A stretch of DNA of 64,000 bases from Desulfonauticus submarinus. Its GTDB lineage: Bacteria > Desulfobacterota > Desulfovibrionia > Desulfovibrionales > Desulfonatronovibrionaceae. The DNA lies in the NCBI RefSeq assembly GCF_900104045.1, contig NZ_FNIN01000005.1:1-64000 (forward strand), given 5' to 3'. Under the pieces are notes generated by a model. That model ran no database searches. It saw only the letters and a list, made by a program, of their open reading frames with translations, and was not told the origin of the DNA. Of this stretch, positions 1 through 64,000 are shown one piece after another (positions within the stretch are counted from its first letter, which is position 1; each line of letters begins with the position of its first letter). The position numbers and the translations under genes are program-made.

Positions 1-1
1 T

Positions 2-1099
2 AGTCATCCTGCGTTAGCGGACAGGTTAGGTGAAGCGATAGCGCAGGCTCCTAAGGGAGAGGGAGCGGGGATGATTAATGAAGGGGCAGCAAAGGGTTAT
101 TTAGGGATACCAGGAGCTCCTCAGATTAATTTAATAGTTGGTTTTTTTTGGGCCATATGGGTAGGTTGGATATTTTCTACAGTAGGAGCATTTGGTGGGA
201 TAATGGCAGGAGTTGGTCATATTACGGTGTATGGTTTAGGCAACTATGCCTCTACCTTTAAGAAGACATCTCCAGTATTAAATAAGGTATTAACGGACTC
301 AATTAGGGTATCTAACCAATGGTTGGTAGGTACGAGTGCAGCAATATCATCATTTAATTATTGGAAGATGGGCAGACTTGTATTGCCGTTGGGATTAGCG
401 TTAGCCATTGGATCTATTAGTGGTAGTTATTTGGTACCAGTAATTACAGCTGGTAAGATTTCTTTAAAGCAATATATTGGATATTTTGGATTATTTGTGT
501 TGTTTTTGGGGTGTTATTTATTTTACGAGACCACTCCAGCAGGTCAGGCTAAGAAGAAGAAGGCCAAAGAGGCAGCCAAAGCATTTCAGGAGAGTGTGAA
601 GAAGCAAAAAGAAGGTGCTCAGATAGATGAGAGTGAGTTAGGAGTAAAGGTAAGGTCATTTAGTTTAACCAGAGTAGTATTTACATTTTATGGAGTAGAA
701 TTTTCTTTTAATCCATTGATTCCAGTAGTTGGTGGATTTTTTATTGCTGCAATAGCTTCCTTTTTGGGAGTAGGTGGTGGATTTTTATTAGTACCATTTT
801 TGACTAGTGTTGCAGGTTTGCCCATGTATTTGGTTGCAGGAACTTCAGCATTAGCAGTATTGATAGGTATGATTACAAGTATATTTTCTTATATGTTTGT
901 TAAAGGTACTCCTGTATTTTGGCCTTTAATAGGAGTGGAATTGTTAGGAATAATAGTAGGATCAGTGATTGGTCCAAGGACTTCCAAATATATTCCAGAC
1001 ATTTGGTTGAAGAGATTGTTTGTAGTGTTGGCTTTTTATGTAGGTATTCGCTACACAACCAAAGGATTCTTAGGATATAGCATACTGCCTCCCTTCTAA
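2..1099 (+). CDS. TauE/SafE family exporter (5' partial)
   Basis: Integral membrane protein of the sulfite exporter TauE/SafE family, expected to move a sulfur-containing or organic anion across the inner membrane. The frame is open from base 2 with no upstream stop, so the gene very probably begins before the window; the first internal ATG is at 71. Hydrophobic segments alternate with the paired glycine-rich motifs of the family (GAFGGIMAGVGH near the start, GVGGGFLLVPF in the second half), which mark the two repeated halves. A Lys/Glu-rich cytoplasmic loop of about 45 residues joins the halves. A terminator follows at 1131. A second family member lies at 23063-23962. The substrate cannot be read from sequence. 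Confidence 0.85.
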   Translation, partial: SHPALADRLGEAIAQAPKGEGAGMINEGAAKGYLGIPGAPQINLIVGFFWAIWVGWIFSTVGAFGGIMAGVGHITVYGLGNYASTFKKTSPVLNKVLTDSIRVSNQWLVGTSAAISSFNYWKMGRLVLPLGLALAIGSISGSYLVPVITAGKISLKQYIGYFGLFVLFLGCYLFYETTPAGQAKKKKAKEAAKAFQESVKKQKEGAQIDESELGVKVRSFSLTRVVFTFYGVEFSFNPLIPVVGGFFIAAIASFLGVGGGFLLVPFLTSVAGLPMYLVAGTSALAVLIGMITSIFSYMFVKGTPVFWPLIGVELLGIIVGSVIGPRTSKYIPDIWLKRLFVVLAFYVGIRYTTKGFLGYSILPPF

Positions 1100-1130
1100 A
1101 AACCTCTACTTATCCACTTCTTTTACCTTT

Positions 1131-1166
1131 ACACAGCGAGAGTTCTCTCTCGCTGTGTTTTTTCTT
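1131..1166 (+). terminator. Rho-independent terminator after the TauE/SafE gene
   Basis: Perfect 12-bp stem (1131-1142 with 1147-1158), 4-nt loop, then a run of T. It separates the exporter from valS. Confidence 0.9.
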
Positions 1167-1301
1167 CTACTATTAAATGACTTAAACTTAATTTATTGGT
1201 AGTTCTTTCTTGATTTTTTGTTCAAGGCAAAATAACCAAAAGAGGTTTAGGTTATTTTTATGAGTTTAAAATACCAATTATTTATAGAAGGAGAGTAAGT
1301 A

Positions 1302-3950
1302 ATGCCAGACAGAGAATTGCCCAAAGGTTATGAACCAAAGCAAGTAGAAGATAAGTGGATTTCTTTTTGGGAAGAAGAAAGAACATTTTCTCCAAAAGTA
1401 GAAGAAGTTAAAAAGCCCTATTCAATAGTTATTCCTCCTCCTAATGTTACAGGTACTTTGCATATGGGGCATGCTTTAAATATTACCTTACAAGATATTT
1501 TGTGTCGGTTTCATCGTCAAATAGGTTATGATGTGCTTTGGGTTCCAGGTACAGATCATGCAGGTATTGCTACTCAAAATGTGGTAGAAAAGGCTTTAGC
1601 CAAAGAAGGAAAAACTAGACAAGATTTGGGTAGAGATAAGTTTATAGATAGAGTGTGGGAGTGGAAAGAGGAATATGGGGGGAAAATTTTAAATCAGGTA
1701 CGCAAATTGGGAGCATCTGTTGATTGGACGCGACTTAGGTTTACTATGGATGAAGGCTTGTCCAAAGCTGTGCGAGAGGTTTTTGTGCAGTTATATGAAG
1801 AAGGACTTATTTATAAGGGAGATTATATAATTAATTGGTGCCCAAGATGCCATACTGCTTTAGCTGATTTGGAGGTAGAGTATTCTGACGTAGATGGTGG
1901 GTTATATTATTTACGTTACCCTTTAAAAGATGACTCAGGAGAAGTTATTATTGCCACCACTAGACCTGAGACAATGCTTGGAGACACAGCTGTGGCTGTA
2001 AACCCTAAAGATGAGCGTTATAGTCATCTTATTGGTAAAAAAGTAGTTTTACCATTGGTAAATAGAGAGATTCCTATTATTGGTGATGCTTATGTGGATA
2101 TGGAGTTCGGAACAGGTTGCCTTAAGGTAACTCCAGCTCATGATGTTAATGATTTTGAGTTGGGAAGAAAACATAAGTTAGAAAGTGTAAAGGTAATAGA
2201 TGATTGGGGGAAAATGACAGAGGATGCTGGCGAATTTGCAGGTTTGGATAGATTTGAGTGTAGAAAGAAAATCGTAGACGTGTTAAAACAAAAAGGTTTT
2301 TTAGTAAAACAAGAGCCATATAAACACAGTGTGGGACATTGTTATAGATGTAATACAGTTATAGAGCCATATGTCTCTAAGCAATGGTTTGTTAAAGTAG
2401 GTCCTTTGGCTAAGAGAGCAAGAGATGCAGTAGCAGAAGGGAAAACTAAGATTTATCCAGAGCAGTGGACAAAAACATATTTTGAATGGTTAGATAATAT
2501 AAGAGATTGGTGTATTTCTCGCCAAATTTGGTGGGGGCATAGAATACCTGCTTGGACTTGTGAAGAATGTGGAAAGTTAAGTGTATCAAGGCAAGATTTA
2601 ACTAGCTGTCCTAATTGCGGAAGTGAAAAAATTTGGCAAGAAGAAGATGTATTAGACACATGGTTTTCTTCTGCTTTATGGCCATTTTCCACTTTAGGTT
2701 GGCCTGAGAAAACAAAAGAATTAGAGATCTTTTATCCCACTTCTGCTCTAGTTACTGGATTTGATATTTTGTTTTTTTGGGTAGCTAGAATGATGATGAT
2801 GGGACTCCATTTTATGAAGGATGTTCCTTTTAAAGACGTTTATATTCACGCTTTAGTTCGAGATGCCAAAGGACAAAAGATGAGTAAATCTAAAGGGAAT
2901 GTAATTGATCCTTTGGTAATAATAGAAAAATATGGAACAGATGCTTTGCGTTTTACCTTAACAGCATTTGCTGCCATGGGCAGAGATATTAAACTTAGTG
3001 AGGAACGGATTGAAGGTTATAGACATTTTATAAATAAAATATGGAATGCTGCAAGGTTTGCCTTAATGAATTTAGAAGATAATTGTGATTATGACTTAGA
3101 AATGGTGGTTGGATTACCTCATGAGTGGATATTACATCGTTTAGAAGAAGTGAAACAAAAGGTAAAAGACTCTATTTTAAGTTATAATTTTAATGAAGCA
3201 GCTCAAAGCTTATATCAGTTTGTTTGGCATGAATTCTGTGATTGGTACTTAGAATTAATTAAACCAGCTTTGTATGGAGAGCAAAAAGAGAAAAAGAATA
3301 TCGCCCAAACTTGTTTAAGGCAGGTTTTGGGAGAGATTTTAATTTTATTACATCCGATTATTCCATTTGTAACCCAAGAGATATGGACTTATCTTCCTGG
3401 AGTTAAGCAAAAAAATTTGGCTAAACTAGGTTTTCCTCCCTTTAGGCCTGAATTTGTTAAACCAGAAGTCCAAACTCAAATGGAGTTTTTGCAAGGAGTT
3501 ATTTCTGGGGTTAGAAATATAAAAGCAGAACTTGGTATTTCTTTGGGTACAAAACTTTCTTTATGGGGACGAGTAAAAGAGAAAAATGATTTAGACTTTT
3601 TGCTTAGTCATCAGCAATACATAGAAACTTTAGCTAGATTAAATGATGTCCATTTGGATACCGATTTAAAAGAACCTGAGGGAGCTGCTGTTTTTGTAGT
3701 TAAGGGGTATGAGTTTTTTGTGCCTGTAAAAGATGTGGTAGATATAGAAGCAGAGTTGAAGCGATTGGCAAAAGAATTAAATAAAATTCAAAAAGACCTT
3801 AATATTGTAGAAAAAAAACTAAGTAATGACTCTTTTTTGAATAAAGCTCCTAAAGCGGTTGTAGAAAAAGAAAAGGCAAAAAAAGCAGAGTTAGAAGATA
3901 AAAAAGTAAAGCTAGAATTTTTATATGACAAATTAAAGAGGTTAAAATAG
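1302..3950 (+). CDS. valS: Valyl-tRNA synthetase
   Basis: Class I aminoacyl-tRNA synthetase that charges tRNA-Val in the cytoplasm. The 882-residue length fits bacterial ValRS. The HIGH-type signature appears as HMGHALN near residue 55 and the KMSKS loop as KMSKSKGN near residue 527. The editing (CP1) insertion and Zn-binding Cys pairs (CPRCHT; CEECGK with CPNCGSE) lie between them. The C-terminal Lys/Glu-rich coiled coil, which contacts tRNA, is present (last 70 residues). A good ribosome site (AAGGAGAG) precedes the ATG. It leads a co-directional run with cobA-hemD (39 bp gap) and purN; no functional link is implied. Confidence 0.98.
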   Translation: MPDRELPKGYEPKQVEDKWISFWEEERTFSPKVEEVKKPYSIVIPPPNVTGTLHMGHALNITLQDILCRFHRQIGYDVLWVPGTDHAGIATQNVVEKALAKEGKTRQDLGRDKFIDRVWEWKEEYGGKILNQVRKLGASVDWTRLRFTMDEGLSKAVREVFVQLYEEGLIYKGDYIINWCPRCHTALADLEVEYSDVDGGLYYLRYPLKDDSGEVIIATTRPETMLGDTAVAVNPKDERYSHLIGKKVVLPLVNREIPIIGDAYVDMEFGTGCLKVTPAHDVNDFELGRKHKLESVKVIDDWGKMTEDAGEFAGLDRFECRKKIVDVLKQKGFLVKQEPYKHSVGHCYRCNTVIEPYVSKQWFVKVGPLAKRARDAVAEGKTKIYPEQWTKTYFEWLDNIRDWCISRQIWWGHRIPAWTCEECGKLSVSRQDLTSCPNCGSEKIWQEEDVLDTWFSSALWPFSTLGWPEKTKELEIFYPTSALVTGFDILFFWVARMMMMGLHFMKDVPFKDVYIHALVRDAKGQKMSKSKGNVIDPLVIIEKYGTDALRFTLTAFAAMGRDIKLSEERIEGYRHFINKIWNAARFALMNLEDNCDYDLEMVVGLPHEWILHRLEEVKQKVKDSILSYNFNEAAQSLYQFVWHEFCDWYLELIKPALYGEQKEKKNIAQTCLRQVLGEILILLHPIIPFVTQEIWTYLPGVKQKNLAKLGFPPFRPEFVKPEVQTQMEFLQGVISGVRNIKAELGISLGTKLSLWGRVKEKNDLDFLLSHQQYIETLARLNDVHLDTDLKEPEGAAVFVVKGYEFFVPVKDVVDIEAELKRLAKELNKIQKDLNIVEKKLSNDSFLNKAPKAVVEKEKAKKAELEDKKVKLEFLYDKLKRLK

Positions 3951-3989
3951 TTAGAGTTTAGAAAAATTTTAAAAAGTGGGTTAAATTAA

Positions 3990-5534
3990 ATGAAGGATAA
4001 AGATAAAAAAAGAGAAGGACAAAAAGGCAAAGTATATCTTATTGGAGCAGGACCTGGAGATCCAGGTTTGCTTACCTTACGGGCTAAAGAAGTTTTAGAG
4101 CAAGCAGATGTAGTAGTATACGATTATTTAGCTAGTGAAGAACTTTTAACTTATTGTCCTCAAGCTGAGATTATTTATGTAGGGAAAAAGGGCGGTGATC
4201 ATACTTTACCTCAAGATAAAATAAATGAGCTTTTAATTCAAAAAGCCTTGGCAGGAAAAATTGTTGCCAGATTAAAAGGTGGAGATCCATATGTCTTTGG
4301 CAGAGGCGGAGAAGAAGCTGAAGAAATTGTAGAACACGGGCTTGATTTTGAGGTAATTCCTGGGGTTACTTCTGCTGTAGCTGCACCAGCGTATGCTGGT
4401 ATCCCTCTTACCCATAGACGCTATACCTCCTCTGTATCTTTTATTACAGGACATGAAGATCCTAAAAAGAAAGAAAGTGCTATAGATTGGGAAGCTTTGG
4501 TTAGAAGTAGAAGTACCCTTGTTTTTTTTATGGGAGTTAAGAATTTGCCCAATATTGTTGAGAACTTACTTGCTGCAGGCATGGATAAAGACATGCCAGT
4601 TGCTTTGGTGCATTGGGGAACTACCTGTAGACAAAAGACTATGGTTTCTGCTCTAGGCTCAGTAGTAAAAGAAGCTAAAGAAAAAAATTTTCGTCCCCCA
4701 TCCTTAATTATAGTTGGAAGAGTGGTTGAATTAAAACCTGTTTTGGATTGGTTTGAAAAAAGACCATTACTTGGGAAAAAAATAGTAATTACTCGCGCAA
4801 GAGAACAGGCTAGTGCTCTTAAAGCAAGGCTTCGAGAGTTGGGCGCATGTGTTTTAGAGTGTCCTACTATTAAAATTGTTCCTTTAAAAGATTATACAGA
4901 AGTACATGAAACTTTGGCTAATTTAGAGTTCTTTGATTGGTTGATATTTACTTCTGTAAATGGGGTTAAATTTTTTTGGAAAGTACTTAGAGAAGCTCAT
5001 TTAGATGCCAGAGCTCTTGGGGGCTTGCAAGTAGCTGCCATTGGCCCAGCTACTAAAGAGGCTCTGATTCAGAAAGGAATCTATCCTGACTTTGTCCCAG
5101 ATAAGTATGTAGCAGAAGAAGTAGTGGATGGTCTTTTAAAATTGGGCATAAAAAATAAACATATTCTTATCCCGCGAGCAAAAGAAGCAAGAGAAGTTTT
5201 GCCCAATGAACTTCAGAAAGCAGGTGCAAGGATAAAAGTGTTGCCTGTGTATGAAACAGTGTTGGCAGAAGATAAAAAACAAGAGCTCTTGGATTCTTTA
5301 AAAAGACAAGAAATAGATTTGGTTACCTTTACAAGTTCCTCAACAGTGAGGAATTTTTTTCATTTAATTGGTAAGGATAATAAAGAAGAAGATTTGCTTA
5401 GGCAAATAAAATTTGCTTCTATTGGTCCTATTACTTCTAAAACCCTACAAGAATATGGGTACAACCCATCTATTGAGGCTCAAGAGTATACTATAGATGG
5501 ATTAGTTAAAGCCATTGTAAATAACTTTATATAG
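3990..5534 (+). CDS. cobA-hemD: Uroporphyrinogen-III C-methyltransferase / uroporphyrinogen-III synthase fusion
   Basis: Bifunctional tetrapyrrole enzyme. Residues about 12-255 are the SUMT (CobA) domain, which methylates uroporphyrinogen III at C2 and C7 to precorrin-2; the glycine-rich LIGAGPGDPGLLTLRA and the RLKGGDPYVFGRGGEE motifs are intact. Residues about 262-510 are the HemD domain, which cyclises hydroxymethylbilane to uroporphyrinogen III. The fusion commits flux to sirohaem and cobalamin, and in Desulfovibrionales also to haem by the sirohaem-dependent route. HemB is encoded at 10512-11480 on the other strand. Downstream purN starts 16 bp after the stop, so cotranscription is likely. 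Confidence 0.95.
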   Translation: MKDKDKKREGQKGKVYLIGAGPGDPGLLTLRAKEVLEQADVVVYDYLASEELLTYCPQAEIIYVGKKGGDHTLPQDKINELLIQKALAGKIVARLKGGDPYVFGRGGEEAEEIVEHGLDFEVIPGVTSAVAAPAYAGIPLTHRRYTSSVSFITGHEDPKKKESAIDWEALVRSRSTLVFFMGVKNLPNIVENLLAAGMDKDMPVALVHWGTTCRQKTMVSALGSVVKEAKEKNFRPPSLIIVGRVVELKPVLDWFEKRPLLGKKIVITRAREQASALKARLRELGACVLECPTIKIVPLKDYTEVHETLANLEFFDWLIFTSVNGVKFFWKVLREAHLDARALGGLQVAAIGPATKEALIQKGIYPDFVPDKYVAEEVVDGLLKLGIKNKHILIPRAKEAREVLPNELQKAGARIKVLPVYETVLAEDKKQELLDSLKRQEIDLVTFTSSSTVRNFFHLIGKDNKEEDLLRQIKFASIGPITSKTLQEYGYNPSIEAQEYTIDGLVKAIVNNFI

Positions 5535-5550
5535 ATTAAAAGGAGAATGT

Positions 5551-6228
5551 ATGCTTCCTATTGCTGTTTTAATTTCTGGTAGTGGTTCAAATTTGCAATC
5601 TATTATTGATAAAATAGAAAGTGGTGCTTTGCAGGCTGAGATTAAGGTAGTTATTTCCAATAATCCAAAAGCCTATGGTCTTGAAAGAGCCAAAAAACAT
5701 GGATTAAAGAGAACTGTAATAGAACACACTAAGTTTTCTTCTAGAGAAGATTTTGAAAAGAGATTGGTATCTGAAATAGAAGATGCAGGGGCTAAAGTAG
5801 TAATTTTAGCTGGTTTTATGCGAATTTTATCTCCTTATTTTGTAAGGAGCTTTGCTCAGCGTATTTTAAATATTCATCCAGCAATACTTCCAAGTTTCCC
5901 TGGATTACATGGTCAAAAGCAAGCAGCTCAGTATGGAGTAAAAGTCTCAGGATGTACTGTGCATTTTGTAGATGAAAAGATGGATCATGGTCCAATAATA
6001 ATTCAGGCGGTTGTTCCAGCTCTGCCAGAAGATGATGGTAATACTTTAGGAGAACGAATTTTAAAATGGGAGCATAGAATATATCCTCAGGCAATTTCTT
6101 GGTTGGCTGAGAAGAGAATAGAGATTTGTGGCCGAAAAGTAAAAGTGAAAAATGCACAACCTTGTTTTTTAGGTCCTTTTAATGAACCAGGTTTGGTAAG
6201 TCCTGGCCTAGAAGATAAATTCTTTTAG
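5551..6228 (+). CDS. purN: Phosphoribosylglycinamide formyltransferase
   Basis: Transfers a formyl group from 10-formyl-tetrahydrofolate to GAR in purine synthesis. The N-terminal VLISGSGSNLQSIID phosphate-binding signature is present. The catalytic Asn and His are seen in LNIHPAILPSFPG, and the catalytic Asp in the VHFVDEKMDHGPII region. At 225 residues it is slightly longer than the usual 190-215; the extra residues are a C-terminal tail rich in Pro, Gly and Phe. An AAAGGAG ribosome site precedes the ATG. Confidence 0.96.
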   Translation: MLPIAVLISGSGSNLQSIIDKIESGALQAEIKVVISNNPKAYGLERAKKHGLKRTVIEHTKFSSREDFEKRLVSEIEDAGAKVVILAGFMRILSPYFVRSFAQRILNIHPAILPSFPGLHGQKQAAQYGVKVSGCTVHFVDEKMDHGPIIIQAVVPALPEDDGNTLGERILKWEHRIYPQAISWLAEKRIEICGRKVKVKNAQPCFLGPFNEPGLVSPGLEDKFF

Positions 6229-6335
6229 TATATTGCCTTTGGTCTTTACAATTTATTTTAGCCCTCTGAAAATTCTGTAGAGTCTATTTTAACCTAAACA
6301 AGAGTCTTTTTAAGTTTATAAAAACAATAATTATT

Positions 6336-6383
6336 ACTAAAATATATCTAGTTATTTCAGTAGGTTGAGTTTAAGTATCTTAA
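6336..6383 (+). promoter_or_regulatory. Two AT-rich palindromes upstream of nrdG-nrdD
   Basis: An imperfect palindrome (ACTAAAATATATCTAGT, 6336-6352) and a second one (TTAAGTATCTTAA, 6371-6383) have centres 33 bp apart. They lie in the 250-bp gap before nrdG. NrdR boxes typically occur as a spaced pair upstream of nrd operons, but these only partly match that consensus, so this is a tentative operator. Confidence 0.25.
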
Positions 6384-6480
6384 ATAGTTAGTTTTATTTT
6401 ACTTGCCCAAAAGGTATTTTTTTGGTTAATATAAAGTAAATTGATGTGAAGCTTATTTTTAAAATGAGAGGGTTTAAAGC

Positions 6481-7110
6481 GTGCATTATAGACCAGAGTT
6501 AAAAGGTTTTTTACCTTTTAGCTTAATTGATTGGCCTGGAAAGGTTTCCTCAGTATTATTTTTTTCGGGTTGTAATTTTGCCTGTCCTACTTGTCATAAC
6601 TTTGAGCTTGCCAAGGGTGGTCAGAATTTACCTTCCTTATCTTGGAATGAGATTTATTCTAGTTTGAGAGCAAAGAAAAAGTGGTTAGATGGAGTGGTAT
6701 TGACTGGTGGAGAGGTTACTTTACTTCCTTATTTAGGAGAGATGTGTTTTGAATTAAAAAAAATAGGCTATGGGGTAAAGGTTGATAGTAACGGTTTTAG
6801 ACCTGAGATTATAGAAGAGCTTTTGACAAAAGAGCTTGTAGATTTATTTGCAGTAGATGTAAAAGGACCATGGGAAAAGTATTCTAAGCTTGTAGGAAAG
6901 AATATTGACCCTGCGGAAATTGCTTTTAAGATGAAAAAGATTTTTAGTTTAGCAAGCAAAAATCATGATAAATTTTTATTTCGTTTAACCAAAGTGCCTT
7001 TGCTTGAGGAAAAGGATATAGAAATAGTAAAGAAATATTTACCTAAAGGCTTTGAGTTGATTCTACAAGAATATAAAGAACCGTCTGAAAAAAATCTGAT
7101 TTTTAAATAA
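6481..7110 (+). CDS. nrdG: Anaerobic ribonucleotide reductase activating protein (radical SAM)
   Basis: Radical SAM activase that installs the glycyl radical on NrdD. The CNFACPTC cluster (Cys-x3-Cys-x2-Cys) near residue 31 binds the [4Fe-4S]/SAM centre, and a GG(E/D) motif follows (LTGGEVTLLP). The start is GTG, chosen because GAGAGGGT lies at the right distance upstream and the family N-terminus (pattern GFLPFSLIDWPGKVSSVLFF) begins just inside. The 209-residue length is typical of the longer class. It is directly upstream of nrdD (34 bp), as expected for the activase/reductase pair. Confidence 0.93.
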   Translation: MHYRPELKGFLPFSLIDWPGKVSSVLFFSGCNFACPTCHNFELAKGGQNLPSLSWNEIYSSLRAKKKWLDGVVLTGGEVTLLPYLGEMCFELKKIGYGVKVDSNGFRPEIIEELLTKELVDLFAVDVKGPWEKYSKLVGKNIDPAEIAFKMKKIFSLASKNHDKFLFRLTKVPLLEEKDIEIVKKYLPKGFELILQEYKEPSEKNLIFK

Positions 7111-7144
7111 AAATAGTGAGCAAAAATTTAGAGGAGGATTTAAA

Positions 7145-9190
7145 ATGCCCAAGCAAATTAGGAAACGAGATGGAAGATTGGAAACATGGTCTGTAGATAA
7201 AATTGCAGGAGCTATTTTAAAGGCTCTTAAAGCAAGTCAAATAAAAGATCCGCTTTTAGCAAAAAGGTTAGCTTTAAAGGTCGAAGCTAAACTCACAAAT
7301 ATTGAAGTGCCAGATCAAGAGCAAGTTCAAGATATGGTAGAGCTTGTGCTGATGGAGAACCGACTTTATGATGTAGCTAGAAAGTATATTATTTATAGAG
7401 AAAAAAGACGAGAGATTCGGGAACAGAAAAAAAGTTTTTTAGATGTATGTAAGATTATTGATGAATATATGGATAAAACAGATTGGAGAGTTAATGAAAA
7501 TGCTAATTTATCTCATTCCTTCCAGGGCTTGATGCTTCATCTGTCAGGGTCTGTTCAGGCTAGGTATGCATTAGAGAAATATCCTCAAGAAATTAGAGAA
7601 GCTCATAATTTAGGATACTTTCACATTCATGACCTTTCTTTTGGCTTAGCAGGTTATTGCGCTGGTTGGAGCTTAAAAGATCTTCTTTTAGAAGGCTTTA
7701 ATTTAGAAGGAAGATGTTCTGCTGGACCTGCTAAACATTTTGATTCTGCTTTAGGCCAGATGGTAAATTTTTTGGGCACTCTTCAGAATGAGTGGGCAGG
7801 AGCTCAAGCGTTTAATAATGTAGATACATATTTAGCTCCTTTTATTGCTTATGATAAATTGACTTATGATGAGGTAAAGCAAGCGATTCAGAAATTTGTT
7901 TTTAATTTGAACACCACTTCTAGATGGGGTGGACAATCTCCATTCACTAATTTGACCTTTGATCTTGTCCCACCTCCCCATATTGCTAAAGAAGCAATTA
8001 TTATTGGTGGAAAACCTCAAGATAGCACTTATGGTGAGTTTGTAAAAGAAATGGAATGGATAAATAAAGCCTTTTTAGAGGTAATGTTGGAAGGAGACTA
8101 TCATGGTCGCATTTTTAGTTTTCCAATTCCTACCTATAACGTAACCAAGGATTTTCCTTGGGAAAGTGAGGTGGGGGAATTGATTTTAAAGCTTACTGGT
8201 AAATATGGTGCACCCTATTTTCAAAATTTTATTAATTCAGATTTGAAGCCAGAAGATGTTCGTTCCATGTGTTGTAGATTACAAATGGATTTAAGAGAAT
8301 TAAGAAAAAGAACAGGAGGTCTTTTTGGAGCAGGCGATCTTACTGGTTCTATTGGAGTAGTTACTTTAAATTTACCTAAGTTAGCTTATTTATCCCAAAA
8401 TGAGGAAGATTTCCTAAGTTTAATTACAGAGTATGCAGAATTAGCTAAAGAATCTTTAGAGTTTAAAAGAAAACTTATTGCAGACAATTTAGAAAAAAAT
8501 ATGTTTCCTTTTACTAAGAGATATTTAAAACTAGGATATAAAAATCATTTTAGTACAATCGGATTAGTAGGAGGACATGAGGCCTGTATGAACTTGCTGG
8601 GTAAAGGTATTGAGACAGAGGAAGGAACACGGTTAATGATAAGAGTGCTTGAACATTTAAGAGATCTGACTAGAAAATTTCAAGAAGAAACAGAAAATCT
8701 TTATAATTTAGAGGCAACTCCTGCTGAAGGTACTAGTTATCGTTTAGCTAAGATTGATAAATCTTTGTATGCTAATATCTTTACTTCTGGAAATGGAGTT
8801 CCTTATTATACTAATTCCACCAATTTACCTGTTGATTTTACGCAAGATATTTTTGAAGCTTTAGATCATCAAGATAAACTACAGCCTTTATATACAGGAG
8901 GAACAGTGTTTCATACCTACTTAGGTGAAGCAGTTTATGATAAAGATGCGTTGTGTAATTTTATTATAAAGGCTTTGTCTAATACTAAACTTCCTTATCT
9001 TTCTATTACTCCTACATTTTCTGTGTGCAAGAATGATGGTTATTTAGAGGGAGAGCATTTTGTTTGTCCTAAATGTGGAGAAGAGGCAGAAGTTTATACT
9101 AGAGTGGTTGGCTATTATCGCCCTGTTAAACAGTGGAATATGGGAAAACAAGCTGAATACAATTCTCGTAAGTTATTTGGAATTAGTTAG
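7145..9190 (+). CDS. nrdD: Anaerobic (class III) ribonucleoside-triphosphate reductase
   Basis: Makes deoxyribonucleotides without oxygen, using a glycyl radical generated by NrdG. Residues about 1-95 form the ATP-cone regulatory domain (starts PKQIRKRDGRLE). The C-terminal glycyl-radical loop is seen as RVVGYYRPVKQW, with the radical Gly near residue 656. The nearby metal site has Cys 628, 641 and 644, but the fourth usual ligand position holds Asp (CKND), so the site is of the variant three-Cys type. A strong ribosome site (GAGGAGG) precedes the ATG. The absence of a class I or II reductase here fits a strict anaerobe, though the window is small. Confidence 0.96.
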   Translation: MPKQIRKRDGRLETWSVDKIAGAILKALKASQIKDPLLAKRLALKVEAKLTNIEVPDQEQVQDMVELVLMENRLYDVARKYIIYREKRREIREQKKSFLDVCKIIDEYMDKTDWRVNENANLSHSFQGLMLHLSGSVQARYALEKYPQEIREAHNLGYFHIHDLSFGLAGYCAGWSLKDLLLEGFNLEGRCSAGPAKHFDSALGQMVNFLGTLQNEWAGAQAFNNVDTYLAPFIAYDKLTYDEVKQAIQKFVFNLNTTSRWGGQSPFTNLTFDLVPPPHIAKEAIIIGGKPQDSTYGEFVKEMEWINKAFLEVMLEGDYHGRIFSFPIPTYNVTKDFPWESEVGELILKLTGKYGAPYFQNFINSDLKPEDVRSMCCRLQMDLRELRKRTGGLFGAGDLTGSIGVVTLNLPKLAYLSQNEEDFLSLITEYAELAKESLEFKRKLIADNLEKNMFPFTKRYLKLGYKNHFSTIGLVGGHEACMNLLGKGIETEEGTRLMIRVLEHLRDLTRKFQEETENLYNLEATPAEGTSYRLAKIDKSLYANIFTSGNGVPYYTNSTNLPVDFTQDIFEALDHQDKLQPLYTGGTVFHTYLGEAVYDKDALCNFIIKALSNTKLPYLSITPTFSVCKNDGYLEGEHFVCPKCGEEAEVYTRVVGYYRPVKQWNMGKQAEYNSRKLFGIS

Positions 9191-9227
9191 AGTAGCGTTA
9201 ACTTTTGTAGAGTGAGCTAAAATAAGA

Positions 9228-9255
9228 TTGACAATTGTATCTAAATGATTAATTT
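9228..9255 (+). promoter_or_regulatory. Sigma-70-type promoter for tRNA-Pro
   Basis: A perfect -35 (TTGACA, 9228-9233), a 16-bp spacer and a TAATTT -10 (9250-9255) lie 12 bp before the mature tRNA 5' end. The tRNA therefore probably has its own promoter after nrdD. Confidence 0.6.
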
Positions 9256-9266
9256 GGTTGAGCTAT

Positions 9267-9343
9267 CGGGATGTGGCGCAGTCTGGGAGCGCACTTGAAT
9301 GGGGTTCAAGGGGTCGGAGGTTCAAATCCTCTCATCCCGACCA
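9267..9343 (+). tRNA. tRNA-Pro (anticodon GGG), CCA encoded
   Basis: Full cloverleaf read by eye: acceptor arms CGGGATG/CATCCCG, a D arm with GCGC/GCGC, an anticodon stem CTTGA/TCAAG with loop ATGGGGT giving anticodon GGG, and a T arm with GGTTCAAATCC. Discriminator A is followed by an encoded CCA. It reads proline CCC/CCU codons. Confidence 0.95.
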
Positions 9344-9351
9344 GTGAAGTT

Positions 9352-9390
9352 AAAAGGGGATACACCTTCTTGGTGTATCCCCTTTTTGTT
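9352..9390 (+). terminator. Rho-independent terminator after tRNA-Pro
   Basis: A 15-bp perfect stem (9352-9366 with 9372-9386), 5-nt loop, ending in TTTTTGTTTGT. It starts 9 bp after the CCA end. Confidence 0.93.
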
Positions 9391-9455
9391 TGTCAAGGGT
9401 GTTAAAAAGTTAAAAACCTAGGTCTTATAAATATATTTTTTTGATTTTGGGAATA

Positions 9456-9638
9456 TCAGAGATTGTGTTTTCTAAAATAACACTTTAGTTTAGGTCTTTC
9501 CATTTTTCCACTCTTTAAATTCGGGATATATTGGTGAAGCTTATCAGGGGAGATGGTAGCAACCCTGTTAATATGACCTGTTAATATGAAGTTAAAAGGT
9601 ATTTCTGATGATATTATCTCTAATTTTAACCTAATCAC
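9456..9638 (-). CDS. Small hypothetical protein overlapping the upstream gene
   Basis: A 60-residue frame starting at GTG, overlapping the stop of the 160-residue gene by 8 bases, with AAAGGA upstream as a possible ribosome site. Translational coupling would be natural in this arrangement. The protein is basic at its C-terminus and has no motif I recognise. It could equally be a spurious frame: no hairpin or downstream gene supports it, and 60 residues is close to chance length in such AT-rich DNA. Confidence 0.35.
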   Translation of the reverse strand: MIRLKLEIISSEIPFNFILTGHINRVATISPDKLHQYIPNLKSGKMERPKLKCYFRKHNL

Positions 9639-10113
9639 TTGTCCTTTCCTTCAACCATACCACTTTTGAACGATTAAGATAGATTATATTTTCTTCTGTA
9701 AAAAGAGGAAAAAATTGTTTTGTCATGTTTAAATAATCTAAAACTCTAAGTGTATGTTCTAAGGATTCCAACATAATATATCCGCATAAAACATTACCTG
9801 AGTTTAAATAAACTTTGACTTGCCTTAATTTAGTTGTAGAAGAAGTTAAAATATAATCATCAAACTCTAAGGACAAGTCGTCTTTACTAAGTTTAACCTG
9901 TAATAAATGATTTTTATTTATTAAAAAAATATCATTATTTTTAGCTTTTACAGGCAAAAATAACGAATTTCCATTGAGGATATCTATTACTCTCTCTGAT
10001 TTTTCATATAAAAAACTATATCTAGATACAAAAACATCAACAAACCAAACTTCTTTATTAGAAAAGACAAGACATACTCCTCTACGCAATTTATTTACTT
10101 TTAAACTATTCAT
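9631..10113 (-). CDS. Conserved hypothetical with two internal repeats (DUF6812-like)
   Basis: A 160-residue cytoplasmic protein with no signal peptide or membrane segment. Two halves look alike: ERVIDILNGNSLFLPV followed by IFLINKNHLLQV, and LRVLDYLNMTKQFFPL followed by IIYLNRSKVVWL. The shared pattern is Arg-Val-x-Asp-x-Leu-Asn, an aromatic/Pro step, then a beta-strand-like segment. I associate this pattern with small deltaproteobacterial proteins labelled DUF6812; that link is from memory and unverified. Function is unknown. It is transcribed away from the structured 10114-10511 gap. Confidence 0.7.
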   Translation of the reverse strand: MNSLKVNKLRRGVCLVFSNKEVWFVDVFVSRYSFLYEKSERVIDILNGNSLFLPVKAKNNDIFLINKNHLLQVKLSKDDLSLEFDDYILTSSTTKLRQVKVYLNSGNVLCGYIMLESLEHTLRVLDYLNMTKQFFPLFTEENIIYLNRSKVVWLKERTSD

Positions 10114-10311
10114 AGTATGAACCTTATTTAAAATATTTTTTTGCTAATTTTTGAAAAGCATTGGTTAAATATATTAAAAATAAAACTTTTTTTCGATAAA
10201 AGGATCGTTTTTTTAGATGAAAGCACATTTTTTGTCTCGTGTTTCATATATCATAAAGTATGAGAAGTAAAATGTATGACTGACTATAGTTATTTTTTAT
10301 TACTAAAATTA

Positions 10312-10505
10312 TACTGATATATATTATATGTTAAAATATCAGTACTCACTAGTGTGGCAGTCTGGTAATATAAAGGATTTGTGTAATTTTTTTACAGTAG
10401 AAAATAAGGTATCCCGTTTTACGATAAGTACAGAAAAATATCGTGGAAGGATAAAAGGCTAGTTAATACAATTAATAAAGACTCTGGACTATATCCAGAG
10501 TCTTT
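10312..10505 (+). ncRNA. Candidate structured small RNA (tentative)
   Basis: Three inverted repeats followed by a strong hairpin whose plus-strand tail is TTTTAATTTTT. No plus-strand protein gene lies upstream that would need this terminator. I could not match it to a known RNA family and saw no convincing promoter. It may simply be DNA operator sites plus the hemB terminator. Confidence 0.25.
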
Positions 10506-10510
10506 TAATT
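10477..10510. terminator. Bidirectional-looking terminator next to hemB
   Basis: A 12-bp perfect stem (10477-10488 with 10494-10505) with loop CTATA, immediately after the hemB stop on the minus strand. Both flanks are T-rich in their reading direction, the plus-strand side more so. Confidence 0.8.
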
Positions 10511-10511
10511 T

Positions 10512-11480
10512 TTAAAGCCATTTTAAGACTTGTTCTGTAAAATAGCTTATAATAAGATTTGCTCCAGCTCTTTTAATTGAGATCAAACTTTCTAAAACCA
10601 CATTTTTTTCATCTATCCAACCATTTAAGCTTGCAGCCTTAATTTGGGCATATTCTCCACTTACCTGATAGGCTGCTAGAGGACAAAATAAAGAATCTTT
10701 AAGTCTTTGCAAAATATCTAAGTAAGGTAGAGCTGGTTTGACCATGATAATATCAGCACCTTCTGTAAAATCTGCCTTAGCTTCTAATATGGCTTCATTA
10801 CTATTAGCTGGATTCATTTGATATGATTTTCTATCTCCAAATTGGGGTGTACTTTCAGCTGCTTCTCTAAAAGGACCGTAAAAAGAAGATGCGTATTTTA
10901 CAGCATAGGACATAATTGGAGTTTCAATAAATCCATGCTTGTCTAAAATTTCTCGAATGGCTTTGACTCTTCCATCCATCATATCAGATGGGGCTACAAT
11001 ATCTGCCCCAGCCTTTACGTGGGAGAGTGCTGTTTTAGCTAAAAGTTTCAAAGTAGGATCATTTTGGACATGCCTATCTTCAATAATACCACAATGTCCG
11101 TGAGAAGTGTATTCACATAGACATACATCTGTTATTACTACTAAATCAGGAAATTTTCTTTTTAATTTATGGACAGCTTGTTGAACAATTCCTTTGGGAT
11201 TATAAGCCTCTGAAGCTATTTCATCTTTTTTTTCTGGAATACCAAATAAGATTACAGATTTTAAACCATTATCTACTGCTTTTGTCACTTTTTCTTCTAA
11301 TTTAAACAAAGAAAGTTGAAATTGCCCAGGCATTGACGTAATTTCTTTGCTAAAATTTTTATCGCTTGTTTCTACTACAAAGTAAGGTTGAACTAAATCT
11401 TCTGGTCTGAGCCAAGTTTCTTGAACAATATCTCTTAGGGATTGCGTTTTTCTAAGTCTTCTCCCTCTAAAAAAAGTCAT
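10512..11480 (-). CDS. hemB: Porphobilinogen synthase (delta-aminolevulinate dehydratase)
   Basis: Condenses two 5-aminolevulinate molecules into porphobilinogen, the second committed step of tetrapyrrole synthesis, in the cytoplasm. The Cys-rich DVCLCEYTSHGHCG motif marks the zinc-dependent type. The active-site Schiff-base Lys are in MSYAVKYASSFYGPFREA and DIIMVKPALPYLD. The 322-residue length is typical. A TTTTTCCTCC element (AGGAGG on the coding strand) precedes the ATG. It feeds the CobA-HemD fusion at 3990-5534, although the two are unlinked operons. Confidence 0.97.
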   Translation of the reverse strand: MTFFRGRRLRKTQSLRDIVQETWLRPEDLVQPYFVVETSDKNFSKEITSMPGQFQLSLFKLEEKVTKAVDNGLKSVILFGIPEKKDEIASEAYNPKGIVQQAVHKLKRKFPDLVVITDVCLCEYTSHGHCGIIEDRHVQNDPTLKLLAKTALSHVKAGADIVAPSDMMDGRVKAIREILDKHGFIETPIMSYAVKYASSFYGPFREAAESTPQFGDRKSYQMNPANSNEAILEAKADFTEGADIIMVKPALPYLDILQRLKDSLFCPLAAYQVSGEYAQIKAASLNGWIDEKNVVLESLISIKRAGANLIISYFTEQVLKWL

Positions 11481-11529
11481 TTTTTCCTCCTTTTCACTAG
11501 TCCACTGATAAATATATCTTAGAGAATTA

Positions 11530-12525
11530 CTACCACCGAAGATTTAAATATGGCTCCCACCCAGGATTTAAATATTTTTTAAAATCTAGTCCAATTTTTT
11601 TTAAAGGGAAAAAGTTGTTTTCTAAGTAAATGGCATAGGTATAAAATAAGTTTAATGGGAGAGATGTATTAGATAAAAATTGATTTTTTGGCTCTAAAAT
11701 CAGTTGCGTTGTTTTTCTTTTATCTATTACTAAAACTTTTTTAGGAAAAAATTTTGTATTATCTAATTCTTTATTTAGTTCTTGAAACAATACTTTATTT
11801 ATAGTAATAAAATCCTCTTTCCATAATCTTACTCCCATACCTGGTAGAGTCTCATTGCAGAGAAATGAAATCTTTTTGTTTTTAAATAATTGGTAAATAT
11901 CTTTTTGTTTAGCGTCCTTATTTAAAAGATATACTTTGATATTTAAATGTTCTAAAAAATTTTTTGTTTTATTTAGAACATTTTTATTTCGTTCTATTCC
12001 ATATAAATAAATTTGGTCAAATTTATTTCTTTTGGCTAAAATGTATTGTAACAATAATAGTATTCCTGAACCAGATCCAATATCAATACCTAAAAATTGA
12101 GAAGTATGTGTTAGTGAACAAAGAAGAATATCTTTTGCTATATGAGCTGTTTTGCAAATGTCAGCTATCATTGCAAGAGAGAAACTTAGAGAAAGTAATT
12201 TTTTTCTTAATTTTTGTTTATTTGATAAAACCTTACACCCTTGTCTTCTAAAAATAAATTGCTCAAATAATAGAGATATTTTTTCTAAAGTCAGTGTCTC
12301 TTTGATTTTGTATGGATATATATAAACATAAAATAATTTTATTATAAAATTTATAATATCAACTTCGTCAATATTTTTTTCATTACACAGTCGATGAAAA
12401 ATATCTAAAAAAGATTCTCTTTGAAAATAATATTGTTTAATTATTTGGCCGTTGAGTTTTTTGTCTTCTAAAAGTAAAAGACATTTTTGCGAAAGAGAAA
12501 GGTCAAAGAAAGGTAGTTTTAGCAT
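11530..12525 (-). CDS. SAM-dependent methyltransferase-like protein
   Basis: A 331-residue protein, probably cytoplasmic. The centre has a class I methyltransferase motif I (FLGIDIGSGSGILLLL, about residues 139-154) and an acidic end of strand beta 2 (YGIERNKNV), where the SAM ribose is usually bound. The N-terminal 130 residues are helical, Lys-rich and unlike anything I recognise. The C-terminus (GWEPYLNLRW) is not a known catalytic motif. The substrate cannot be inferred. It lies 49 bp upstream of hemB on the same strand, so the two may be cotranscribed. Base composition is even richer in A and T than that of its neighbours. Confidence 0.75.
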   Translation of the reverse strand: MLKLPFFDLSLSQKCLLLLEDKKLNGQIIKQYYFQRESFLDIFHRLCNEKNIDEVDIINFIIKLFYVYIYPYKIKETLTLEKISLLFEQFIFRRQGCKVLSNKQKLRKKLLSLSFSLAMIADICKTAHIAKDILLCSLTHTSQFLGIDIGSGSGILLLLQYILAKRNKFDQIYLYGIERNKNVLNKTKNFLEHLNIKVYLLNKDAKQKDIYQLFKNKKISFLCNETLPGMGVRLWKEDFITINKVLFQELNKELDNTKFFPKKVLVIDKRKTTQLILEPKNQFLSNTSLPLNLFYTYAIYLENNFFPLKKIGLDFKKYLNPGWEPYLNLRW

Positions 12526-12707
12526 AATGATTATATATTCTTTCCTTTTAAATAAAATTATAAAATTATTTCGTCAAGTTTGTTTGCGTTTGTTTTGGAA
12601 AATTAAACATAGAAATATAATGCTATTTAACTACATGTTTAATTGAATATAAATGGAGATCAAGAAAAGGTAAGAGATTAAACAGTATCTTTGGTAGTTA
12701 GTGTGGT

Positions 12708-12745
12708 AGATAATTGACACATTATCTGAATTCATCTACATATTT
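12708..12745 (+). promoter_or_regulatory. Promoter with inverted repeat over the -35
   Basis: TTGACA (12714-12719), 17-bp spacer, then TACATA as a possible -10. A perfect 7-bp inverted repeat, AGATAAT-N6-ATTATCT (12708-12727), covers the -35. This is a typical position for a repressor operator. It serves the exported-protein and CsgG-like genes. Confidence 0.5.
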
Positions 12746-12773
12746 TGTTAAGTTTAAAAGAGGAGGATAAGAT

Positions 12774-13352
12774 ATGGCAAAAAGGTGGGTGTTTTGGTTA
12801 GGTTTTTTCTTCATGCTGGGAATTTCTTTTAATTCTTTTGCCATGACGCATGAAGATTTGATCCCTTTTTTAGTAGATTTGCCAGGATATGTTGGAGATG
12901 AGCCAGATGGTTTTACAGGGGTGATGGGAACAACTACAGCTTCTAGGGAATATTTTAAAGGAGGAAATGAAAAAAAACGATTTGCAGTGGCGATTTTTTT
13001 AGGAGCTGTCCCAGCTTCTACTCATCAAATGTTTAACAATGCAAAAGGTTCTAATGGATATTTTTATCAAACAAAAGTAAAGGGATTTAAGGCCTCAGTA
13101 TGTAGAGGAGTAGACTGTTCTCCTTGTGGAGGTATTTTAGTGCATCTTAGTAAGAATTGTGCTATTGTAGTGAATTATGAGTATATTCCTGAAAAAGAAG
13201 CTTTATCCTTAATTAAACATTTTGATTTAAAGGCTATTTATAAAGCTACTAAACATGCAAAAGTTCCTTCAGGCGGAATGATGATGCCCAAAGGAGGCGG
13301 TATGATGCCTGGAGGTGGTATGGAAGAAGATTCTGGAGATATAGGATATTAA
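12774..13352 (+). CDS. Exported hypothetical protein with Gly/Met-rich tail
   Basis: A 192-residue protein with a clear signal peptide (about residues 1-23, ending NSFA), so exported to the periplasm or beyond. The mature part has a Cys pair (CRGVDCSPCGG) that could form disulfides. It ends in a low-complexity Gly/Met/Pro run (GGMMMPKGGGMMPGGGM) followed by an acidic tail. No family recognised. A strong AGAGGAGG site precedes the ATG. The CsgG-like lipoprotein gene starts 22 bp downstream, so the two are almost certainly one transcript. A role with the CsgG-like protein at the cell surface is an inference from this arrangement. Confidence 0.8.
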   Translation: MAKRWVFWLGFFFMLGISFNSFAMTHEDLIPFLVDLPGYVGDEPDGFTGVMGTTTASREYFKGGNEKKRFAVAIFLGAVPASTHQMFNNAKGSNGYFYQTKVKGFKASVCRGVDCSPCGGILVHLSKNCAIVVNYEYIPEKEALSLIKHFDLKAIYKATKHAKVPSGGMMMPKGGGMMPGGGMEEDSGDIGY

Positions 13353-13374
13353 AAAATTTTTAAGGAGGGGAAAG

Positions 13375-14178
13375 ATGCTAAGACAAGTTAGGGGGATTGG
13401 AGCTATAATTTTTAGCTTGGTTATTGGATTGGTTTTAAGTGGTTGTATGGAGAAATTTGTAGAGCCTAAAGCCAAAACAGTAAATAAAATGGAAGAACTT
13501 TTGCCGCCTTATAATGGGCCAAAAGCAAAAGTAGCAGTTGCTAAGTTTGAGTGGAAAGTAGGAGAAGGAGGAACTAAGACTACTATTAGTAGCTCTATGT
13601 TTGGCAATATTTCTATTAAAGAGACTCCAGAGCAATCAGGCTATGCCAAGGCTTTAAGAGATATGTTAACTACAGCAATGGTACAGAGTAAGCGTTTTAA
13701 GGTGTTGGAGAGACAAAATTTAGATGTTTTGGCAAAGGAAATAAATCTTCAGAAAAAAGGTTGGACAGATAAAAGTGGAGTAAAAAAAGGTCATTTTAAA
13801 GGAGCTGATTTGCTTATAGTGGCTGCAGTAACAGGTTGGGATCCTGGAACTTCTGGTAGTAGTGGAGGTTTGTTTGGTGACTATGGAAAGATTTTTAGTT
13901 CTTTAAAAGGAAGTTTTAAGAAGTCTTCTTTAGCTATGGATATACGTATTATTGATACTAAAACTTCTGAAATTTTAGCTGCTACTACTGTACGGGGTGA
14001 GGCAAAAGATGTAAATGTTACAGGAGCATTAAGTGTGTTAACTGGTGGAGGTAGTTTGGGTGGAAATTTAGGTAGCTTTGCTAATACTCCAATGGAAAAG
14101 GCTATTCGTACTTGTATTTATGAAGCAGTTAAATTTTTATGTGAAAATACTCCTAAAAAATATTTTCGTTATAGATAA
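13375..14178 (+). CDS. CsgG/HfaB-like outer-membrane lipoprotein
   Basis: A 267-residue lipoprotein: lipobox LSGC with the lipidated Cys near residue 24. The body matches the CsgG pattern: an early strand (KVAVAKFEW), then SGYAKALRDMLTTAMVQSKRFKVLERQNLDVLAKE, then a Gly/Ser-rich stretch in the region that forms the channel in CsgG, then IRIIDTKTSEILAATTVRGEA. CsgG proteins form nonameric pores that secrete curli or anchor holdfast (HfaB). No curli subunit gene with its repeats is nearby; the gene just upstream encodes an exported protein of unknown role. A terminator at 14201 ends the operon. Confidence 0.85.
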   Translation: MLRQVRGIGAIIFSLVIGLVLSGCMEKFVEPKAKTVNKMEELLPPYNGPKAKVAVAKFEWKVGEGGTKTTISSSMFGNISIKETPEQSGYAKALRDMLTTAMVQSKRFKVLERQNLDVLAKEINLQKKGWTDKSGVKKGHFKGADLLIVAAVTGWDPGTSGSSGGLFGDYGKIFSSLKGSFKKSSLAMDIRIIDTKTSEILAATTVRGEAKDVNVTGALSVLTGGGSLGGNLGSFANTPMEKAIRTCIYEAVKFLCENTPKKYFRYR

Positions 14179-14200
14179 CAAACAAAATAATAACTTTTAT

Positions 14201-14236
14201 AAAAAGCCCTCTCTAAGAGAGGGCTTTTTTATTTTA
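14201..14236. terminator. Bidirectional terminator between convergent genes
   Basis: A 13-bp stem (14201-14213 with 14217-14229), TAA loop, T tract on both strands. It ends the CsgG-like operon and probably also the giant minus-strand gene that stops at 14300. Confidence 0.9.
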
Positions 14237-14299
14237 AGGAGCAAAATAAAGATTGCTTGACATTTTACAACTGGGCATAGAAAAAATTTTTTTATTTTT

Positions 14300-17200
14300 C
14301 TAATGTTCAAAATACCAATCTACAGCATCTTTAAATCCACGAGCAAAACCAAGTTCCAGCTCTTTGTCTCCGAGTTTTTTATTCCATGACGCAGGATCAA
14401 TTGCTAAATCTCTTATATCTCCACTTGTCCATCCGTCTTGAGCAAAAGATTTAGTTAATTCTTCTTTTGTGAAGTTTTGATATTTAAAATTAAGTTCCTT
14501 GTTGATTTTCCAAGAGTTATAAGCAAAGGATTTAATATCTGATGGATGTTGGTAGAGAACAGCAGCCATTTGTCTGGCAAAATTGTGAGCTTGGAGTTGA
14601 ATCTCTTTGTAATCATCAAGCATGAGCGAAAATCCAGCATTTGACCAAACAGATACTTGTAACCCAACCCAAGCACCTACCATGTAATCTGTGATCATGG
14701 TTATATCTTGAGAAACTACGGTTTCTACAGCTCCTTTTTCTCCAGAGTCAAGATAGGACATAACTTTATAATTATATGGATCTATTTCAAACCATGCTGT
14801 TCTATATTTGTTATTTACTTGAAGAGGTATAGAGGGGAAAAGAATGTAATTTTGAGTGTTTTTAAAGTGATTTAAAATTTTATAAGGATATTTTTTTTGT
14901 TTTAGAATTTCTATAAATTCTGAGATACTATTTTGAGGAATCAAAATTAATTGACTTTGTTTTGGTAGGCAAGACAATAGATTTAATGCACTTAATCCTT
15001 TAGGAACTGCTTTTGCTTCTAAAGAGGTATAAAATAACCCAGCTAAAATATTAAATGTATGTATTTTATTTTCTTGGCCATATATCTTGGGATAGGGTTG
15101 GACTAAATCTAGAGACGTATTAACTTGTCCATTTTCATTTAGTTTGGCAGTAACCACAAGTATTCTAGGATGGTTTGCTCTCGACAAGTAAAGTCCAAGT
15201 TTATTTGTTAGATTAAGTTCATATTTAGTTTGAGCTCCTATAAAACGATAAATAATTCCTCGCCCTAGCCATTTAAGGCTAGAGATTATATTTGGCTTCT
15301 TAGTAGAACTATGTTTTTTATGCCAATATTTATTTAATTTTTGAATACTTTCTTGGGGTAGGTCTGGTGAATTTATTCCCAATACAAAAAATAAATGATT
15401 TAAAGATGTTTTGGGGTCAAGGTAACGAGTAGTTGTATAAGTAGAGTTTGGAAGGGAAATATTGATGGTTATGCTTACAGGTTGGTATTCTGATAAAATT
15501 AAACTTTGTTGGCCGATTTTTCTACCTAAAGGAGAATCTAAAATTGCTTTAATAACTTTTCCTTTGTTTGGTTCTATGGTTTCTATAAAGCCTAGATCAA
15601 GACAGTCTAAACTGGTATCTTTTAAATTAATATCTTGGTTTAACAGAATAAATTGCTGAAGATCATTTTGTTCTCCACTTCCTAAAGCGTCTGTAATATC
15701 TTTTAAAGATTGTTGTTCACTGCTCAAACATGACTTTGCTTCAACAAGTATTTCTATATTTACATTTGGTATATCAGATGAGATATCTTTTTTTGTATTT
15801 TTGATAAAGGAAGAAATCTTTTTCTCTTCTTTAAAAAATGGGAAGATTAGAGAGTGTTTACCATTTTTATCTATATATTCTACAATAGGAACACTGTATT
15901 CTTCTGATAAGGAGATATTAGTATTAGCTATTTTGCGTAGGCTCTGTTTTCCTTTATTGGAGAGCAATGCTTTTTTTCTAATTGTTTCTATACCTTTTTT
16001 ATTTAAAATAAGCTCAGCCATATACGCTGCTTCATTTTCAGTATACCATTTTTGAGTAAAAACAGCCTCAGGAGAAAATACTATTTGCCACGGAGATTTC
16101 TGAGAAGGCACAAATTTTAATTCCCGTAGAGTGGATTTTAACTTATCTAAGGAGTCTATTTGTTTCCATGTTTCTCCGCCTGCTAATAGTTGCGAGGGAG
16201 GAGAGATGTTTGTCCCTTGGGGAGCTGTTCCATCTAAAGTTGTGGCTGAACAAGGAGCTTGTTTCCCTGGTTTTATAAAGTTTTGGGCATGACGTTTTTG
16301 GGTTATATTTTCTATAAGTTCAGATAATTTTGTATCAAAATCTTCATTGTCTTTAGAGTAATTGGTATAAGTGGTAAGAAGATTACGTTCTTTAAATTTA
16401 GACGGCTGTGTAATTTGTTGTTTAAGATTCCCAAATATGGGAGAAGTTATAACCCAATCTTTAGGGAATGTTTTTGGGGGTAAATCAAAGAAGATAAATC
16501 CACGTCTTTTTTGACTCCTAAATACCAAACTATTTGAGGTAAGTCCTAAAAGGTATTCTGGGAACTCTGAGGGGAAAATATCTCCAATTTTCGAGCCACT
16601 CATATTTTGTCCAAAGCTTGCTAACCCTTTGCTTTCAGTATGTTTTTGTTTTTTTATTTTTATACCAAGTTTACTTAACCGTTTTTTAGCACTAGGTGTT
16701 AATTTTAAACTTAACACATTTTCAAATGTAGTTGTGGCATTTAAATTATTTTTAAGACTTATATCCAAAAGTAATCCTGAAGAAAATTCTTTGAAACTGT
16801 TTAATAGATATATGTTATTGATAAATAAGGTAGCACTTTTGTTGTTTATTTTTAATTGATAAGATGGTTTAGTTGAAGAATGTTTGGGAGTTAAAGGTAG
16901 AATTACAGGCCCTCCTTTTAAATCTATAACTAAACTTGCAGGTAACTTAGCTAAACCTTTAGGGATTTCAAATAATAAACGCAAACGATTATAAGAACCA
17001 GGAGTAATAAGCCTGGAAGTATATAATCCGTAGGGAATAGTTTGCGTCAATGGATGTAGTTTAAAGAAAAAATCGCCATTGTTAGTAGAGATAGATAGGA
17101 ATAGTCTTTTCTTGGGATTAATGGCTAGATGAGCTTGTATTTTAGAAGTTAACACACAATCTAATATGCGGAATACATTCCCCTTTGAGGCTGTAATATT

Positions 17201-20200
17201 TTGGATTTTTGTTTTGTCTATACTCCCCTTAATATGAATGGAAAAAGTTGTGGATAATTTTCCCTTAACTTTATGAGGAAGTTTTTTGATTTGTTCTTTG
17301 GTTTGTTTAATTATTCCACTTATGGGCAAATCTATGTGGCCATAGGCAGTATCGTAAAAGTGGAGAGAGCTTTGCTCCATAAAATTATCTGGAACTATAA
17401 AGATAAATGTACCTTTAATTAGCTTTTGTGGAGAGAGATAAATACTATTATCATCAGGTAAGATAAGAGGCGTATTAGCTAAATAGGTAGCTTTAGAAAG
17501 AGGAATATTTTGTTGATTATTCCAACGTAAGAAAAAGTGAAGTTTAGCATTTGGTATTAAGTAGTCTGGTTTTTTAAAAACAGTCTTTCCTGCTTGTCTA
17601 TTATTCCCAGACATCCAAGATGCAGGATAAGAAGAACCATTAGGATATATTATTACTTTTTGAGCAGGTAAGATGTTTTTTAGGGTTGTTATAAAGGCCA
17701 AAAATCGTTTTCCTGGAGGTGGAGTAAGACCATTTAGCTTAGAGAAAAAAATAGCTTCTTTTAAAGTAATTTCAACTGCTTTGTTTTTAGAGGAGATGTT
17801 TAAAGGGATGCGTTTGCTTACAAGTGCTTCTTTTCCTATAAGAGCATTTCCTGTAATAAATTTAGCTACTTTGCCAGTGTAGGGGGCTAGTTGCTCTCCT
17901 TTTTCCCAGATAATTCCTTCAAGGGATCTTTGTTCGTTGTTGGTTTTAGTTTGGACGGTCTCTACTAAAGTCCCATCAGAAAGTAAATATACCTTTCCCA
18001 ATTTTGTAGTATGTTTATAAGTAAGTCTTACAAACTGTTTATTATTTGGAGATAAAGAATTTATATTTTGGTTAAGTTTTTTTAAAGTTTTATCTAAGGA
18101 AGTGGTTGTAGGAGCAACAATTGATTCTCCTGCTGAAAGTTTTGCAGTTTTAGCAAACACATTATCTTTATCTTTGTCTAACATACCTATCCAAAGACTC
18201 TTAATGCGATCATCTTTAATTTTTTGTAGAATAAGATTTAGTTCTGCTTGTTTAGAAGTTTCTACTTTAAGTGCTGCATCAGTGATATAAATTAAGTATT
18301 TTTGATTAGAGGTAACAGAGTGTAAAAAAGTATAAGCTGCCCTAATAGATTCTAATATATTTGTGCCACCAAGTTCTTTCATTTCAGAAAGACCTCTTAA
18401 AAGAGCAGCTTTGTTATCTGTTAAGACTTGTTTTACTACTACATAATCACTAAAGATAAAAAGTTGCATTAAGGTTTTTGAAGGAATATTTTGGATAAAG
18501 TTTTTTAAAATTTGTTTGACTTTTTCTAAGCGATAATTACATCCATCGCACTCCTCTGGAGACATATTCATTGATCCACTATTATCTACTACCAAAGCAA
18601 ATACAGGCTTTTCTGTAGAAACTTGAACAGGCCTTTTATATGTTAATCTCCATTGATGACCGAGATTTGCTTTAATTTTTCTAAAAACCTGAGATAGTGC
18701 TTTTTTATTTAGGGCCTTATAGTAGTTTCCTCCACTAAGAGATGCTAACCTAGATAAGGTTTCAACGTCAGGGTTTTTCCCAAATCCAATACAGAATAAG
18801 GGTAAATGGGCTGCTCTTACCATATCCCAGATTTCTGTTTTAGTGGTTTTACTACCAGGTCCACTGTCATTATAATTAGAATCTTTGCCATCTGTAAAAA
18901 TAATAAGAGCTGGTCTGTTGGCTTTAGATAATTCTTTTAAACCTAAGCTAATAGCATCATATAAAGCAGTTGCTCCATTAGCTTTGACTTGTGATAAAGA
19001 ATCTAAGATTTGTTTAGGTGTTCCTTTTTTTAATATTTTTGGGCTGTTATCAAAATCTATTAAAGTAATGTTGGCATTTGAAGGCAAAGAATGTAAGAAA
19101 TCTGAGGTTGCTTTAAGGGCGTCTTTAATAGATTTTTTCATTGAACCAGAAGAATCTAATAAGATCACAATGTCTAAAGGAGTTTTTATCCTTTCTAAAC
19201 TAAGAGCTTTTCCATAAGATGAACCTTCCTGAATCTGAAATTCTTTTAAGGTTGGCTTAATATTTTTTTCCTTTAAATTAAATAGGGCAAAGTCTAGATA
19301 TGCTTTTTTCTTCCCAATAGAAGTTTTTAATATTTTTAATTTTTCTTGGTGGTTATTGAATGAAATTTCTCCAGTTGTAAGAGGCCATTTAACAATAGTT
19401 AAATGGCCAGGAAACACTGGAATTAAATGTGCTTCTAACGAATTTAAAGTACTTTGTTCTGTTTTAGAAAGAGGATGGCTCCTTAATGTCCATCGACCTG
19501 CAGGAAGCCAAAAGAGTGCATTTCCTTTTGAGGTAGTGTCTGCCTTTACTGGTATAGTGGATAAATAAGGATACTGGATATCTACATAATCTAAGCCTTC
19601 ATCAGGGACAGCTGTTACTTTTTTATTAGTAATGTTTTTTATAAGAATACCTCCTACTTTGTCACCTAAAGCAATAGGTGTTAACTTTGCTTCTTGTTGA
19701 GAAATAATTCTTAATTTAGCTTTATCTGTTTGGGCATCTTCTAACTCAACTTTCCACAAATAAAGTCCTGGATCTTGGGGAATGTTATATAAAATATATT
19801 TTTTAGATCTTTCAGAATCGCATTGTTTAGAATAAAAAATATGTTTTTTAAATTTTCCTTTATAAATTTTTAATTCACAAGAAATATTAACAACAGTTTT
19901 TGCAGGTAGATCTAAAGTTAAACTTAAGAAGCTATCTTTGTTATGTTTTATATAGAAATATTGTGTTTTATTTTCTTTTATTTCTATTTCTAATGGAGTA
20001 TTAGGAATTAAGATATATTGAGATAAAACAGTTATGTTAGAATTTTGTTTGTCAAATCTTAGCCAAAGAGTAGATTTTTTATTTATATCTTTATATGCAT
20101 TAATTTCTTCAGGGGATTCTTGAATTTTGAAATTTAGGTTTTTTAGGTTGTCTAAGATTTTTGATGCAGATATATGCGTAGTACATTTTTTTATTTGTCC

Positions 20201-20356
20201 ATATATTTCTTTATTAAAAAATATGTCAGAATCTGTTATAGATTTTGTGTTTTGGGGACAGAACTGATTTAGTTCTGGAAAGTAAAAGTATGAATTTGCT
20301 TGAGATAATGAGATCATGGATATAAAGAATAATAAAATAAAAATTAGAGTTTTCAT
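14300..20356 (-). CDS. Giant secreted protein with two von Willebrand A domains
   Basis: A 2018-residue protein with an N-terminal signal peptide (about residues 1-20, hydrophobic core then SQA-NS) and no other obvious membrane anchor, so periplasmic or extracellular. It has two vWFA domains with metal-ion-dependent adhesion site signatures: residues about 393-560 (DSSGS at 401-405, plus Thr and TDG later) and about 585-760 (DNSGS at 591-595, followed by a Cys-x2-Cys). The remaining 1250 residues have no repeats or known family that I recognise, although beta-rich segments dominate. The C-terminal 110 residues are helical. It is monocistronic. A surface adhesin or protease-chaperone-like scaffold are possibilities only. 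The frame has no interruption over 6 kb. Confidence 0.88.
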   Translation of the reverse strand: MKTLIFILLFFISMISLSQANSYFYFPELNQFCPQNTKSITDSDIFFNKEIYGQIKKCTTHISASKILDNLKNLNFKIQESPEEINAYKDINKKSTLWLRFDKQNSNITVLSQYILIPNTPLEIEIKENKTQYFYIKHNKDSFLSLTLDLPAKTVVNISCELKIYKGKFKKHIFYSKQCDSERSKKYILYNIPQDPGLYLWKVELEDAQTDKAKLRIISQQEAKLTPIALGDKVGGILIKNITNKKVTAVPDEGLDYVDIQYPYLSTIPVKADTTSKGNALFWLPAGRWTLRSHPLSKTEQSTLNSLEAHLIPVFPGHLTIVKWPLTTGEISFNNHQEKLKILKTSIGKKKAYLDFALFNLKEKNIKPTLKEFQIQEGSSYGKALSLERIKTPLDIVILLDSSGSMKKSIKDALKATSDFLHSLPSNANITLIDFDNSPKILKKGTPKQILDSLSQVKANGATALYDAISLGLKELSKANRPALIIFTDGKDSNYNDSGPGSKTTKTEIWDMVRAAHLPLFCIGFGKNPDVETLSRLASLSGGNYYKALNKKALSQVFRKIKANLGHQWRLTYKRPVQVSTEKPVFALVVDNSGSMNMSPEECDGCNYRLEKVKQILKNFIQNIPSKTLMQLFIFSDYVVVKQVLTDNKAALLRGLSEMKELGGTNILESIRAAYTFLHSVTSNQKYLIYITDAALKVETSKQAELNLILQKIKDDRIKSLWIGMLDKDKDNVFAKTAKLSAGESIVAPTTTSLDKTLKKLNQNINSLSPNNKQFVRLTYKHTTKLGKVYLLSDGTLVETVQTKTNNEQRSLEGIIWEKGEQLAPYTGKVAKFITGNALIGKEALVSKRIPLNISSKNKAVEITLKEAIFFSKLNGLTPPPGKRFLAFITTLKNILPAQKVIIYPNGSSYPASWMSGNNRQAGKTVFKKPDYLIPNAKLHFFLRWNNQQNIPLSKATYLANTPLILPDDNSIYLSPQKLIKGTFIFIVPDNFMEQSSLHFYDTAYGHIDLPISGIIKQTKEQIKKLPHKVKGKLSTTFSIHIKGSIDKTKIQNITASKGNVFRILDCVLTSKIQAHLAINPKKRLFLSISTNNGDFFFKLHPLTQTIPYGLYTSRLITPGSYNRLRLLFEIPKGLAKLPASLVIDLKGGPVILPLTPKHSSTKPSYQLKINNKSATLFINNIYLLNSFKEFSSGLLLDISLKNNLNATTTFENVLSLKLTPSAKKRLSKLGIKIKKQKHTESKGLASFGQNMSGSKIGDIFPSEFPEYLLGLTSNSLVFRSQKRRGFIFFDLPPKTFPKDWVITSPIFGNLKQQITQPSKFKERNLLTTYTNYSKDNEDFDTKLSELIENITQKRHAQNFIKPGKQAPCSATTLDGTAPQGTNISPPSQLLAGGETWKQIDSLDKLKSTLRELKFVPSQKSPWQIVFSPEAVFTQKWYTENEAAYMAELILNKKGIETIRKKALLSNKGKQSLRKIANTNISLSEEYSVPIVEYIDKNGKHSLIFPFFKEEKKISSFIKNTKKDISSDIPNVNIEILVEAKSCLSSEQQSLKDITDALGSGEQNDLQQFILLNQDINLKDTSLDCLDLGFIETIEPNKGKVIKAILDSPLGRKIGQQSLILSEYQPVSITINISLPNSTYTTTRYLDPKTSLNHLFFVLGINSPDLPQESIQKLNKYWHKKHSSTKKPNIISSLKWLGRGIIYRFIGAQTKYELNLTNKLGLYLSRANHPRILVVTAKLNENGQVNTSLDLVQPYPKIYGQENKIHTFNILAGLFYTSLEAKAVPKGLSALNLLSCLPKQSQLILIPQNSISEFIEILKQKKYPYKILNHFKNTQNYILFPSIPLQVNNKYRTAWFEIDPYNYKVMSYLDSGEKGAVETVVSQDITMITDYMVGAWVGLQVSVWSNAGFSLMLDDYKEIQLQAHNFARQMAAVLYQHPSDIKSFAYNSWKINKELNFKYQNFTKEELTKSFAQDGWTSGDIRDLAIDPASWNKKLGDKELELGFARGFKDAVDWYFEH

Positions 20357-20579
20357 GATAATGTTCCTTGTTTTTAAAAAGTCTTCTAATTATAAGCCTT
20401 AATCTAAGCATCAGAAAAGTCAAAAAATAATTTTATTTTTTGAAAGAACATTTTATTTAAATTGCAAATAGGATATTTTATTTATACTAAATTTATTAGA
20501 TAATTTTCCCTTAGTCTTGACTTGGATTAAATTAGATTTAAGGAATTTAGATAAATTTTATTAATTAGAGGTGTGGAGA

Positions 20580-21443
20580 ATGAGAGGGTTTTTGTTTGGC
20601 CTAATTTTAGGGGTAGCATTATTTTGTGGTCAGGTTAGTTTTGCCAAAACTGTGGTGGTAGTAAGTATTGAACCGCAAGTTTATTTTGTACAAAAGATAG
20701 GAGGATCTGGTTTTCAGGTAGAGGTTATGGTTCCTCCTGGAGCAGAGCCCCATGCGTATGAGCCACGTCCAAGACAGATGCAGATGATAACAAAAGCTAA
20801 GGCTTACTTGGCCATAGGAGTCCCTTTTGAAAAAGTATGGTTAAAACGGTTTAAACAACAAAATCCTCAGTTAAGAATTTTTTATTTAGATAAAGGTATA
20901 AAAAAATATCCACTTGAGGAACAAGTTGTGTTTGTACAAAAGAGAGATTCTTCTATAAAGGGAGAGCTAGATCCACATATTTGGTTAGGCTTAGATGAGG
21001 CAAAGCAAATAGCTAAAAATACCTTTAATGCTTTGGCTAAAATTTTTCCTGATCAAAAGGCAGTTTTTAAAAAAAATTTAGAACAGTTTTTGGTTCATTT
21101 AGATCAGTTAAAAAAGGATTTTAATCAAAAGTTACGATTATTAAAAGGTAAGACTTTTTTGGTATTTCACCCTTCGTGGGGGTATTTTGCAAGATGTTTT
21201 GGCTTAAAACAAATGGCAATTGAAGTAAAAGGTAGAGAACCTAGTGCAAGAGAAATGGCTGAAATTATTAAATTGGCGCGAGAAAAAAAGATTGCTGTTA
21301 TTTTCATCCAGCCTCAATTTGCCAGAAAAAAAGCAGAAGTCATTGCCAAACAATTAGGAGCAAGAGTTGTGAGTTTAGATCCCTTAGCTAGAAATTGGGA
21401 AAAAAATCTTTTAAAAGTTGTAGATTCTCTTTTATTAAAATAG
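20580..21443 (+). CDS. znuA: Zinc/manganese-type ABC transporter, periplasmic binding protein
   Basis: Metal-binding lipid-free periplasmic protein of the ZnuA/TroA class. The signal peptide ends VSFAKT. Metal ligands are seen as His in GAEPHAYEPRP, His in LDPHIWLG, His in LVFHPSWGYFA, and a late Asp (SLDPLARNW). The long His-rich loop of Gram-negative ZnuA is missing, so Mn or Fe remain possible. I place the start at ATG 20580 because AGAGGTG lies at the right distance; an in-frame GTG at 20571 would overlap that site. The ATPase and permease genes follow directly. Confidence 0.9.
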   Translation: MRGFLFGLILGVALFCGQVSFAKTVVVVSIEPQVYFVQKIGGSGFQVEVMVPPGAEPHAYEPRPRQMQMITKAKAYLAIGVPFEKVWLKRFKQQNPQLRIFYLDKGIKKYPLEEQVVFVQKRDSSIKGELDPHIWLGLDEAKQIAKNTFNALAKIFPDQKAVFKKNLEQFLVHLDQLKKDFNQKLRLLKGKTFLVFHPSWGYFARCFGLKQMAIEVKGREPSAREMAEIIKLAREKKIAVIFIQPQFARKKAEVIAKQLGARVVSLDPLARNWEKNLLKVVDSLLLK

Positions 21444-21482
21444 TTACTGTCTGTAAAAGACAGATTTTGGGGAGAGTCAATT

Positions 21483-22247
21483 GTGAAAAAAATAGTGATA
21501 GAATTAAAAAATGTAAGTTTTGCTTATAGGGAACAAATAGTTTTAGAAAATGTGAACTTAAGAGTAAGACAAAAAGAATTTTGGGCAATACTTGGTCCTA
21601 ATGGTGGAGGTAAAACAACTTTGCTTAAAATCATTTTAGGTTTATTAAAACCTTTACAAGGGGAAGTAAAAGTATTTGGCAAACCTCCTGCTAAGGTACG
21701 AGAGTTTATAGGTTATGTCCCTCAACATGGGGTGCGCAACACTTTGCTTCCTCTAAGTGTCTTTGAGTTGGTTGCCATGGGTTATCAAAAGAATAAAAGT
21801 ATTGGCTTTTTTTATAATCATAAGTGTAAACATAAAGTTTATAATGCCTTGGATAGAGTTGGATTAGTTTCTTTAGCCCATAGAAATGTTTTAGAACTAT
21901 CTGGGGGAGAACTGCAACGTGCCTTAGTGGCAAGAGCTTTAGTAAATAGTCCTAAATTGCTTATTTTTGATGAACCTACTGCAAATGTAGATCCTCAAGG
22001 AAAGGTTTGTTTATATGAGCTTTTGGGGCAATTAAAACAGGATATGACTATTTTAGTAGTTACTCATGATTTGGTTGTATCTTCATCCTCTGTGGATTGC
22101 TTAGCAGCAGTGAATAAAAAAATTGTGGTGAGCAAAACAGGAGAATTAGATAAGACAATGTTAGATTTGATATATGGAATACATGGTGAACTGTGCCCTT
22201 TAAACAAGGCTGTTTCAAATCCTCCTGGGACTTTTTTAAAACCCTAA
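21483..22247 (+). CDS. znuC: Metal ABC transporter, ATP-binding protein
   Basis: Cytoplasmic ATPase of the metal importer. Walker A is GPNGGGKTT near residue 38, the Q-loop is in VPQHGVRN, the ABC signature is LSGGELQRALVARAL, and Walker B is LLIFDEPTANVD with the H-loop VVTHD. GTG is used as start, with GGGGAGAG at good distance. It is 254 residues, as usual. It lies 39 bp after znuA and 11 bp before the likely start of the permease. Confidence 0.93.
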   Translation: MKKIVIELKNVSFAYREQIVLENVNLRVRQKEFWAILGPNGGGKTTLLKIILGLLKPLQGEVKVFGKPPAKVREFIGYVPQHGVRNTLLPLSVFELVAMGYQKNKSIGFFYNHKCKHKVYNALDRVGLVSLAHRNVLELSGGELQRALVARALVNSPKLLIFDEPTANVDPQGKVCLYELLGQLKQDMTILVVTHDLVVSSSSVDCLAAVNKKIVVSKTGELDKTMLDLIYGIHGELCPLNKAVSNPPGTFLKP

Positions 22248-22258
22248 AAGAGGTGGAT

Positions 22259-23083
22259 ATGGTAGAAATGCTTGGTTTTGAATTTATGCGGAATGCTTTT
22301 TTAGCCGCTTTTTTGGCAAGTCTAGCCTGTGGTCTTATTGGCCCACTGGTTGTGGCTAATAGACAAGTGTTTTTAGCAGGGGGAATGGCTCATGCCGCTT
22401 ATGGAGGCGTAGGGTTGGCCCTTTTTTTGAGTTTGCCTGTTCTCCCTGTGGTCTGGCTTTTTACTCTTGTTATGAGTGTGTTTTTTGCTTTAATTAACTT
22501 AAAACAAAAAGAAATGACCGAAGCTCTTGTTGGATTAATTTGGTCTGGAGGTATGGCTTTTGGTATATTATTATTAGATTTTAGTTCAGGATATAATGTT
22601 GATCTTATGAGCTATCTTTTTGGAAGCATTTTGACTGTAAGTAAAGTTGATATTACTTTAATGTCCATTTTGAATTTAATTATTGGATTTATAATTTGGG
22701 TAAAATATAAAGACTTTTTAGTTTTAATTTTTGATTTTGAATATGCAAAATCTTTAGGGTTGAAAGTTAACTATCTTTATATTCTTTTAGTAGTGTTAAT
22801 ATCCTTTGTTGTTGTTTTACTTATACAAGTTGTTGGTTTAATTTTGGTTGTTGCATTGCTTACAATCCCTGCGTATTTAGCTAGGAGATGGAGCTCAAAT
22901 TTAGCAATGATGATGTTTTTTTCATTTTTATGTGCCTTGTTTTTTTCACTAATAGGTATAGTTTTGAGTTATTATTTAAATTTAACTTCTGGTGCTAGTA
23001 TCATTGCAGTAGCTGTAATATGCTTTTCTTTTTTCACTTTAAAAGATCTTTTTAGTGGTGTTTTAAGAAATAAAAAAGTTTAG
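22259..23083 (+). CDS. znuB: Metal ABC transporter, permease protein
   Basis: Inner-membrane permease of the ABC-3 family (ZnuB/MntB type) with seven to eight hydrophobic segments, starting at residue 12 of the chosen frame. Family motifs MAHAAYGGVGLALFL and the late VGLILVVALLTIPAYLARRW are present. I chose ATG 22259 because AGAGGTGG precedes it; the frame is open back to 22193 but that region overlaps znuC. Its 3' end overlaps the convergent TauE/SafE gene by 21 bases. Confidence 0.92.
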   Translation: MVEMLGFEFMRNAFLAAFLASLACGLIGPLVVANRQVFLAGGMAHAAYGGVGLALFLSLPVLPVVWLFTLVMSVFFALINLKQKEMTEALVGLIWSGGMAFGILLLDFSSGYNVDLMSYLFGSILTVSKVDITLMSILNLIIGFIIWVKYKDFLVLIFDFEYAKSLGLKVNYLYILLVVLISFVVVLLIQVVGLILVVALLTIPAYLARRWSSNLAMMMFFSFLCALFFSLIGIVLSYYLNLTSGASIIAVAVICFSFFTLKDLFSGVLRNKKV

Positions 23084-23962
23084 AATATACTTTAAAGAAA
23101 TAAATACTACACAAAAGCATAAAATAGACTTAATTATTTTGGTAGGAACATATTTTTGTGTTTTTGCCCCAAGATACATTCCAAGAATACCACCTACTCC
23201 AAAAAGAAATCCCAACGACCAATCAGGGGAGACGCTTAAATGAGGGTAATATTGTCCTAGTATTTGATAGATTATAACACCAGCTAGAGAGCTTATAAAG
23301 GTAGAAAGTAAAGTTGCGCCAGCAATGGCATAAATGGGTAATTTAAAGTAAGCTACTAGAAAAGGTACTAAAAGGGCGCCACCACCAATACCATATATCC
23401 CTCCAATGATTCCGATACAGAGGCTTAAAAAGAATATTGGTAGAGTAGGAAAAGTAAATAGTTTATCGTTAAATATAAAAGTTGAACGGAATAGGGAAAA
23501 AGTTGTTTTTTTTAAGACAAAGCTGTTTGTTTTAGGAGGAGATTTAGTTACATACAAAATATCTTTTAAAAGTTTTATTCCTATATAAAGCAAAACTAAG
23601 CCTGCAAAGAATTTAAATTTTTTAGGATCTGGAAAGTATTTTAATCTCATCCAACTACCCACTAATATGCCAGGGACACTTCCTGCTGTAATTATAGCTG
23701 CAAGGGAGTAGAGCATTCTTTTTTCTTTTATATAGCGTAGGACTCCACTTGGTATAGCGATAAGATTAAAAAGTTGATTAGTAGCGCTTACTGAAGGAGA
23801 AGTATAGTGAAGGATGCTTATTTGAAAAGGAAGGAGAATAAAAGCTCCTGAAACTCCGCTCATAGAAGTAAAAAACGACACAATAAAAGAAATTAGAGGT
23901 GGTAGAAATATATTGGTACTTACTCCTGAGACTTGGAAAGTAATTTCAAAAAATTCTAACAT
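23063..23962 (-). CDS. TauE/SafE family exporter
   Basis: A 299-residue membrane protein of the same family as the gene at the window start, shorter because the central loop is small. Paired glycine-rich motifs, SGVSGAFILLPF in the first half and GIYGIGGGALLVPF in the second, mark the family's two repeats. It starts 3 bp after the stop of the aminotransferase, so the pair is probably cotranscribed. This raises the possibility that it exports a product of that enzyme (for example a sulfonate or keto acid), but the coupling is only positional. Confidence 0.88.
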   Translation of the reverse strand: MLEFFEITFQVSGVSTNIFLPPLISFIVSFFTSMSGVSGAFILLPFQISILHYTSPSVSATNQLFNLIAIPSGVLRYIKEKRMLYSLAAIITAGSVPGILVGSWMRLKYFPDPKKFKFFAGLVLLYIGIKLLKDILYVTKSPPKTNSFVLKKTTFSLFRSTFIFNDKLFTFPTLPIFFLSLCIGIIGGIYGIGGGALLVPFLVAYFKLPIYAIAGATLLSTFISSLAGVIIYQILGQYYPHLSVSPDWSLGFLFGVGGILGMYLGAKTQKYVPTKIIKSILCFCVVFISLKYILNFFIS

Positions 23963-23965
23963 TGG

Positions 23966-25132
23966 TTAAAATGAGTTTAAATAATGTTGTAATCGCTTTA
24001 GTCCTTGTTTTAAATTGTCAAGAGAATTGGCATAGGAGAATCTTAGATATCCTTCTCCCCTAGGCCCAAAATCTATTCCAGGTGTTATTCCTACATGGGC
24101 TTTTTTCAATATATCTTGAGCTAATTTAAGAGAGCTACCAGCAAATTTTTTTGTAAGATGCGAAGCATTTACAAAGACATAAAAGGCTCCTTGTGGTTCT
24201 ACTGGCAAGTTGAATCCTAATTTCTTAAGCTCTTTTAAAATAAATTTGCGTCGTTTAGAAAATGTTTTAACCATATTTTGAACATATTCTTCACTAGAAG
24301 TTAAGGCAGCTATACCTGCAAGTTGAGCCAAAGAATTGGCACAGATAAAGAAATTTTGGGCCATTTTGCGTAAAAAGGGGATAAAAGGTCGTGGAGCTAT
24401 AATATAGCCTAGCCTTAGTCCAGTCATAGCAAATAATTTAGAAAATCCATTTAAGACAAAGGCATTGTTCGTAAATTCAAGAATGGAGTGTTCTTTAGTA
24501 TCATATACAAGACCGTGGTATATCTCGTCTGAAATAATAAAAAAATTTTTTTCTTCAGCAAGATCTGCTAATTGTTTGAGATTAGAAGAAGAGAGGAGTA
24601 TTCCTGTAGGGTTGGCAGGAGAATTTATTAACATAACTTTAGTTCTAGAAGTAAGGTGTTTTTTGACTAGTTCTATTTCAATTTTATATCCAGATTGTTC
24701 AAAAATAGGTATACGTATAGGTTTGGCGTTTAGAGCTTGGATAAAGTTTGGATAACAGGCATAACAAGGATCTGTAATTATAACTTCATCACCTGGATTC
24801 AGAAGTAAATTTAAGGTCATTAAGAGTGCAGGAGATGTCCCTTGAGTTATAAAAAATTGGTCAGGATGAATGTTTAATTTATATTTTTTAAGGTAATATT
24901 CAGATAAAGCTTCGCGTAAAGGTAGCATCCCTTGACTGTGAGTATAATGGGTAAAATCTTGGTTGACACCTCTTAAGATTGCTTGTTTTACTTCTGGAGA
25001 AGGAGGAAAATCTGGTTCTCCTATTTCTAGGTGAATGACGGATGTTCCTTGTTGTTCCATTGTTTGAGCTGTTTCCAGAATATCCATGACAATAAAAGAA
25101 GTTAGTTTAGAAATATGTTTAGGTACAGGCAT
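23966..25132 (-). CDS. Class I/II pyridoxal-phosphate aminotransferase
   Basis: A 388-residue fold-type I aminotransferase of the AspC/AlaT group. PLP-binding Lys is in NGFSKLFAMTGLRLGY, the Asn and Asp/Tyr ligands in NSPANPTG and ISDEIYHGL, and the substrate Arg near the end in GEGYLRFSYANS. It begins with VPKHISKLTSFIVMDILETA, as in Desulfovibrio aminotransferases. Substrate could be aspartate, alanine, or another amino acid; sequence does not decide. It leads the operon with the TauE/SafE gene. Confidence 0.93.
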   Translation of the reverse strand: MPVPKHISKLTSFIVMDILETAQTMEQQGTSVIHLEIGEPDFPPSPEVKQAILRGVNQDFTHYTHSQGMLPLREALSEYYLKKYKLNIHPDQFFITQGTSPALLMTLNLLLNPGDEVIITDPCYACYPNFIQALNAKPIRIPIFEQSGYKIEIELVKKHLTSRTKVMLINSPANPTGILLSSSNLKQLADLAEEKNFFIISDEIYHGLVYDTKEHSILEFTNNAFVLNGFSKLFAMTGLRLGYIIAPRPFIPFLRKMAQNFFICANSLAQLAGIAALTSSEEYVQNMVKTFSKRRKFILKELKKLGFNLPVEPQGAFYVFVNASHLTKKFAGSSLKLAQDILKKAHVGITPGIDFGPRGEGYLRFSYANSLDNLKQGLKRLQHYLNSF

Positions 25133-25310
25133 AATTTATTCCTTGGTATAGGGTTGTTTATTTTATTGATTTGATTTTTTAAATTGTTCTAGCAACCCTT
25201 ACTAAAGGGGTTGGAGTATTTTTTTAAAAATATATGGTTATAAATGATTCCTATTAGGTAAAGTAGCTTATATTTTTTTATTTAGAAATTCAAATAAAAA
25301 GGGAAAAGGT

Positions 25311-25928
25311 ATGCGGGTAATTGATTTAGGAATTATTTCTTATAAACAATGTTTAGAATTACAATTAAAAACTTTAGCAGAAGTTCAGGCAGGGCAAGAG
25401 GATACGTTATTTGTGTTAGAACATTTTCCAGTTATTACTTTTGGTAGAAATGGTGGGGAAGAAAATTTACTTTTTAATAAAAAAGAGCTTCGAAATAAAG
25501 GAGTTGAATTAGTAAAGTCTTCTAGGGGCGGGAATATTACATGCCATTTCCCTGGTCAAGTGGTGGTCTATCCTATTTTTAGACTTGGAAAGAGAAAAGG
25601 AGGTGTAAAAAAATTTTTTTTTGATTTAGAAGAAGTTGTGATTCAGGTTTTAAAGGGATATAGTATAGAGGCAAATAGGATAGAAGGTCTTAGTGGGGTT
25701 TTTGTTAAAGAGAAAAAGATATGTTCTATTGGTATTGGAGTAAAACGCTGGATTTCTTATCATGGATTAGCTTTGAATGTTTATTCAGATTTAAGTTTAT
25801 TTAAATTTATAAACCCTTGTGGTTTAAATAGAGAAATGACTGCAATTCACTTAGAAAGTGAAAAAAAACCTACAATAAAAGAAGTAAAAAAGGATTTAGT
25901 TTATGTCTTCAACACGTTATTTACGTAA
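25311..25928 (+). CDS. lipB: Octanoyl-[acyl-carrier-protein]-protein transferase
   Basis: Transfers octanoyl from ACP to the lipoyl domains of oxo-acid dehydrogenases and the glycine cleavage H-protein. Motifs: an RGGNITCHFPGQVVVYP stretch and the CSIGIGVKRWISYHGLALNV region with the conserved Lys and His. The catalytic Cys is expected in the FINPCG stretch. The protein has 205 residues. It overlaps lipA by 26 bases, which strongly suggests translational coupling. Confidence 0.95.
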   Translation: MRVIDLGIISYKQCLELQLKTLAEVQAGQEDTLFVLEHFPVITFGRNGGEENLLFNKKELRNKGVELVKSSRGGNITCHFPGQVVVYPIFRLGKRKGGVKKFFFDLEEVVIQVLKGYSIEANRIEGLSGVFVKEKKICSIGIGVKRWISYHGLALNVYSDLSLFKFINPCGLNREMTAIHLESEKKPTIKEVKKDLVYVFNTLFT

Positions 25929-26754
25929 ACCAGAATGGTTAAAAGTTAAGTTGCCTACTAGTAAATGTTTTTCTCAAACTAGGAAATTGCTTGCTGATCT
26001 AAATTTAAATACTGTGTGTCAAGGTGCACGTTGTCCGAATATTTTTGAATGTTTTTCTAAAAAAACAGCAACATTTTTAATTTTAGGAAAATTTTGTACT
26101 AGAAATTGTGCTTTTTGTAATATTGAACATAATAAACCAGAGCCTGTAGATTTAGAAGAACCTGTTAGAGTTGTAGAAGCAGTTAAAAGATTGCAATTAG
26201 AATATGTAGTAATTACGTCTGTAACCAGAGACGATTTGCCAGATGGAGGGGCAAGCCAATTCAAAAAAGTTATAGAACTTTTAAAACAGAATTTAAATGT
26301 TAGAGTAGAGGTGTTAATCCCTGATTTTAAAGGTAGTTATGAGGCATTAAAAATAGTTTTAGATGCAAAACCTAATGTCTTAAACCACAATGTAGAAACT
26401 GTTCCTAGTTTATATAGAAAAATTAGACCTCAAGCTGATTTTGAACAGAGCTTGTTATTGCTAAAAAGAACAAAAGATTATAACTCTCAAATAAAAACAA
26501 AAAGCGGTCTTATGTTAGGTTTAGGAGAAACAAAGACAGAAGTGATAGAAGTGCTAGAAAAGTTGGTGGAAGTTAGGTGTGATATGGTTACTTTAGGACA
26601 ATATTTGCAGCCATCAAGGAATCATTATCCTGTAAAGCGTTATGTGCATCCAGATGAATTCTTTGAATTTAAAGAAAGAGGAGAACAGATGGGATTAAAA
26701 GTGTTCTCAGGGCCTTTTGTAAGAAGTAGTTATCATGCTGCTGACTGGGTTTAA
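25903..26754 (+). CDS. lipA: Lipoyl synthase (radical SAM)
   Basis: Inserts two sulfur atoms into protein-bound octanoate. It has two iron-sulfur centres: the auxiliary Cys-x4-Cys-x5-Cys motif CQGARCPNIFEC and the radical-SAM CTRNCAFC (Cys-x3-Cys-x2-Cys). The usual C-terminal SSYHA(A/G)D signature is seen as SSYHAADWV. The 283-residue length is normal. The start lies inside lipB with AAAAAGGA upstream. Confidence 0.97.
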   Translation: MSSTRYLRKPEWLKVKLPTSKCFSQTRKLLADLNLNTVCQGARCPNIFECFSKKTATFLILGKFCTRNCAFCNIEHNKPEPVDLEEPVRVVEAVKRLQLEYVVITSVTRDDLPDGGASQFKKVIELLKQNLNVRVEVLIPDFKGSYEALKIVLDAKPNVLNHNVETVPSLYRKIRPQADFEQSLLLLKRTKDYNSQIKTKSGLMLGLGETKTEVIEVLEKLVEVRCDMVTLGQYLQPSRNHYPVKRYVHPDEFFEFKERGEQMGLKVFSGPFVRSSYHAADWV

Positions 26755-26844
26755 AGATTTAATGTTTGGATTAATAAAAGTATTTTATAGTAGATAACTT
26801 GATGATGTTTAAAGCTGGATGAGTAAAAAAGAGGTTGAAAAAGT

Positions 26845-28389
26845 ATGCAAAAGTTACCCATAGGTTTGCAGAGTTTTAAGGCTTTGCGTGAAGATAACTA
26901 TCTTTATGTGGATAAGACGTTTTATATTAAAGAGTTAGTAGATAGGGGGAAGTATTATTTTTTGTCTCGTCCTCGTCGTTTTGGCAAGAGTTTGTTTTTA
27001 GATACGTTAAGGCAGGCATTTTTAGGACGTAAGAAATTATTTGAAGGTCTTTATTTATATGAGAGATGGGATTGGGAGAAAAAGTATCCTGTTATTCACA
27101 TTAGTTTTGGCGCAGGAGTAATGAGGAATTTGGATGAGCTAAGAGATACTATGGAGTCTTTTTTAATAGATTGGAAAAATGCTTTTTCTATTATTTATGA
27201 AAAAAAGAGCATTAAAGAAAAATTTAAAGAGGCAATTCAAAAGGCAGCTGAGAAATATAACAACCAAGTAGTAGTGTTAATAGATGAATATGACAAGCCA
27301 ATTTTAGACAATATAACAGAATTAAATAAGGCAAAAGAAATAAGAGAGGAATTAAAGAATTTTTATTCAGTGTTAAAAGACAGTGATGAGTATTTAAAGT
27401 TTGTTTTTATAACAGGGGTGACCAAGTTTTCAAAGGTATCTATTTTTAGTGGATTAAATAATTTAGATGATATTACGTTAGAAAGAAATTATGCGACTAT
27501 TTGTGGTTATACGCAAAGTGAATTAGAGAAAAATTTTGCAGATAGATTAAAAGGAGTTGATTTATCTGAGGTAAGGAGATGGTATAATGGCTATAGTTGG
27601 GGAGGAGAAAAGGTTTATAATCCTTTTGATATATTGCTTTTTCTTAGTAAGAAACAATTTCAGAATTATTGGTTTGAGACAGGGACACCTACGTTTTTGA
27701 TAAAGATGTTAGATGAGAATAAATATTATATTCCAAGGATAGAAGAGATAAAAGCAGGAGGAGAAATTATAAGCAGTTTTGAGTTAGAAGCGTTAAAAAT
27801 AGAGACTTTGTTATATCAAACAGGTTATTTAACAATTGAAAAGATAGAAGAGATATTGCCTTATGAATATGAATATCATTTAACCTATCCTAATTTAGAA
27901 GTAAAAAAAGCATTTACTGACAGTTTGCTTACTTTTTTTAGCAATGATTTGGTTAAAAAATCAGAGAATAAGATTAGTTTAGTAAAGAAATTAAGGGCAA
28001 AAGATTTCGAGGGATTAAGAGAAGTTTTTTATTCTTTTTTTGCGTCTATTCCTAATGATTGGTATCGTAAGAATCAGTTATCAGGCTATGAAGGATTTTA
28101 TGCATCTATATTTTATTGTTATTTTACTGCGTTAGGCTTGGAAGTAAAAGCCGAAGACGCAACTAATCAGGGTCGTTTAGACATGGCAGTATTTTTTGAG
28201 GGGAGTTGTTATATTTTTGAGTTTAAGGTAGTGGAGTTGATAAAAGACGAGAATTCAGCATTAACTCAAATAAAGACAAAAGGTTATGCAGATAAATACA
28301 AATCTCAATATGATGAAATTTATCTGATAGGTGTAGAATTTAGCAAAGAAGAAAAAAATATCGTGGGCTATGAAGTGGAAAAGTTTTAA
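26845..28389 (+). CDS. AAA-ATPase-like / PD-(D/E)XK nuclease family protein
   Basis: A 514-residue protein of the AAA-ATPase-like plus PD-(D/E)XK type often found in many copies in anaerobes. The N-terminus LPIGLQSFKALREDNYLYVDKT is the family signature, followed by the P-loop SRPRRFGKS. Walker B is VVLIDEYDKP. The C-terminal nuclease-like core has GRLDMAVFFEG and FEFKVVE (Asp and Glu-x-Lys). Function in cells is unproven; it may act on DNA in defence or mobile-element maintenance. It stands between lipA and a ferredoxin gene with no clear operon partner. Confidence 0.88.
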   Translation: MQKLPIGLQSFKALREDNYLYVDKTFYIKELVDRGKYYFLSRPRRFGKSLFLDTLRQAFLGRKKLFEGLYLYERWDWEKKYPVIHISFGAGVMRNLDELRDTMESFLIDWKNAFSIIYEKKSIKEKFKEAIQKAAEKYNNQVVVLIDEYDKPILDNITELNKAKEIREELKNFYSVLKDSDEYLKFVFITGVTKFSKVSIFSGLNNLDDITLERNYATICGYTQSELEKNFADRLKGVDLSEVRRWYNGYSWGGEKVYNPFDILLFLSKKQFQNYWFETGTPTFLIKMLDENKYYIPRIEEIKAGGEIISSFELEALKIETLLYQTGYLTIEKIEEILPYEYEYHLTYPNLEVKKAFTDSLLTFFSNDLVKKSENKISLVKKLRAKDFEGLREVFYSFFASIPNDWYRKNQLSGYEGFYASIFYCYFTALGLEVKAEDATNQGRLDMAVFFEGSCYIFEFKVVELIKDENSALTQIKTKGYADKYKSQYDEIYLIGVEFSKEEKNIVGYEVEKF

Positions 28390-28425
28390 ATAAAAAAGAT
28401 TTTGTTGAGAAAAGGAGAAAAGAAA

Positions 28426-28617
28426 GTGGATGTTTTAATAGATAGGGATTTATGTATTGGATGTGAAGCGTGTGTGGAGATATGTCCGAATGTTTTTGAA
28501 ATAAATTATTCTGAGAAAAAAGCGTATGTTATAAATCCTGAAGGAGCATCTTTACAAGAACTTAAAGATGCAGTGGAATCGTGCCCTGTAAAATGTATTT
28601 TTCTAGAAGATTTGTAA
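28426..28617 (+). CDS. Ferredoxin, single [4Fe-4S] cluster
   Basis: A 63-residue electron carrier very similar in layout to Desulfovibrio ferredoxin I. CIGCEACVEICP supplies the first three cluster Cys (10, 13 and 16) and the fourth comes from SCPVKC near the end. An extra Cys 20 (position Ala in single-cluster forms) and a second late Cys could act in a disulfide. I chose GTG 28426 because AAAAGGAG is well placed; the frame is open back to TTG 28402 but that codon would sit before the ribosome site. Confidence 0.9.
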   Translation: MDVLIDRDLCIGCEACVEICPNVFEINYSEKKAYVINPEGASLQELKDAVESCPVKCIFLEDL

Positions 28618-28724
28618 GTTTTTTAATTTTATATTAATTTTAGCTTAACCTTATTTAGTTTGAGTCCTCTCTCAATTCTTTTTTATACACCAAGAGATTA
28701 TTTTTAGTAATTTTCTCTTTAGAA

Positions 28725-28753
28725 TTGACTTTTTGAGATATTTTCCTTTATCT
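28725..28753 (+). promoter_or_regulatory. Candidate promoter upstream of the sensor genes
   Basis: TTGACT (28725-28730), 17-bp spacer and TTATCT (28748-28753) lie in the 270-bp gap before the binding-protein gene. The gap holds no gene. Confidence 0.4.
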
Positions 28754-28889
28754 CTCTAAAAAAAGCCTATGTTTAATTTTTTAATAGTTTTAAAGTTTAT
28801 TTAGCCTGGAAAATTAGTTTTTTGATGCTTAAGTATGTATAGAAAGATATTGTTCAAGGAAAGATAACTGATACCTAGAGGGTAGAGGC

Positions 28890-29762
28890 ATGAAAAAGAT
28901 ATATTTTATATTTTGTTTATTTTTTTGTGTGTTCTTTTGTCGTCCTGGTCTAGGTATAGAAGTAAAAGATATTATCCAAAGAGGAGAATTAAGACACCTT
29001 GCTGTTCCTTATGCGAATTTTAATTTAGGAGATAATACTGGTTTTTGCCTAGACTTAATTAGAGCTTTTGCCAAAGACCTAGGAGTGAAATATAAGTATG
29101 TTCCTTCTTCTTGGGAAACAATTTTGGATGATTTGGTAGGTAGAAAAATATTGTTTGCTAATAAACAGGTAATAATCGGAGATGTTGTTCAAATAAGAGG
29201 AGATATAATTGCCACAGGATTTACTATTTTAGATTGGAGAAAAGAGGTGGTTTTGTTTTCTGAACCAACTTTTCCCACTCAAGTATGGTTGGTAGGTAAA
29301 TTTGATTCTGATTTAAAACCTATCAAGCCTTCAGGAAACGAAGAATATGATATCCAAAGAACCCTTACTTTGGTAAAAGGAAGAAGGGTTTTAGGTAAGA
29401 GAGGAACGTGTTTAGATCCTAGTCTTTATAAATTATCTCAAAAAGGTGCTATTTGTGAAGATTTTGCAGGAAATGTTAATGATATTGCAGGAGTAGTATT
29501 AAAAGGAGATGTAGAATTAGCTATTTTAGATGTTCCAGATGTTTTAGTAGCTTTAAGAAAGTGGCCTGGTCAGCTTAAAGTGTTAGGTCCTATTTCTAAA
29601 CGTCAATATATGGGATGTGCTTTTAATAAGCATTCTATTGAACTCAGGAATAGATTTAATTCTTTTTTACATAGAATAAAAGAGAGGGGGTTATATTTAG
29701 AATTGGTAAAAAAATATTTTCCTGATGCTATTTATTACTTTGCTGATTTTTTTAAGTTTTAA
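28890..29762 (+). CDS. Periplasmic solute-binding protein, family 3
   Basis: A 290-residue exported protein with a signal peptide of about 22 residues. The mature part follows the SBP_bac_3 (amino-acid-binding) layout: GELRHLAVPYANF at the first strand, a conserved DLIRAFAKDLGVKYKYV segment and VNDIAGVVLKGDVELAILDVPDVL in the second lobe. No ABC permease or ATPase gene is nearby. Instead a membrane-bound hybrid histidine kinase gene starts 17 bp downstream, so the protein probably serves as a ligand-binding partner of that kinase. The ligand is unknown. Confidence 0.85.
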   Translation: MKKIYFIFCLFFCVFFCRPGLGIEVKDIIQRGELRHLAVPYANFNLGDNTGFCLDLIRAFAKDLGVKYKYVPSSWETILDDLVGRKILFANKQVIIGDVVQIRGDIIATGFTILDWRKEVVLFSEPTFPTQVWLVGKFDSDLKPIKPSGNEEYDIQRTLTLVKGRRVLGKRGTCLDPSLYKLSQKGAICEDFAGNVNDIAGVVLKGDVELAILDVPDVLVALRKWPGQLKVLGPISKRQYMGCAFNKHSIELRNRFNSFLHRIKERGLYLELVKKYFPDAIYYFADFFKF

Positions 29763-29779
29763 TTAATTGAAATAATGTT

Positions 29780-32305
29780 ATGAATATAAAAAGTTTGTTT
29801 TTTTGGTATAAAGTAATATTTGCTGTTATATGTTTTATAACAGTCTATGTGATTTGGGTCATGCAAGATACTTTGCAAGTTCAAAAATTGCAAAGAGAGA
29901 TGACAAAACGTTTATTTTTGGGTCAAATGGATAATAAGATAGAGACAATTTCTCTTTTTCTACAAGAAAGAAGAAGAGATTTAAAACGTCTTAGTAAGGA
30001 TGAGAGAATAAAAGCATTTTTTATTAATAGAAATTTAGGTATGTCTATGCAATATGGACTAAGAGCTTCCTATTTACAAATGATTGATACATTAAAACAA
30101 ATGACAAGTAGAGATACTTTATCTTTTAAAGCTTTAAGTATTCGAGACAAAGATGGAAGCTTATTGGCTAGTGCAGGATTTATTCCTGCAAGCCTGCTTA
30201 GAATAGATGCTCATGCGGTTTTTAAAGAAGGATACTCTTTTTCTAATATTTTAAGATTGCAAAATAAAGGTTATATTAGAATTGTAGAAAATATTAAAGT
30301 GGGAAATAATAATGTAGCTATTTTAATTGGATATCTTGACTTGAAGCAAATATTTGAAGGTCTGTTGGATTTTAAAAGAGAACAAGTTATAGATATAATT
30401 TCTTTGATACAAGGAAACAATGTCTTATATTCCCTTAATTTTTTTAATTTTAATGGTGAATTAGATATTGGTGGTCTTTTAAATACATATTTTATGCAAG
30501 GTAATGATATTTTTATTAATAAAAAGGGGGAATTTATTGCTGTTAAAAAAATAGTTGGAACACCATTTAAGCTTGCTTTTTTTTGTAAGTCTAAATGTTT
30601 AAAACCAGAGATAACATTTAAAGTTTTTATTGGAATTATAGCTTTATTGTCTTTATTTTTAATTATATGTGTATGGATTGTTTCTTTAGGGCGTTTAAAG
30701 AAATTTTCCATGGAAACTAATAGAATAAAGAATCTTTTAGATTCTATCTTAAATAGTATTCAAGATGGGATTTTTGCTATTGATAAAGATTATACTATTT
30801 TGTTTGCTAATAAAATAATAGAGGGTTGGATATCTTTAGATTCTTTAGTTGGTAGAAAATGTTATAAGGTATTTTTTAATTTTGACCAACCGTGTAGTTT
30901 TTGCCCATCTAGAAGGTGTATGTCTTATATGGAGCCAGTAATGGCTTCTATGCAGGGTTTTGCAAATAGTAATTCATGGATCGAAGTATATAATTTCCCT
31001 TTTTATGAAGATGGTAAAGAACTGTCAGGAGCGGTTGTTTATGTTAAAGATATTACTCAAAAGAAACTGACAGAAGCAGAGTTAAAAAGGTCGAAAGAGC
31101 ACTTAGAGAGAGTTGTGCAAAAACTTAAAGAGGCAGTAAGAAAAACTCATGAATTAGCTAAAGAGGCTAAACAGGCTAATAAGGCTAAAAGTATATTTTT
31201 ATCTAATGTTAGCCATGAAATTAGGACTCCTTTAAATGCAATTTTAGGTCTTACTCAACTTCTTTTAGAGTATGAAGATTTTTCCGCTGAACAGAAAGAA
31301 CATTTGTTAACTATTAAAAAGAGTGGTGAGCTTTTGTTAAAAATAATTAATGATATTTTGGAAATATCTAAAATAGAGTCTGGGAAGCTTAATGTATGTG
31401 TAGAACGGTTTAACCTTAAAGAAGTTTTAAATAAAATCGAGAGTATTTTTAGAGTTCAAGCAGAGCAACGAGGCCTAAATTTTAATATAGTGATAGATGA
31501 TTTTCTACTAAACATAGATTTAGAAGGAGATGAGCAGAAGTTTGTTCAAGTTTTGGTAAACTTAGTGAGTAATGCCATTAAATTTACTTCTTCTGGAGAT
31601 GTAGAAATTAGAATTAGGATACAAGAAAAGCATGAAAAGAATTTAATTTTGCGAGTAGAGGTAAAAGATAGTGGTCCAGGTATAGCAGAAAAAGATCTAG
31701 AGTCTATTTTTAGGCCTTTTGAACAGACTAAAGTTGGTAAAAATATTGGGGGAGGGACTGGGTTAGGTTTAACTTTAAGTAAACATTATATAGAGCTATT
31801 AGGGGGACGTATTGGAGTAGAAAGCGAATTAGGGAAAGGTAGTATTTTTTGGTTTGAGTTGCCATTTAACTATTTTACTCAGCTTAATCTTAAACAAAAA
31901 GAAATTTCCTCTATCTCCAAGCAAAAATTAAATCTTAAGATTTTAGCTGTAGATGATGATGACATTAATCGTATGATTTTGAAAGAGATGTTAGAACGAG
32001 AAGGGGCTACGGTTTTAGAAGCAAGTAATGGAGAGCAAGCTATTGAGAAATGTTTTCAAGAAAAACCCGATATTGTATTAATGGATATTAGAATGCCTAA
32101 AATGGATGGTTTAGAGGCTACAAAAAAAATAAGAGAAGTGTTTTCTTCTAAAGAGGTAAAAGTAGTTGCTTTAACTGCTAGTGCTTTTGAAGAGGATAAA
32201 AAAAGGATTTTAGAAACAGGGGTAGATGAATATTTGCGCAAGCCATTTGAAAGAGAAGATTTACTAAGGGTTATTTATCGTCTTATATCTAACAAAGAAT
32301 CTTAA
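29780..32305 (+). CDS. Membrane hybrid histidine kinase with PAS and receiver domains
   Basis: An 841-residue sensor. Transmembrane segments lie at about 8-28 and 279-303, flanking a 250-residue periplasmic sensor. A PAS domain (about 319-430) has Cys 361, 372, 375 and 380 (PCSFCPSRRC), a motif that may bind a metal or Fe-S group or sense redox. A coiled coil leads to HisKA with phospho-His 479 (NVSHEIRTPLN), the ATPase domain (NLVSNAIKFTSSG and GGGTGLGLTLSKH) and a C-terminal receiver (phospho-acceptor Asp in VLMDIRMPKMDG). No separate response regulator gene follows. It is cotranscribed with the binding protein. Confidence 0.93.
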   Translation: MNIKSLFFWYKVIFAVICFITVYVIWVMQDTLQVQKLQREMTKRLFLGQMDNKIETISLFLQERRRDLKRLSKDERIKAFFINRNLGMSMQYGLRASYLQMIDTLKQMTSRDTLSFKALSIRDKDGSLLASAGFIPASLLRIDAHAVFKEGYSFSNILRLQNKGYIRIVENIKVGNNNVAILIGYLDLKQIFEGLLDFKREQVIDIISLIQGNNVLYSLNFFNFNGELDIGGLLNTYFMQGNDIFINKKGEFIAVKKIVGTPFKLAFFCKSKCLKPEITFKVFIGIIALLSLFLIICVWIVSLGRLKKFSMETNRIKNLLDSILNSIQDGIFAIDKDYTILFANKIIEGWISLDSLVGRKCYKVFFNFDQPCSFCPSRRCMSYMEPVMASMQGFANSNSWIEVYNFPFYEDGKELSGAVVYVKDITQKKLTEAELKRSKEHLERVVQKLKEAVRKTHELAKEAKQANKAKSIFLSNVSHEIRTPLNAILGLTQLLLEYEDFSAEQKEHLLTIKKSGELLLKIINDILEISKIESGKLNVCVERFNLKEVLNKIESIFRVQAEQRGLNFNIVIDDFLLNIDLEGDEQKFVQVLVNLVSNAIKFTSSGDVEIRIRIQEKHEKNLILRVEVKDSGPGIAEKDLESIFRPFEQTKVGKNIGGGTGLGLTLSKHYIELLGGRIGVESELGKGSIFWFELPFNYFTQLNLKQKEISSISKQKLNLKILAVDDDDINRMILKEMLEREGATVLEASNGEQAIEKCFQEKPDIVLMDIRMPKMDGLEATKKIREVFSSKEVKVVALTASAFEEDKKRILETGVDEYLRKPFEREDLLRVIYRLISNKES

Positions 32306-32470
32306 AGATTCAAGTATTATTAAAAACAATAAAGAGTCTAGTTGCTTAGCAAAAGAGAAAAAGTTATTTTATTCTAGTTTGACTTTTACCCTTCCTATTT
32401 TTAATAATTTATCTAGGTGAATTTTTGTGAGAAAAATTTTAAAATGGGAGATGAGTTGTAGTTTAAGACA

Positions 32471-32704
32471 TTGGAGGAAATTACAAATATAGAAACAATA
32501 GCTGTTGGGAAATTTATTCGCGAGTTAAAACGATTAGAAAAAAATTATGGAAAGGGACGATGGCGACAATTAAAAGGAATTGCTAAGATAAAATTAAGAG
32601 ATGGACAAGTGTGTGTAGCTGAGCTTCATTGGTATGAAGCTCATGGTATAGGTAAAAAAGAATTTAAAATTAAATATATATTAAAGGTGTTGAAAAATGC
32701 TTAA
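32471..32704 (+). CDS. Small conserved basic protein
   Basis: A 77-residue protein with pattern IGK FIRELKRLEKNYGKGRWRQLKG and a GIGKKEFKIKY end. I recall similar small proteins in Desulfovibrio genomes, with no assigned role. The start is uncertain: the frame opens at TTG 32471 with GGAGG just inside, so a later unusual start such as ATA or ATT is conceivable. Its end overlaps the next gene by 8 bases, indicating coupling. The WYEAHGIG stretch is its most distinctive segment. Confidence 0.7.
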   Translation: MEEITNIETIAVGKFIRELKRLEKNYGKGRWRQLKGIAKIKLRDGQVCVAELHWYEAHGIGKKEFKIKYILKVLKNA

Positions 32705-32918
32705 ATTTTTAATTTGTGTTAAGAATAAGAACTATGAAACGTCTTTAGAAAAATGGAAAATTTATCCAGTAGTAAAAGAAGAAGAAATGGAAGGATATGT
32801 GAGAATTATAGATGAAAGCGGGGAGGATTATTTGTATCCAAAAGAATATTTTTTGCCCACAGAATTGCCTGCGATTGTGTCGGAAAAAGTAAAAAAAGAA
32901 TATTTAGACCAAGTATAA
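32697..32918 (+). CDS. Small conserved hypothetical protein
   Basis: A 73-residue acidic protein: ICVKNKNYETSLEKWKIYPVV, then VRIIDESGEDYLYPKEYF and ELP near the end. This pattern (short beta strands, IDESGEDYLYP) recurs in small bacterial proteins of unknown role. It overlaps the previous small gene by 8 bases. A ribosome site for lolA follows within 30 bp, so the three genes likely form one transcript. Confidence 0.72.
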   Translation: MLKFLICVKNKNYETSLEKWKIYPVVKEEEMEGYVRIIDESGEDYLYPKEYFLPTELPAIVSEKVKKEYLDQV

Positions 32919-32945
32919 AACATTTATACTGGATAGGAGGGAGAT

Positions 32946-33587
32946 TTGAGATTACGTGTTCTAATAATTTTATTTTTTATTTTTGTAAGTCAGGGAGTAT
33001 TTGCCCAACCAGATATATTAGATAAGATGCAAGCAAAGTATGAACAAATAAATTCTTTTCAGGCTGAATTTTATCAAACGCTTACAAATGCTGCTACCAA
33101 AGAACAAGAAGTACGAAAAGGAATAATTTATTATCAAAAACCCGGTCTTATTTTGTGGGAGGTTTTAAGTCCTGATCCAGAAAAATTGGTGGTGGGAGAG
33201 AAATTTGTTTGGGACTATTTTCCTGAAGAAAATACAGTTTATAAGTATAGACGAGAGCAAATTTTAACCTCTAAAACAATGCTCAAATTTATCTCAGGAA
33301 AGGCAAATGTTAAAGAAGATTTTGTGCCAGAGTTTCAGGGAAAGCAAAAAGATGGTCTTAAGTTTAAACTTGTACCTAAAAAACCAGAGCCAAGTTTGGT
33401 TTTAGCTTATGTTTGGATTGATAAAGATAGTTATCTTTTAAATAGAGTTATGCTTATTGATTTTTTTGGAAATGGTAATGAACTTTCTATTGTTAATACC
33501 AAAATTAACCAGGAGTTTAATCCAAATCTATTTAGATTTAAAGTAAAAAAGGATATGGAGGTGATTGATAATACTAGTAACTCTTAA
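32946..33587 (+). CDS. lolA: Outer-membrane lipoprotein carrier protein
   Basis: Periplasmic chaperone that ferries lipoproteins from the inner-membrane Lol complex to the outer membrane. The signal peptide ends GVFAQ. LolA features are the early IDKMQAKYEQINSFQAEFYQTL-like segment, GIIYYQKPGLILWEV, and the WDYFPEENTVYKY strand. Start TTG with GGAGGGAGA upstream. It is 213 residues. It confirms a Gram-negative envelope. Confidence 0.88.
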   Translation: MRLRVLIILFFIFVSQGVFAQPDILDKMQAKYEQINSFQAEFYQTLTNAATKEQEVRKGIIYYQKPGLILWEVLSPDPEKLVVGEKFVWDYFPEENTVYKYRREQILTSKTMLKFISGKANVKEDFVPEFQGKQKDGLKFKLVPKKPEPSLVLAYVWIDKDSYLLNRVMLIDFFGNGNELSIVNTKINQEFNPNLFRFKVKKDMEVIDNTSNS

Positions 33588-33599
33588 AGGGAGGAAAGA

Positions 33600-33770
33600 A
33601 TGGTTATTGTTGTAAAAGATTGTAGAGAATGCCCTTTTTGTACTAAGTTAGATGATAATAAAAAGCTATGTAATATAACTTTTCCACCGTATAGGGAAAT
33701 AAAAGGAAATAATCTTCCTTCTTGGTGTCCTTTAAAAAAGGAACAAGTAATTGTACGCAATTTTGAATAA
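33600..33770 (+). CDS. Small Cys-rich protein (56 residues)
   Basis: A short gene right after lolA with a strong GGGAGGAAAG ribosome site. It encodes five cysteines in the order DCRECPFC, LCNIT and SWCPLKK. The spacing suggests a metal-binding or Fe-S knuckle. I recall similar small proteins in Desulfovibrio near envelope genes, but know no function. It is too well placed and too Cys-patterned to be a chance frame. Confidence 0.75.
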   Translation: MVIVVKDCRECPFCTKLDDNKKLCNITFPPYREIKGNNLPSWCPLKKEQVIVRNFE

Positions 33771-33785
33771 TTATCTTAGTTATTT

Positions 33786-34520
33786 TTATGGAGGATTTAA
33801 TCCAACGTTACTGTAAAGAGTATTTATTTCTTTTTTATTCAAGAGTCGGTGTCTACCTGGCTTTAAATTTTTTAATTTTATAGGACCTACTTGAACTCTT
33901 TTTAATTGTAAAATTGTAAGGTCTAAGTCTCTGCACATTCTTCTAATTTGTCGATTTAATCCTTGTTTAATTATTATTTCAACTAAAGTAAAAGATTTAT
34001 TTTCTTTTATGATTTTTGTTTTTGCAGGGAATACATATTCACCTTCCAACAGAGTCATGCCTTGTTCCATTTTTTTTAATTTTTCTTTTATACTTTTTCC
34101 TCTCAAACGAACTAAATATATTTTTTCAACTTTGTATTTAGGATGAGTAACACGATAACACAACTCTCCATCTGTGGTTAGTAATAATAGTCCTTCAGAA
34201 AAGTAATCTAAACGACCTATAGGAATGGGTCGTTGTTGTTTGATTTTTGGAGGAAGCAGATCATAGATAGTTGTTCTGTTTTGTGGGTCAAAAAGAGAAG
34301 TGATTACGTGAATTGGTTTGTTCAAAACTAAAGTAAAAGGCTTTGGGTTTATTTTTATGATATGATTTTGTATTTCTACAATATCTTGTTCTGGATTTAC
34401 TTGAAAATATGGTTTTGTAATAATTTGTTTGTTTACCTTGACCTGGCCATTGAAGATTAGTTGGTCAGCCTTTCTTCGAGATGTGAATCCTGCTTGAGAG
34501 ATATATTTATTTAATCGCAC
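33786..34520 (-). CDS. RluB/RsuA family rRNA pseudouridine synthase
   Basis: A 244-residue RNA-modifying enzyme. The S4 RNA-binding domain occupies residues 1-60 (RLNKYISQAGFTSRRKADQLI). The catalytic domain follows with the Asp-containing signature GRLDYFSEGLLLLTTDG and the later NRQIRRM motif. The substrate may be 23S rRNA (RluB/E/F) or 16S rRNA (RsuA); the length and the S4 domain favour RluB. It is the last gene of a three-gene minus-strand run. Confidence 0.93.
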   Translation of the reverse strand: MRLNKYISQAGFTSRRKADQLIFNGQVKVNKQIITKPYFQVNPEQDIVEIQNHIIKINPKPFTLVLNKPIHVITSLFDPQNRTTIYDLLPPKIKQQRPIPIGRLDYFSEGLLLLTTDGELCYRVTHPKYKVEKIYLVRLRGKSIKEKLKKMEQGMTLLEGEYVFPAKTKIIKENKSFTLVEIIIKQGLNRQIRRMCRDLDLTILQLKRVQVGPIKLKNLKPGRHRLLNKKEINTLYSNVGLNPP

Positions 34521-34540
34521 AATGGATTCCCTGATATGAT

Positions 34541-35227
34541 TTAATTTGAATTTTTAGGATAGATTTTAAGATAAAGGTCTCCTTGCCATGGTCCAAATTT
34601 GCGTCCTAATTTTTTTAATCTAATAGGTTGTCCTATTTTATAATTTAGAGGAATAGTGATTTCTACTTGGGTTTTAGAGGAAAATTTTTGATTTATTGTA
34701 ATTTTGATTTTTGTACCAGCTTTTATTTGCGAAGGTGCTAAATAAATAGTTTGTTCGTGGTTTAATTGGTTTATCCACCAAGACTTAATTATTTCTTTAA
34801 AATACGCTAAACTTTTTGTGGGAGAAGTTTTTTGAGTTTGGGCTTGAGCAAAAATATCCTCAAATACTTTCCGAGCAAAGGGATCTTCTAGTATTTCTTT
34901 TAAAATTTCTTCTTGCGATTTATTAAATGTTTGGCGTCCTGATGAGGCATTTTTAAATTCTGTTTTGTTTGCCGTTTGCTTTGGAGATTTTTTCGGAGAA
35001 GTAGATTGTTTTTGCTTATGAGGAGAAGAAGGTTTGTGTTTTAAATAGTTTTTTAGATATACATAGGCTTGGTTTATTTCTTGAAATTTCAAAGTGGCCT
35101 TTGGATTTGAAGGGTTTAAGTCAGGATGATACTTAAAAGCCAACCGCCTGTACGCAGCCTTTACGTCTTGAAGGGATGCGTCTGGTTTTAGTTGAAGAAT
35201 TGTGAAATAATGAGCTATATCTTTCAT
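34541..35227 (-). CDS. J-domain protein (CbpA-like)
   Basis: A 228-residue co-chaperone. The J domain covers residues 5-72, with the Hsp70-activating HPD in KYHPDLNPS. A Lys/Ser/Thr-rich linker follows. The last 65 residues look like a DnaJ C-terminal substrate domain (RLKKLGRKFGPWQGDLYLKI), but only one of the usual two. The zinc-finger domain of DnaJ is absent, so it is closer to CbpA/DjlA-type partners than to DnaJ. Confidence 0.85.
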   Translation of the reverse strand: MKDIAHYFTILQLKPDASLQDVKAAYRRLAFKYHPDLNPSNPKATLKFQEINQAYVYLKNYLKHKPSSPHKQKQSTSPKKSPKQTANKTEFKNASSGRQTFNKSQEEILKEILEDPFARKVFEDIFAQAQTQKTSPTKSLAYFKEIIKSWWINQLNHEQTIYLAPSQIKAGTKIKITINQKFSSKTQVEITIPLNYKIGQPIRLKKLGRKFGPWQGDLYLKIYPKNSN

Positions 35228-35230
35228 TTT

Positions 35231-35674
35231 TTAAAGTAAATCTTTTATTTGAAGGGCGGTAGGGCCTTTTTTTTCTTCACAAATTAAGTTATTTTCTTTG
35301 AGATAAGAGATGCCATATTTTTTAAATTTTTCAAAAGAAACATTTTTGTTAATTCCAGGGCAATAAGTTTTGGCCATTTCAAAGGCATTTTCATCAACTA
35401 GGTTCCCTCTAAAAAAAGGCCAGGCAGCACATACTTTTGGTTTTACTGGATGAATACCACATCCTTTTTTAGGATCAAAGAAAATACAAACATTGTTTTT
35501 TGTTTTTATTACATCTTTGTCTTGGTTTTTTTCTAAATATTTTTTTTGAAATTGTTCTATGGAAAGATTTAAAAATGATGAAATTTTATTTTGTTCTTCT
35601 AAACTTACAACTATTCCTCCTTTTCCTTCACAACAATGTCCGCACTTTTGACAATAAAATATTTCTTTATCCAT
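35231..35674 (-). CDS. YkgJ-family Cys-cluster protein
   Basis: A 147-residue protein with the N-terminal CQKCGHCCEGKGG cluster, then CIFFDPKKGCGIHPVKPKVCAAWPFFRG and a later CPG. This Cys set is the signature of the YkgJ/Fe-S cluster-containing family, thought to bind a metal centre. The role is unknown. It starts the minus-strand operon with the J-domain gene 3 bp downstream. Confidence 0.88.
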   Translation of the reverse strand: MDKEIFYCQKCGHCCEGKGGIVVSLEEQNKISSFLNLSIEQFQKKYLEKNQDKDVIKTKNNVCIFFDPKKGCGIHPVKPKVCAAWPFFRGNLVDENAFEMAKTYCPGINKNVSFEKFKKYGISYLKENNLICEEKKGPTALQIKDLL

Positions 35675-36082
35675 TTTTTACCTTTATTTATGTGTAGTTT
35701 TAAAAAAATAGCAATTTTTTAAATAAATTTTTTAGTTTAATTACTAAGATTACTACAAACAGAACATTTTTTATTATAGATATTCTTCCAATTTACTCCA
35801 ATTTTGAACATCTTGTGTCTATATATACATCGTAATTACAATGTTAAAAATGTCAAATATATTCTTGGGTGAGGTATAATTATATTTTAGAGTAAAATTT
35901 ATTAGTGTTTAATGTTCCTTTGGAGTCAAATTAGAGTTTAAATTTTTTTAACTATTAGCAAAAAATTTATTCATTTTTTAAAAATGAGCATCTTAACCAA
36001 AAATATAATTTTTCACTTTCAAAACTTGTCGCTTGTGTTAAAAAAAACTATGTTGAATTTAAATTTTTAGCAAGGAGCAGTC
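35675..36082. other. 408-bp AT-rich divergent intergenic region, no gene
   Basis: No credible coding frame or RNA. It lies between the divergent YkgJ and mqnC genes and must hold both promoters. A TATAAT hexamer at 35873-35878 (in GAGGTATAATTATA) is the best plus-strand -10 candidate, though its -35 is poor. Confidence 0.6.
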
Positions 36083-37108
36083 ATGTCTCGGTTAACCCTT
36101 AAACAAGCTCTTGAGCTTTGGCAAGAACAAGACCTTTTTAATTTGGGGAAAATGGCTCATAAAAAAAGGTTTGAGCTTCATCCAGAACCAGTAGTTAGTT
36201 ATATTGTAGATAGGAATATAAATTATACCAATATTTGTGTTTCTGGATGTAAATTCTGTGCTTTTTATGCCCCTCCTAATTCAAAGAAAGGATATGTTTT
36301 AAGTTTTGATGAATTAGCTAAGAAAGTAGAAGAAACTGTTTCCTTAGGTGGTTATCAGATTTTGTTGCAAGGTGGAATGAATCCTGATTTGGATTTAGAT
36401 TTTTATAAGAATATGTTATTGTTTTTAAAAAAACGTTTCCCAAGTGTTTGGATTCATGGTTTTTCCCCTCCAGAGATAAGTTTTTTGGCTCAAAAAGAAA
36501 ATATATCTATAAAAGAAGTGTTGCTTCATTTAAAAGAGGCTGGTTTGGATTCTATTCCTGGTGGAGGAGCAGAGATTTTAGTAGATAGAGTTCGGAAAAA
36601 AGTTTCTCCTCGTAAGTGCGATGCTAGCACGTGGCTAAAAGTTATGGAAGATGCTCATTCCCTTGGGTTTAAGACTACTGCCACTATGATGTTTGGTCAT
36701 GTAGAGACTTTTGAAGAACGTTTAGAACATCTGCAAAGAATTCGGGAATTGCAAGACAAAACAGGCGGCTTTACTGCTTTCATTCCTTGGACCTTTCAGC
36801 CTAAAAATACTTTAATTGATGTCCCTGAAGTATCTTCAGTAGAATATCTAAGATTTTTAGCCCTTAGTCGATTATTTTTGGACAATGTTCCTAATATTCA
36901 AGCATCTTGGGTTACTCAGGGGCCAAAAGTTGGACAAATGGCTCTTTTTTGGGGAGCAAATGATTTTGGCTCTACCATGATTGAAGAAAATGTTGTCAAG
37001 GCTACAGGAGTTTGTTTTAGGCTGCCAGAGGAAAAATTGCGGGAAATTATTGCAGGAGCTGGATTTGTACCTAAAAAGAGAAGTATGGATTATACTCTTT
37101 TAGAATAA
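36083..37108 (+). CDS. mqnC: Cyclic dehypoxanthinyl futalosine synthase
   Basis: Radical SAM enzyme of the futalosine route to menaquinone, which cyclises dehypoxanthinyl futalosine. The CVSGCKFC cluster (Cys-x3-Cys-x2-Cys) is near residue 53. Further family segments are LLQGGMNPDLDLDFYKNM and TATMMFGHVETFEERLEHL. At 341 residues it is slightly short of some homologues. Its presence indicates menaquinone as the respiratory quinone, consistent with the quinol-linked operon at 58481-62662. Confidence 0.92.
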   Translation: MSRLTLKQALELWQEQDLFNLGKMAHKKRFELHPEPVVSYIVDRNINYTNICVSGCKFCAFYAPPNSKKGYVLSFDELAKKVEETVSLGGYQILLQGGMNPDLDLDFYKNMLLFLKKRFPSVWIHGFSPPEISFLAQKENISIKEVLLHLKEAGLDSIPGGGAEILVDRVRKKVSPRKCDASTWLKVMEDAHSLGFKTTATMMFGHVETFEERLEHLQRIRELQDKTGGFTAFIPWTFQPKNTLIDVPEVSSVEYLRFLALSRLFLDNVPNIQASWVTQGPKVGQMALFWGANDFGSTMIEENVVKATGVCFRLPEEKLREIIAGAGFVPKKRSMDYTLLE

Positions 37109-37128
37109 ATAGAAAGGGAGTATTTTTT

Positions 37129-38337
37129 ATGTTTAAAGAATTAACTAAAGAAGAAATTGCCTTTCGTCTTCAAAAGTTGCGGAATAAGTGGGAACAATTA
37201 AGTTTTCCAACAAAGGATATTTTTATTTTTTCTCGTACGCTTATTTATTATTTTACTGGAACATGGGCCAATGGTCTTTTGTATTTACCATTAGTTGGTG
37301 AACCCATTTTGTTTTGTAGAAAGGGACTTGGCAGGGCTAAAAAGGAAGCAAAAATTTCTTCTGTGGTATCTTTTCGTTCATATTCGCAAGTAGAGGGAAT
37401 TCTAAAAGACTTTGGATATAAATTAAAGACACCGATTGGTGTAGAAAAAAGAGGTCTTACTTGGGAATTGGCTGAGCTTTGGCAGAATAAACTAAAAAAT
37501 TTTGAAATGATTAACGCAGATTATCTTTTAGCCAAGACTAGAAGCGTTAAAACTCGTTATGAGCTAGAGCTATTAAGAGAAGCTGGGAATAGGCATTGGT
37601 TGGGATTAAGAGAACATCTTCCTTTAAAAATCAGACCTAAAATGACAGAATATGAAATAAGTGTGGAGTTGTGGAAGGTATTTTTCGAGTTAGAACATGC
37701 AGGACTTATGAGAATGCAGGCATGTGGAGAAGAAATTTTTTTAGGACATATTGCAGCAGGAGATAGTGGTATTTATGGAAGTGCCTTTAATGGTCCACTT
37801 TGTTTGAGAGGTGTCCATCCGTTAGTTCCACAAATGGGCTCTCCTAATAAAGTTTGGGAAGAAAATGAGCCTTTAACTATAGATGTTGGATTTTGTTATC
37901 AAGGTTATCATACAGATAAAACTCAAGTGTATTTTTCAAAAAATTATAAGCCTGCGCGGGAGGTCTTAGATGCTCAAAAGTGTTGTGAGGAAATTCAAGA
38001 ACAGGCAAGGGAAATGTTAAAACCAGGGGTGTTGCCAGAAGAGATTTATGTAAAAGCAGTAGAATTTGCCAAGAAAAAAGGTTTTGAACAGGGCTTTATG
38101 GGGTTAAAGGAAGATAAGGTTAATTTTTTGGGACATGGAATAGGGCTTTTTATTGATGAGTATCCGCCTTTGGCCAAAAAAATTAAAGATCCACTTGAAG
38201 AAAACATGGTAATTGCCCTTGAGCCTAAAATAGGTTTACCTTCTATTGGTATGGTAGGGGTGGAAAATACTTTTTTAGTAACTTCTAACGGCGGAGAATG
38301 TATAACAGGTAAAGAGTTTTCGCCTATTTGGATTTGA
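37129..38337 (+). CDS. M24 family metallopeptidase (Xaa-Pro aminopeptidase-like)
   Basis: A 402-residue protein with an N-terminal creatinase-like domain (about 1-150) and a C-terminal pita-bread domain. The dinuclear metal site is complete: Asp in TIDVGFCYQG, Asp in GYHTDKTQ, His in FLGHGIGLFID, Glu in ALEPKIGLP and Glu in MVGVENTFLV. It is expected to cleave Xaa-Pro peptides or to act as a related prolidase. It starts 20 bp after mqnC and is probably cotranscribed. Confidence 0.9.
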   Translation: MFKELTKEEIAFRLQKLRNKWEQLSFPTKDIFIFSRTLIYYFTGTWANGLLYLPLVGEPILFCRKGLGRAKKEAKISSVVSFRSYSQVEGILKDFGYKLKTPIGVEKRGLTWELAELWQNKLKNFEMINADYLLAKTRSVKTRYELELLREAGNRHWLGLREHLPLKIRPKMTEYEISVELWKVFFELEHAGLMRMQACGEEIFLGHIAAGDSGIYGSAFNGPLCLRGVHPLVPQMGSPNKVWEENEPLTIDVGFCYQGYHTDKTQVYFSKNYKPAREVLDAQKCCEEIQEQAREMLKPGVLPEEIYVKAVEFAKKKGFEQGFMGLKEDKVNFLGHGIGLFIDEYPPLAKKIKDPLEENMVIALEPKIGLPSIGMVGVENTFLVTSNGGECITGKEFSPIWI

Positions 38338-38342
38338 TACTA

Positions 38343-38378
38343 AAAAGAGAGGCTTATAAAATAAGCCTCTCTTTTATA
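38343..38378. terminator. Bidirectional terminator between convergent genes
   Basis: A 15-bp perfect stem (38343-38357 with 38361-38375), AAA loop, T tract on both strands. It lies between the M24 peptidase and ppaC stops. Confidence 0.92.
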
Positions 38379-38386
38379 TACTTTAT

Positions 38387-39310
38387 TTAACCAGCAAAGG
38401 CCTTTTCAAAGTTTGGTACTACTTGTTTTTTACGGCTCATTACTCCATCTAACCATACAGAACGACCTTCAACAGCTTTGCCAAAAGCTTTTTCTACTAC
38501 AGATGCGTCATCAGAAACTACCAATAACTCAGTTCCTTCTTTCATAATATCTGTGAGCATGAGGAAAATAGAATGAGCACCCTTTTCTTCTTTGACTTTT
38601 TTCATCTCTTCATAAAGGTCATCTTTGACAGGATCCAAGATGGATAGATCAACTACTTCTAGTTGTCCAATACCAACCTTGTTCCCACTCATATCAAAAT
38701 CTTTGTAGTCGCGGAATAGTAAATCTCTAATAGGTGTGCCTTCTACTGCAGATTTTACTTTAAACATTTCCATGCCAAGGGCTTGTAAATCGTCAACACC
38801 TGCAATTTTAGCTAAGGCTTCTGCAGCTTCTTTATCTTTATCTGTGCAAGTAGCGGATTTGAAGATAACAGTATCACTTAAGATAGCACAGAGCATAATC
38901 CCTGCAATATTTTTAGGAATTTCAACTCCAAAAAAGTCATACATAGATTTGATTACAGTACAGGTACATCCTACAGGCCAAATCCAACATTCTAAAGGAT
39001 TGGGAGTAGTTACATCACCTAATTTGTGATGGTCTATAATGCCTAAAATTTCACCTTCTTTTAGGTCATCTAAACTCTGGGCTAAATCAGAATGGTCTAC
39101 TAAAATGAGTTGTTTACCTTTGGCAGAATCAATAAATTCTGGGGCATCAACGCCAAATTTTTCTAAAACAAATTTACTTTCTGGATTTAATTCGCCTTGC
39201 ATAGCTGGTTTGGCTTCTACACCAAGTTTGGATTTAAGATCAGCTACAGCAATGGCAGCACAGACAGAGTCTGTATCAGGGTTTTTGTGTCCATAAACAT
39301 AAACAGCCAT
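38387..39310 (-). CDS. ppaC: Manganese-dependent inorganic pyrophosphatase
   Basis: DHH-family enzyme that hydrolyses pyrophosphate. Metal ligands are in VYGHKNPDTDSV (His, Asp, Asp), in LVDHSDLAQ and in the DHHKLG triad. The 307-residue length is typical of PpaC. I set the start at ATG 39310 because GAGGAGG lies 8 bases before it. The frame is open to 39397, but the added 29 residues are Lys-rich, lack a ribosome site and are not part of the family. A soluble pyrophosphatase is needed by sulfate reducers to pull sulfate activation forward. Confidence 0.95.
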   Translation of the reverse strand: MAVYVYGHKNPDTDSVCAAIAVADLKSKLGVEAKPAMQGELNPESKFVLEKFGVDAPEFIDSAKGKQLILVDHSDLAQSLDDLKEGEILGIIDHHKLGDVTTPNPLECWIWPVGCTCTVIKSMYDFFGVEIPKNIAGIMLCAILSDTVIFKSATCTDKDKEAAEALAKIAGVDDLQALGMEMFKVKSAVEGTPIRDLLFRDYKDFDMSGNKVGIGQLEVVDLSILDPVKDDLYEEMKKVKEEKGAHSIFLMLTDIMKEGTELLVVSDDASVVEKAFGKAVEGRSVWLDGVMSRKKQVVPNFEKAFAG

Positions 39311-39459
39311 GAGAAACCTCCTCAATTTTTTTACTTTCTTTTTAAAGAGCTTGTTCAAAATAGCACAAAGTTTTTGCCTTGCCAAGAAAAAAGTCATCTT
39401 CTCTTATGATAAGAAAATATTGCCAGTAAGCTTTTATATAAGTAGATTGATATTGTTTG

Positions 39460-40755
39460 TTATTTAAACTGATTAGGGTCTAGATTATATTTTTTTATTC
39501 TATGCCAGAGACTTCGTTCTTTTATTCCCAAGATTTTAGCTGCTTTTCTTTGAATCCCTTTAGTTTGATATAGTGCATTTAAAATAAGATGTTTTTCTAT
39601 TTCCTGTAGTTTTTGGTCAAGATTTAAAGGTGTAGTTAGGTTTATAGGAGTAGAAATAGTTTCTTTATTTATAAATGGTAGGCTCTCAGGAGAGATTATA
39701 TTATTGGAAGAAGAAAGGGCAGCTCTTTCTAGGACATTGAATAGTTCTCTTATATTTCCTGGCCATGAATAATTTAATAGATGGGCAAGGGTTTCAGGAA
39801 GTAGTTTTTTTTCAGGAAAATGTTTTTTTAAAAAGAATTCAGCTAAAATAGGAATGTCTTCTTTACGTTTTCTTAATGGTGGAAGATGTATAGGAAAAAC
39901 ATTTAACCTGAAAAATAAATCTTCTCTAAAAGTTCCTTTTTTAATCATTTGTTCTAAAGATTTGTTCGTGGCTGCAATAATACGAATATCTATTTTTTTA
40001 GGATGTTTACCTCCAAGTCTTTCTACTCTTTTGTCTTCTAGTACTCGTAATAACTTGCCTTGAAGCTCTAAAGGTAAGTCTCCTATTTCATCTAAAAAAA
40101 GTGTTCCTTTATGAGCAAGCTCAAATTTACCTGGTTTACTTTTTATTGCTCCTGTAAAAGCACCTTTTTCATATCCAAACAGTTCACTCTCTATTAAATC
40201 TTTTGGCAGAGCAGCACAGTTTATTTTAATCAATGGCCCATTATGTCGAGCACTTAGTTTATGCAAATGTTCAGCAATTAACTCTTTGCCTGTACCACTT
40301 TCTCCTAAGATGAGAACTGTGGAATCTGTAGGAGCCACAGTTAATACTTGTTGAAGAACTTGGCGCATTACTTTGCTCTGACAGATAATATCTGGAAAGA
40401 ATTTTTTAGTTTCTACTAAAGAAATAGCCTTTGTCACTACGCCATAGGCATGATTAAAAATTGGCTCATATTTTAAATCTTGCTTGATACGTTCTACCTC
40501 TTTTTTTTCTTTAGAGATAAAGGGAGAAACTTTTTCCACAAATTCATCTATTGGTTTTAATAATAGTTTTATAAGAGATAAGGTCAAAAAAAACATTACT
40601 AAAAACACAACAAAAGCAGCTGCAAGCTTAAAGGATACATGATATTTTTGAATATAGATGCTGATGATAAAAAATAAAAATCCTATTCCGCCAACAATAA
40701 AAGAAATTAAAATTTCAGGTGATATAAAGATTTTTTTTCTAAGGAATTTCTTCAT
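39460..40755 (-). CDS. Membrane-anchored sigma-54-dependent activator
   Basis: A 431-residue enhancer-binding protein. Two hydrophobic segments at about 16-35 and 43-65 anchor it in the inner membrane; there is no receiver domain. The AAA+ domain has Walker A GESGTGKE (151-158), the sigma-54 contact loop GAFTGA (198-203) and Walker B TLFLDEIG. A Fis-type helix-turn-helix ends the protein (RKAAKILGIKERSLWHRIKKYNL). It is the last gene of the pilus locus. A sigma-54 promoter and paired palindromes at the locus head (53397-53581) are the natural target. The membrane input signal is unknown. Confidence 0.93.
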   Translation of the reverse strand: MKKFLRKKIFISPEILISFIVGGIGFLFFIISIYIQKYHVSFKLAAAFVVFLVMFFLTLSLIKLLLKPIDEFVEKVSPFISKEKKEVERIKQDLKYEPIFNHAYGVVTKAISLVETKKFFPDIICQSKVMRQVLQQVLTVAPTDSTVLILGESGTGKELIAEHLHKLSARHNGPLIKINCAALPKDLIESELFGYEKGAFTGAIKSKPGKFELAHKGTLFLDEIGDLPLELQGKLLRVLEDKRVERLGGKHPKKIDIRIIAATNKSLEQMIKKGTFREDLFFRLNVFPIHLPPLRKRKEDIPILAEFFLKKHFPEKKLLPETLAHLLNYSWPGNIRELFNVLERAALSSSNNIISPESLPFINKETISTPINLTTPLNLDQKLQEIEKHLILNALYQTKGIQRKAAKILGIKERSLWHRIKKYNLDPNQFK

Positions 40756-40757
40756 AA

Positions 40758-41981
40758 TTATCTAGCAGCCATTTTAGTGAGATCCCACATTGGCATAAAT
40801 ATAGCTAAGGCAAAAAATCCCACAACTGCAGCTAAACCTACTATTAAAATAGGTCCAATATTAGTTGACATCTTTTGAACAGCATATTCTACTTCTTCAT
40901 CATAGTGTTTCGATATTTCACTTAGCATTTCATCAAGATTCCCTGTTTCCTCTCCAACAGCAATCATAGAAATCACCATTGGGGTAAAAAATTTAGCAGA
41001 TTTTAAAGGTCCAGAAATGCCTCTTCCTTCTTTTAATTTTTCTCTTATATTCTCAAACTGTTGAGAAATAGCGGCATTTCCTATAGTATCTGATAATATA
41101 TCAATAGATTTTAATACACCTATACCACTTGCTTGGAGAATTGCAAAAATACTAGAAAATCTAGACATAGCTGCTTTTTGAAATACAGGGCCAATGATTG
41201 GAGTTTTTAAGAGAATGGTATCCCGCACTATTTTGCCCTGTTTTGTTTTAAAATATAATGCTAAACTTACTATCGTACCAATAAGAAAAAGTAGGCATAA
41301 ATACCAATAAGTAATTAAAAAATGATATAGATTCAGTGCCATAACTGTAGGAAGAGGAAGTTGAATACCTGCGTTTTTAAAGATAAGAACAAATTTTGGA
41401 ATTACAAAGGTAAGTAAAAAGAAAAATGCTCCAGTTAAGGCTATTAACACAATCATAGGGTATTGTAATGCTGATTTAATATCTTGTTTTACTTTATATT
41501 CATGGTCTAAAAGATAGCATAATCTATTCATTACTTCTACTAAAGAACCGCTAGTTTCACCTGCTCGTATCATTGCACAGTATAAACGGGAGAAGGTCTT
41601 AGGATGTTTAGAGAAAGCTTGGTATAGGGTTTTTCCTTCTTGGATATCTTTTTTCATTTCTATAATAATTTCTTGGAGTTTTATATTTTCTACTTGATTT
41701 TCTAAAATGGATAAGATTTCTACTATAGACAACCCAGCCTTAAACATGGTTCTAAATTGTTTTGTAAATATGATTAGTTCTGGGGTTTTTAAGGGAAATA
41801 ATTTGCTTTTTAAGCTTTTCCAGATAGAATTTTTGGATATAGAATCAAAATTTTCTTCTATTTTTTGAGGGTATAAGTCTTTTTCAAGCAAAATGCTTTC
41901 AGCATTTTCTTTAGAGTTTGCTTGGATTACTCCTTCTATTAATTCCCCGTCTTCTGTAATTGCCGTATATTTATATTCCAT
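40758..41981 (-). CDS. mshG: Pilus inner-membrane platform protein (MshG/PilC/GspF)
   Basis: A 407-residue inner-membrane protein on which pilins are assembled. It has the duplicated T2SSF domain (FTKQFRTMFKAGLSIVEIL and FSSIFAILQASGIGVLKSI) and three transmembrane segments. It begins with YKYTAITEDGELIEGVIQANS, as is usual. It is placed between the ATPase and the activator gene. Confidence 0.9.
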   Translation of the reverse strand: MEYKYTAITEDGELIEGVIQANSKENAESILLEKDLYPQKIEENFDSISKNSIWKSLKSKLFPLKTPELIIFTKQFRTMFKAGLSIVEILSILENQVENIKLQEIIIEMKKDIQEGKTLYQAFSKHPKTFSRLYCAMIRAGETSGSLVEVMNRLCYLLDHEYKVKQDIKSALQYPMIVLIALTGAFFFLLTFVIPKFVLIFKNAGIQLPLPTVMALNLYHFLITYWYLCLLFLIGTIVSLALYFKTKQGKIVRDTILLKTPIIGPVFQKAAMSRFSSIFAILQASGIGVLKSIDILSDTIGNAAISQQFENIREKLKEGRGISGPLKSAKFFTPMVISMIAVGEETGNLDEMLSEISKHYDEEVEYAVQKMSTNIGPILIVGLAAVVGFFALAIFMPMWDLTKMAAR

Positions 41982-42001
41982 ATGCTTATTATACCTATTT
42001 C

Positions 42002-43696
42002 TTAGCTCAATACAACTTTAATTGCTTCTTCTGGGATAGTAATTCCTTTCTTTATTTTTTCTAATACATCTTCTTTTAAGGTTCTTAATTTTTTATTGTT
42101 GATTAAAATTTGTCTTAAAGTTTTAGATGGAGTATTTTTTAGAATGAGTTCTTGTACTTCATCATCATTTATAAGAATTTCATAGACTCCAACTCTACCT
42201 GAAAATCCCGTGTAGTGACATTGGGGACACCCTTTCCCCCTTTTGTATTCTATGTCTACTTTATTTAATCCAAGGTAATGGATTATTTTTTTATCAGGAG
42301 TGTATTTTTCTTGACAGTAAGGACATACTTTTCTCACCAATCTTTGGGCAATTGAGAGCATTAAAGAAGAAGCAACCATAAAAGGCTCTATTCCCATATC
42401 TATAAATCTGGTGATAGAACTAGCAGCATCATTAGTGTGAAGAGTACTTAGTAACTTGTGCCCGGTTAGAGCTGCTTGAATTGCAATTCGGGCAGTTTCT
42501 AGGTCTCTAATTTCTCCAACCATAATTACATCAGGATCTTGGCGTAAAATAGAGCGTAATCCAGTGGCAAAAGTCATCCCTGCTTTTTTATTTAGCTGGA
42601 CTTGTCTAATATTATTCATCCTGTATTCTACTGGATCTTCTAGAGTGATTATATTAATTTCTGGTTGGTTTATCATATTTAAAATAGCATATAAGGTAGT
42701 AGATTTTCCACTTCCTGTTGGTCCTGTTGCTAGAATCATTCCATAAGGATTTTGAATAATTTTTTCTATCTTAAGTCTGTCCTCTATATCCATTCCCATT
42801 TCTTCAAGGGAATATATTTTTCTGCCCATATCTAGAAGACGGAGGACAAGATTTTCTCCATAAATAGTTGGTAGAGATGAAACTCTTACATTTATTTCTT
42901 TATTTTCTATTTTTATAGTAAAACGTCCATCTTGGGGAATGCGGGTGTTTGCTATGTCCATGTTAGCAAGGATTTTTATTCTAGAGGCTATGGCTAGAAA
43001 CATTTTTTTAGGTGGAGCTGGACGTTCATATAATGTACCATCTATACGGAAACGTAATTGTATTCGTTCTTTTTCAGGACTTAAATGTATATCACTTGCG
43101 TGTTCTCTTACTGCTTGAGTTAAAATAGAATTTACTAATCTTATAACAGGAGCTTCTTTAGCTAAACCTGTAAGATTAGATATTTCTAAATCATCTGAGG
43201 TATCTAGATCATCTGGAGAGCTTATTTCTAAATTATCTATTTCCTCAATCACCTCACTTAGGTTTTGTTTTCCACCATATAAGGTGCTTAGGAGTTGTTC
43301 AATTTGAGATGGAGTACAAACAACAGGGTCAATTTCTTTATTAGTGTATAATTCCACAGAATCAACTGCTTCTATATCAAGAGGGTCTTCCATCCCCAGA
43401 ACTAAAATTCTTCCTTTATCCTCAAGAGGAACGACTCTATGTTCTGAGGCAATTTCAAAGGGTAGAGTTTTAGATAAATTAGGATCCAAAGGATATTTGT
43501 CAGGAGTGAAGATTGGTAAATTTAATTGTTTACTTAATACATTTGCTAAATCTGTTTCTTTTAAAAAACCTTCATTAATAAGATATTGTCCTAATTTTTG
43601 GGAGGGTGGTTTATTTTCAAGGGCAAGTTTTAATTGTTTAGGAGAGATTAAAGACTCGGCGAGTAACAATTCTCCCAATTTTTTTTTAGTTTTCAT
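42002..43696 (-). CDS. mshE: Pilus assembly ATPase (MshE/PilB/GspE)
   Basis: A 564-residue hexameric ATPase that powers pilus extension. An N-terminal GspE-N domain (about 1-140) is followed by the ATPase core with Walker A GPTGSGKST (325-333), an Asp box, Walker B LRQDPDVIMVGEIRD and the His box. The zinc-binding Cys pairs CPYC and CPQC sit in the last 110 residues. It overlaps the upstream AAA ATPase gene by 11 bases, so their translation is coupled. No PilT retraction ATPase is visible in this locus. Confidence 0.93.
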   Translation of the reverse strand: MKTKKKLGELLLAESLISPKQLKLALENKPPSQKLGQYLINEGFLKETDLANVLSKQLNLPIFTPDKYPLDPNLSKTLPFEIASEHRVVPLEDKGRILVLGMEDPLDIEAVDSVELYTNKEIDPVVCTPSQIEQLLSTLYGGKQNLSEVIEEIDNLEISSPDDLDTSDDLEISNLTGLAKEAPVIRLVNSILTQAVREHASDIHLSPEKERIQLRFRIDGTLYERPAPPKKMFLAIASRIKILANMDIANTRIPQDGRFTIKIENKEINVRVSSLPTIYGENLVLRLLDMGRKIYSLEEMGMDIEDRLKIEKIIQNPYGMILATGPTGSGKSTTLYAILNMINQPEINIITLEDPVEYRMNNIRQVQLNKKAGMTFATGLRSILRQDPDVIMVGEIRDLETARIAIQAALTGHKLLSTLHTNDAASSITRFIDMGIEPFMVASSLMLSIAQRLVRKVCPYCQEKYTPDKKIIHYLGLNKVDIEYKRGKGCPQCHYTGFSGRVGVYEILINDDEVQELILKNTPSKTLRQILINNKKLRTLKEDVLEKIKKGITIPEEAIKVVLS

Positions 43697-44714
43697 TTTC
43701 CAATCCTTTAAAGTTAGTAATTGGAATAGAAGGGCTGGCTTTTTGGGTAGGAATAATGTATTTATGAAAAATATTTTTGCCTATTTTAAAGTAGTTAATA
43801 CTAGACGATTTCCACATAATTAGAATGCAAGCCAGAGTTATAAAGAGAGCTATAATTAAATATACAAAAAACTTATTTTTTCGATTCGGGGTAGCAATTT
43901 TTTCTCTTTTTAATACAGTTTTTACTTGTTTTCTTTTTACCTTAGGTTCAGAGGATATAGCGGCTTGTAATAAACTTTTATGAGCTATATGTACAAGTTT
44001 CCTAGGGAAACCTTTAGATGCTTTATAAAGAGTAAAAATAGCAGGCCAAGAAAATAGTTCTTTAGAGGTAAAAATATCTGCTCCAGCTGCTCTTAATCTA
44101 AAAATAAGAAAATTTTTTACTTCCCAAAGATATAATGGACGCAATTTTAAAATAATATGAATTCTATCAAAAAAATTAGGCATTCTTTTTATTGTCAAAA
44201 AAAACTCTTCTTGCGCAAATATAATGACTTGTAAAAGTTTGTTTTCATTTGTTTCAAAATTTAGAAATTCGCGTATGCACTCTAAAATACAAGGTCTTAG
44301 TTTTTGCCCTTCATCTATTAAGAGAATAGGAACTTGTTGTTTGTGTGCAAATTCTAATATAGAATTTTTAATATGTTCCTTTAATTCTTTATTTGAAAAT
44401 GAATTGGGAGGAGTCTTAGAGTAAAATAATGTATATATATTTTTTAAAAAATCTCTTTCATTATCAAAATCTGGATCTAAAATAAGATAAAATATATAGT
44501 CTTTTTCTTCGTAAAATAAATTTAAAAGACGTCGACAAAGTGTCGTTTTTCCTGTTCCGACATGACCTAAAACTACACTTAGTCCTCTTTTTAAACGTAT
44601 AGATAGTTCTAATTGTTGTAGGCAGTACTTATGGGTTTTTGATTCATATAAAAAATTTGGATCAGGAGTGTTAGTAAAAGGTTCTTTTTTTAGGTTAAAA
44701 ACTGAATAATACAT
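43686..44714 (-). CDS. mshM: ExeA/MshM-like AAA ATPase with a membrane segment
   Basis: A 342-residue protein. The N-terminal AAA domain starts YYSVFNLKKEPFTNTPDPNF and has Walker A LGHVGTGKTTL (about 50-60) and Walker B PILLIDEGQ. A transmembrane segment lies at about 286-305, followed by a short periplasmic tail. This layout matches GspA/MshM proteins, which help build or place the secretin. It is directly between the secretin and assembly ATPase genes, as in MSHA loci. Confidence 0.88.
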   Translation of the reverse strand: MYYSVFNLKKEPFTNTPDPNFLYESKTHKYCLQQLELSIRLKRGLSVVLGHVGTGKTTLCRRLLNLFYEEKDYIFYLILDPDFDNERDFLKNIYTLFYSKTPPNSFSNKELKEHIKNSILEFAHKQQVPILLIDEGQKLRPCILECIREFLNFETNENKLLQVIIFAQEEFFLTIKRMPNFFDRIHIILKLRPLYLWEVKNFLIFRLRAAGADIFTSKELFSWPAIFTLYKASKGFPRKLVHIAHKSLLQAAISSEPKVKRKQVKTVLKREKIATPNRKNKFFVYLIIALFITLACILIMWKSSSINYFKIGKNIFHKYIIPTQKASPSIPITNFKGLENEN

Positions 44715-44715
44715 A

Positions 44716-46683
44716 TTATTGTTCTAAATTGTAAAATAGTCTTTTATGATTTATGCATGCTTCTTTATTGTGTAAGGCACATCCTTTTTCAAAAAATTTT
44801 AAAGCTTTTCTCTTATATCCTAATTTTTCTAATATTTTTCCTTTTATATTATAGGAAGTAGCCATTTTAGGTTCTAACAGGATTGCTTTATTGCATAGTT
44901 TAATGGCTTTAGCCATTTTGTTTTTGTGAAAATAACAAATAGCCTGATATAAATAGGCTTTTGCTAATCCTGGGTCTAGACTACTGGCAATACTGGCGGT
45001 TCTTAAGGCTTCATCCCAGTTTTTTTCTTTTAAAAGTTGTGTACTTTTTTTAAGCCACTTTTTTGCTTCAGGGTTATTCGTTGATTTTAGATGCTCTAAA
45101 ATATCTTCTGGAGTTAGACGGTCTTCAAATATATCTTTTGCTACTTTTTCTTTTTTTTGGAGAATAGTAGGTGTGATAAATATAAGAATTTCTTCAAATT
45201 TTTTGCTTTTATTATTACCTTTAAACAAATACCCTAGTCCAGGAATATCTTTAAGCCCTGGAATACCTGAAATAGCTTCTTGCACTGTCTGTTTGCTGAG
45301 CCCAGAAATTACTATTGTTTCTCCATTTCTTACTACTAGAGACGTTTGAGTTTCTTTCTTAGAAATAGTAGGGTTCCCATCTACGGTTTTAGAAAAATCA
45401 ACCTCATCTTTCTTTACTTTTATTTCCATTTTTAAATATTCATCATTTATTACATGAGGAGTCATTTCTAATCTTAAAACAGCGTCTTCAAATTTAACCT
45501 CTTTTTCTCCGTCTGAGTAGGTTACATAAGGTATTTTTTCCCCGTTTTCTGTAAAAGCCATATGATTATCCATTGTGGTAAGAGATGGACTAGATAAAAT
45601 ATGTATTTGTCCTTCTTCTTCCAAAGCTGATAGTTGGATTTCAAGTAGGTTGGCAGAAGGATTTCCTACTAAAATATTTAGGCCTGCACCCAGTGTTTCC
45701 ATAGAAGAACCGGTTACTCCTTTTGTAGGAAAGTTAAAACCAAAACCAGCACCACTTCTCCCTGTTCCAAAAGAATTTCCAGAGTTTCCTATAGGACCGG
45801 TGAGCTGGAGTTGGTCTTTATTGTTAAGGCTTGTATTCCATTTACCACCCCATTGAATGCCCAAATCCCTAGCTACATTTCTTGTAGCTTCTACAATATA
45901 GGCCTTTAAGTGAATTTGATCTGTAGGTTTGTCTAATGTATTGATTAATTTAACAATTTTCTCCAAATCTGTTGCTCCTGCTTGAATAATGAGAGAGTTG
46001 GTATGCTGGTCTACAACTATGTTTCCTCTAGGTTGTCCTTTTTTATCTTTGGTTAGAAGTTGAGATAGTATCTTTTGTAAACTGTTTGCATCTGCAAAAT
46101 TTATTTTAATTACTTTAGTAAGCAAAGGAGCTAGTTGTCTTTTTGCTTCTAATTGCTCCTCTTGTTTAGTTTTTATTTCTTCTATTGCTAACTCATTGGC
46201 GAAGTCTTCTTTAGACATTACCCTAATGATACTGCCTTCCCATACATACGTTAATCCATTAGACTTTAACAACGCTTTAAAAGCTTTTGCCCACGGAACT
46301 CTATTAATATTCACATCTACTTTTCCGCTAATATTGGAATTTGTTATTATATTTTGGTTTGCTGCTTTGGCCAGAGCGTGGATGATGACCTTTATGTCAG
46401 TTGCCTTCATTTTTAAAGATACTGGCATAGTTGGCAGTTTATTTTTTGTAGTTGGTATTTTTTTCTGTCTAGGCTTTGTTAAGCCTTCATCTATATCCAC
46501 TTCCTTTAAACTAGGGCTTGGAGAGTTACCAAGACTTTGCTTGGCTAGCTGTTTCCACTTTTCGAAAAAGGGATCTTTTTCTACTGTTTTTGAACTACAG
46601 GCACTGAGGCTGAAAATGGTTATTAAGCCAACAATAAAAATAAAGTATTTGTAGATGTTTTTTCTCATCATATTCATATCCAT
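44716..46683 (-). CDS. mshL: Outer-membrane secretin with C-terminal TPR (MshL-like)
   Basis: A 655-residue lipoprotein: LSAC lipobox with Cys near residue 29. A periplasmic N domain (LKMKATDIKVIIHALAKAANQNIITN) precedes the secretin core, which includes the GISGIPGLKDIPGLGYLFKG signature and ends with EEILIFITPTIL. After the barrel, about 110 residues form TPR repeats (LKEKNWDEALRTASIASSLDPGLAKAYLYQ and FHKNKMAKAIKLCNKAILLEPKMATSYNIKG). In MSHA loci a TPR protein (MshN) is separately encoded after mshM; here a TPR tail is fused to the secretin instead. Outer-membrane pilus channel. Confidence 0.92.
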   Translation of the reverse strand: MDMNMMRKNIYKYFIFIVGLITIFSLSACSSKTVEKDPFFEKWKQLAKQSLGNSPSPSLKEVDIDEGLTKPRQKKIPTTKNKLPTMPVSLKMKATDIKVIIHALAKAANQNIITNSNISGKVDVNINRVPWAKAFKALLKSNGLTYVWEGSIIRVMSKEDFANELAIEEIKTKQEEQLEAKRQLAPLLTKVIKINFADANSLQKILSQLLTKDKKGQPRGNIVVDQHTNSLIIQAGATDLEKIVKLINTLDKPTDQIHLKAYIVEATRNVARDLGIQWGGKWNTSLNNKDQLQLTGPIGNSGNSFGTGRSGAGFGFNFPTKGVTGSSMETLGAGLNILVGNPSANLLEIQLSALEEEGQIHILSSPSLTTMDNHMAFTENGEKIPYVTYSDGEKEVKFEDAVLRLEMTPHVINDEYLKMEIKVKKDEVDFSKTVDGNPTISKKETQTSLVVRNGETIVISGLSKQTVQEAISGIPGLKDIPGLGYLFKGNNKSKKFEEILIFITPTILQKKEKVAKDIFEDRLTPEDILEHLKSTNNPEAKKWLKKSTQLLKEKNWDEALRTASIASSLDPGLAKAYLYQAICYFHKNKMAKAIKLCNKAILLEPKMATSYNIKGKILEKLGYKRKALKFFEKGCALHNKEACINHKRLFYNLEQ

Positions 46684-46684
46684 T

Positions 46685-47158
46685 TTATCTTACTGTTATT
46701 TCATCAATAAAAGGAATAGTTATTATATTATTTTTACCAGATCCTTTTAATATTACCTTTGTTTTTGATATTTTTAAAACTTTAAAATTACCAATATCTA
46801 AACGTTCTCCCTCTGTATATTCTTTACCATTTATAACAGCATACTTTTTGTCTCCTATAAATACATATCCACTATATTCAAATTTTATTTGTTGTTTAGT
46901 AAAAACCTTCATGTTTTTATTTAAAGATGTATAAAGAAATGGGTCTTTAACTTTAGATATAACAAGAAATAATATATCTTTCTCTAGAGGAGTTAAGTTA
47001 ACACTCATATTAAGCTTTATTTGTCTTTTCAGATTTTCAATGTCTATTTTATTTTGAATAGATACTCTAGGAGTTGTGTTTTCATATAAAAAAACATATA
47101 TTCCATAAATTATGGTTATAAATGCTAAAATTAAAATAATTTTTTCTCTTTTGCTCAT
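46685..47158 (-). CDS. Pilus biogenesis protein (MshK/PilP/GspB-like)
   Basis: A 157-residue protein with one N-terminal membrane anchor (about 7-25), followed by an alpha-helical stretch and a small beta-rich domain (YSGYVFIGDKKYAVINGKEYTEGERLDIGNFKVLKI). The beta domain matches the fold expected in PilP, GspC and MshK proteins, which link the inner-membrane complex to the secretin. The identification rests mainly on position: it is 1 bp upstream of the secretin gene and just after the MshJ-like gene. Confidence 0.7.
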   Translation of the reverse strand: MSKREKIILILAFITIIYGIYVFLYENTTPRVSIQNKIDIENLKRQIKLNMSVNLTPLEKDILFLVISKVKDPFLYTSLNKNMKVFTKQQIKFEYSGYVFIGDKKYAVINGKEYTEGERLDIGNFKVLKISKTKVILKGSGKNNIITIPFIDEITVR

Positions 47159-47165
47159 AACTTAC

Positions 47166-47693
47166 TTATCTTAAATTTATATCTAATTTTAATGATATTT
47201 GTAAAGTTTCATAGTTGTTATTTAATGATATTTGGTTAATTTTACTAACATATCCTTTTTTGAGAAGAAATAATAACCAGTCTAAAAATGTTTTAAACTT
47301 GCCCTGAAGTAAAATCTTAATGGATAAGTGGTTAGGTGAGTTGATGTTTTTAAACTCAGGCAAAAAAGAAATTAAGTTTAGATGATATTGAGTTAGGCTT
47401 TGCTCAACAATGATCTTAAAGTGCGGCAGAGTTGTAGAATGGGGTATTATTTTTATTGGAGGAACGCTTTGGCTTTTTAATCTTAATTTCGTGTATATAG
47501 GGAGAAGTTTTTGTTGTAATTTTATTGTGGCTGATAATTTTCTATTTGTAGATTTTAGTTGAGATATTTTTTTTTGACTTGGCATAATAAAAAATATCCA
47601 CAAGATAGATAACAATCCTATAAAAATAAAGATGCTTACCAAATGTTTTTTAATTTCAAAAGAGGTGTTTTCAAGTATTGAATTTTTCATCAT
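47166..47693 (-). CDS. Pilus alignment protein (MshJ/PilO/GspM-like)
   Basis: A 175-residue bitopic protein with one membrane segment (about 19-35) and a following coiled coil (KKISQLKSTNRKLSATIKLQQ), then a ferredoxin-like periplasmic domain. This is the PilO/GspM/MshJ layout. It starts on the last base of the MshI-like gene. Sequence similarity is low, so the assignment depends on position and architecture. Confidence 0.72.
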   Translation of the reverse strand: MMKNSILENTSFEIKKHLVSIFIFIGLLSILWIFFIMPSQKKISQLKSTNRKLSATIKLQQKLLPIYTKLRLKSQSVPPIKIIPHSTTLPHFKIIVEQSLTQYHLNLISFLPEFKNINSPNHLSIKILLQGKFKTFLDWLLFLLKKGYVSKINQISLNNNYETLQISLKLDINLR

Positions 47694-49423
47694 TATCTAA
47701 TTTTTAGACTTATTTCAAAAATTTTTCGAGTATATTTATTTGTTGCCTCTAATTCTTGGTTTTGTAAAGATACTTCAGAGAAAAATTTTGATTTTTTTAA
47801 CGTTAAAATATAATTTGCTATATTAAGAGAAGAATTGGTTGTATTTCCAGTAATACCTTTAATACTAATCCAAGAATCTTTTGTATTTATTGTTAAAGAA
47901 GTTAATTTAATATTTTTAGGAGTTAAAAGCGCTACTTCTTTTAAAAGCGCTACTGGCTTTAATAAAGTAATAGATTTTTTGGCATTTTCGTTATCTTTTT
48001 TTATTTTATTTGCAAGCTTTAATATGATTTCTTGATTAATTTTTGGGGAGAAAGTTGTAATTTGTTTTTTTAAAATAGAAATATTTTGAACTTCTGTTTT
48101 AATTTTATTTTGAAGTACAATATAATATCCAAACATAATAAGAGAAATTAATATAAATGATAGGGAAATGATAGAGGATATTTTTTTTTGTATTTTTATT
48201 TTTTCTTTTTGTTTTTTGTTAATTAAAAAATTTATACTATTTACTCCATTAGAATTAGCTAAGGTTGCGCCGATAACAGGAGAAAAATTCATCTCTTCTT
48301 TTGGTGATAAATTAAAAATTCCTTCTACTGAGATTAACTTGTTTTTGATAGGAGTAAGAAAGCTAGCCTGAATATCGAGATTAGAATATATTTCTTCCAA
48401 AATAAAATTTGGCAAATTTGAGATACCAGCTATATATATTTGCTTTACCTCTTCTTTTTTTATTGTAGAAGTATAATATTGTATTGTCCTTCGGATTTGT
48501 AAAACTAATCTACGCAAGGCAGGAGCAATAGCATTTTTAATGATGTCTTTATCTAACTGATAAAGTGGATGCTTCTTATTAAGCTCTTCTGTTAAAAGTT
48601 TTTTTAAAGTGCACAATATATCTTCAGAACTAGTTTTTTCAATTAATTTGATTAGGGGTGGTTGGGTTTTGATATAGGTGAGTAGTTCTTCTGCCAAGCT
48701 TAATAAGCCTGTTTTTATTTCTCTATTAAAAAGCACTAAACCTTTATTGTAAATATTTATTCTTGACCAGTCAGTTCCTATAAAAATGTAAGCAATGTTT
48801 TTATGGGCATGATTAAAAATATTTGCTAATGCAAACTGATATGTTGTTATTCCAATATTTTTTAAGTTTACCTCTTTTGCTAATTGTTTTACCTCTTTAA
48901 CTTTTTTTTTATCTGCTAAATATGCCCATACCCCTAATTTTTTATTTTCTAGATCATGGTCAATTATTTTATAATCATAAAGCCAAACATTTATATTTAC
49001 TTTTGCTTCTTTTTTTATTGCAGAGAGAATGGTTTGTTCTAGCATATTGTTGGGGACTTTAGGAATATGTAAATAAAATGTTTTAACATATTTAGATGGA
49101 ATAAGAAACCAATAAAAAGCATTTGGATAGGTAGATTTTATTTTTTTTATAACTACTTTAAACCATTTTATAAAATCAGGGTGTGTTTTGGTAATATTTT
49201 TAGGATAGGCTATTTTTTCTATAATTTTCAAGCGAGATATGTTTTCATAAGCTTCTGAGGCGGCAAAAACTAAGTAATGTTCTCTTAAATCTAAGCCTAT
49301 TATGGTCTTATTTTTTTTTATATTAAACTTAAATTTTTCTAAAGAATTGATAGAATTTTCTTTAGAGGGAATTCTAATTTGTTCAAGTAGTTTTTGGGTT
49401 GCAGCTATTTCATCTTTTTTCAT
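47693..49423 (-). CDS. MshI-like PilM/PilN fusion
   Basis: A 576-residue protein. The N-terminal 390 residues look like the actin-fold PilM/GspL cytoplasmic domain (TIIGLDLREHYLVFAASEAY near residue 40 and a later AYIFIGTDWSRINIY). A single membrane segment at about 417-437 leads to a coiled-coil and a ferredoxin-like periplasmic domain, as in PilN. So one polypeptide does what PilM and PilN do separately, as MshI and GspL do. It forms the inner-membrane alignment complex with the two following gene products. Confidence 0.8.
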   Translation of the reverse strand: MKKDEIAATQKLLEQIRIPSKENSINSLEKFKFNIKKNKTIIGLDLREHYLVFAASEAYENISRLKIIEKIAYPKNITKTHPDFIKWFKVVIKKIKSTYPNAFYWFLIPSKYVKTFYLHIPKVPNNMLEQTILSAIKKEAKVNINVWLYDYKIIDHDLENKKLGVWAYLADKKKVKEVKQLAKEVNLKNIGITTYQFALANIFNHAHKNIAYIFIGTDWSRINIYNKGLVLFNREIKTGLLSLAEELLTYIKTQPPLIKLIEKTSSEDILCTLKKLLTEELNKKHPLYQLDKDIIKNAIAPALRRLVLQIRRTIQYYTSTIKKEEVKQIYIAGISNLPNFILEEIYSNLDIQASFLTPIKNKLISVEGIFNLSPKEEMNFSPVIGATLANSNGVNSINFLINKKQKEKIKIQKKISSIISLSFILISLIMFGYYIVLQNKIKTEVQNISILKKQITTFSPKINQEIILKLANKIKKDNENAKKSITLLKPVALLKEVALLTPKNIKLTSLTINTKDSWISIKGITGNTTNSSLNIANYILTLKKSKFFSEVSLQNQELEATNKYTRKIFEISLKIR

Positions 49424-49586
49424 AATGATATTAATAATTACTAATAAAAACTATCTACTTTTTAAGCCAATTTACCTTGATTGTAAAGTATTTATTGCTT
49501 CTAACTCCTCAAAAATAGAGGATATTTTTTATTAAAATTGATAAGAATATAAATCATGAAAATTTGTCAAATTTCAAAATAAGATC
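49424..49586. other. 163-bp gap inside the pilus locus
   Basis: AT-rich gap separating the pilin block (49587-53353) from the assembly block (39460-49423). A weak TCCTC/GAGGA hairpin is at 49506-49522. I see no clear promoter, so whether the assembly block has its own transcript is open. Confidence 0.4.
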
Positions 49587-51560
49587 TTAGTAAACTGTTC
49601 CAAAAGCAATATTTTGTATATTTGTTTCAGAATCTGCTCCTAAGGCAATAGCGAAGTCAAAAAAACTTACAAATTCCTGAAACCAATATCCTGGTAAATA
49701 CCCAAAGCAATGTAAAGCGATTTCTGGCCTCTCAAATTCGTTTTGAGGATAAAACGAGTCTCCCTCTGGGGAAATAAAGTCGCTAACTCTTATGGTAATC
49801 CCATCTGAAAGTAAAGATGCGCCAGAGTAAGGATTTATCACCCAGTAGCTCTGGCTAGGTGTAGGTTGAGGGTTGATAGAAACAGGTACATTATCTACTA
49901 AGGTAAAAAAGTCTTTATCTTGCTCCCATTTACTTAAATCCCATAAGGGCCATAAGATTTTTCCTTTGCTGATTTTAGAAAAAGTGGGATTATAAGCTAG
50001 TCTATTGGTATTATTATAAAGTTTATCTCCAATATGGGGCTCTGAAGGATCAAGGGATGCGTCTCCATAAAATATTTTAATATCATTTACTTTTTGGCCA
50101 TTTATTCTTTTTTCTTCTACTCTAACAAATAAAGAAGATAGATCTTCTAAGATTCCGCTAGAGACCCAACTTGAGCCAATCATTTTAGCATCTGCATGTA
50201 TGTCTTTGTAAGCAATCCATTGAAAGTTGCCGTTTTCCCGTTTCCATAAGACAATAAGCAATTTTTTCGCCTGATTAGGTGGTTTTAATCCCATTGGGAT
50301 TCCGTCAGAAAAATTTGATCTACGGTTGTATATTATAAAAGATGCTCCGTATCCTTCATAATCATAAGCAGCTTTATGCCATCGAAAACATATTCCGGTA
50401 GCGGCGTAATTTAAATGATGCCCCCACCCTATTTTTACCTGAGCAGTATAGGTTAATAATTTTTCATGCTCTTTCCAATAATTTTCTATTTCTGAATTAG
50501 GCTTAAAAAGAAGAAAATATCTATTTTTTCTCCATGGCCATGGATTGGGGTCTATAAAGCTTACTACCTTGTCTGTTTGTCCGTGGCTAGTGCCTATAGA
50601 GGTAGTAACATCTACATATTGTGAGCCTCCAATAGTGTTCCAGTTAGATAAATCTTGAAATGTATCTTGTCCTCCTGGTTCATCACTTAAAGGGATTGTT
50701 TGAGTACTACCTTCTTCAGATAGGTTTAAGTTAGTAATAGGAATAAAGTATGAGATTTTTTTACTTATTTTAAGAGGAGATCCTATAGTTCCTTTTGATT
50801 CAATTTTTAGGGTTGGCTTTAAAATAATTGGAGTAAATGGTGTAATATGGATAATAAATGGTTTTTTATCTTCGCTACGAATGTTTGTAAGTAATACAGA
50901 GCCTTGTTTTTTAAAATGATAAAAATAATTTTTTCCATTTATTTCAATCAGTCCATTTCTATCTGGAAAACAAGAAAGCTCTCTGGAGTCACCTGCTATA
51001 GTTAAGGTGCTTCCATCTCTTATGGTTTGCGGAAAGCTTGGATAAAAAACCATACAAACTATATCACCTATATTTTCTTCTACCTTGCGATTAGTTCTTA
51101 TTCTAATGGTGTGTTCGTTAAGCTTACGTGGATTTCTATAGGTGTAAAAGGAGTTTTTTATTTTTATCGTTCCTCTGCTAGGAAGATTTAAATTTTGGGG
51201 CAATGTCCCTGGGACCGTTAAAAATAATCTTCTTCCTTGTATTCTTTGGATACGATAAAAGTAAGGATATATATATAAAGTAAAGGAGCCGTCTTTTTTT
51301 AGGTAAAAAGAGGTTTCATTTAGATTTTCTAGCCTATTGAGTTTTTCTTCAAGTGTTGTTGCGTTTAGAAATTCACTTGCTAAAAACCTGTATCCAGATT
51401 CCGCCAGGTACCCTGCTTTTTCTCCTAAAAAAGAACTTGGCTGTCCCAATAAAGAAGTTGTAGAAAGGACATACATGCCTGCGGCCATTAATATGGCTAT
51501 GGCCATTACAGCTGTTATGAATAATAAAATAGAACCTTGTTCTTTAGTATTTTTCATCAT
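49587..51560 (-). CDS. Large PilX-like pilus protein with a lectin-like region
   Basis: A 657-residue protein. The N-terminus (EQGSILLFITAVMAIAILMAAGMYVL) is the hydrophobic helix of PilX/GspK-type proteins, and it lacks the Phe-Thr-Leu-(I/L)-Glu of ordinary pilins. Beta-rich domains follow. Residues about 300-510 resemble a concanavalin/LamG-like fold by eye (alternating Trp, Tyr and Gly-rich strands with FVRVEEKRINGQKVNDIKIFYG). In MSHA loci a PilX-like MshP and a large MshQ occupy this place; this gene may combine both. A pilus-tip adhesin is a reasonable but unproven idea. Confidence 0.75.
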   Translation of the reverse strand: MMKNTKEQGSILLFITAVMAIAILMAAGMYVLSTTSLLGQPSSFLGEKAGYLAESGYRFLASEFLNATTLEEKLNRLENLNETSFYLKKDGSFTLYIYPYFYRIQRIQGRRLFLTVPGTLPQNLNLPSRGTIKIKNSFYTYRNPRKLNEHTIRIRTNRKVEENIGDIVCMVFYPSFPQTIRDGSTLTIAGDSRELSCFPDRNGLIEINGKNYFYHFKKQGSVLLTNIRSEDKKPFIIHITPFTPIILKPTLKIESKGTIGSPLKISKKISYFIPITNLNLSEEGSTQTIPLSDEPGGQDTFQDLSNWNTIGGSQYVDVTTSIGTSHGQTDKVVSFIDPNPWPWRKNRYFLLFKPNSEIENYWKEHEKLLTYTAQVKIGWGHHLNYAATGICFRWHKAAYDYEGYGASFIIYNRRSNFSDGIPMGLKPPNQAKKLLIVLWKRENGNFQWIAYKDIHADAKMIGSSWVSSGILEDLSSLFVRVEEKRINGQKVNDIKIFYGDASLDPSEPHIGDKLYNNTNRLAYNPTFSKISKGKILWPLWDLSKWEQDKDFFTLVDNVPVSINPQPTPSQSYWVINPYSGASLLSDGITIRVSDFISPEGDSFYPQNEFERPEIALHCFGYLPGYWFQEFVSFFDFAIALGADSETNIQNIAFGTVY

Positions 51561-52078
51561 CTTGGTCCATTATAGGTGTCATTAAACCAGGGATTTATAC
51601 TAAAAGTTATTTCTATTTCTGGCGATGTGTCTAGCTTAATATTAACTTTAATTTGGGCTAAATCCGAAATAGAATCAGTAGTTTGCCAGCTAGATCCATC
51701 AGATTTTTCAGGTTTAAGGGAAAAACTTTTTACTCTATCTAAAAGAATATATCCTTTGGCTTCAGAAGGATATTCATTTGTATTATTTAGTTTTAACTCA
51801 GTTCCTACTAATCCAAGCGCATAGGTATATCGTCTTGTGTCTCGTGTATAAATGATGCTATTTGTAGTATAAGATATTATAGAGTCCAAATTCTTTAATT
51901 CCAGAAATATCCTCGATACAGCTATATTTAACTTTAAAGAATATTCAGTATTTTGTTTTGTATTGACATATTTATTTACAACTTCTATAAGTCCAAAAGA
52001 AGAAAATAGTGCAACAATTCCTATGATTATAAGTACTAACACTATTTCTAATAGAGTAAATCCTTTTTTATTTTTCAT
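51557..52078 (-). CDS. Minor prepilin (GspJ/MshO-like)
   Basis: A 173-residue pilin-like protein with a short leader KNKKG and the processing site G-FTLLEIVLVLIIIGIVALF. The rest is soluble. The length and the SFSLKPEKSDGSSW region near the C-terminus fit a J-type or MshO minor pilin. It overlaps the neighbour genes by 4 bases at each side, so this block is translated as a coupled unit. Confidence 0.85.
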   Translation of the reverse strand: MKNKKGFTLLEIVLVLIIIGIVALFSSFGLIEVVNKYVNTKQNTEYSLKLNIAVSRIFLELKNLDSIISYTTNSIIYTRDTRRYTYALGLVGTELKLNNTNEYPSEAKGYILLDRVKSFSLKPEKSDGSSWQTTDSISDLAQIKVNIKLDTSPEIEITFSINPWFNDTYNGPR

Positions 52079-52491
52079 TTGGTAAAAATATTTACGATGA
52101 TTAAATCATCTTTTTTTAATTCTACTTTAAGGATTCTTTTACTAATAAGGTCTTTTATTTCTTGATGGTTATTGTCAAAGAGTATGTAATATGAAGAAGT
52201 ATTTATTTTTGGATCTATTTGTTTTACAATTATATTGATTTCATTTTTAAAGCTATCAAGGTCTAAGTATCCTGTTTTAAGTTTATTTCTATATTTAGCG
52301 TTGACTGTCTCCATAGCGTTTATCAGAGTAGCTTCTTTTTTTAGTAGAATAAGTGGTTGCACGCTATTTAGAGGATGAGAACTGGTAAGAGTAAATAAAA
52401 TAGCGCCTAGGATCCCCGCTATAACAAGCGTAAGGATTAGTTCTATTAAAGAGAATCCTTTAATTTTATATAAATTTTTTTTTAAGTTCAT
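52075..52491 (-). CDS. Minor prepilin (MshD/GspI-like)
   Basis: A 138-residue pilin-like protein with processing site KG-FSLIELILTLVIAGILG after a 13-residue leader. The body has no Cys pair. It is placed between two other minor pilin genes. The exact subtype cannot be read from this short body. Confidence 0.85.
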   Translation of the reverse strand: MNLKKNLYKIKGFSLIELILTLVIAGILGAILFTLTSSHPLNSVQPLILLKKEATLINAMETVNAKYRNKLKTGYLDLDSFKNEINIIVKQIDPKINTSSYYILFDNNHQEIKDLISKRILKVELKKDDLIIVNIFTK

Positions 52492-52935
52492 CTACGGTAT
52501 AAATCCTGTTTCAGGGGTAAGGTAAAAATAATACTTTTTACTTAATGAAATTTTACCCCCTATGGGTGAATTTAGGTCTAAATCTGCAAAGGGCCTTCCC
52601 CAGTTGTCAAATATAATAGTATGGTATGTAGTTAAGAATTTGACGCCAACTTTTTCATGTTCTTGCCCAGGTAGGAGCAAAATATCCGTGCTATCTATTT
52701 GTTTGTTGTTGTTTAAATCACAAAATAAAAAATACTCGCCTGGCTGAAACCTAACTCCACATAAAAAATCACTATTTAGACTTTTTAACTCTGCATATCT
52801 GACGTGATTTTTTATAATATCCAGAGTGATATTATCCTCTGGACTTAATATCACTCTGGATACAGAAACTGCTATTAAAATACCTATTATTATAAGAGAT
52901 GCTAATATCTCTAGTAAAGTAAACCCGTTGGCCAT
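52492..52935 (-). CDS. Minor prepilin (GspH/MshC-like)
   Basis: A 147-residue pilin-like protein with a very short leader, MANG, before FTLLEILASLIIIGILIAV. The C-terminal FDNWGRPFADLD segment matches GspH/FimT-type minor pilins. I set the start at ATG 52935 because it gives the normal short leader. The frame extends to 52974, but that would place 17 residues before the cleavage site and overlap the pilin gene. Confidence 0.85.
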   Translation of the reverse strand: MANGFTLLEILASLIIIGILIAVSVSRVILSPEDNITLDIIKNHVRYAELKSLNSDFLCGVRFQPGEYFLFCDLNNNKQIDSTDILLLPGQEHEKVGVKFLTTYHTIIFDNWGRPFADLDLNSPIGGKISLSKKYYFYLTPETGFIP

Positions 52936-52945
52936 AATAGTGTTG

Positions 52946-53353
52946 TTATTGTCCTGGATTTGTAAATGTTCCATTTACATCTTCATTATCAGGAGTTGTT
53001 ACCACAATATTTATAACATTATTATTTGCTGAACAAGTTAATGTATAGCCATTATAACCATCACGTTGTACATTATTGTCACAGATACTTTGAGGATTAG
53101 GAGCTGTTGTTAAAGTATTCCATGTAGCATTCACGTCTCCATTATTTTGAAGTAGTGCTTCAGAATATTTCATACTTAATGCAGATTGGGCTGAAGCCAC
53201 TAAACCTTGAGCAGCCTTGATACGAGCTTCTTTTTGAAGATTAACAAATCTTGGAACTGCTACTGCTGCCAAAATACCTAAAATGACCAATACAGCAATA
53301 ATTTCAATCAAGGTAAAACCAGCCTGTCTAGAATGTTGTCTTTTTTTCTCCAT
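52946..53353 (-). CDS. mshA: Major type IV prepilin (MshA-like)
   Basis: A 135-residue pilin. The leader is MEKKRQHSRQAG and the mature N-terminus FTLIEIIAVLVILGILAAVAVPRF, with Glu5 present. Two Cys late in the protein (SICDNNVQRDG and LTCSANN) probably form the D-region disulfide, as in MshA. I chose ATG 53353 because AAGGAGG precedes it; the frame is open to 53401, but that start would lie inside the sigma-54 promoter. It is the first gene downstream of that promoter and the best-placed for high expression. Confidence 0.93.
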   Translation of the reverse strand: MEKKRQHSRQAGFTLIEIIAVLVILGILAAVAVPRFVNLQKEARIKAAQGLVASAQSALSMKYSEALLQNNGDVNATWNTLTTAPNPQSICDNNVQRDGYNGYTLTCSANNNVINIVVTTPDNEDVNGTFTNPGQ

Positions 53354-53396
53354 AAAAACCTCCTTAAAATTTAAAATTTTTCTAAAAATTAAATAA

Positions 53397-53412
53397 TGCA
53401 ATTAGTGTGCCT
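53397..53412 (-). promoter_or_regulatory. Sigma-54 promoter for the pilus locus
   Basis: On the minus strand the sequence AGGCACACTAATTGCA has the invariant GG and GC separated by exactly 10 bases, with CAC after the GG and TT before the GC. This matches the -24/-12 consensus with one mismatch (A for T at the first base). The predicted RNA start is near 53386, giving a leader of about 33 nt with an AAGGAGG site for the pilin. Confidence 0.8.
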
Positions 53413-53545
53413 ATGGTAAGAATTTAATTGGCTTTATTTGTGTAAGCCAAAACCCGTCTAACTTAAAAAGAGTAAAATTTAGTCTGCTAAGCCTATATGA
53501 GCCTAATAATAATCTGGATAGCTAGACGACAGAGCAGATATTACT

Positions 53546-53581
53546 CTACATTTATTGTAGTCTAGTCTACAAAAATTGTAG
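53546..53581. promoter_or_regulatory. Paired palindromes, candidate activator-binding sites
   Basis: Two copies of CTACA-N5-TGTAG, at 53546-53560 and 53567-53581, differ only in the central bases (TTTAT and AAAAT). Their centres are 21 bp apart, two turns of DNA. They lie 160-195 bp upstream of the predicted pilin start, a usual distance for sigma-54 activators. They could also influence the right-facing mtaD promoter 35 bp away. Confidence 0.6.
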
Positions 53582-53615
53582 ATTAATAAATTTTATTTAA
53601 TCAAAGGTTCGGTAG

Positions 53616-53647
53616 TTGACCTTTTTGAGGGGATGGGAGTATATAAT
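53616..53647 (+). promoter_or_regulatory. Candidate sigma-70 promoter for mtaD
   Basis: TTGACC at 53616-53621 with TATATA at 53640-53645 (18-bp spacer) or TATAAT at 53642-53647 (20-bp spacer). It is 66-70 bp before the mtaD ATG. Confidence 0.45.
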
Positions 53648-53712
53648 TGTCTTTGTGTCCTTAAAACACTAAGCATTGTCTTTACTGTTTATTTAAAGGA
53701 GAGGTTATCAAA

Positions 53713-54975
53713 ATGAGTATTCTAATTAAAGATGTTTTTCTAGAGGAAAAAAAAGTTGATATTTTAATTCAAGGTGAAATTATTCAAAAAATTGACTCTC
53801 AAATAGAGTGTAAAGTCAAGAAGGTTATAGATGGACAAAAGAAAGTAGCTTTGCCTACTTTTTTTAATGTCCATACTCATGCTGCTATGACTTTGCTTCG
53901 GGGTTATGCAGATGACCTAGAATTACATTCTTGGCTAAATGATTATATTTGGCCATTTGAACGAAAGCTCACTTATGAGGATGTTTATGTTGGCACTAAA
54001 CTAGCTTGTTTAGAAATGATAAAAACAGGCACTACCTTTTTTTGTGATATGTATTGGCATCCTTTGGCAGCTAAACAAGCAGTGGAGGAAATGGGGTTAA
54101 GAGCAGCTATTTCTACTGTCTTTGTAGATTTTGGAGATAATAAAAAAGCTAGTGAGTTTAAAAAAAGAACAGAGAAGTTTTTTACTGACAATAAAGATTC
54201 TGATTTAGTTCAATTTATCTTAGGGCCTCATGCTATTTATACTGTTTCAAAAGAATCTCTTATTTGGTTAAAAGATTTTGCTATAGAACATGATATTTTG
54301 ATTCATATACATTTAGCAGAGACAAAGAAAGAAGTGGAAGATTGTGTTAACGAGCATGGTCTTACGCCTGTTAACTACTTAGATTCAATTGGTTTTTTTG
54401 ATGCTAAAGTGTTAGCCGCGCATGGAGTTTGGGTAGGTTCAGAGGAAATTGAAATTTTAAAAAGAAAGAATGTTTGTATTGCTCATGTGCCTCTTTCTAA
54501 TATGAAACTTGCTTCAGGGATTTGTTCTTTTTATAAAATGTATAAAAATGGAATTTTAGCAGGTTTGGGCACAGATGGTTGTGCTTCTAATAATAACTTA
54601 GATATGTTTGAAGAAATGAAGTTTACTTCTCTTTTAGCTAAGGTAAATTCAATGGATCCTACCATTTTTAAAGCTAAAGAAATTTTTGATATTGCTACTT
54701 CTAATGGAGCTGATATATTTAATTTTAGAGCAGGCAGAATAAAAGAAGGTTTTTTGGCTGATTTAATGTTAGTAGATTTGGAAAATTTTTTAATGGTTCC
54801 TAACCACAATCTTTATTCCAATTTAGTTTATTCAGCTCAAGGTAGATGTGTAGATACAGTAATTTGCAATGGTAAAGTTCTTATGGAAAATAAAGTTGTT
54901 CCAGGAGAAAAAGAGATAATTGCTGAGGCAAAAGAGAGTGTGGCTAAAATTTTAGAAAGATTAAAGAAAAGTTAA
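53713..54975 (+). CDS. mtaD: 5-methylthioadenosine/S-adenosylhomocysteine deaminase
   Basis: A 420-residue amidohydrolase. It deaminates methylthioadenosine, S-adenosylhomocysteine or 5'-deoxyadenosine, all products of SAM chemistry. Metal ligands: NVHTHAAMTLLRG, HLAETKKEV, the HGVWV His and the GTDGCASNN Asp. The family GRIKEGFLADLMLVDL end is present. The many radical SAM enzymes encoded nearby (NrdG, LipA, MqnC, AmrS) release 5'-deoxyadenosine, which this enzyme could help salvage; that link is inference. It is followed by the cobalamin adenosyltransferase gene at 23 bp. Confidence 0.9.
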   Translation: MSILIKDVFLEEKKVDILIQGEIIQKIDSQIECKVKKVIDGQKKVALPTFFNVHTHAAMTLLRGYADDLELHSWLNDYIWPFERKLTYEDVYVGTKLACLEMIKTGTTFFCDMYWHPLAAKQAVEEMGLRAAISTVFVDFGDNKKASEFKKRTEKFFTDNKDSDLVQFILGPHAIYTVSKESLIWLKDFAIEHDILIHIHLAETKKEVEDCVNEHGLTPVNYLDSIGFFDAKVLAAHGVWVGSEEIEILKRKNVCIAHVPLSNMKLASGICSFYKMYKNGILAGLGTDGCASNNNLDMFEEMKFTSLLAKVNSMDPTIFKAKEIFDIATSNGADIFNFRAGRIKEGFLADLMLVDLENFLMVPNHNLYSNLVYSAQGRCVDTVICNGKVLMENKVVPGEKEIIAEAKESVAKILERLKKS

Positions 54976-54998
54976 TATAAAAATGGAGAAATTAAAAA

Positions 54999-55505
54999 AT
55001 GATTTTAGTGTATACAGGAAATGGAAAGGGAAAGACAAGTGCAGCAGTTGGGCAAGCTATAAGAGCTTATGGCCATGGATATAAAGTAGCTTTTTCTCAA
55101 TTTTTAAAGCGAGATGCGCAAGCAGGGGAACAAGTGGTTTTAAGAAAACTTTTAGATAAAAACTTTTTGGCAGGAGGGATAGGTTTTTTTAGAAATAATT
55201 CAAATTTTGACTTACATCGCAAAAAAGCTCTTTTAACTTTAGATTGGATTTGGACAAAAATAAAAAGTAATTTTTTTTTAGTTGTGGCAGATGAAATTTT
55301 ATATGCTTTGGGATTAAAATTGCTTTTAGAAGAAGAAATTAAGAATACTTTATTCTTAGCTAAAGATTGTGGAGTACATTTAGTGTTGACAGGTAGAGGC
55401 CTACCTAAGTTTATAGAGCAGGAAGCAGATTTAATTTCTGAAATAAAAGAGATTAAACACCCTTATTCAAAAGGCATAACTGCCAACAAAGGTATCGAAT
55501 TTTAA
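54999..55505 (+). CDS. cobO: Cob(I)yrinic acid a,c-diamide adenosyltransferase
   Basis: A 168-residue CobA/CobO/BtuR-type enzyme that adenosylates corrinoids. The P-loop YTGNGKGKTSAAVG near the start and VADEILYALGLKL (Walker B) then LTGRGLP later are the family signatures. It works on the cobalamin branch that starts at uroporphyrinogen III, to which the CobA-HemD enzyme at 3990 commits substrate. Confidence 0.92.
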   Translation: MILVYTGNGKGKTSAAVGQAIRAYGHGYKVAFSQFLKRDAQAGEQVVLRKLLDKNFLAGGIGFFRNNSNFDLHRKKALLTLDWIWTKIKSNFFLVVADEILYALGLKLLLEEEIKNTLFLAKDCGVHLVLTGRGLPKFIEQEADLISEIKEIKHPYSKGITANKGIEF

Positions 55506-55568
55506 AATATATCAAGTTTGGTAATGACTAGATAGTCTTAACTTTCAAATATTTTTAATTACAATGTG

Positions 55569-56579
55569 TTAGGCAAATACTCCTGCTATTTGAGTTTGAC
55601 AGTTTTTACATTTTCCTTGTTCTAGATTGTATTCTTGTATTTGGAACCCATATCTTTTTATTACTACTTTCTGACAATTAGGACAAAAGGTACTTTCAGT
55701 ATGGTGTCCTGGAAGATTGCCAATGTAGACATATTCTAAACCAGTTTCTTTACCTATTTCATATGCCTTTTCTAAGGTGGAGAGAGGAGTGGGAGGATTT
55801 GAAAGTTTATAGCTTGGATGATAACGAGAAATATGCCAAGGAACATCTTTACCTAAATGTTTTTTAATAAACGATGCAATTTGTTGGAGTTCTTTATTTG
55901 AATCATTTAATTTTGGAATAATTAAGGTAGTGATTTCCAACCACCATCCCATTTTTTTTATGGTTTCCAAGTTTTTTAAAATAGGTTTTAGATGGGCATC
56001 ACAATACTTTCTATAAAACTCTTCCTGAAATGATTTTAGATCAATGTTTGCCGCATCAATGTAATTTTTGAGTTCTTGTAAACAGGGTTGACTTTGAAAA
56101 CCATTACTCACTATAATATTTTTAAGATTTTTTTCTTTGCTTAAACGAGCTGTTTCTAAAACTAGTTCTAAAAAGATAGTGGGTTCTGAATAAGTATAAG
56201 AAATACTTTTTGCCTGATATTTGATAGCCATTTCAATTAATTCTTGAGAAGATATGTTTTGCCCTACAATAGCTTGTTTTAATTTGGGCGCCTGAGATAA
56301 GGCATGATTTTGGCAAAACACACAATCAAAATTACATCCCATAGTGCCTATAGAAAGTGTGGTGGTACCAGGTAGAAAATGGAAGAGAGGTTTTTTTTCT
56401 ACAGGATCTAAGTGGATTGCAGCGATTTTATCTTTAACAAGAGTATATAATCTTCCTTTATGGTTTATTCTAACCCCGCATTTTCCTGTTTGTTCTGGCT
56501 TTAAGTAACAAAAATGAGAGCATAGCTCACATTGTATATCCTGTCCTTTAATGGGTTTCCAAAGTATTGCAGGTTGCAT
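55569..56579 (-). CDS. amrS: AmmeMemoRadiSam-system radical SAM enzyme
   Basis: A 336-residue radical SAM protein. The radical SAM cluster is GCNFDCVFCQNH (Cys-x3-Cys-x2-Cys) near residue 84. N-terminal CELCSHFCYLKPEQTGKCG and the C-terminal CPNCQKVVIKR and CKNCQ pairs add further metal sites, as usual in AmrS. The substrate is not established. The other members of the system (AmmeCR1 and Memo proteins) are not in this window. It is convergent with cobO. Confidence 0.92.
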   Translation of the reverse strand: MQPAILWKPIKGQDIQCELCSHFCYLKPEQTGKCGVRINHKGRLYTLVKDKIAAIHLDPVEKKPLFHFLPGTTTLSIGTMGCNFDCVFCQNHALSQAPKLKQAIVGQNISSQELIEMAIKYQAKSISYTYSEPTIFLELVLETARLSKEKNLKNIIVSNGFQSQPCLQELKNYIDAANIDLKSFQEEFYRKYCDAHLKPILKNLETIKKMGWWLEITTLIIPKLNDSNKELQQIASFIKKHLGKDVPWHISRYHPSYKLSNPPTPLSTLEKAYEIGKETGLEYVYIGNLPGHHTESTFCPNCQKVVIKRYGFQIQEYNLEQGKCKNCQTQIAGVFA

Positions 56580-56779
56580 ATTAATTACCCCTTTTTTAGA
56601 ATTATTTGTTTAAGTATTCTGTTTTGATAAGCTTTTCAAGACTTATATTTTTAGAGGAGTATAAACTTTTTAAGCAAAAAAAAATTTCAATAATAATCCC
56701 TAATTTTTGTTATTGATATTTTATTTTTTTTTATTTATCTTTTAAATACTTGTGTCTTTTTGTAAAGGAGAGAATTAGG

Positions 56780-58096
56780 TTGCAAATATATACTCAAAAT
56801 TTCTCTAAAGGTAATATGTATTCAAAACTTTCTAGGGTTAATAAACGTTTTGGTATTATCTTATTTTTTCTTTGTTTTGTTTTAGGATTTATTGTGTATT
56901 TGGGATATGATAATTCAGAGATAAAAGCGAGTGTTAGTTCTTCAAAAGTTCGGTCATATTTTCCATTCAAGAATATATTCAGACCTAAAATAAATATTCA
57001 AGAAGCAACAATTCAACCAGGAGATACTATTGTAGAAATTTTATCAGAATATTTATCTTCTTTTGAGATATATTCTCTTCTGCATAAGGCAGAGAAAATT
57101 TATCCATTAAATAAAATAGTAGTTGGGCATAAATATAAACTTATTTTTGTGCAGGACAGATTAAGAGCGTTAGAATATGAAATAGATGATAAAAATGTGC
57201 TTGGTGTAGTTATTAGTAGTCAAGGAGAATATAAAGTATATGTTAAAAAAATTCATTATAATATAAAAAAAGTTTTAGTTGCAGGACAAATTGAAGGGAG
57301 TTTATTTGAGGCTGTTCAAAGCTGTGGAGAAAAGTCGTCTTTGGCTATTAATTTAGCAAATATATTTGGCTGGGATATTGATTTTTTAAGAGATATTAGG
57401 ACTGGAGATAGGTTTTATGTATTAGTAGAAAAAAGATTCAGGCATGGAGAGTTTGTGGGTTATGGTCATATTTTAGCTGCAAGATTTGTTAACAAGGGTA
57501 AAAGTTTTTATGCTTTTTTATATAAAGGGAAAGATGGTAGGTATGATTATTTTGATCTTGAAGGCAAATCGTTACGTAAAACTTTTTTAAAAGCACCTTT
57601 GTCTTTTACTCGTATTTCTTCTGGGTATAGTCTACATAGATATCATCCTATTTTACATGTTATTCGTCCTCACCGAGGAATTGATTATGCTGCACCTTTA
57701 GGAACACCTATTAAAACAGTGGCAGATGGTATTATAATTGCAAAGGGTAGAACTAAGGCAGCTGGAAACTATGTAAAGATTAGACATAAAAATGGCTATG
57801 AGACAATTTATAACCATATGTGTAGATTTGCAAAAGGGATACGCAAAGGGAAAAGAGTATATCAAGGACAGGTTATTGGATATGTAGGACAAACAGGTTA
57901 TGCTACTGGGCCACATTTGGATTTTAGAATGAAGAGATATGGTAGATTTATTAATCCTCTTAAAGTAAAATCAGACTTTGCTTATCCTATTCCTAAGAAA
58001 GAAATTAGTGATTATAAACTTTACATTTCCCAATATCTATCTATTTTATCACCACAATATGCCAAATCCACCTCAAATAATGAAATTACTCCTTAA
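56780..58096 (+). CDS. M23 family peptidoglycan endopeptidase
   Basis: A 438-residue protein with a membrane anchor or signal segment at about residues 23-43 and a periplasmic body. Residues about 65-150 look like an OapA/LysM-like peptidoglycan-binding region (QPGDTIVEILSEYL). The M23 domain (about 300-410) has its zinc ligands in PHRGIDYAAPLGTP and GPHLDFRM, plus the IYNHM His. This layout resembles MepM/Csd3-type DD-endopeptidases that cut cross-links. I chose TTG 56780 because AAAGGAGAG precedes it; the frame is open to TTG 56750 but lacks a ribosome site there. Confidence 0.9.
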   Translation: MQIYTQNFSKGNMYSKLSRVNKRFGIILFFLCFVLGFIVYLGYDNSEIKASVSSSKVRSYFPFKNIFRPKINIQEATIQPGDTIVEILSEYLSSFEIYSLLHKAEKIYPLNKIVVGHKYKLIFVQDRLRALEYEIDDKNVLGVVISSQGEYKVYVKKIHYNIKKVLVAGQIEGSLFEAVQSCGEKSSLAINLANIFGWDIDFLRDIRTGDRFYVLVEKRFRHGEFVGYGHILAARFVNKGKSFYAFLYKGKDGRYDYFDLEGKSLRKTFLKAPLSFTRISSGYSLHRYHPILHVIRPHRGIDYAAPLGTPIKTVADGIIIAKGRTKAAGNYVKIRHKNGYETIYNHMCRFAKGIRKGKRVYQGQVIGYVGQTGYATGPHLDFRMKRYGRFINPLKVKSDFAYPIPKKEISDYKLYISQYLSILSPQYAKSTSNNEITP

Positions 58097-58393
58097 ACTC
58101 TTTCTATAAAAAGCTTGGAGTAAAGAGTATTAGCAAATAGAATCATTATATATGATATATTAGAAAGCGTATTTTTTTAAAAATAGTTATAGCATCATAT
58201 CAACAATAGAATAAATAAAGTCTAAACAAGAGCAAAATCTAGTTAAAATGATTTTGAAAATTTTTTTGTTTTTGTGAATAGTGTCTTTTCTAATCACAAG
58301 TTAAATAATTAATAAATTAGCAAAGTTAGCAGATTGAATTAAATATTTTTATTTATTGTGATTAAAAAAACAAATAAAAAATAAAAAACTAGG

Positions 58394-58422
58394 TTGACTT
58401 TTTTTATAATAATGAGTGATTA
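58394..58422 (+). promoter_or_regulatory. Candidate promoter for the respiratory operon
   Basis: TTGACT at 58394-58399 with a TGATTA or GATTAT -10 at 58417-58423. It is about 60-80 bp before the first gene. Hairpin AAGGCC/GGCCTT lies between. Confidence 0.4.
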
Positions 58423-58435
58423 TAACTCCTAAACT

Positions 58436-58455
58436 AAGGCCGTAAGTTTGGCCTT
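58436..58455 (+). promoter_or_regulatory. Leader hairpin AAGGCC-N8-GGCCTT
   Basis: A 6-bp perfect stem in the untranslated leader, 25 bp before the first gene. It is G+C-rich in a very AT-rich context, has no T tract, and could stabilise the RNA or be an operator. Confidence 0.35.
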
Positions 58456-58480
58456 CCTAATTTGAACTAAGGAGGAGGAT

Positions 58481-59386
58481 ATGGCTCGCTTAAGCAGAAG
58501 AGGCTTTTTGGCCTGTTTGGGAGCAGCTGGTAGCAGCGTTGCCTTGCCCAAAAAGGCCTCGGCTTGGAAATCGAGGGCTCCTTCAGACCCTTTTGGCTGT
58601 TTGGTTGATGTAACAAGATGTATTGGTTGTAGAAAATGTGAACAAGCCTGTAATGAGGTAAATCATCTTCCTAAACCAGATAAAAGTTTTGAAGATAAAA
58701 CAGTTTTTGATGAGAAACGTCGTCCTAATGCGGAAGAGTTTACTGTAGTTAATAGATATTTTACTGGTAGGTTGCAAGATAAAGAAGGCAATCTTTTACC
58801 TACATATGTGAAAGTTCAGTGCATGCATTGTCAAGATCCTGCGTGTGCTTCTGCTTGTATTACTGGAGCTTTAAGCAAAAAGGAAAACGGTGCAGTGTAT
58901 TATGATGTAAAAAAATGTATTGGTTGTAGATACTGTATGGTAGCTTGTCCTTTTGAGATTCCTGCTTATGAATATTTTGATCCTTTAACTCCTAGGGTAA
59001 GAAAATGTACATTTTGTTTTGAGAGAATTTCTAAAGAAGGAGGAAAACCAGGATGTGCTTCTGTTTGTCCTACTGAAGCATTGACTTTTGGTAAGAGGAG
59101 CGAATTATTAGCCTTAGCTAAAAAAAGAATTAAAGAAAATCCAGGACGATATATAGATCATATTTATGGTGAGTATGAAGCAGGAGGAACGTGTTGGCTT
59201 TATATTTCTGGTGAACCTATGGAAAATCTTGGCCTTCCTCCAGTTCCCAATAGACCTTTGCCAAAACTTACAGAAACCATTCAGTCTGGTTTATTTAGTT
59301 ATTTGTGGTCACCAATAGTTTTATTTGGGGTTTTAGGTGGAATTATGGCTGCAAAAAAACGCAAGGAGGAAGGTCATGAAGAATAA
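58481..59386 (+). CDS. HybA-like Tat-exported iron-sulfur protein
   Basis: A 301-residue electron-transfer subunit. The twin-arginine signal is [14 protein letters not shown]. Four ferredoxin-type clusters are visible: [35 protein letters not shown] and [13 protein letters not shown] with CASVC. A C-terminal membrane helix (about 271-293) holds it to the outer face of the inner membrane, as in HybA. It passes electrons from the membrane quinol-binding partner encoded next to the periplasmic cytochrome encoded third. Confidence 0.92.
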
Positions 59387-60539
59387 ACCTCGTCCTCTAG
59401 ATGTGCCTTTTTGGACTCCTGGTATAATTGTAGCGTTTATTTTAATGCTAGCTGGGATAGTATCTTTATTAGCTAGGTATACAGGAGGTTTAGGTTATGT
59501 TACTAATCTAACTAATAGTTATCCTTGGGGAATTTGGATAGGAATAGATGTGGCTTCTGGTGTTGCTTTGGCTGCTGGAGGATTTACCACTGCATTTTTA
59601 GCTCATATTTTAGGAAAAGAGTTTTACGAACCAGTTACTAGGCCAGCTTTGCTTACAGCAGCGTTGGGATATACTTTTGTTGCCCTGGGAGTTTTTGTGG
59701 ATATTGGGCGGTCTTGGGCTATTTGGAAGCCTATTGTGTTTCAGAATCATACTTCTGCTTTGTTTGAAGTTGCTATGTGTGTAATGACTTATTTAAGTGT
59801 GCTTTGGATAGAATTTATTCCTATAGTAGCAGAGCGATATGGAGATAAATGTTCTCTTTTAAGAGCATTGAATAATTCGTTAAATAAATTTATGTGGATA
59901 TTTATTATTTTAGGAGTTGTGCTTTCCTGTATGCACCAGTCTAGTTTAGGTACTCTTTTACTAATTGCACCAACAAAGCTTTCTTATTTATGGTATACGC
60001 CGATACTGCCATTATTGTTTTTAACCTCTGCGTTTGCAGTAGGTTATCCCATGGTAGTAGTAGAAACTACTATTGCTACAACATCTCTTAAGCTTTCTTC
60101 TGAAATGGATGTCTTAAGTCGCTTATCTAAAATAGTTATACTGTTGTTAGGTATATATATGGCTCTAAAATTGGGAGATTTGATCTACAGGGGTGTTTTT
60201 TTCGACATGTTTAAAGGAACAGGGCAAAGTAATGCCCTTTTAGTTGAGGTTTTATTTGGTGTGGTAATCCCTTGGTTTATGTTGTTATTCTCTAAGGTAC
60301 GCAATTCTAGAAGACTGTTATTTAGTGCTAATTTGCTGATAGTGTTAGGCGTGCTTTTAAATAGGGTAAATGTTTTTATTACAGGCTTTAAACCTTATTT
60401 TGCTCGCACAGCGTATTATCCTTCTGTTGGAGAGATTTTGGTAACAGTTGGTTTTGTAGCGGCTATTTTCTTTTTATATAGGTTATTTGTAACATTGTTT
60501 CCTGTAATTTCTGCTCCAAAGCTAGGAGGTCAAAGATGA
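59376..60539 (+). CDS. HybB/NrfD-like quinol-binding membrane protein
   Basis: A 387-residue membrane protein of the NrfD/PsrC superfamily, HybB group, with about ten transmembrane segments and the [18 protein letters not shown] motif. Such proteins oxidise menaquinol without haem and hand electrons to the Fe-S partner. I placed the start at ATG 59376 because AAGGAGG precedes it; the frame is open to 59337. It overlaps the HybA-like gene by 11 bases and the cytochrome gene by 4 (ATGA), so all three are translationally coupled. Confidence 0.92.
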
Positions 60540-62662
60540 GAAAATATGGATTTACCCTGTTTGGGGGGGTAATAATAGTAATGTTGATGACTTCGCTCTG
60601 TTTTGGAGCGACAAGTTCAGCACCAGCTAAGATCAGAAAAGATTACCATCCAAAACCAGCAGGTTGGGTGGCAAAAGATCATGTAGAGGCCTTAAAAAGG
60701 GCTGCCAAAAAGTATCCTTTTGTGGAAAAGGTTTTTAAAGAAGATTTAATTTTGCGAGAACAGCGTTTTCATAAAAAAGGAATAGGATTAAAGGATTTAA
60801 AACATACTTATATGATACTGAATAGTAAATTAGTAAATACTTATGAAGATAAGTATGGTCCTGTAAAATTTATGCACGGCACCCATGCTAGAACAGTAAA
60901 AGGTAATTGTGCTATTTGTCATCATTATAGTCCTGCTGATGCTCCTGATAAAATTTTGCCTTGTAGGTCTTGTCATAAACAGGCTTTTAATTCAAAGTAT
61001 CCAGAACGATTAGGGTTAAAGGCAGCTTATCATCAAAGATGTATAGGCTGTCATAAAAATATGAAACGCGGCCCTATTGGTTGTAAAACCTGTCATTTAA
61101 AAAATGTCCCAGATCATAAAAAAATTGTGAAATTACCTAAAAATCCTACTCCATTTCAGGTTACCAAGGAGTGTTTAAGGTGTCATGAAGATGCAGGTAG
61201 AGAGATGTTAACTACAGCGCATTGGTTATGGAGAGGACCATCTCCTTATACTGTAAATCACAGGAAATGTATTCATCATGGTAAGGGCACAGATGTGCTC
61301 AACAATGACTGAATATCCATTATCAGCAACGAGGCTCGTTGCACAAGTTGTCATGCTGGATATGGTTGGAAAGATTCTACTTTTGATTTTAAAGATATGA
61401 GTAAGATAGATTGTCTTATTTGTCATGATAGGACAGGTAGTTATAAAAAAGCTCCTCCTAAGGCAGGCATGCCAGATCCAAAAGTTGATTTAGTGTATGT
61501 TGCTCAAAATGTAGGGCAACCTACGCGTAAAAATTGTGGATATTGTCATTTTAGTGGAGGTGGAGGTGATGCAGTAAAGCATGCTGATTTAAATTCCGCA
61601 CTGTTTTGGCCTAAGAGAACTTGTGATGTTCATATGGGGGGATATGGATTTGAATGTATAGACTGTCATCGAACACGACAGCATAAGATCTCAGGACGAA
61701 GTATGTCTGCGCCTGTGGCAGAAGGTGGATTTAGCTGTGAAGATTGTCACTCCAAAAATCCGCATTATGGTAATAACCTTTTGGATCATCATTTAAATAA
61801 ACATTGTGAGACTATTGCATGTAATACATGTCATTCTCCGGTTTATTCTAAATGTGTACCTACTAAAGTGTGGTGGGATTGGTCTACTGCAGGAAATAAA
61901 AAACGAGGAGTTGAAAAAGGTAAATATGGAAAACCAGTTTATCATTTTAAAAAGGGAAGCTTTAGATGGAAAGAGTCTGCTAAACCAGAGTATGCTTGGT
62001 TTAATGGATATGTAAAGCGTATGTTTTTTGGCGATAAAATAGATCCTCGGGCTAAAGGTTTTACAGATAATGATAATTTGACTTTTGAGCAAAAGCAAAA
62101 GCTTGTATTCACTAATATTATTCAACCTGTAGGATCAATAAATGATCCTAACTCTAAAATTACGCCCTTTAAGGTAATGCGGGGTATTCAAGGTGCAGAT
62201 GCAGAATATAGATATTTGCTTGTTCCTCATTTGTTCCCTTATAATAAGGAAGATAAAACAGCATATTGGAAGTCTTTTGATTGGCATAAGAGTTTTGCTG
62301 AAGGTATGAAAAAAGCTGGCTTAAAGTATAGCGGTAAATATATTTGGGTGGGCACAAAAATGTATTGGCGAATAGAGCATGAAGTAATGCCAAAAGAGTT
62401 TGCTCTTTCTTGTGTCCAGTGTCATGAGAGTTTAAAAGGTGAGCGCACTTGTGATAGATGCCATCAGGATAATAGAAATGTTGATTTTAAAAAATTAGCT
62501 TTTAAGGGAACAGATTTTAAATATATGCATATGCAAGGAAGAGATGTAAAGGATCTTATAGGTCAAACTGATTATATTAATTTTAAGGCTCTTGGCTATA
62601 AAGGAGATCCTATTATTTATGGAGGAAGGTTCAAAAAGTTGCCTTTGGGATATAAAAAATAG
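60536..62662 (+). CDS. 13-haem c-type cytochrome: c3-like domain plus octahaem tetrathionate-reductase-like domain; probable selenoprotein (UGA at 61310-61312 read as Sec)
   Basis: A 708-residue periplasmic protein if the in-frame TGA (codon 259) is read through. The signal peptide ends LCFGA. Four CxxCH motifs at residues 125-187 follow a class III (c3) spacing with CAICHH. Then come CLRCH (213), CTSCH (269), CLICH (293), CGYCH (334), CIDCH (374), CEDCH (401), CNTCH (429), CVQCH (626), and one extra CDRCH (639). The segments CTSCHAGYGWKD and CDVHMGGYGFECIDCH match the octahaem tetrathionate reductase family. Read in one frame the protein has no other stop. Homologues, as I remember them, read NNFCIS where this reads NND-U-IS, so the TGA replaces a conserved Cys. 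A SECIS-like hairpin follows at 61326-61342. Alternatives are a recent nonsense mutation or a sequencing error. Likely terminal reductase for a sulfur, selenium or nitrogen compound. Confidence 0.85.
61310..61342 (+). promoter_or_regulatory. UGA codon with candidate bacterial SECIS hairpin
   Basis: The TGA (61310-61312) is followed after 13 bases by a perfect 7-bp stem, GCAACGA with TCGTTGC (61326-61332 and 61336-61342), closing a 3-base apical loop GGC. The loop begins 20 bases after the TGA and opens with G. Both features fall within the published general bacterial SECIS model (loop 16-37 bases from UGA, G in the first two loop positions). The 8-bp inverted repeat is G+C-rich for this genome. 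Confidence 0.7.
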
Positions 62663-62683
62663 GCATGTATAAACTACTTACAG

Positions 62684-62715
62684 CAAGGGGAAAGTTATAC
62701 TTTCCCCTTGTTTCT
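62684..62715 (+). terminator. Rho-independent terminator after the cytochrome gene
   Basis: An 11-bp perfect stem (62684-62694 with 62700-62710), TTATA loop, then TTTCTT. It ends the three-gene operon. Confidence 0.88.
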
Positions 62716-62747
62716 TAAACAAGAAGTAAAATCAGATTGATTATAGT

Positions 62748-64000
62748 TTATTTGGGTTGAATGAGATTTTGAATTTCTTCTAATAGTTTTTTAAGAGAAT
62801 AAGGTTTCTGAAGAAAAGTAAAACCTTTTTGTTTAATAATAGGTAAGTGTTTTTTATAATCGGTATAACCACTATTTAAAATAATTTTTACTTTGGAATT
62901 TAGCTTAATTAATTCTTGTACCAAGTCTAGTCCGTTTTGGTCAGGAAGAAGCATATCGCTGATAATAAGGTCAAAGTCGTTGTTTTGTTTTTTAAAAATT
63001 TCTTTAGCTTGATTAGCGTTTAAGGCTGAATGCACTTTGTATCCTTGCTCTATTAAAGATAGTTCTATAATTTCTAGAATATCCTTATCATCCTCTACTA
63101 TCAATATTTTGGATTTAGGATTGGGCTCTTTAAATTGGACATTTTCACTTTTAGTTTTAGTATGTTGTTTTTTTTCAAAAAAAGCAGGTATGTATATTTT
63201 AAAAGTCGTTCCTCTGGGTTTATTAGTTTCAACTTCAATGTATCCTTTATGTTCTTTTATTATTTTATACACTACAGATAATCCAAGTCCTGTTCCTCCT
63301 TTTTTGGTGGTAAAAAAGGGCTCAAAGATATGTGCTAGATCTTTTTGTTTAATTCCTTTACCTGTATCAGAGATTGATAGACAAATATATTTTGTTGTTG
63401 ATTTGTTTTTAAAATTAGATATATTTTGTGTAGTTATTGTAATTTGTCCTTTACTATAAATAGCATCCTTTGCATTTAATATAAGATTTAAAATCACTTG
63501 TTCTAACTTAGGTTTATCTCCTTTAATAATCCAAATTTTTTCTTCAAGATTGGTAGTAATTGTGATTTCTGAAGGTATGCTGTGTTTTAGAATATCTATA
63601 AAATCCAAAATCACTTCATTAATATTTAGATTAATAAGACGCAGATGTTGTTTTTTGCTTAGAATTAGTAGCTCGTTGACTAAGTTTTTAGATTTGGTGA
63701 GTACACTTACCATTTTTAACAAATATGGATAAACAGGACTATTTTTGCCTAGTTTGGATAAAGATAGATCTAGATACCCTTGAATAGATAAGAGCATATT
63801 ATTAAAATCATGGGCAATCCCACCTGCTAATATACCAATAGATTTAACTTTATGAAGGTGAATTATCTGTTCATGCAATTTTTTCTCTTCAGTAATGTCT
63901 TTTTTTATTCCTACAAAATTAGAAATATTATTGTTTTTATCTTGTATAGGAACTATAATTGCATCTTCATAATAGATTTCGCCATTTTTCTTTTTATTTA
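62748..64000 (-). CDS. PAS / histidine kinase / receiver protein (5' partial)
   Basis: A cytoplasmic hybrid sensor whose N-terminus lies beyond the window: the frame is open to the last base. The visible part starts in the end of a PAS domain (VPIQDKNNNISNFVGIKKDIT). It is followed by a HisKA domain with phospho-His in GGIAHDFNNML, an ATPase domain (NLILNAKDAIYSKG and KGGTGLGLSVVYK) and a C-terminal receiver (IVEDDKD and phospho-acceptor Asp in LIISDMLLPDQNG). The HDFNN type is common in Deltaproteobacteria. An in-frame TTG at 63878 is not a credible start. No partner gene is visible. Confidence 0.92.
   Translation of the reverse strand, partial: NKKKNGEIYYEDAIIVPIQDKNNNISNFVGIKKDITEEKKLHEQIIHLHKVKSIGILAGGIAHDFNNMLLSIQGYLDLSLSKLGKNSPVYPYLLKMVSVLTKSKNLVNELLILSKKQHLRLINLNINEVILDFIDILKHSIPSEITITTNLEEKIWIIKGDKPKLEQVILNLILNAKDAIYSKGQITITTQNISNFKNKSTTKYICLSISDTGKGIKQKDLAHIFEPFFTTKKGGTGLGLSVVYKIIKEHKGYIEVETNKPRGTTFKIYIPAFFEKKQHTKTKSENVQFKEPNPKSKILIVEDDKDILEIIELSLIEQGYKVHSALNANQAKEIFKKQNNDFDLIISDMLLPDQNGLDLVQELIKLNSKVKIILNSGYTDYKKHLPIIKQKGFTFLQKPYSLKKLLEEIQNLIQPK

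Follow-up and report, generated by a model that had tools for sequence, protein, structure and literature searches.

The window analysed here is a 64,000-nt stretch of the Desulfonauticus submarinus genome (contig NZ_FNIN01000005.1, positions 1 to 64,000), towards the end of which three genes follow one another on the forward strand. The first (58481–59386) encodes an HmcB/HybA-like 4Fe-4S dicluster protein, identified by NCBIfam HmcB and Pfam Fer4_11, and the second (59337–60539) an NrfD/HmcC/HybB-like membrane subunit (Pfam NrfD, 60 bits; NCBIfam HybB-type 317 and HmcC 255 bits, both under their cut-offs). These are the presumed electron-transfer and quinone-interacting partners, respectively, of the multihaem cytochrome encoded by the third gene. 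The start at 59337 is that of the longest open reading frame, and the overlap with the gene at 58481–59386 is uncertain. None of the Hmc components reaches its NCBIfam equivalog cut-off (HmcA 60 of 400 bits, HmcB 350 of 420, HmcC 255 of 550). The cytochrome frame (60536–62662) has an AGGAGG a few bases 5' of its start, which overlaps the TGA stop of the membrane-subunit gene as ATGA.

Translation of this third frame reveals a single internal stop, TGA at 61310–61312 (codon 259), followed by 449 codons that remain open to a TAG and carry eight CXXCH motifs, just as the original prediction had described it. The read-through product is 708 residues long, with no further stop or frameshift, and the open stretches that the TGA joins (276 and 449 codons) are by far the longest such same-frame pair in the window when at least 60 codons are required on each side. 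Residues 193–632 score 482.5 bits against the TIGR04315 profile (curated cut-off 375), and phmmer matches the protein to the structurally characterized octahaem tetrathionate reductase (OTR) of Shewanella, 1SP3, with an E-value of 1.7e-117. The eight CXXCH motifs belonging to a TIGR04315 core are present at codons 213, 269, 293, 334, 374, 401, 429 and 626 (61112–62428), and five more lie outside it, making thirteen in all. Four are found in an N-terminal stretch (60602–61111; Pfam Cytochrom_CIII 53.8 bits; HmcA 2e84, E 2e-13), whose final ~80 residues resemble class III cytochrome c (c3) as well as the C-terminal region of HmcA; the thirteenth, at codon 639, falls just past the core. The assignment to the octahaem family made in the original prediction thus stands as far as TIGR04315 membership goes, but the protein is a 13-haem fusion rather than a plain octahaem enzyme. 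From a signal peptide judged by eye we infer a periplasmic location. In comparison with the closest relative (L010), dN/dS is 0.14 before the TGA and 0.06 after it, ratios that are rough given a dS above 1; the low downstream value argues that the part of the frame beyond the TGA is both translated and constrained.

Wherever the flanking sequence sufficed, HmcB-like and NrfD/HmcC-like genes were found directly upstream of the other 13-haem OTRs, and judged by these gene neighbourhoods the operon is conserved within the 13-haem clade.

In the phmmer alignment, codon 259 falls on Cys64 of 1SP3, ten residues ahead of the CXXCH at position 74. The latter corresponds to codon 269, the first of the CTSCH (codons 269–273; 61340–61354; residues 74–78 of 1SP3) that forms the next haem site after residue 259. 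The equivalents of Asp150 and Lys153 are present as well, as Asp345 and Lys348 (61568–61579), both in invariant alignment columns. We take Lys153 of 1SP3 to be the unusual ligand of the catalytic haem, with Cys64 presumably close to that haem. An in-frame UGA matched to Cys in homologues is one of the hallmarks of a bacterial selenoprotein. The original prediction had given a NNFCIS segment that placed the TGA on a conserved Cys, and had raised the idea that a Cys discussed for the Shewanella enzyme might be the same residue; the segment proves correct, homologues do have Cys at this position, and the alignment with Cys64 fits the second suggestion.

The same TGA recurs at codon 259 in independent genomes. 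Among 61 related genomes, 22 hold a homologue, and 12 genes from 11 of these genomes carry one TGA each; in a survey of the phylum, 81 of 395 genomes have a homologue, with 33 TGA cases among the matches listed. Reading 157 loci (153 distinct sequences) at the codon level gives, for the residue-259 column, 94 sequences with Cys, 58 with TGA and a single one with Leu, so that all but one sequence have either TGY or TGA there. Apart from one stray TGA elsewhere in L097, every TGA lies on this column, and for two of the 58 (L171 and L172), which are very distant, the column alignment is less sure. The Leu sequence (L059:10001-11269; codon CTG) is a 13-haem homologue that is otherwise intact. Since many homologues, including one from the window organism's own genus (L024), use Cys, and one uses Leu, the fold does not depend on Sec, and perhaps the reaction does not either.

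Just beyond the UGA, at 61326–61342, lies the hairpin GCAACGA-GGC-TCGTTGC, with a 7-bp stem and a 3-nt loop that starts with G. It begins 13 nt past the UGA, and 20 nt separate the UGA from the loop; a stem-loop with a G in its loop shortly 3' of the UGA is a further hallmark of bacterial selenoproteins. The original prediction of such a stem and loop at SECIS distance is therefore borne out, and codon 259 is the sole codon of the gene with exactly this geometry. Taken by itself, from a single sequence, the hairpin is weak evidence. The window contains 115 hairpins with a stem of 7 bp or more and a loop of 3–8 nt, the single-sequence fold of the region is not unusual (z-score −0.64), and a search of the region against Rfam gave no match; a synonymous-codon null gives P = 0.003. 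We therefore do not take these single-sequence statistics as the main evidence. Comparison with homologues that combine a TGA at the same codon with an identical hairpin moves the observation far beyond chance.

Two types of hairpin emerge from that comparison. Type 1, GCAACGAG(G/T)CTCGTTGC, is found in 29 distinct TGA sequences, that of the window included, and its codons, AAC-GAG-(GCT/TCT)-CGT-TGC, show zero synonymous change across all 29, while the flanking codons vary freely. In the same stretch of the Cys homologues as many as six Arg codons are in use, and the position that is Ala or Ser in type 1 and Cys in type 2 is mostly Pro. In the 61 related genomes the exact type-1 hairpin occurs 12 times, in every case within a TGA-bearing OTR gene, and the reversed control occurs not at all; this exclusive tie is our strongest single result. 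Among the carriers of this TGA and hairpin are two cultured bacteria, Desulfosarcina alkanivorans (L049) and Desulfosarcina cetonica (L045). Type 2, CTGGTGCAGGTGCACCAG, is unrelated to type 1 and serves the same UGA position in 27 sequences (L142, L144-L153 and L155-L170). It reads CTGGTGC-AGGT-GCACCAG, a few members having an AGTT loop, and codes for NWCRCTS, such that the residue ahead of Arg-CTSCH is Cys (NWCRCTSCH), not Pro. We take it to resemble the SECIS of E. coli fdhF. One genome (G191) holds a Sec cytochrome of each type (L132 and L169), and the two hairpins presumably work with one SelB there. A further gene, from a Desulfatitalea MAG (L089:4932-6212), has TGT at the Sec position and yet keeps the complete type-1 hairpin with the same codons; it is apparently a recent Sec-to-Cys reversal with a relic SECIS. 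A partial SelB match is present in the same MAG.

The D. submarinus genome contains all four genes required for Sec insertion: tRNA-Sec/selC (85 bits), SelB (401), SelA (620) and SelD (329) all score above their curated cut-offs. None of the three refuting checks set by the original prediction goes against it: homologues carry Cys, the sel genes are present, and independent genomes repeat the TGA. It likely encodes other selenoproteins too, as SelD itself (G000:C16:22471-23394) and a formate-dehydrogenase-like molybdopterin protein (FdhA; L124, around 1768) carry in-frame TGAs, the latter in a coding context. The in-frame TGA of SelD comes from one analysis only, and a short motif script found no match to a Sec motif in that protein. 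A recoded TGA at a conserved Cys, a hairpin that accompanies it in the TGA genes, and the presence of selA, selB, selC and selD together make it very likely that selenocysteine is inserted at UGA codon 259 of this 13-haem OTR-family cytochrome, with SelB, directed by the hairpin just 3', placing the residue.

Could the TGA simply mark a former Cys gene, inactivated by a nonsense mutation, decayed to a pseudogene, or misread in the assembly? TGA is one substitution away from TGC or TGT, and hairpins of this size are, as noted, common by chance in the window. Such an accident, though, would have to have struck the same codon in the 12 genes of the 11 related genomes and in the 33 matches listed from the phylum survey, leaving the hairpin codons invariant, the rest of the frame free of a second stop or frameshift, and dN/dS at 0.06 beyond the TGA. 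Inactivation is already contradicted by these observations, and we regard its probability as negligible. Read-through of UGA is known in nature, and the residue aligned with codon 259 is Cys, which lends some appeal to decoding as Cys or Trp, by near-cognate suppression or under a changed code, in place of Sec. The gene directly upstream ends in TGA, however, so UGA still acts as a normal stop here, and neither the full Sec machinery of the genome nor the association of the hairpin with TGA genes would be expected from such decoding, which we consider highly improbable.

The UGA might also yield two products: the full-length selenoprotein and, under selenium limitation, a 258-residue pentahaem fragment (the tetrahaem domain plus one haem) that carries electrons in its own right. 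All of the N-terminal four-haem domain is indeed encoded ahead of the TGA. On the other hand, only a single CXXCH precedes the TGA in those 8-haem TGA homologues that were examined, which makes a useful short product no general feature of the family, and we think a dual role for this gene very unlikely. Insertion of Sec into a single, full-length cytochrome is the reading that we develop below.

On this reading, Sec259 would stand in for the conserved Cys represented by Cys64 in the Shewanella enzyme. The putative electron path would link the quinone pool, by way of the NrfD/HmcC-like subunit and the HmcB-like iron-sulfur protein, with the N-terminal tetrahaem domain and the OTR core. The selenolate might attack or polarize the substrate at the catalytic haem, with haem-fed reduction to follow; candidate substrates would be compounds with an S-S or N-O bond, such as tetrathionate, nitrite or hydroxylamine. 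Sec would act there as a nucleophile or as a proton or ligand group. We advance this chemistry tentatively, the substrate and the position of residue 259 relative to the haem being drawn from homology to 1SP3. Were Sec to accelerate a step that Cys also carries out, the repeated exchange of the two residues would be explicable.

Sec and Cys have been interchanged repeatedly: a quick, unrooted tree, built with the hairpin columns left out, requires at least ten Sec/Cys changes. The 13-haem OTRs, with Sec and Cys members and the one Leu member, fall into a single group (SH-aLRT 100), and each of the two hairpin types is spread over two distant groups. Because the tree is unrooted, gains of Sec are indistinguishable from losses, and the recurrence of one hairpin sequence in distant groups may reflect Sec in the ancestor followed by many losses, local gene conversion, or convergence. 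It is perhaps an even call whether the family's catalytic Cys has become Sec more than once, via two SECIS hairpins that are unrelated but serve one and the same residue, each of them overlapping the next haem motif and reshaping the protein (SNEPR to SNE[A/S]R, SNWPR to SNWCR), with frequent reversals from Sec to Cys. If it has, the family would be a natural test of the benefit of Sec to multihaem catalysis.

In most of the well-studied bacterial selenoenzymes the partner of Sec is molybdenum, tungsten, nickel or a second thiol; to our knowledge, hardly any work has been done on Sec next to a c-type haem. The view in the original prediction that no Sec-containing member of the family had been described proves wrong at the level of annotation: a 2026 review of prokaryotic selenoproteomes lists TIGR04315 (WP_331457571.1), the family of the window protein and likewise with one Sec, as a GenBank-annotated selenoprotein family (PMC13188914). 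The entry is silent on Sec motif, SECIS, architecture and function. The main texts of deep-Sep 2025 and Peng 2016 do not mention the family, and the literature that we searched yielded no functional or structural account of a Sec-containing TIGR04315 cytochrome. Within this limited search, the 13-haem Sec form in an HmcB/HmcC-like operon, the equivalence with Cys64, and the two SECIS types appear to be undescribed.

The nearest known systems each share a part of what is seen here. The OTR of Shewanella oneidensis (1SP3), cited in a passage of PMC4911364 as reducing tetrathionate, nitrite and hydroxylamine, has the same core, the conserved Cys64 site, and the residues (Asp150, Lys153) equivalent to Asp345 and Lys348, but it uses Cys, binds eight haems and has no c3-like domain, whereas the window protein has Sec, thirteen CXXCH motifs and an HmcB/HmcC-like operon. 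In the Hmc complex of sulfate reducers, HmcB and HmcC resemble the two partner proteins and the C-terminal part of HmcA resembles the N-terminal domain, yet HmcA has 16 haems and, unlike the window cytochrome, no OTR core. ExtKL (NF040886) is likewise on record as a selenoprotein and is a multihaem c-type cytochrome, but it belongs to a different family. With the Sec and the Cys version of this enzyme both occurring in the same type of operon and among close relatives, what selenium does for a haem-based reductase would be directly testable. A SECIS located within a haem-binding motif also illustrates clearly how a signal in the RNA can constrain the sequence of the protein. Genes with such a TGA are likely to be split or cut short by automatic annotation, and the respiratory capacity of their carriers may accordingly be under-counted.

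The 8-haem Sec forms are found without the HmcB/HmcC-like module. Two of them, the type-2 cytochromes L190 and L191, are flanked by a likely ArsR-type regulator gene on one side and, on the other, by what is likely a membrane gene of the cytochrome b561 type, neighbours that were judged by eye, in these two cases, from the starts of their sequences. The distant L171 and L172, finally, are OTR-like multihaem proteins in which an in-frame TGA falls within the equivalent region (TETYU-APPNTVAGHNW and LHSYU-APPNTVAGHNW) and neither type of hairpin is present; they represent a possible third Sec variant.
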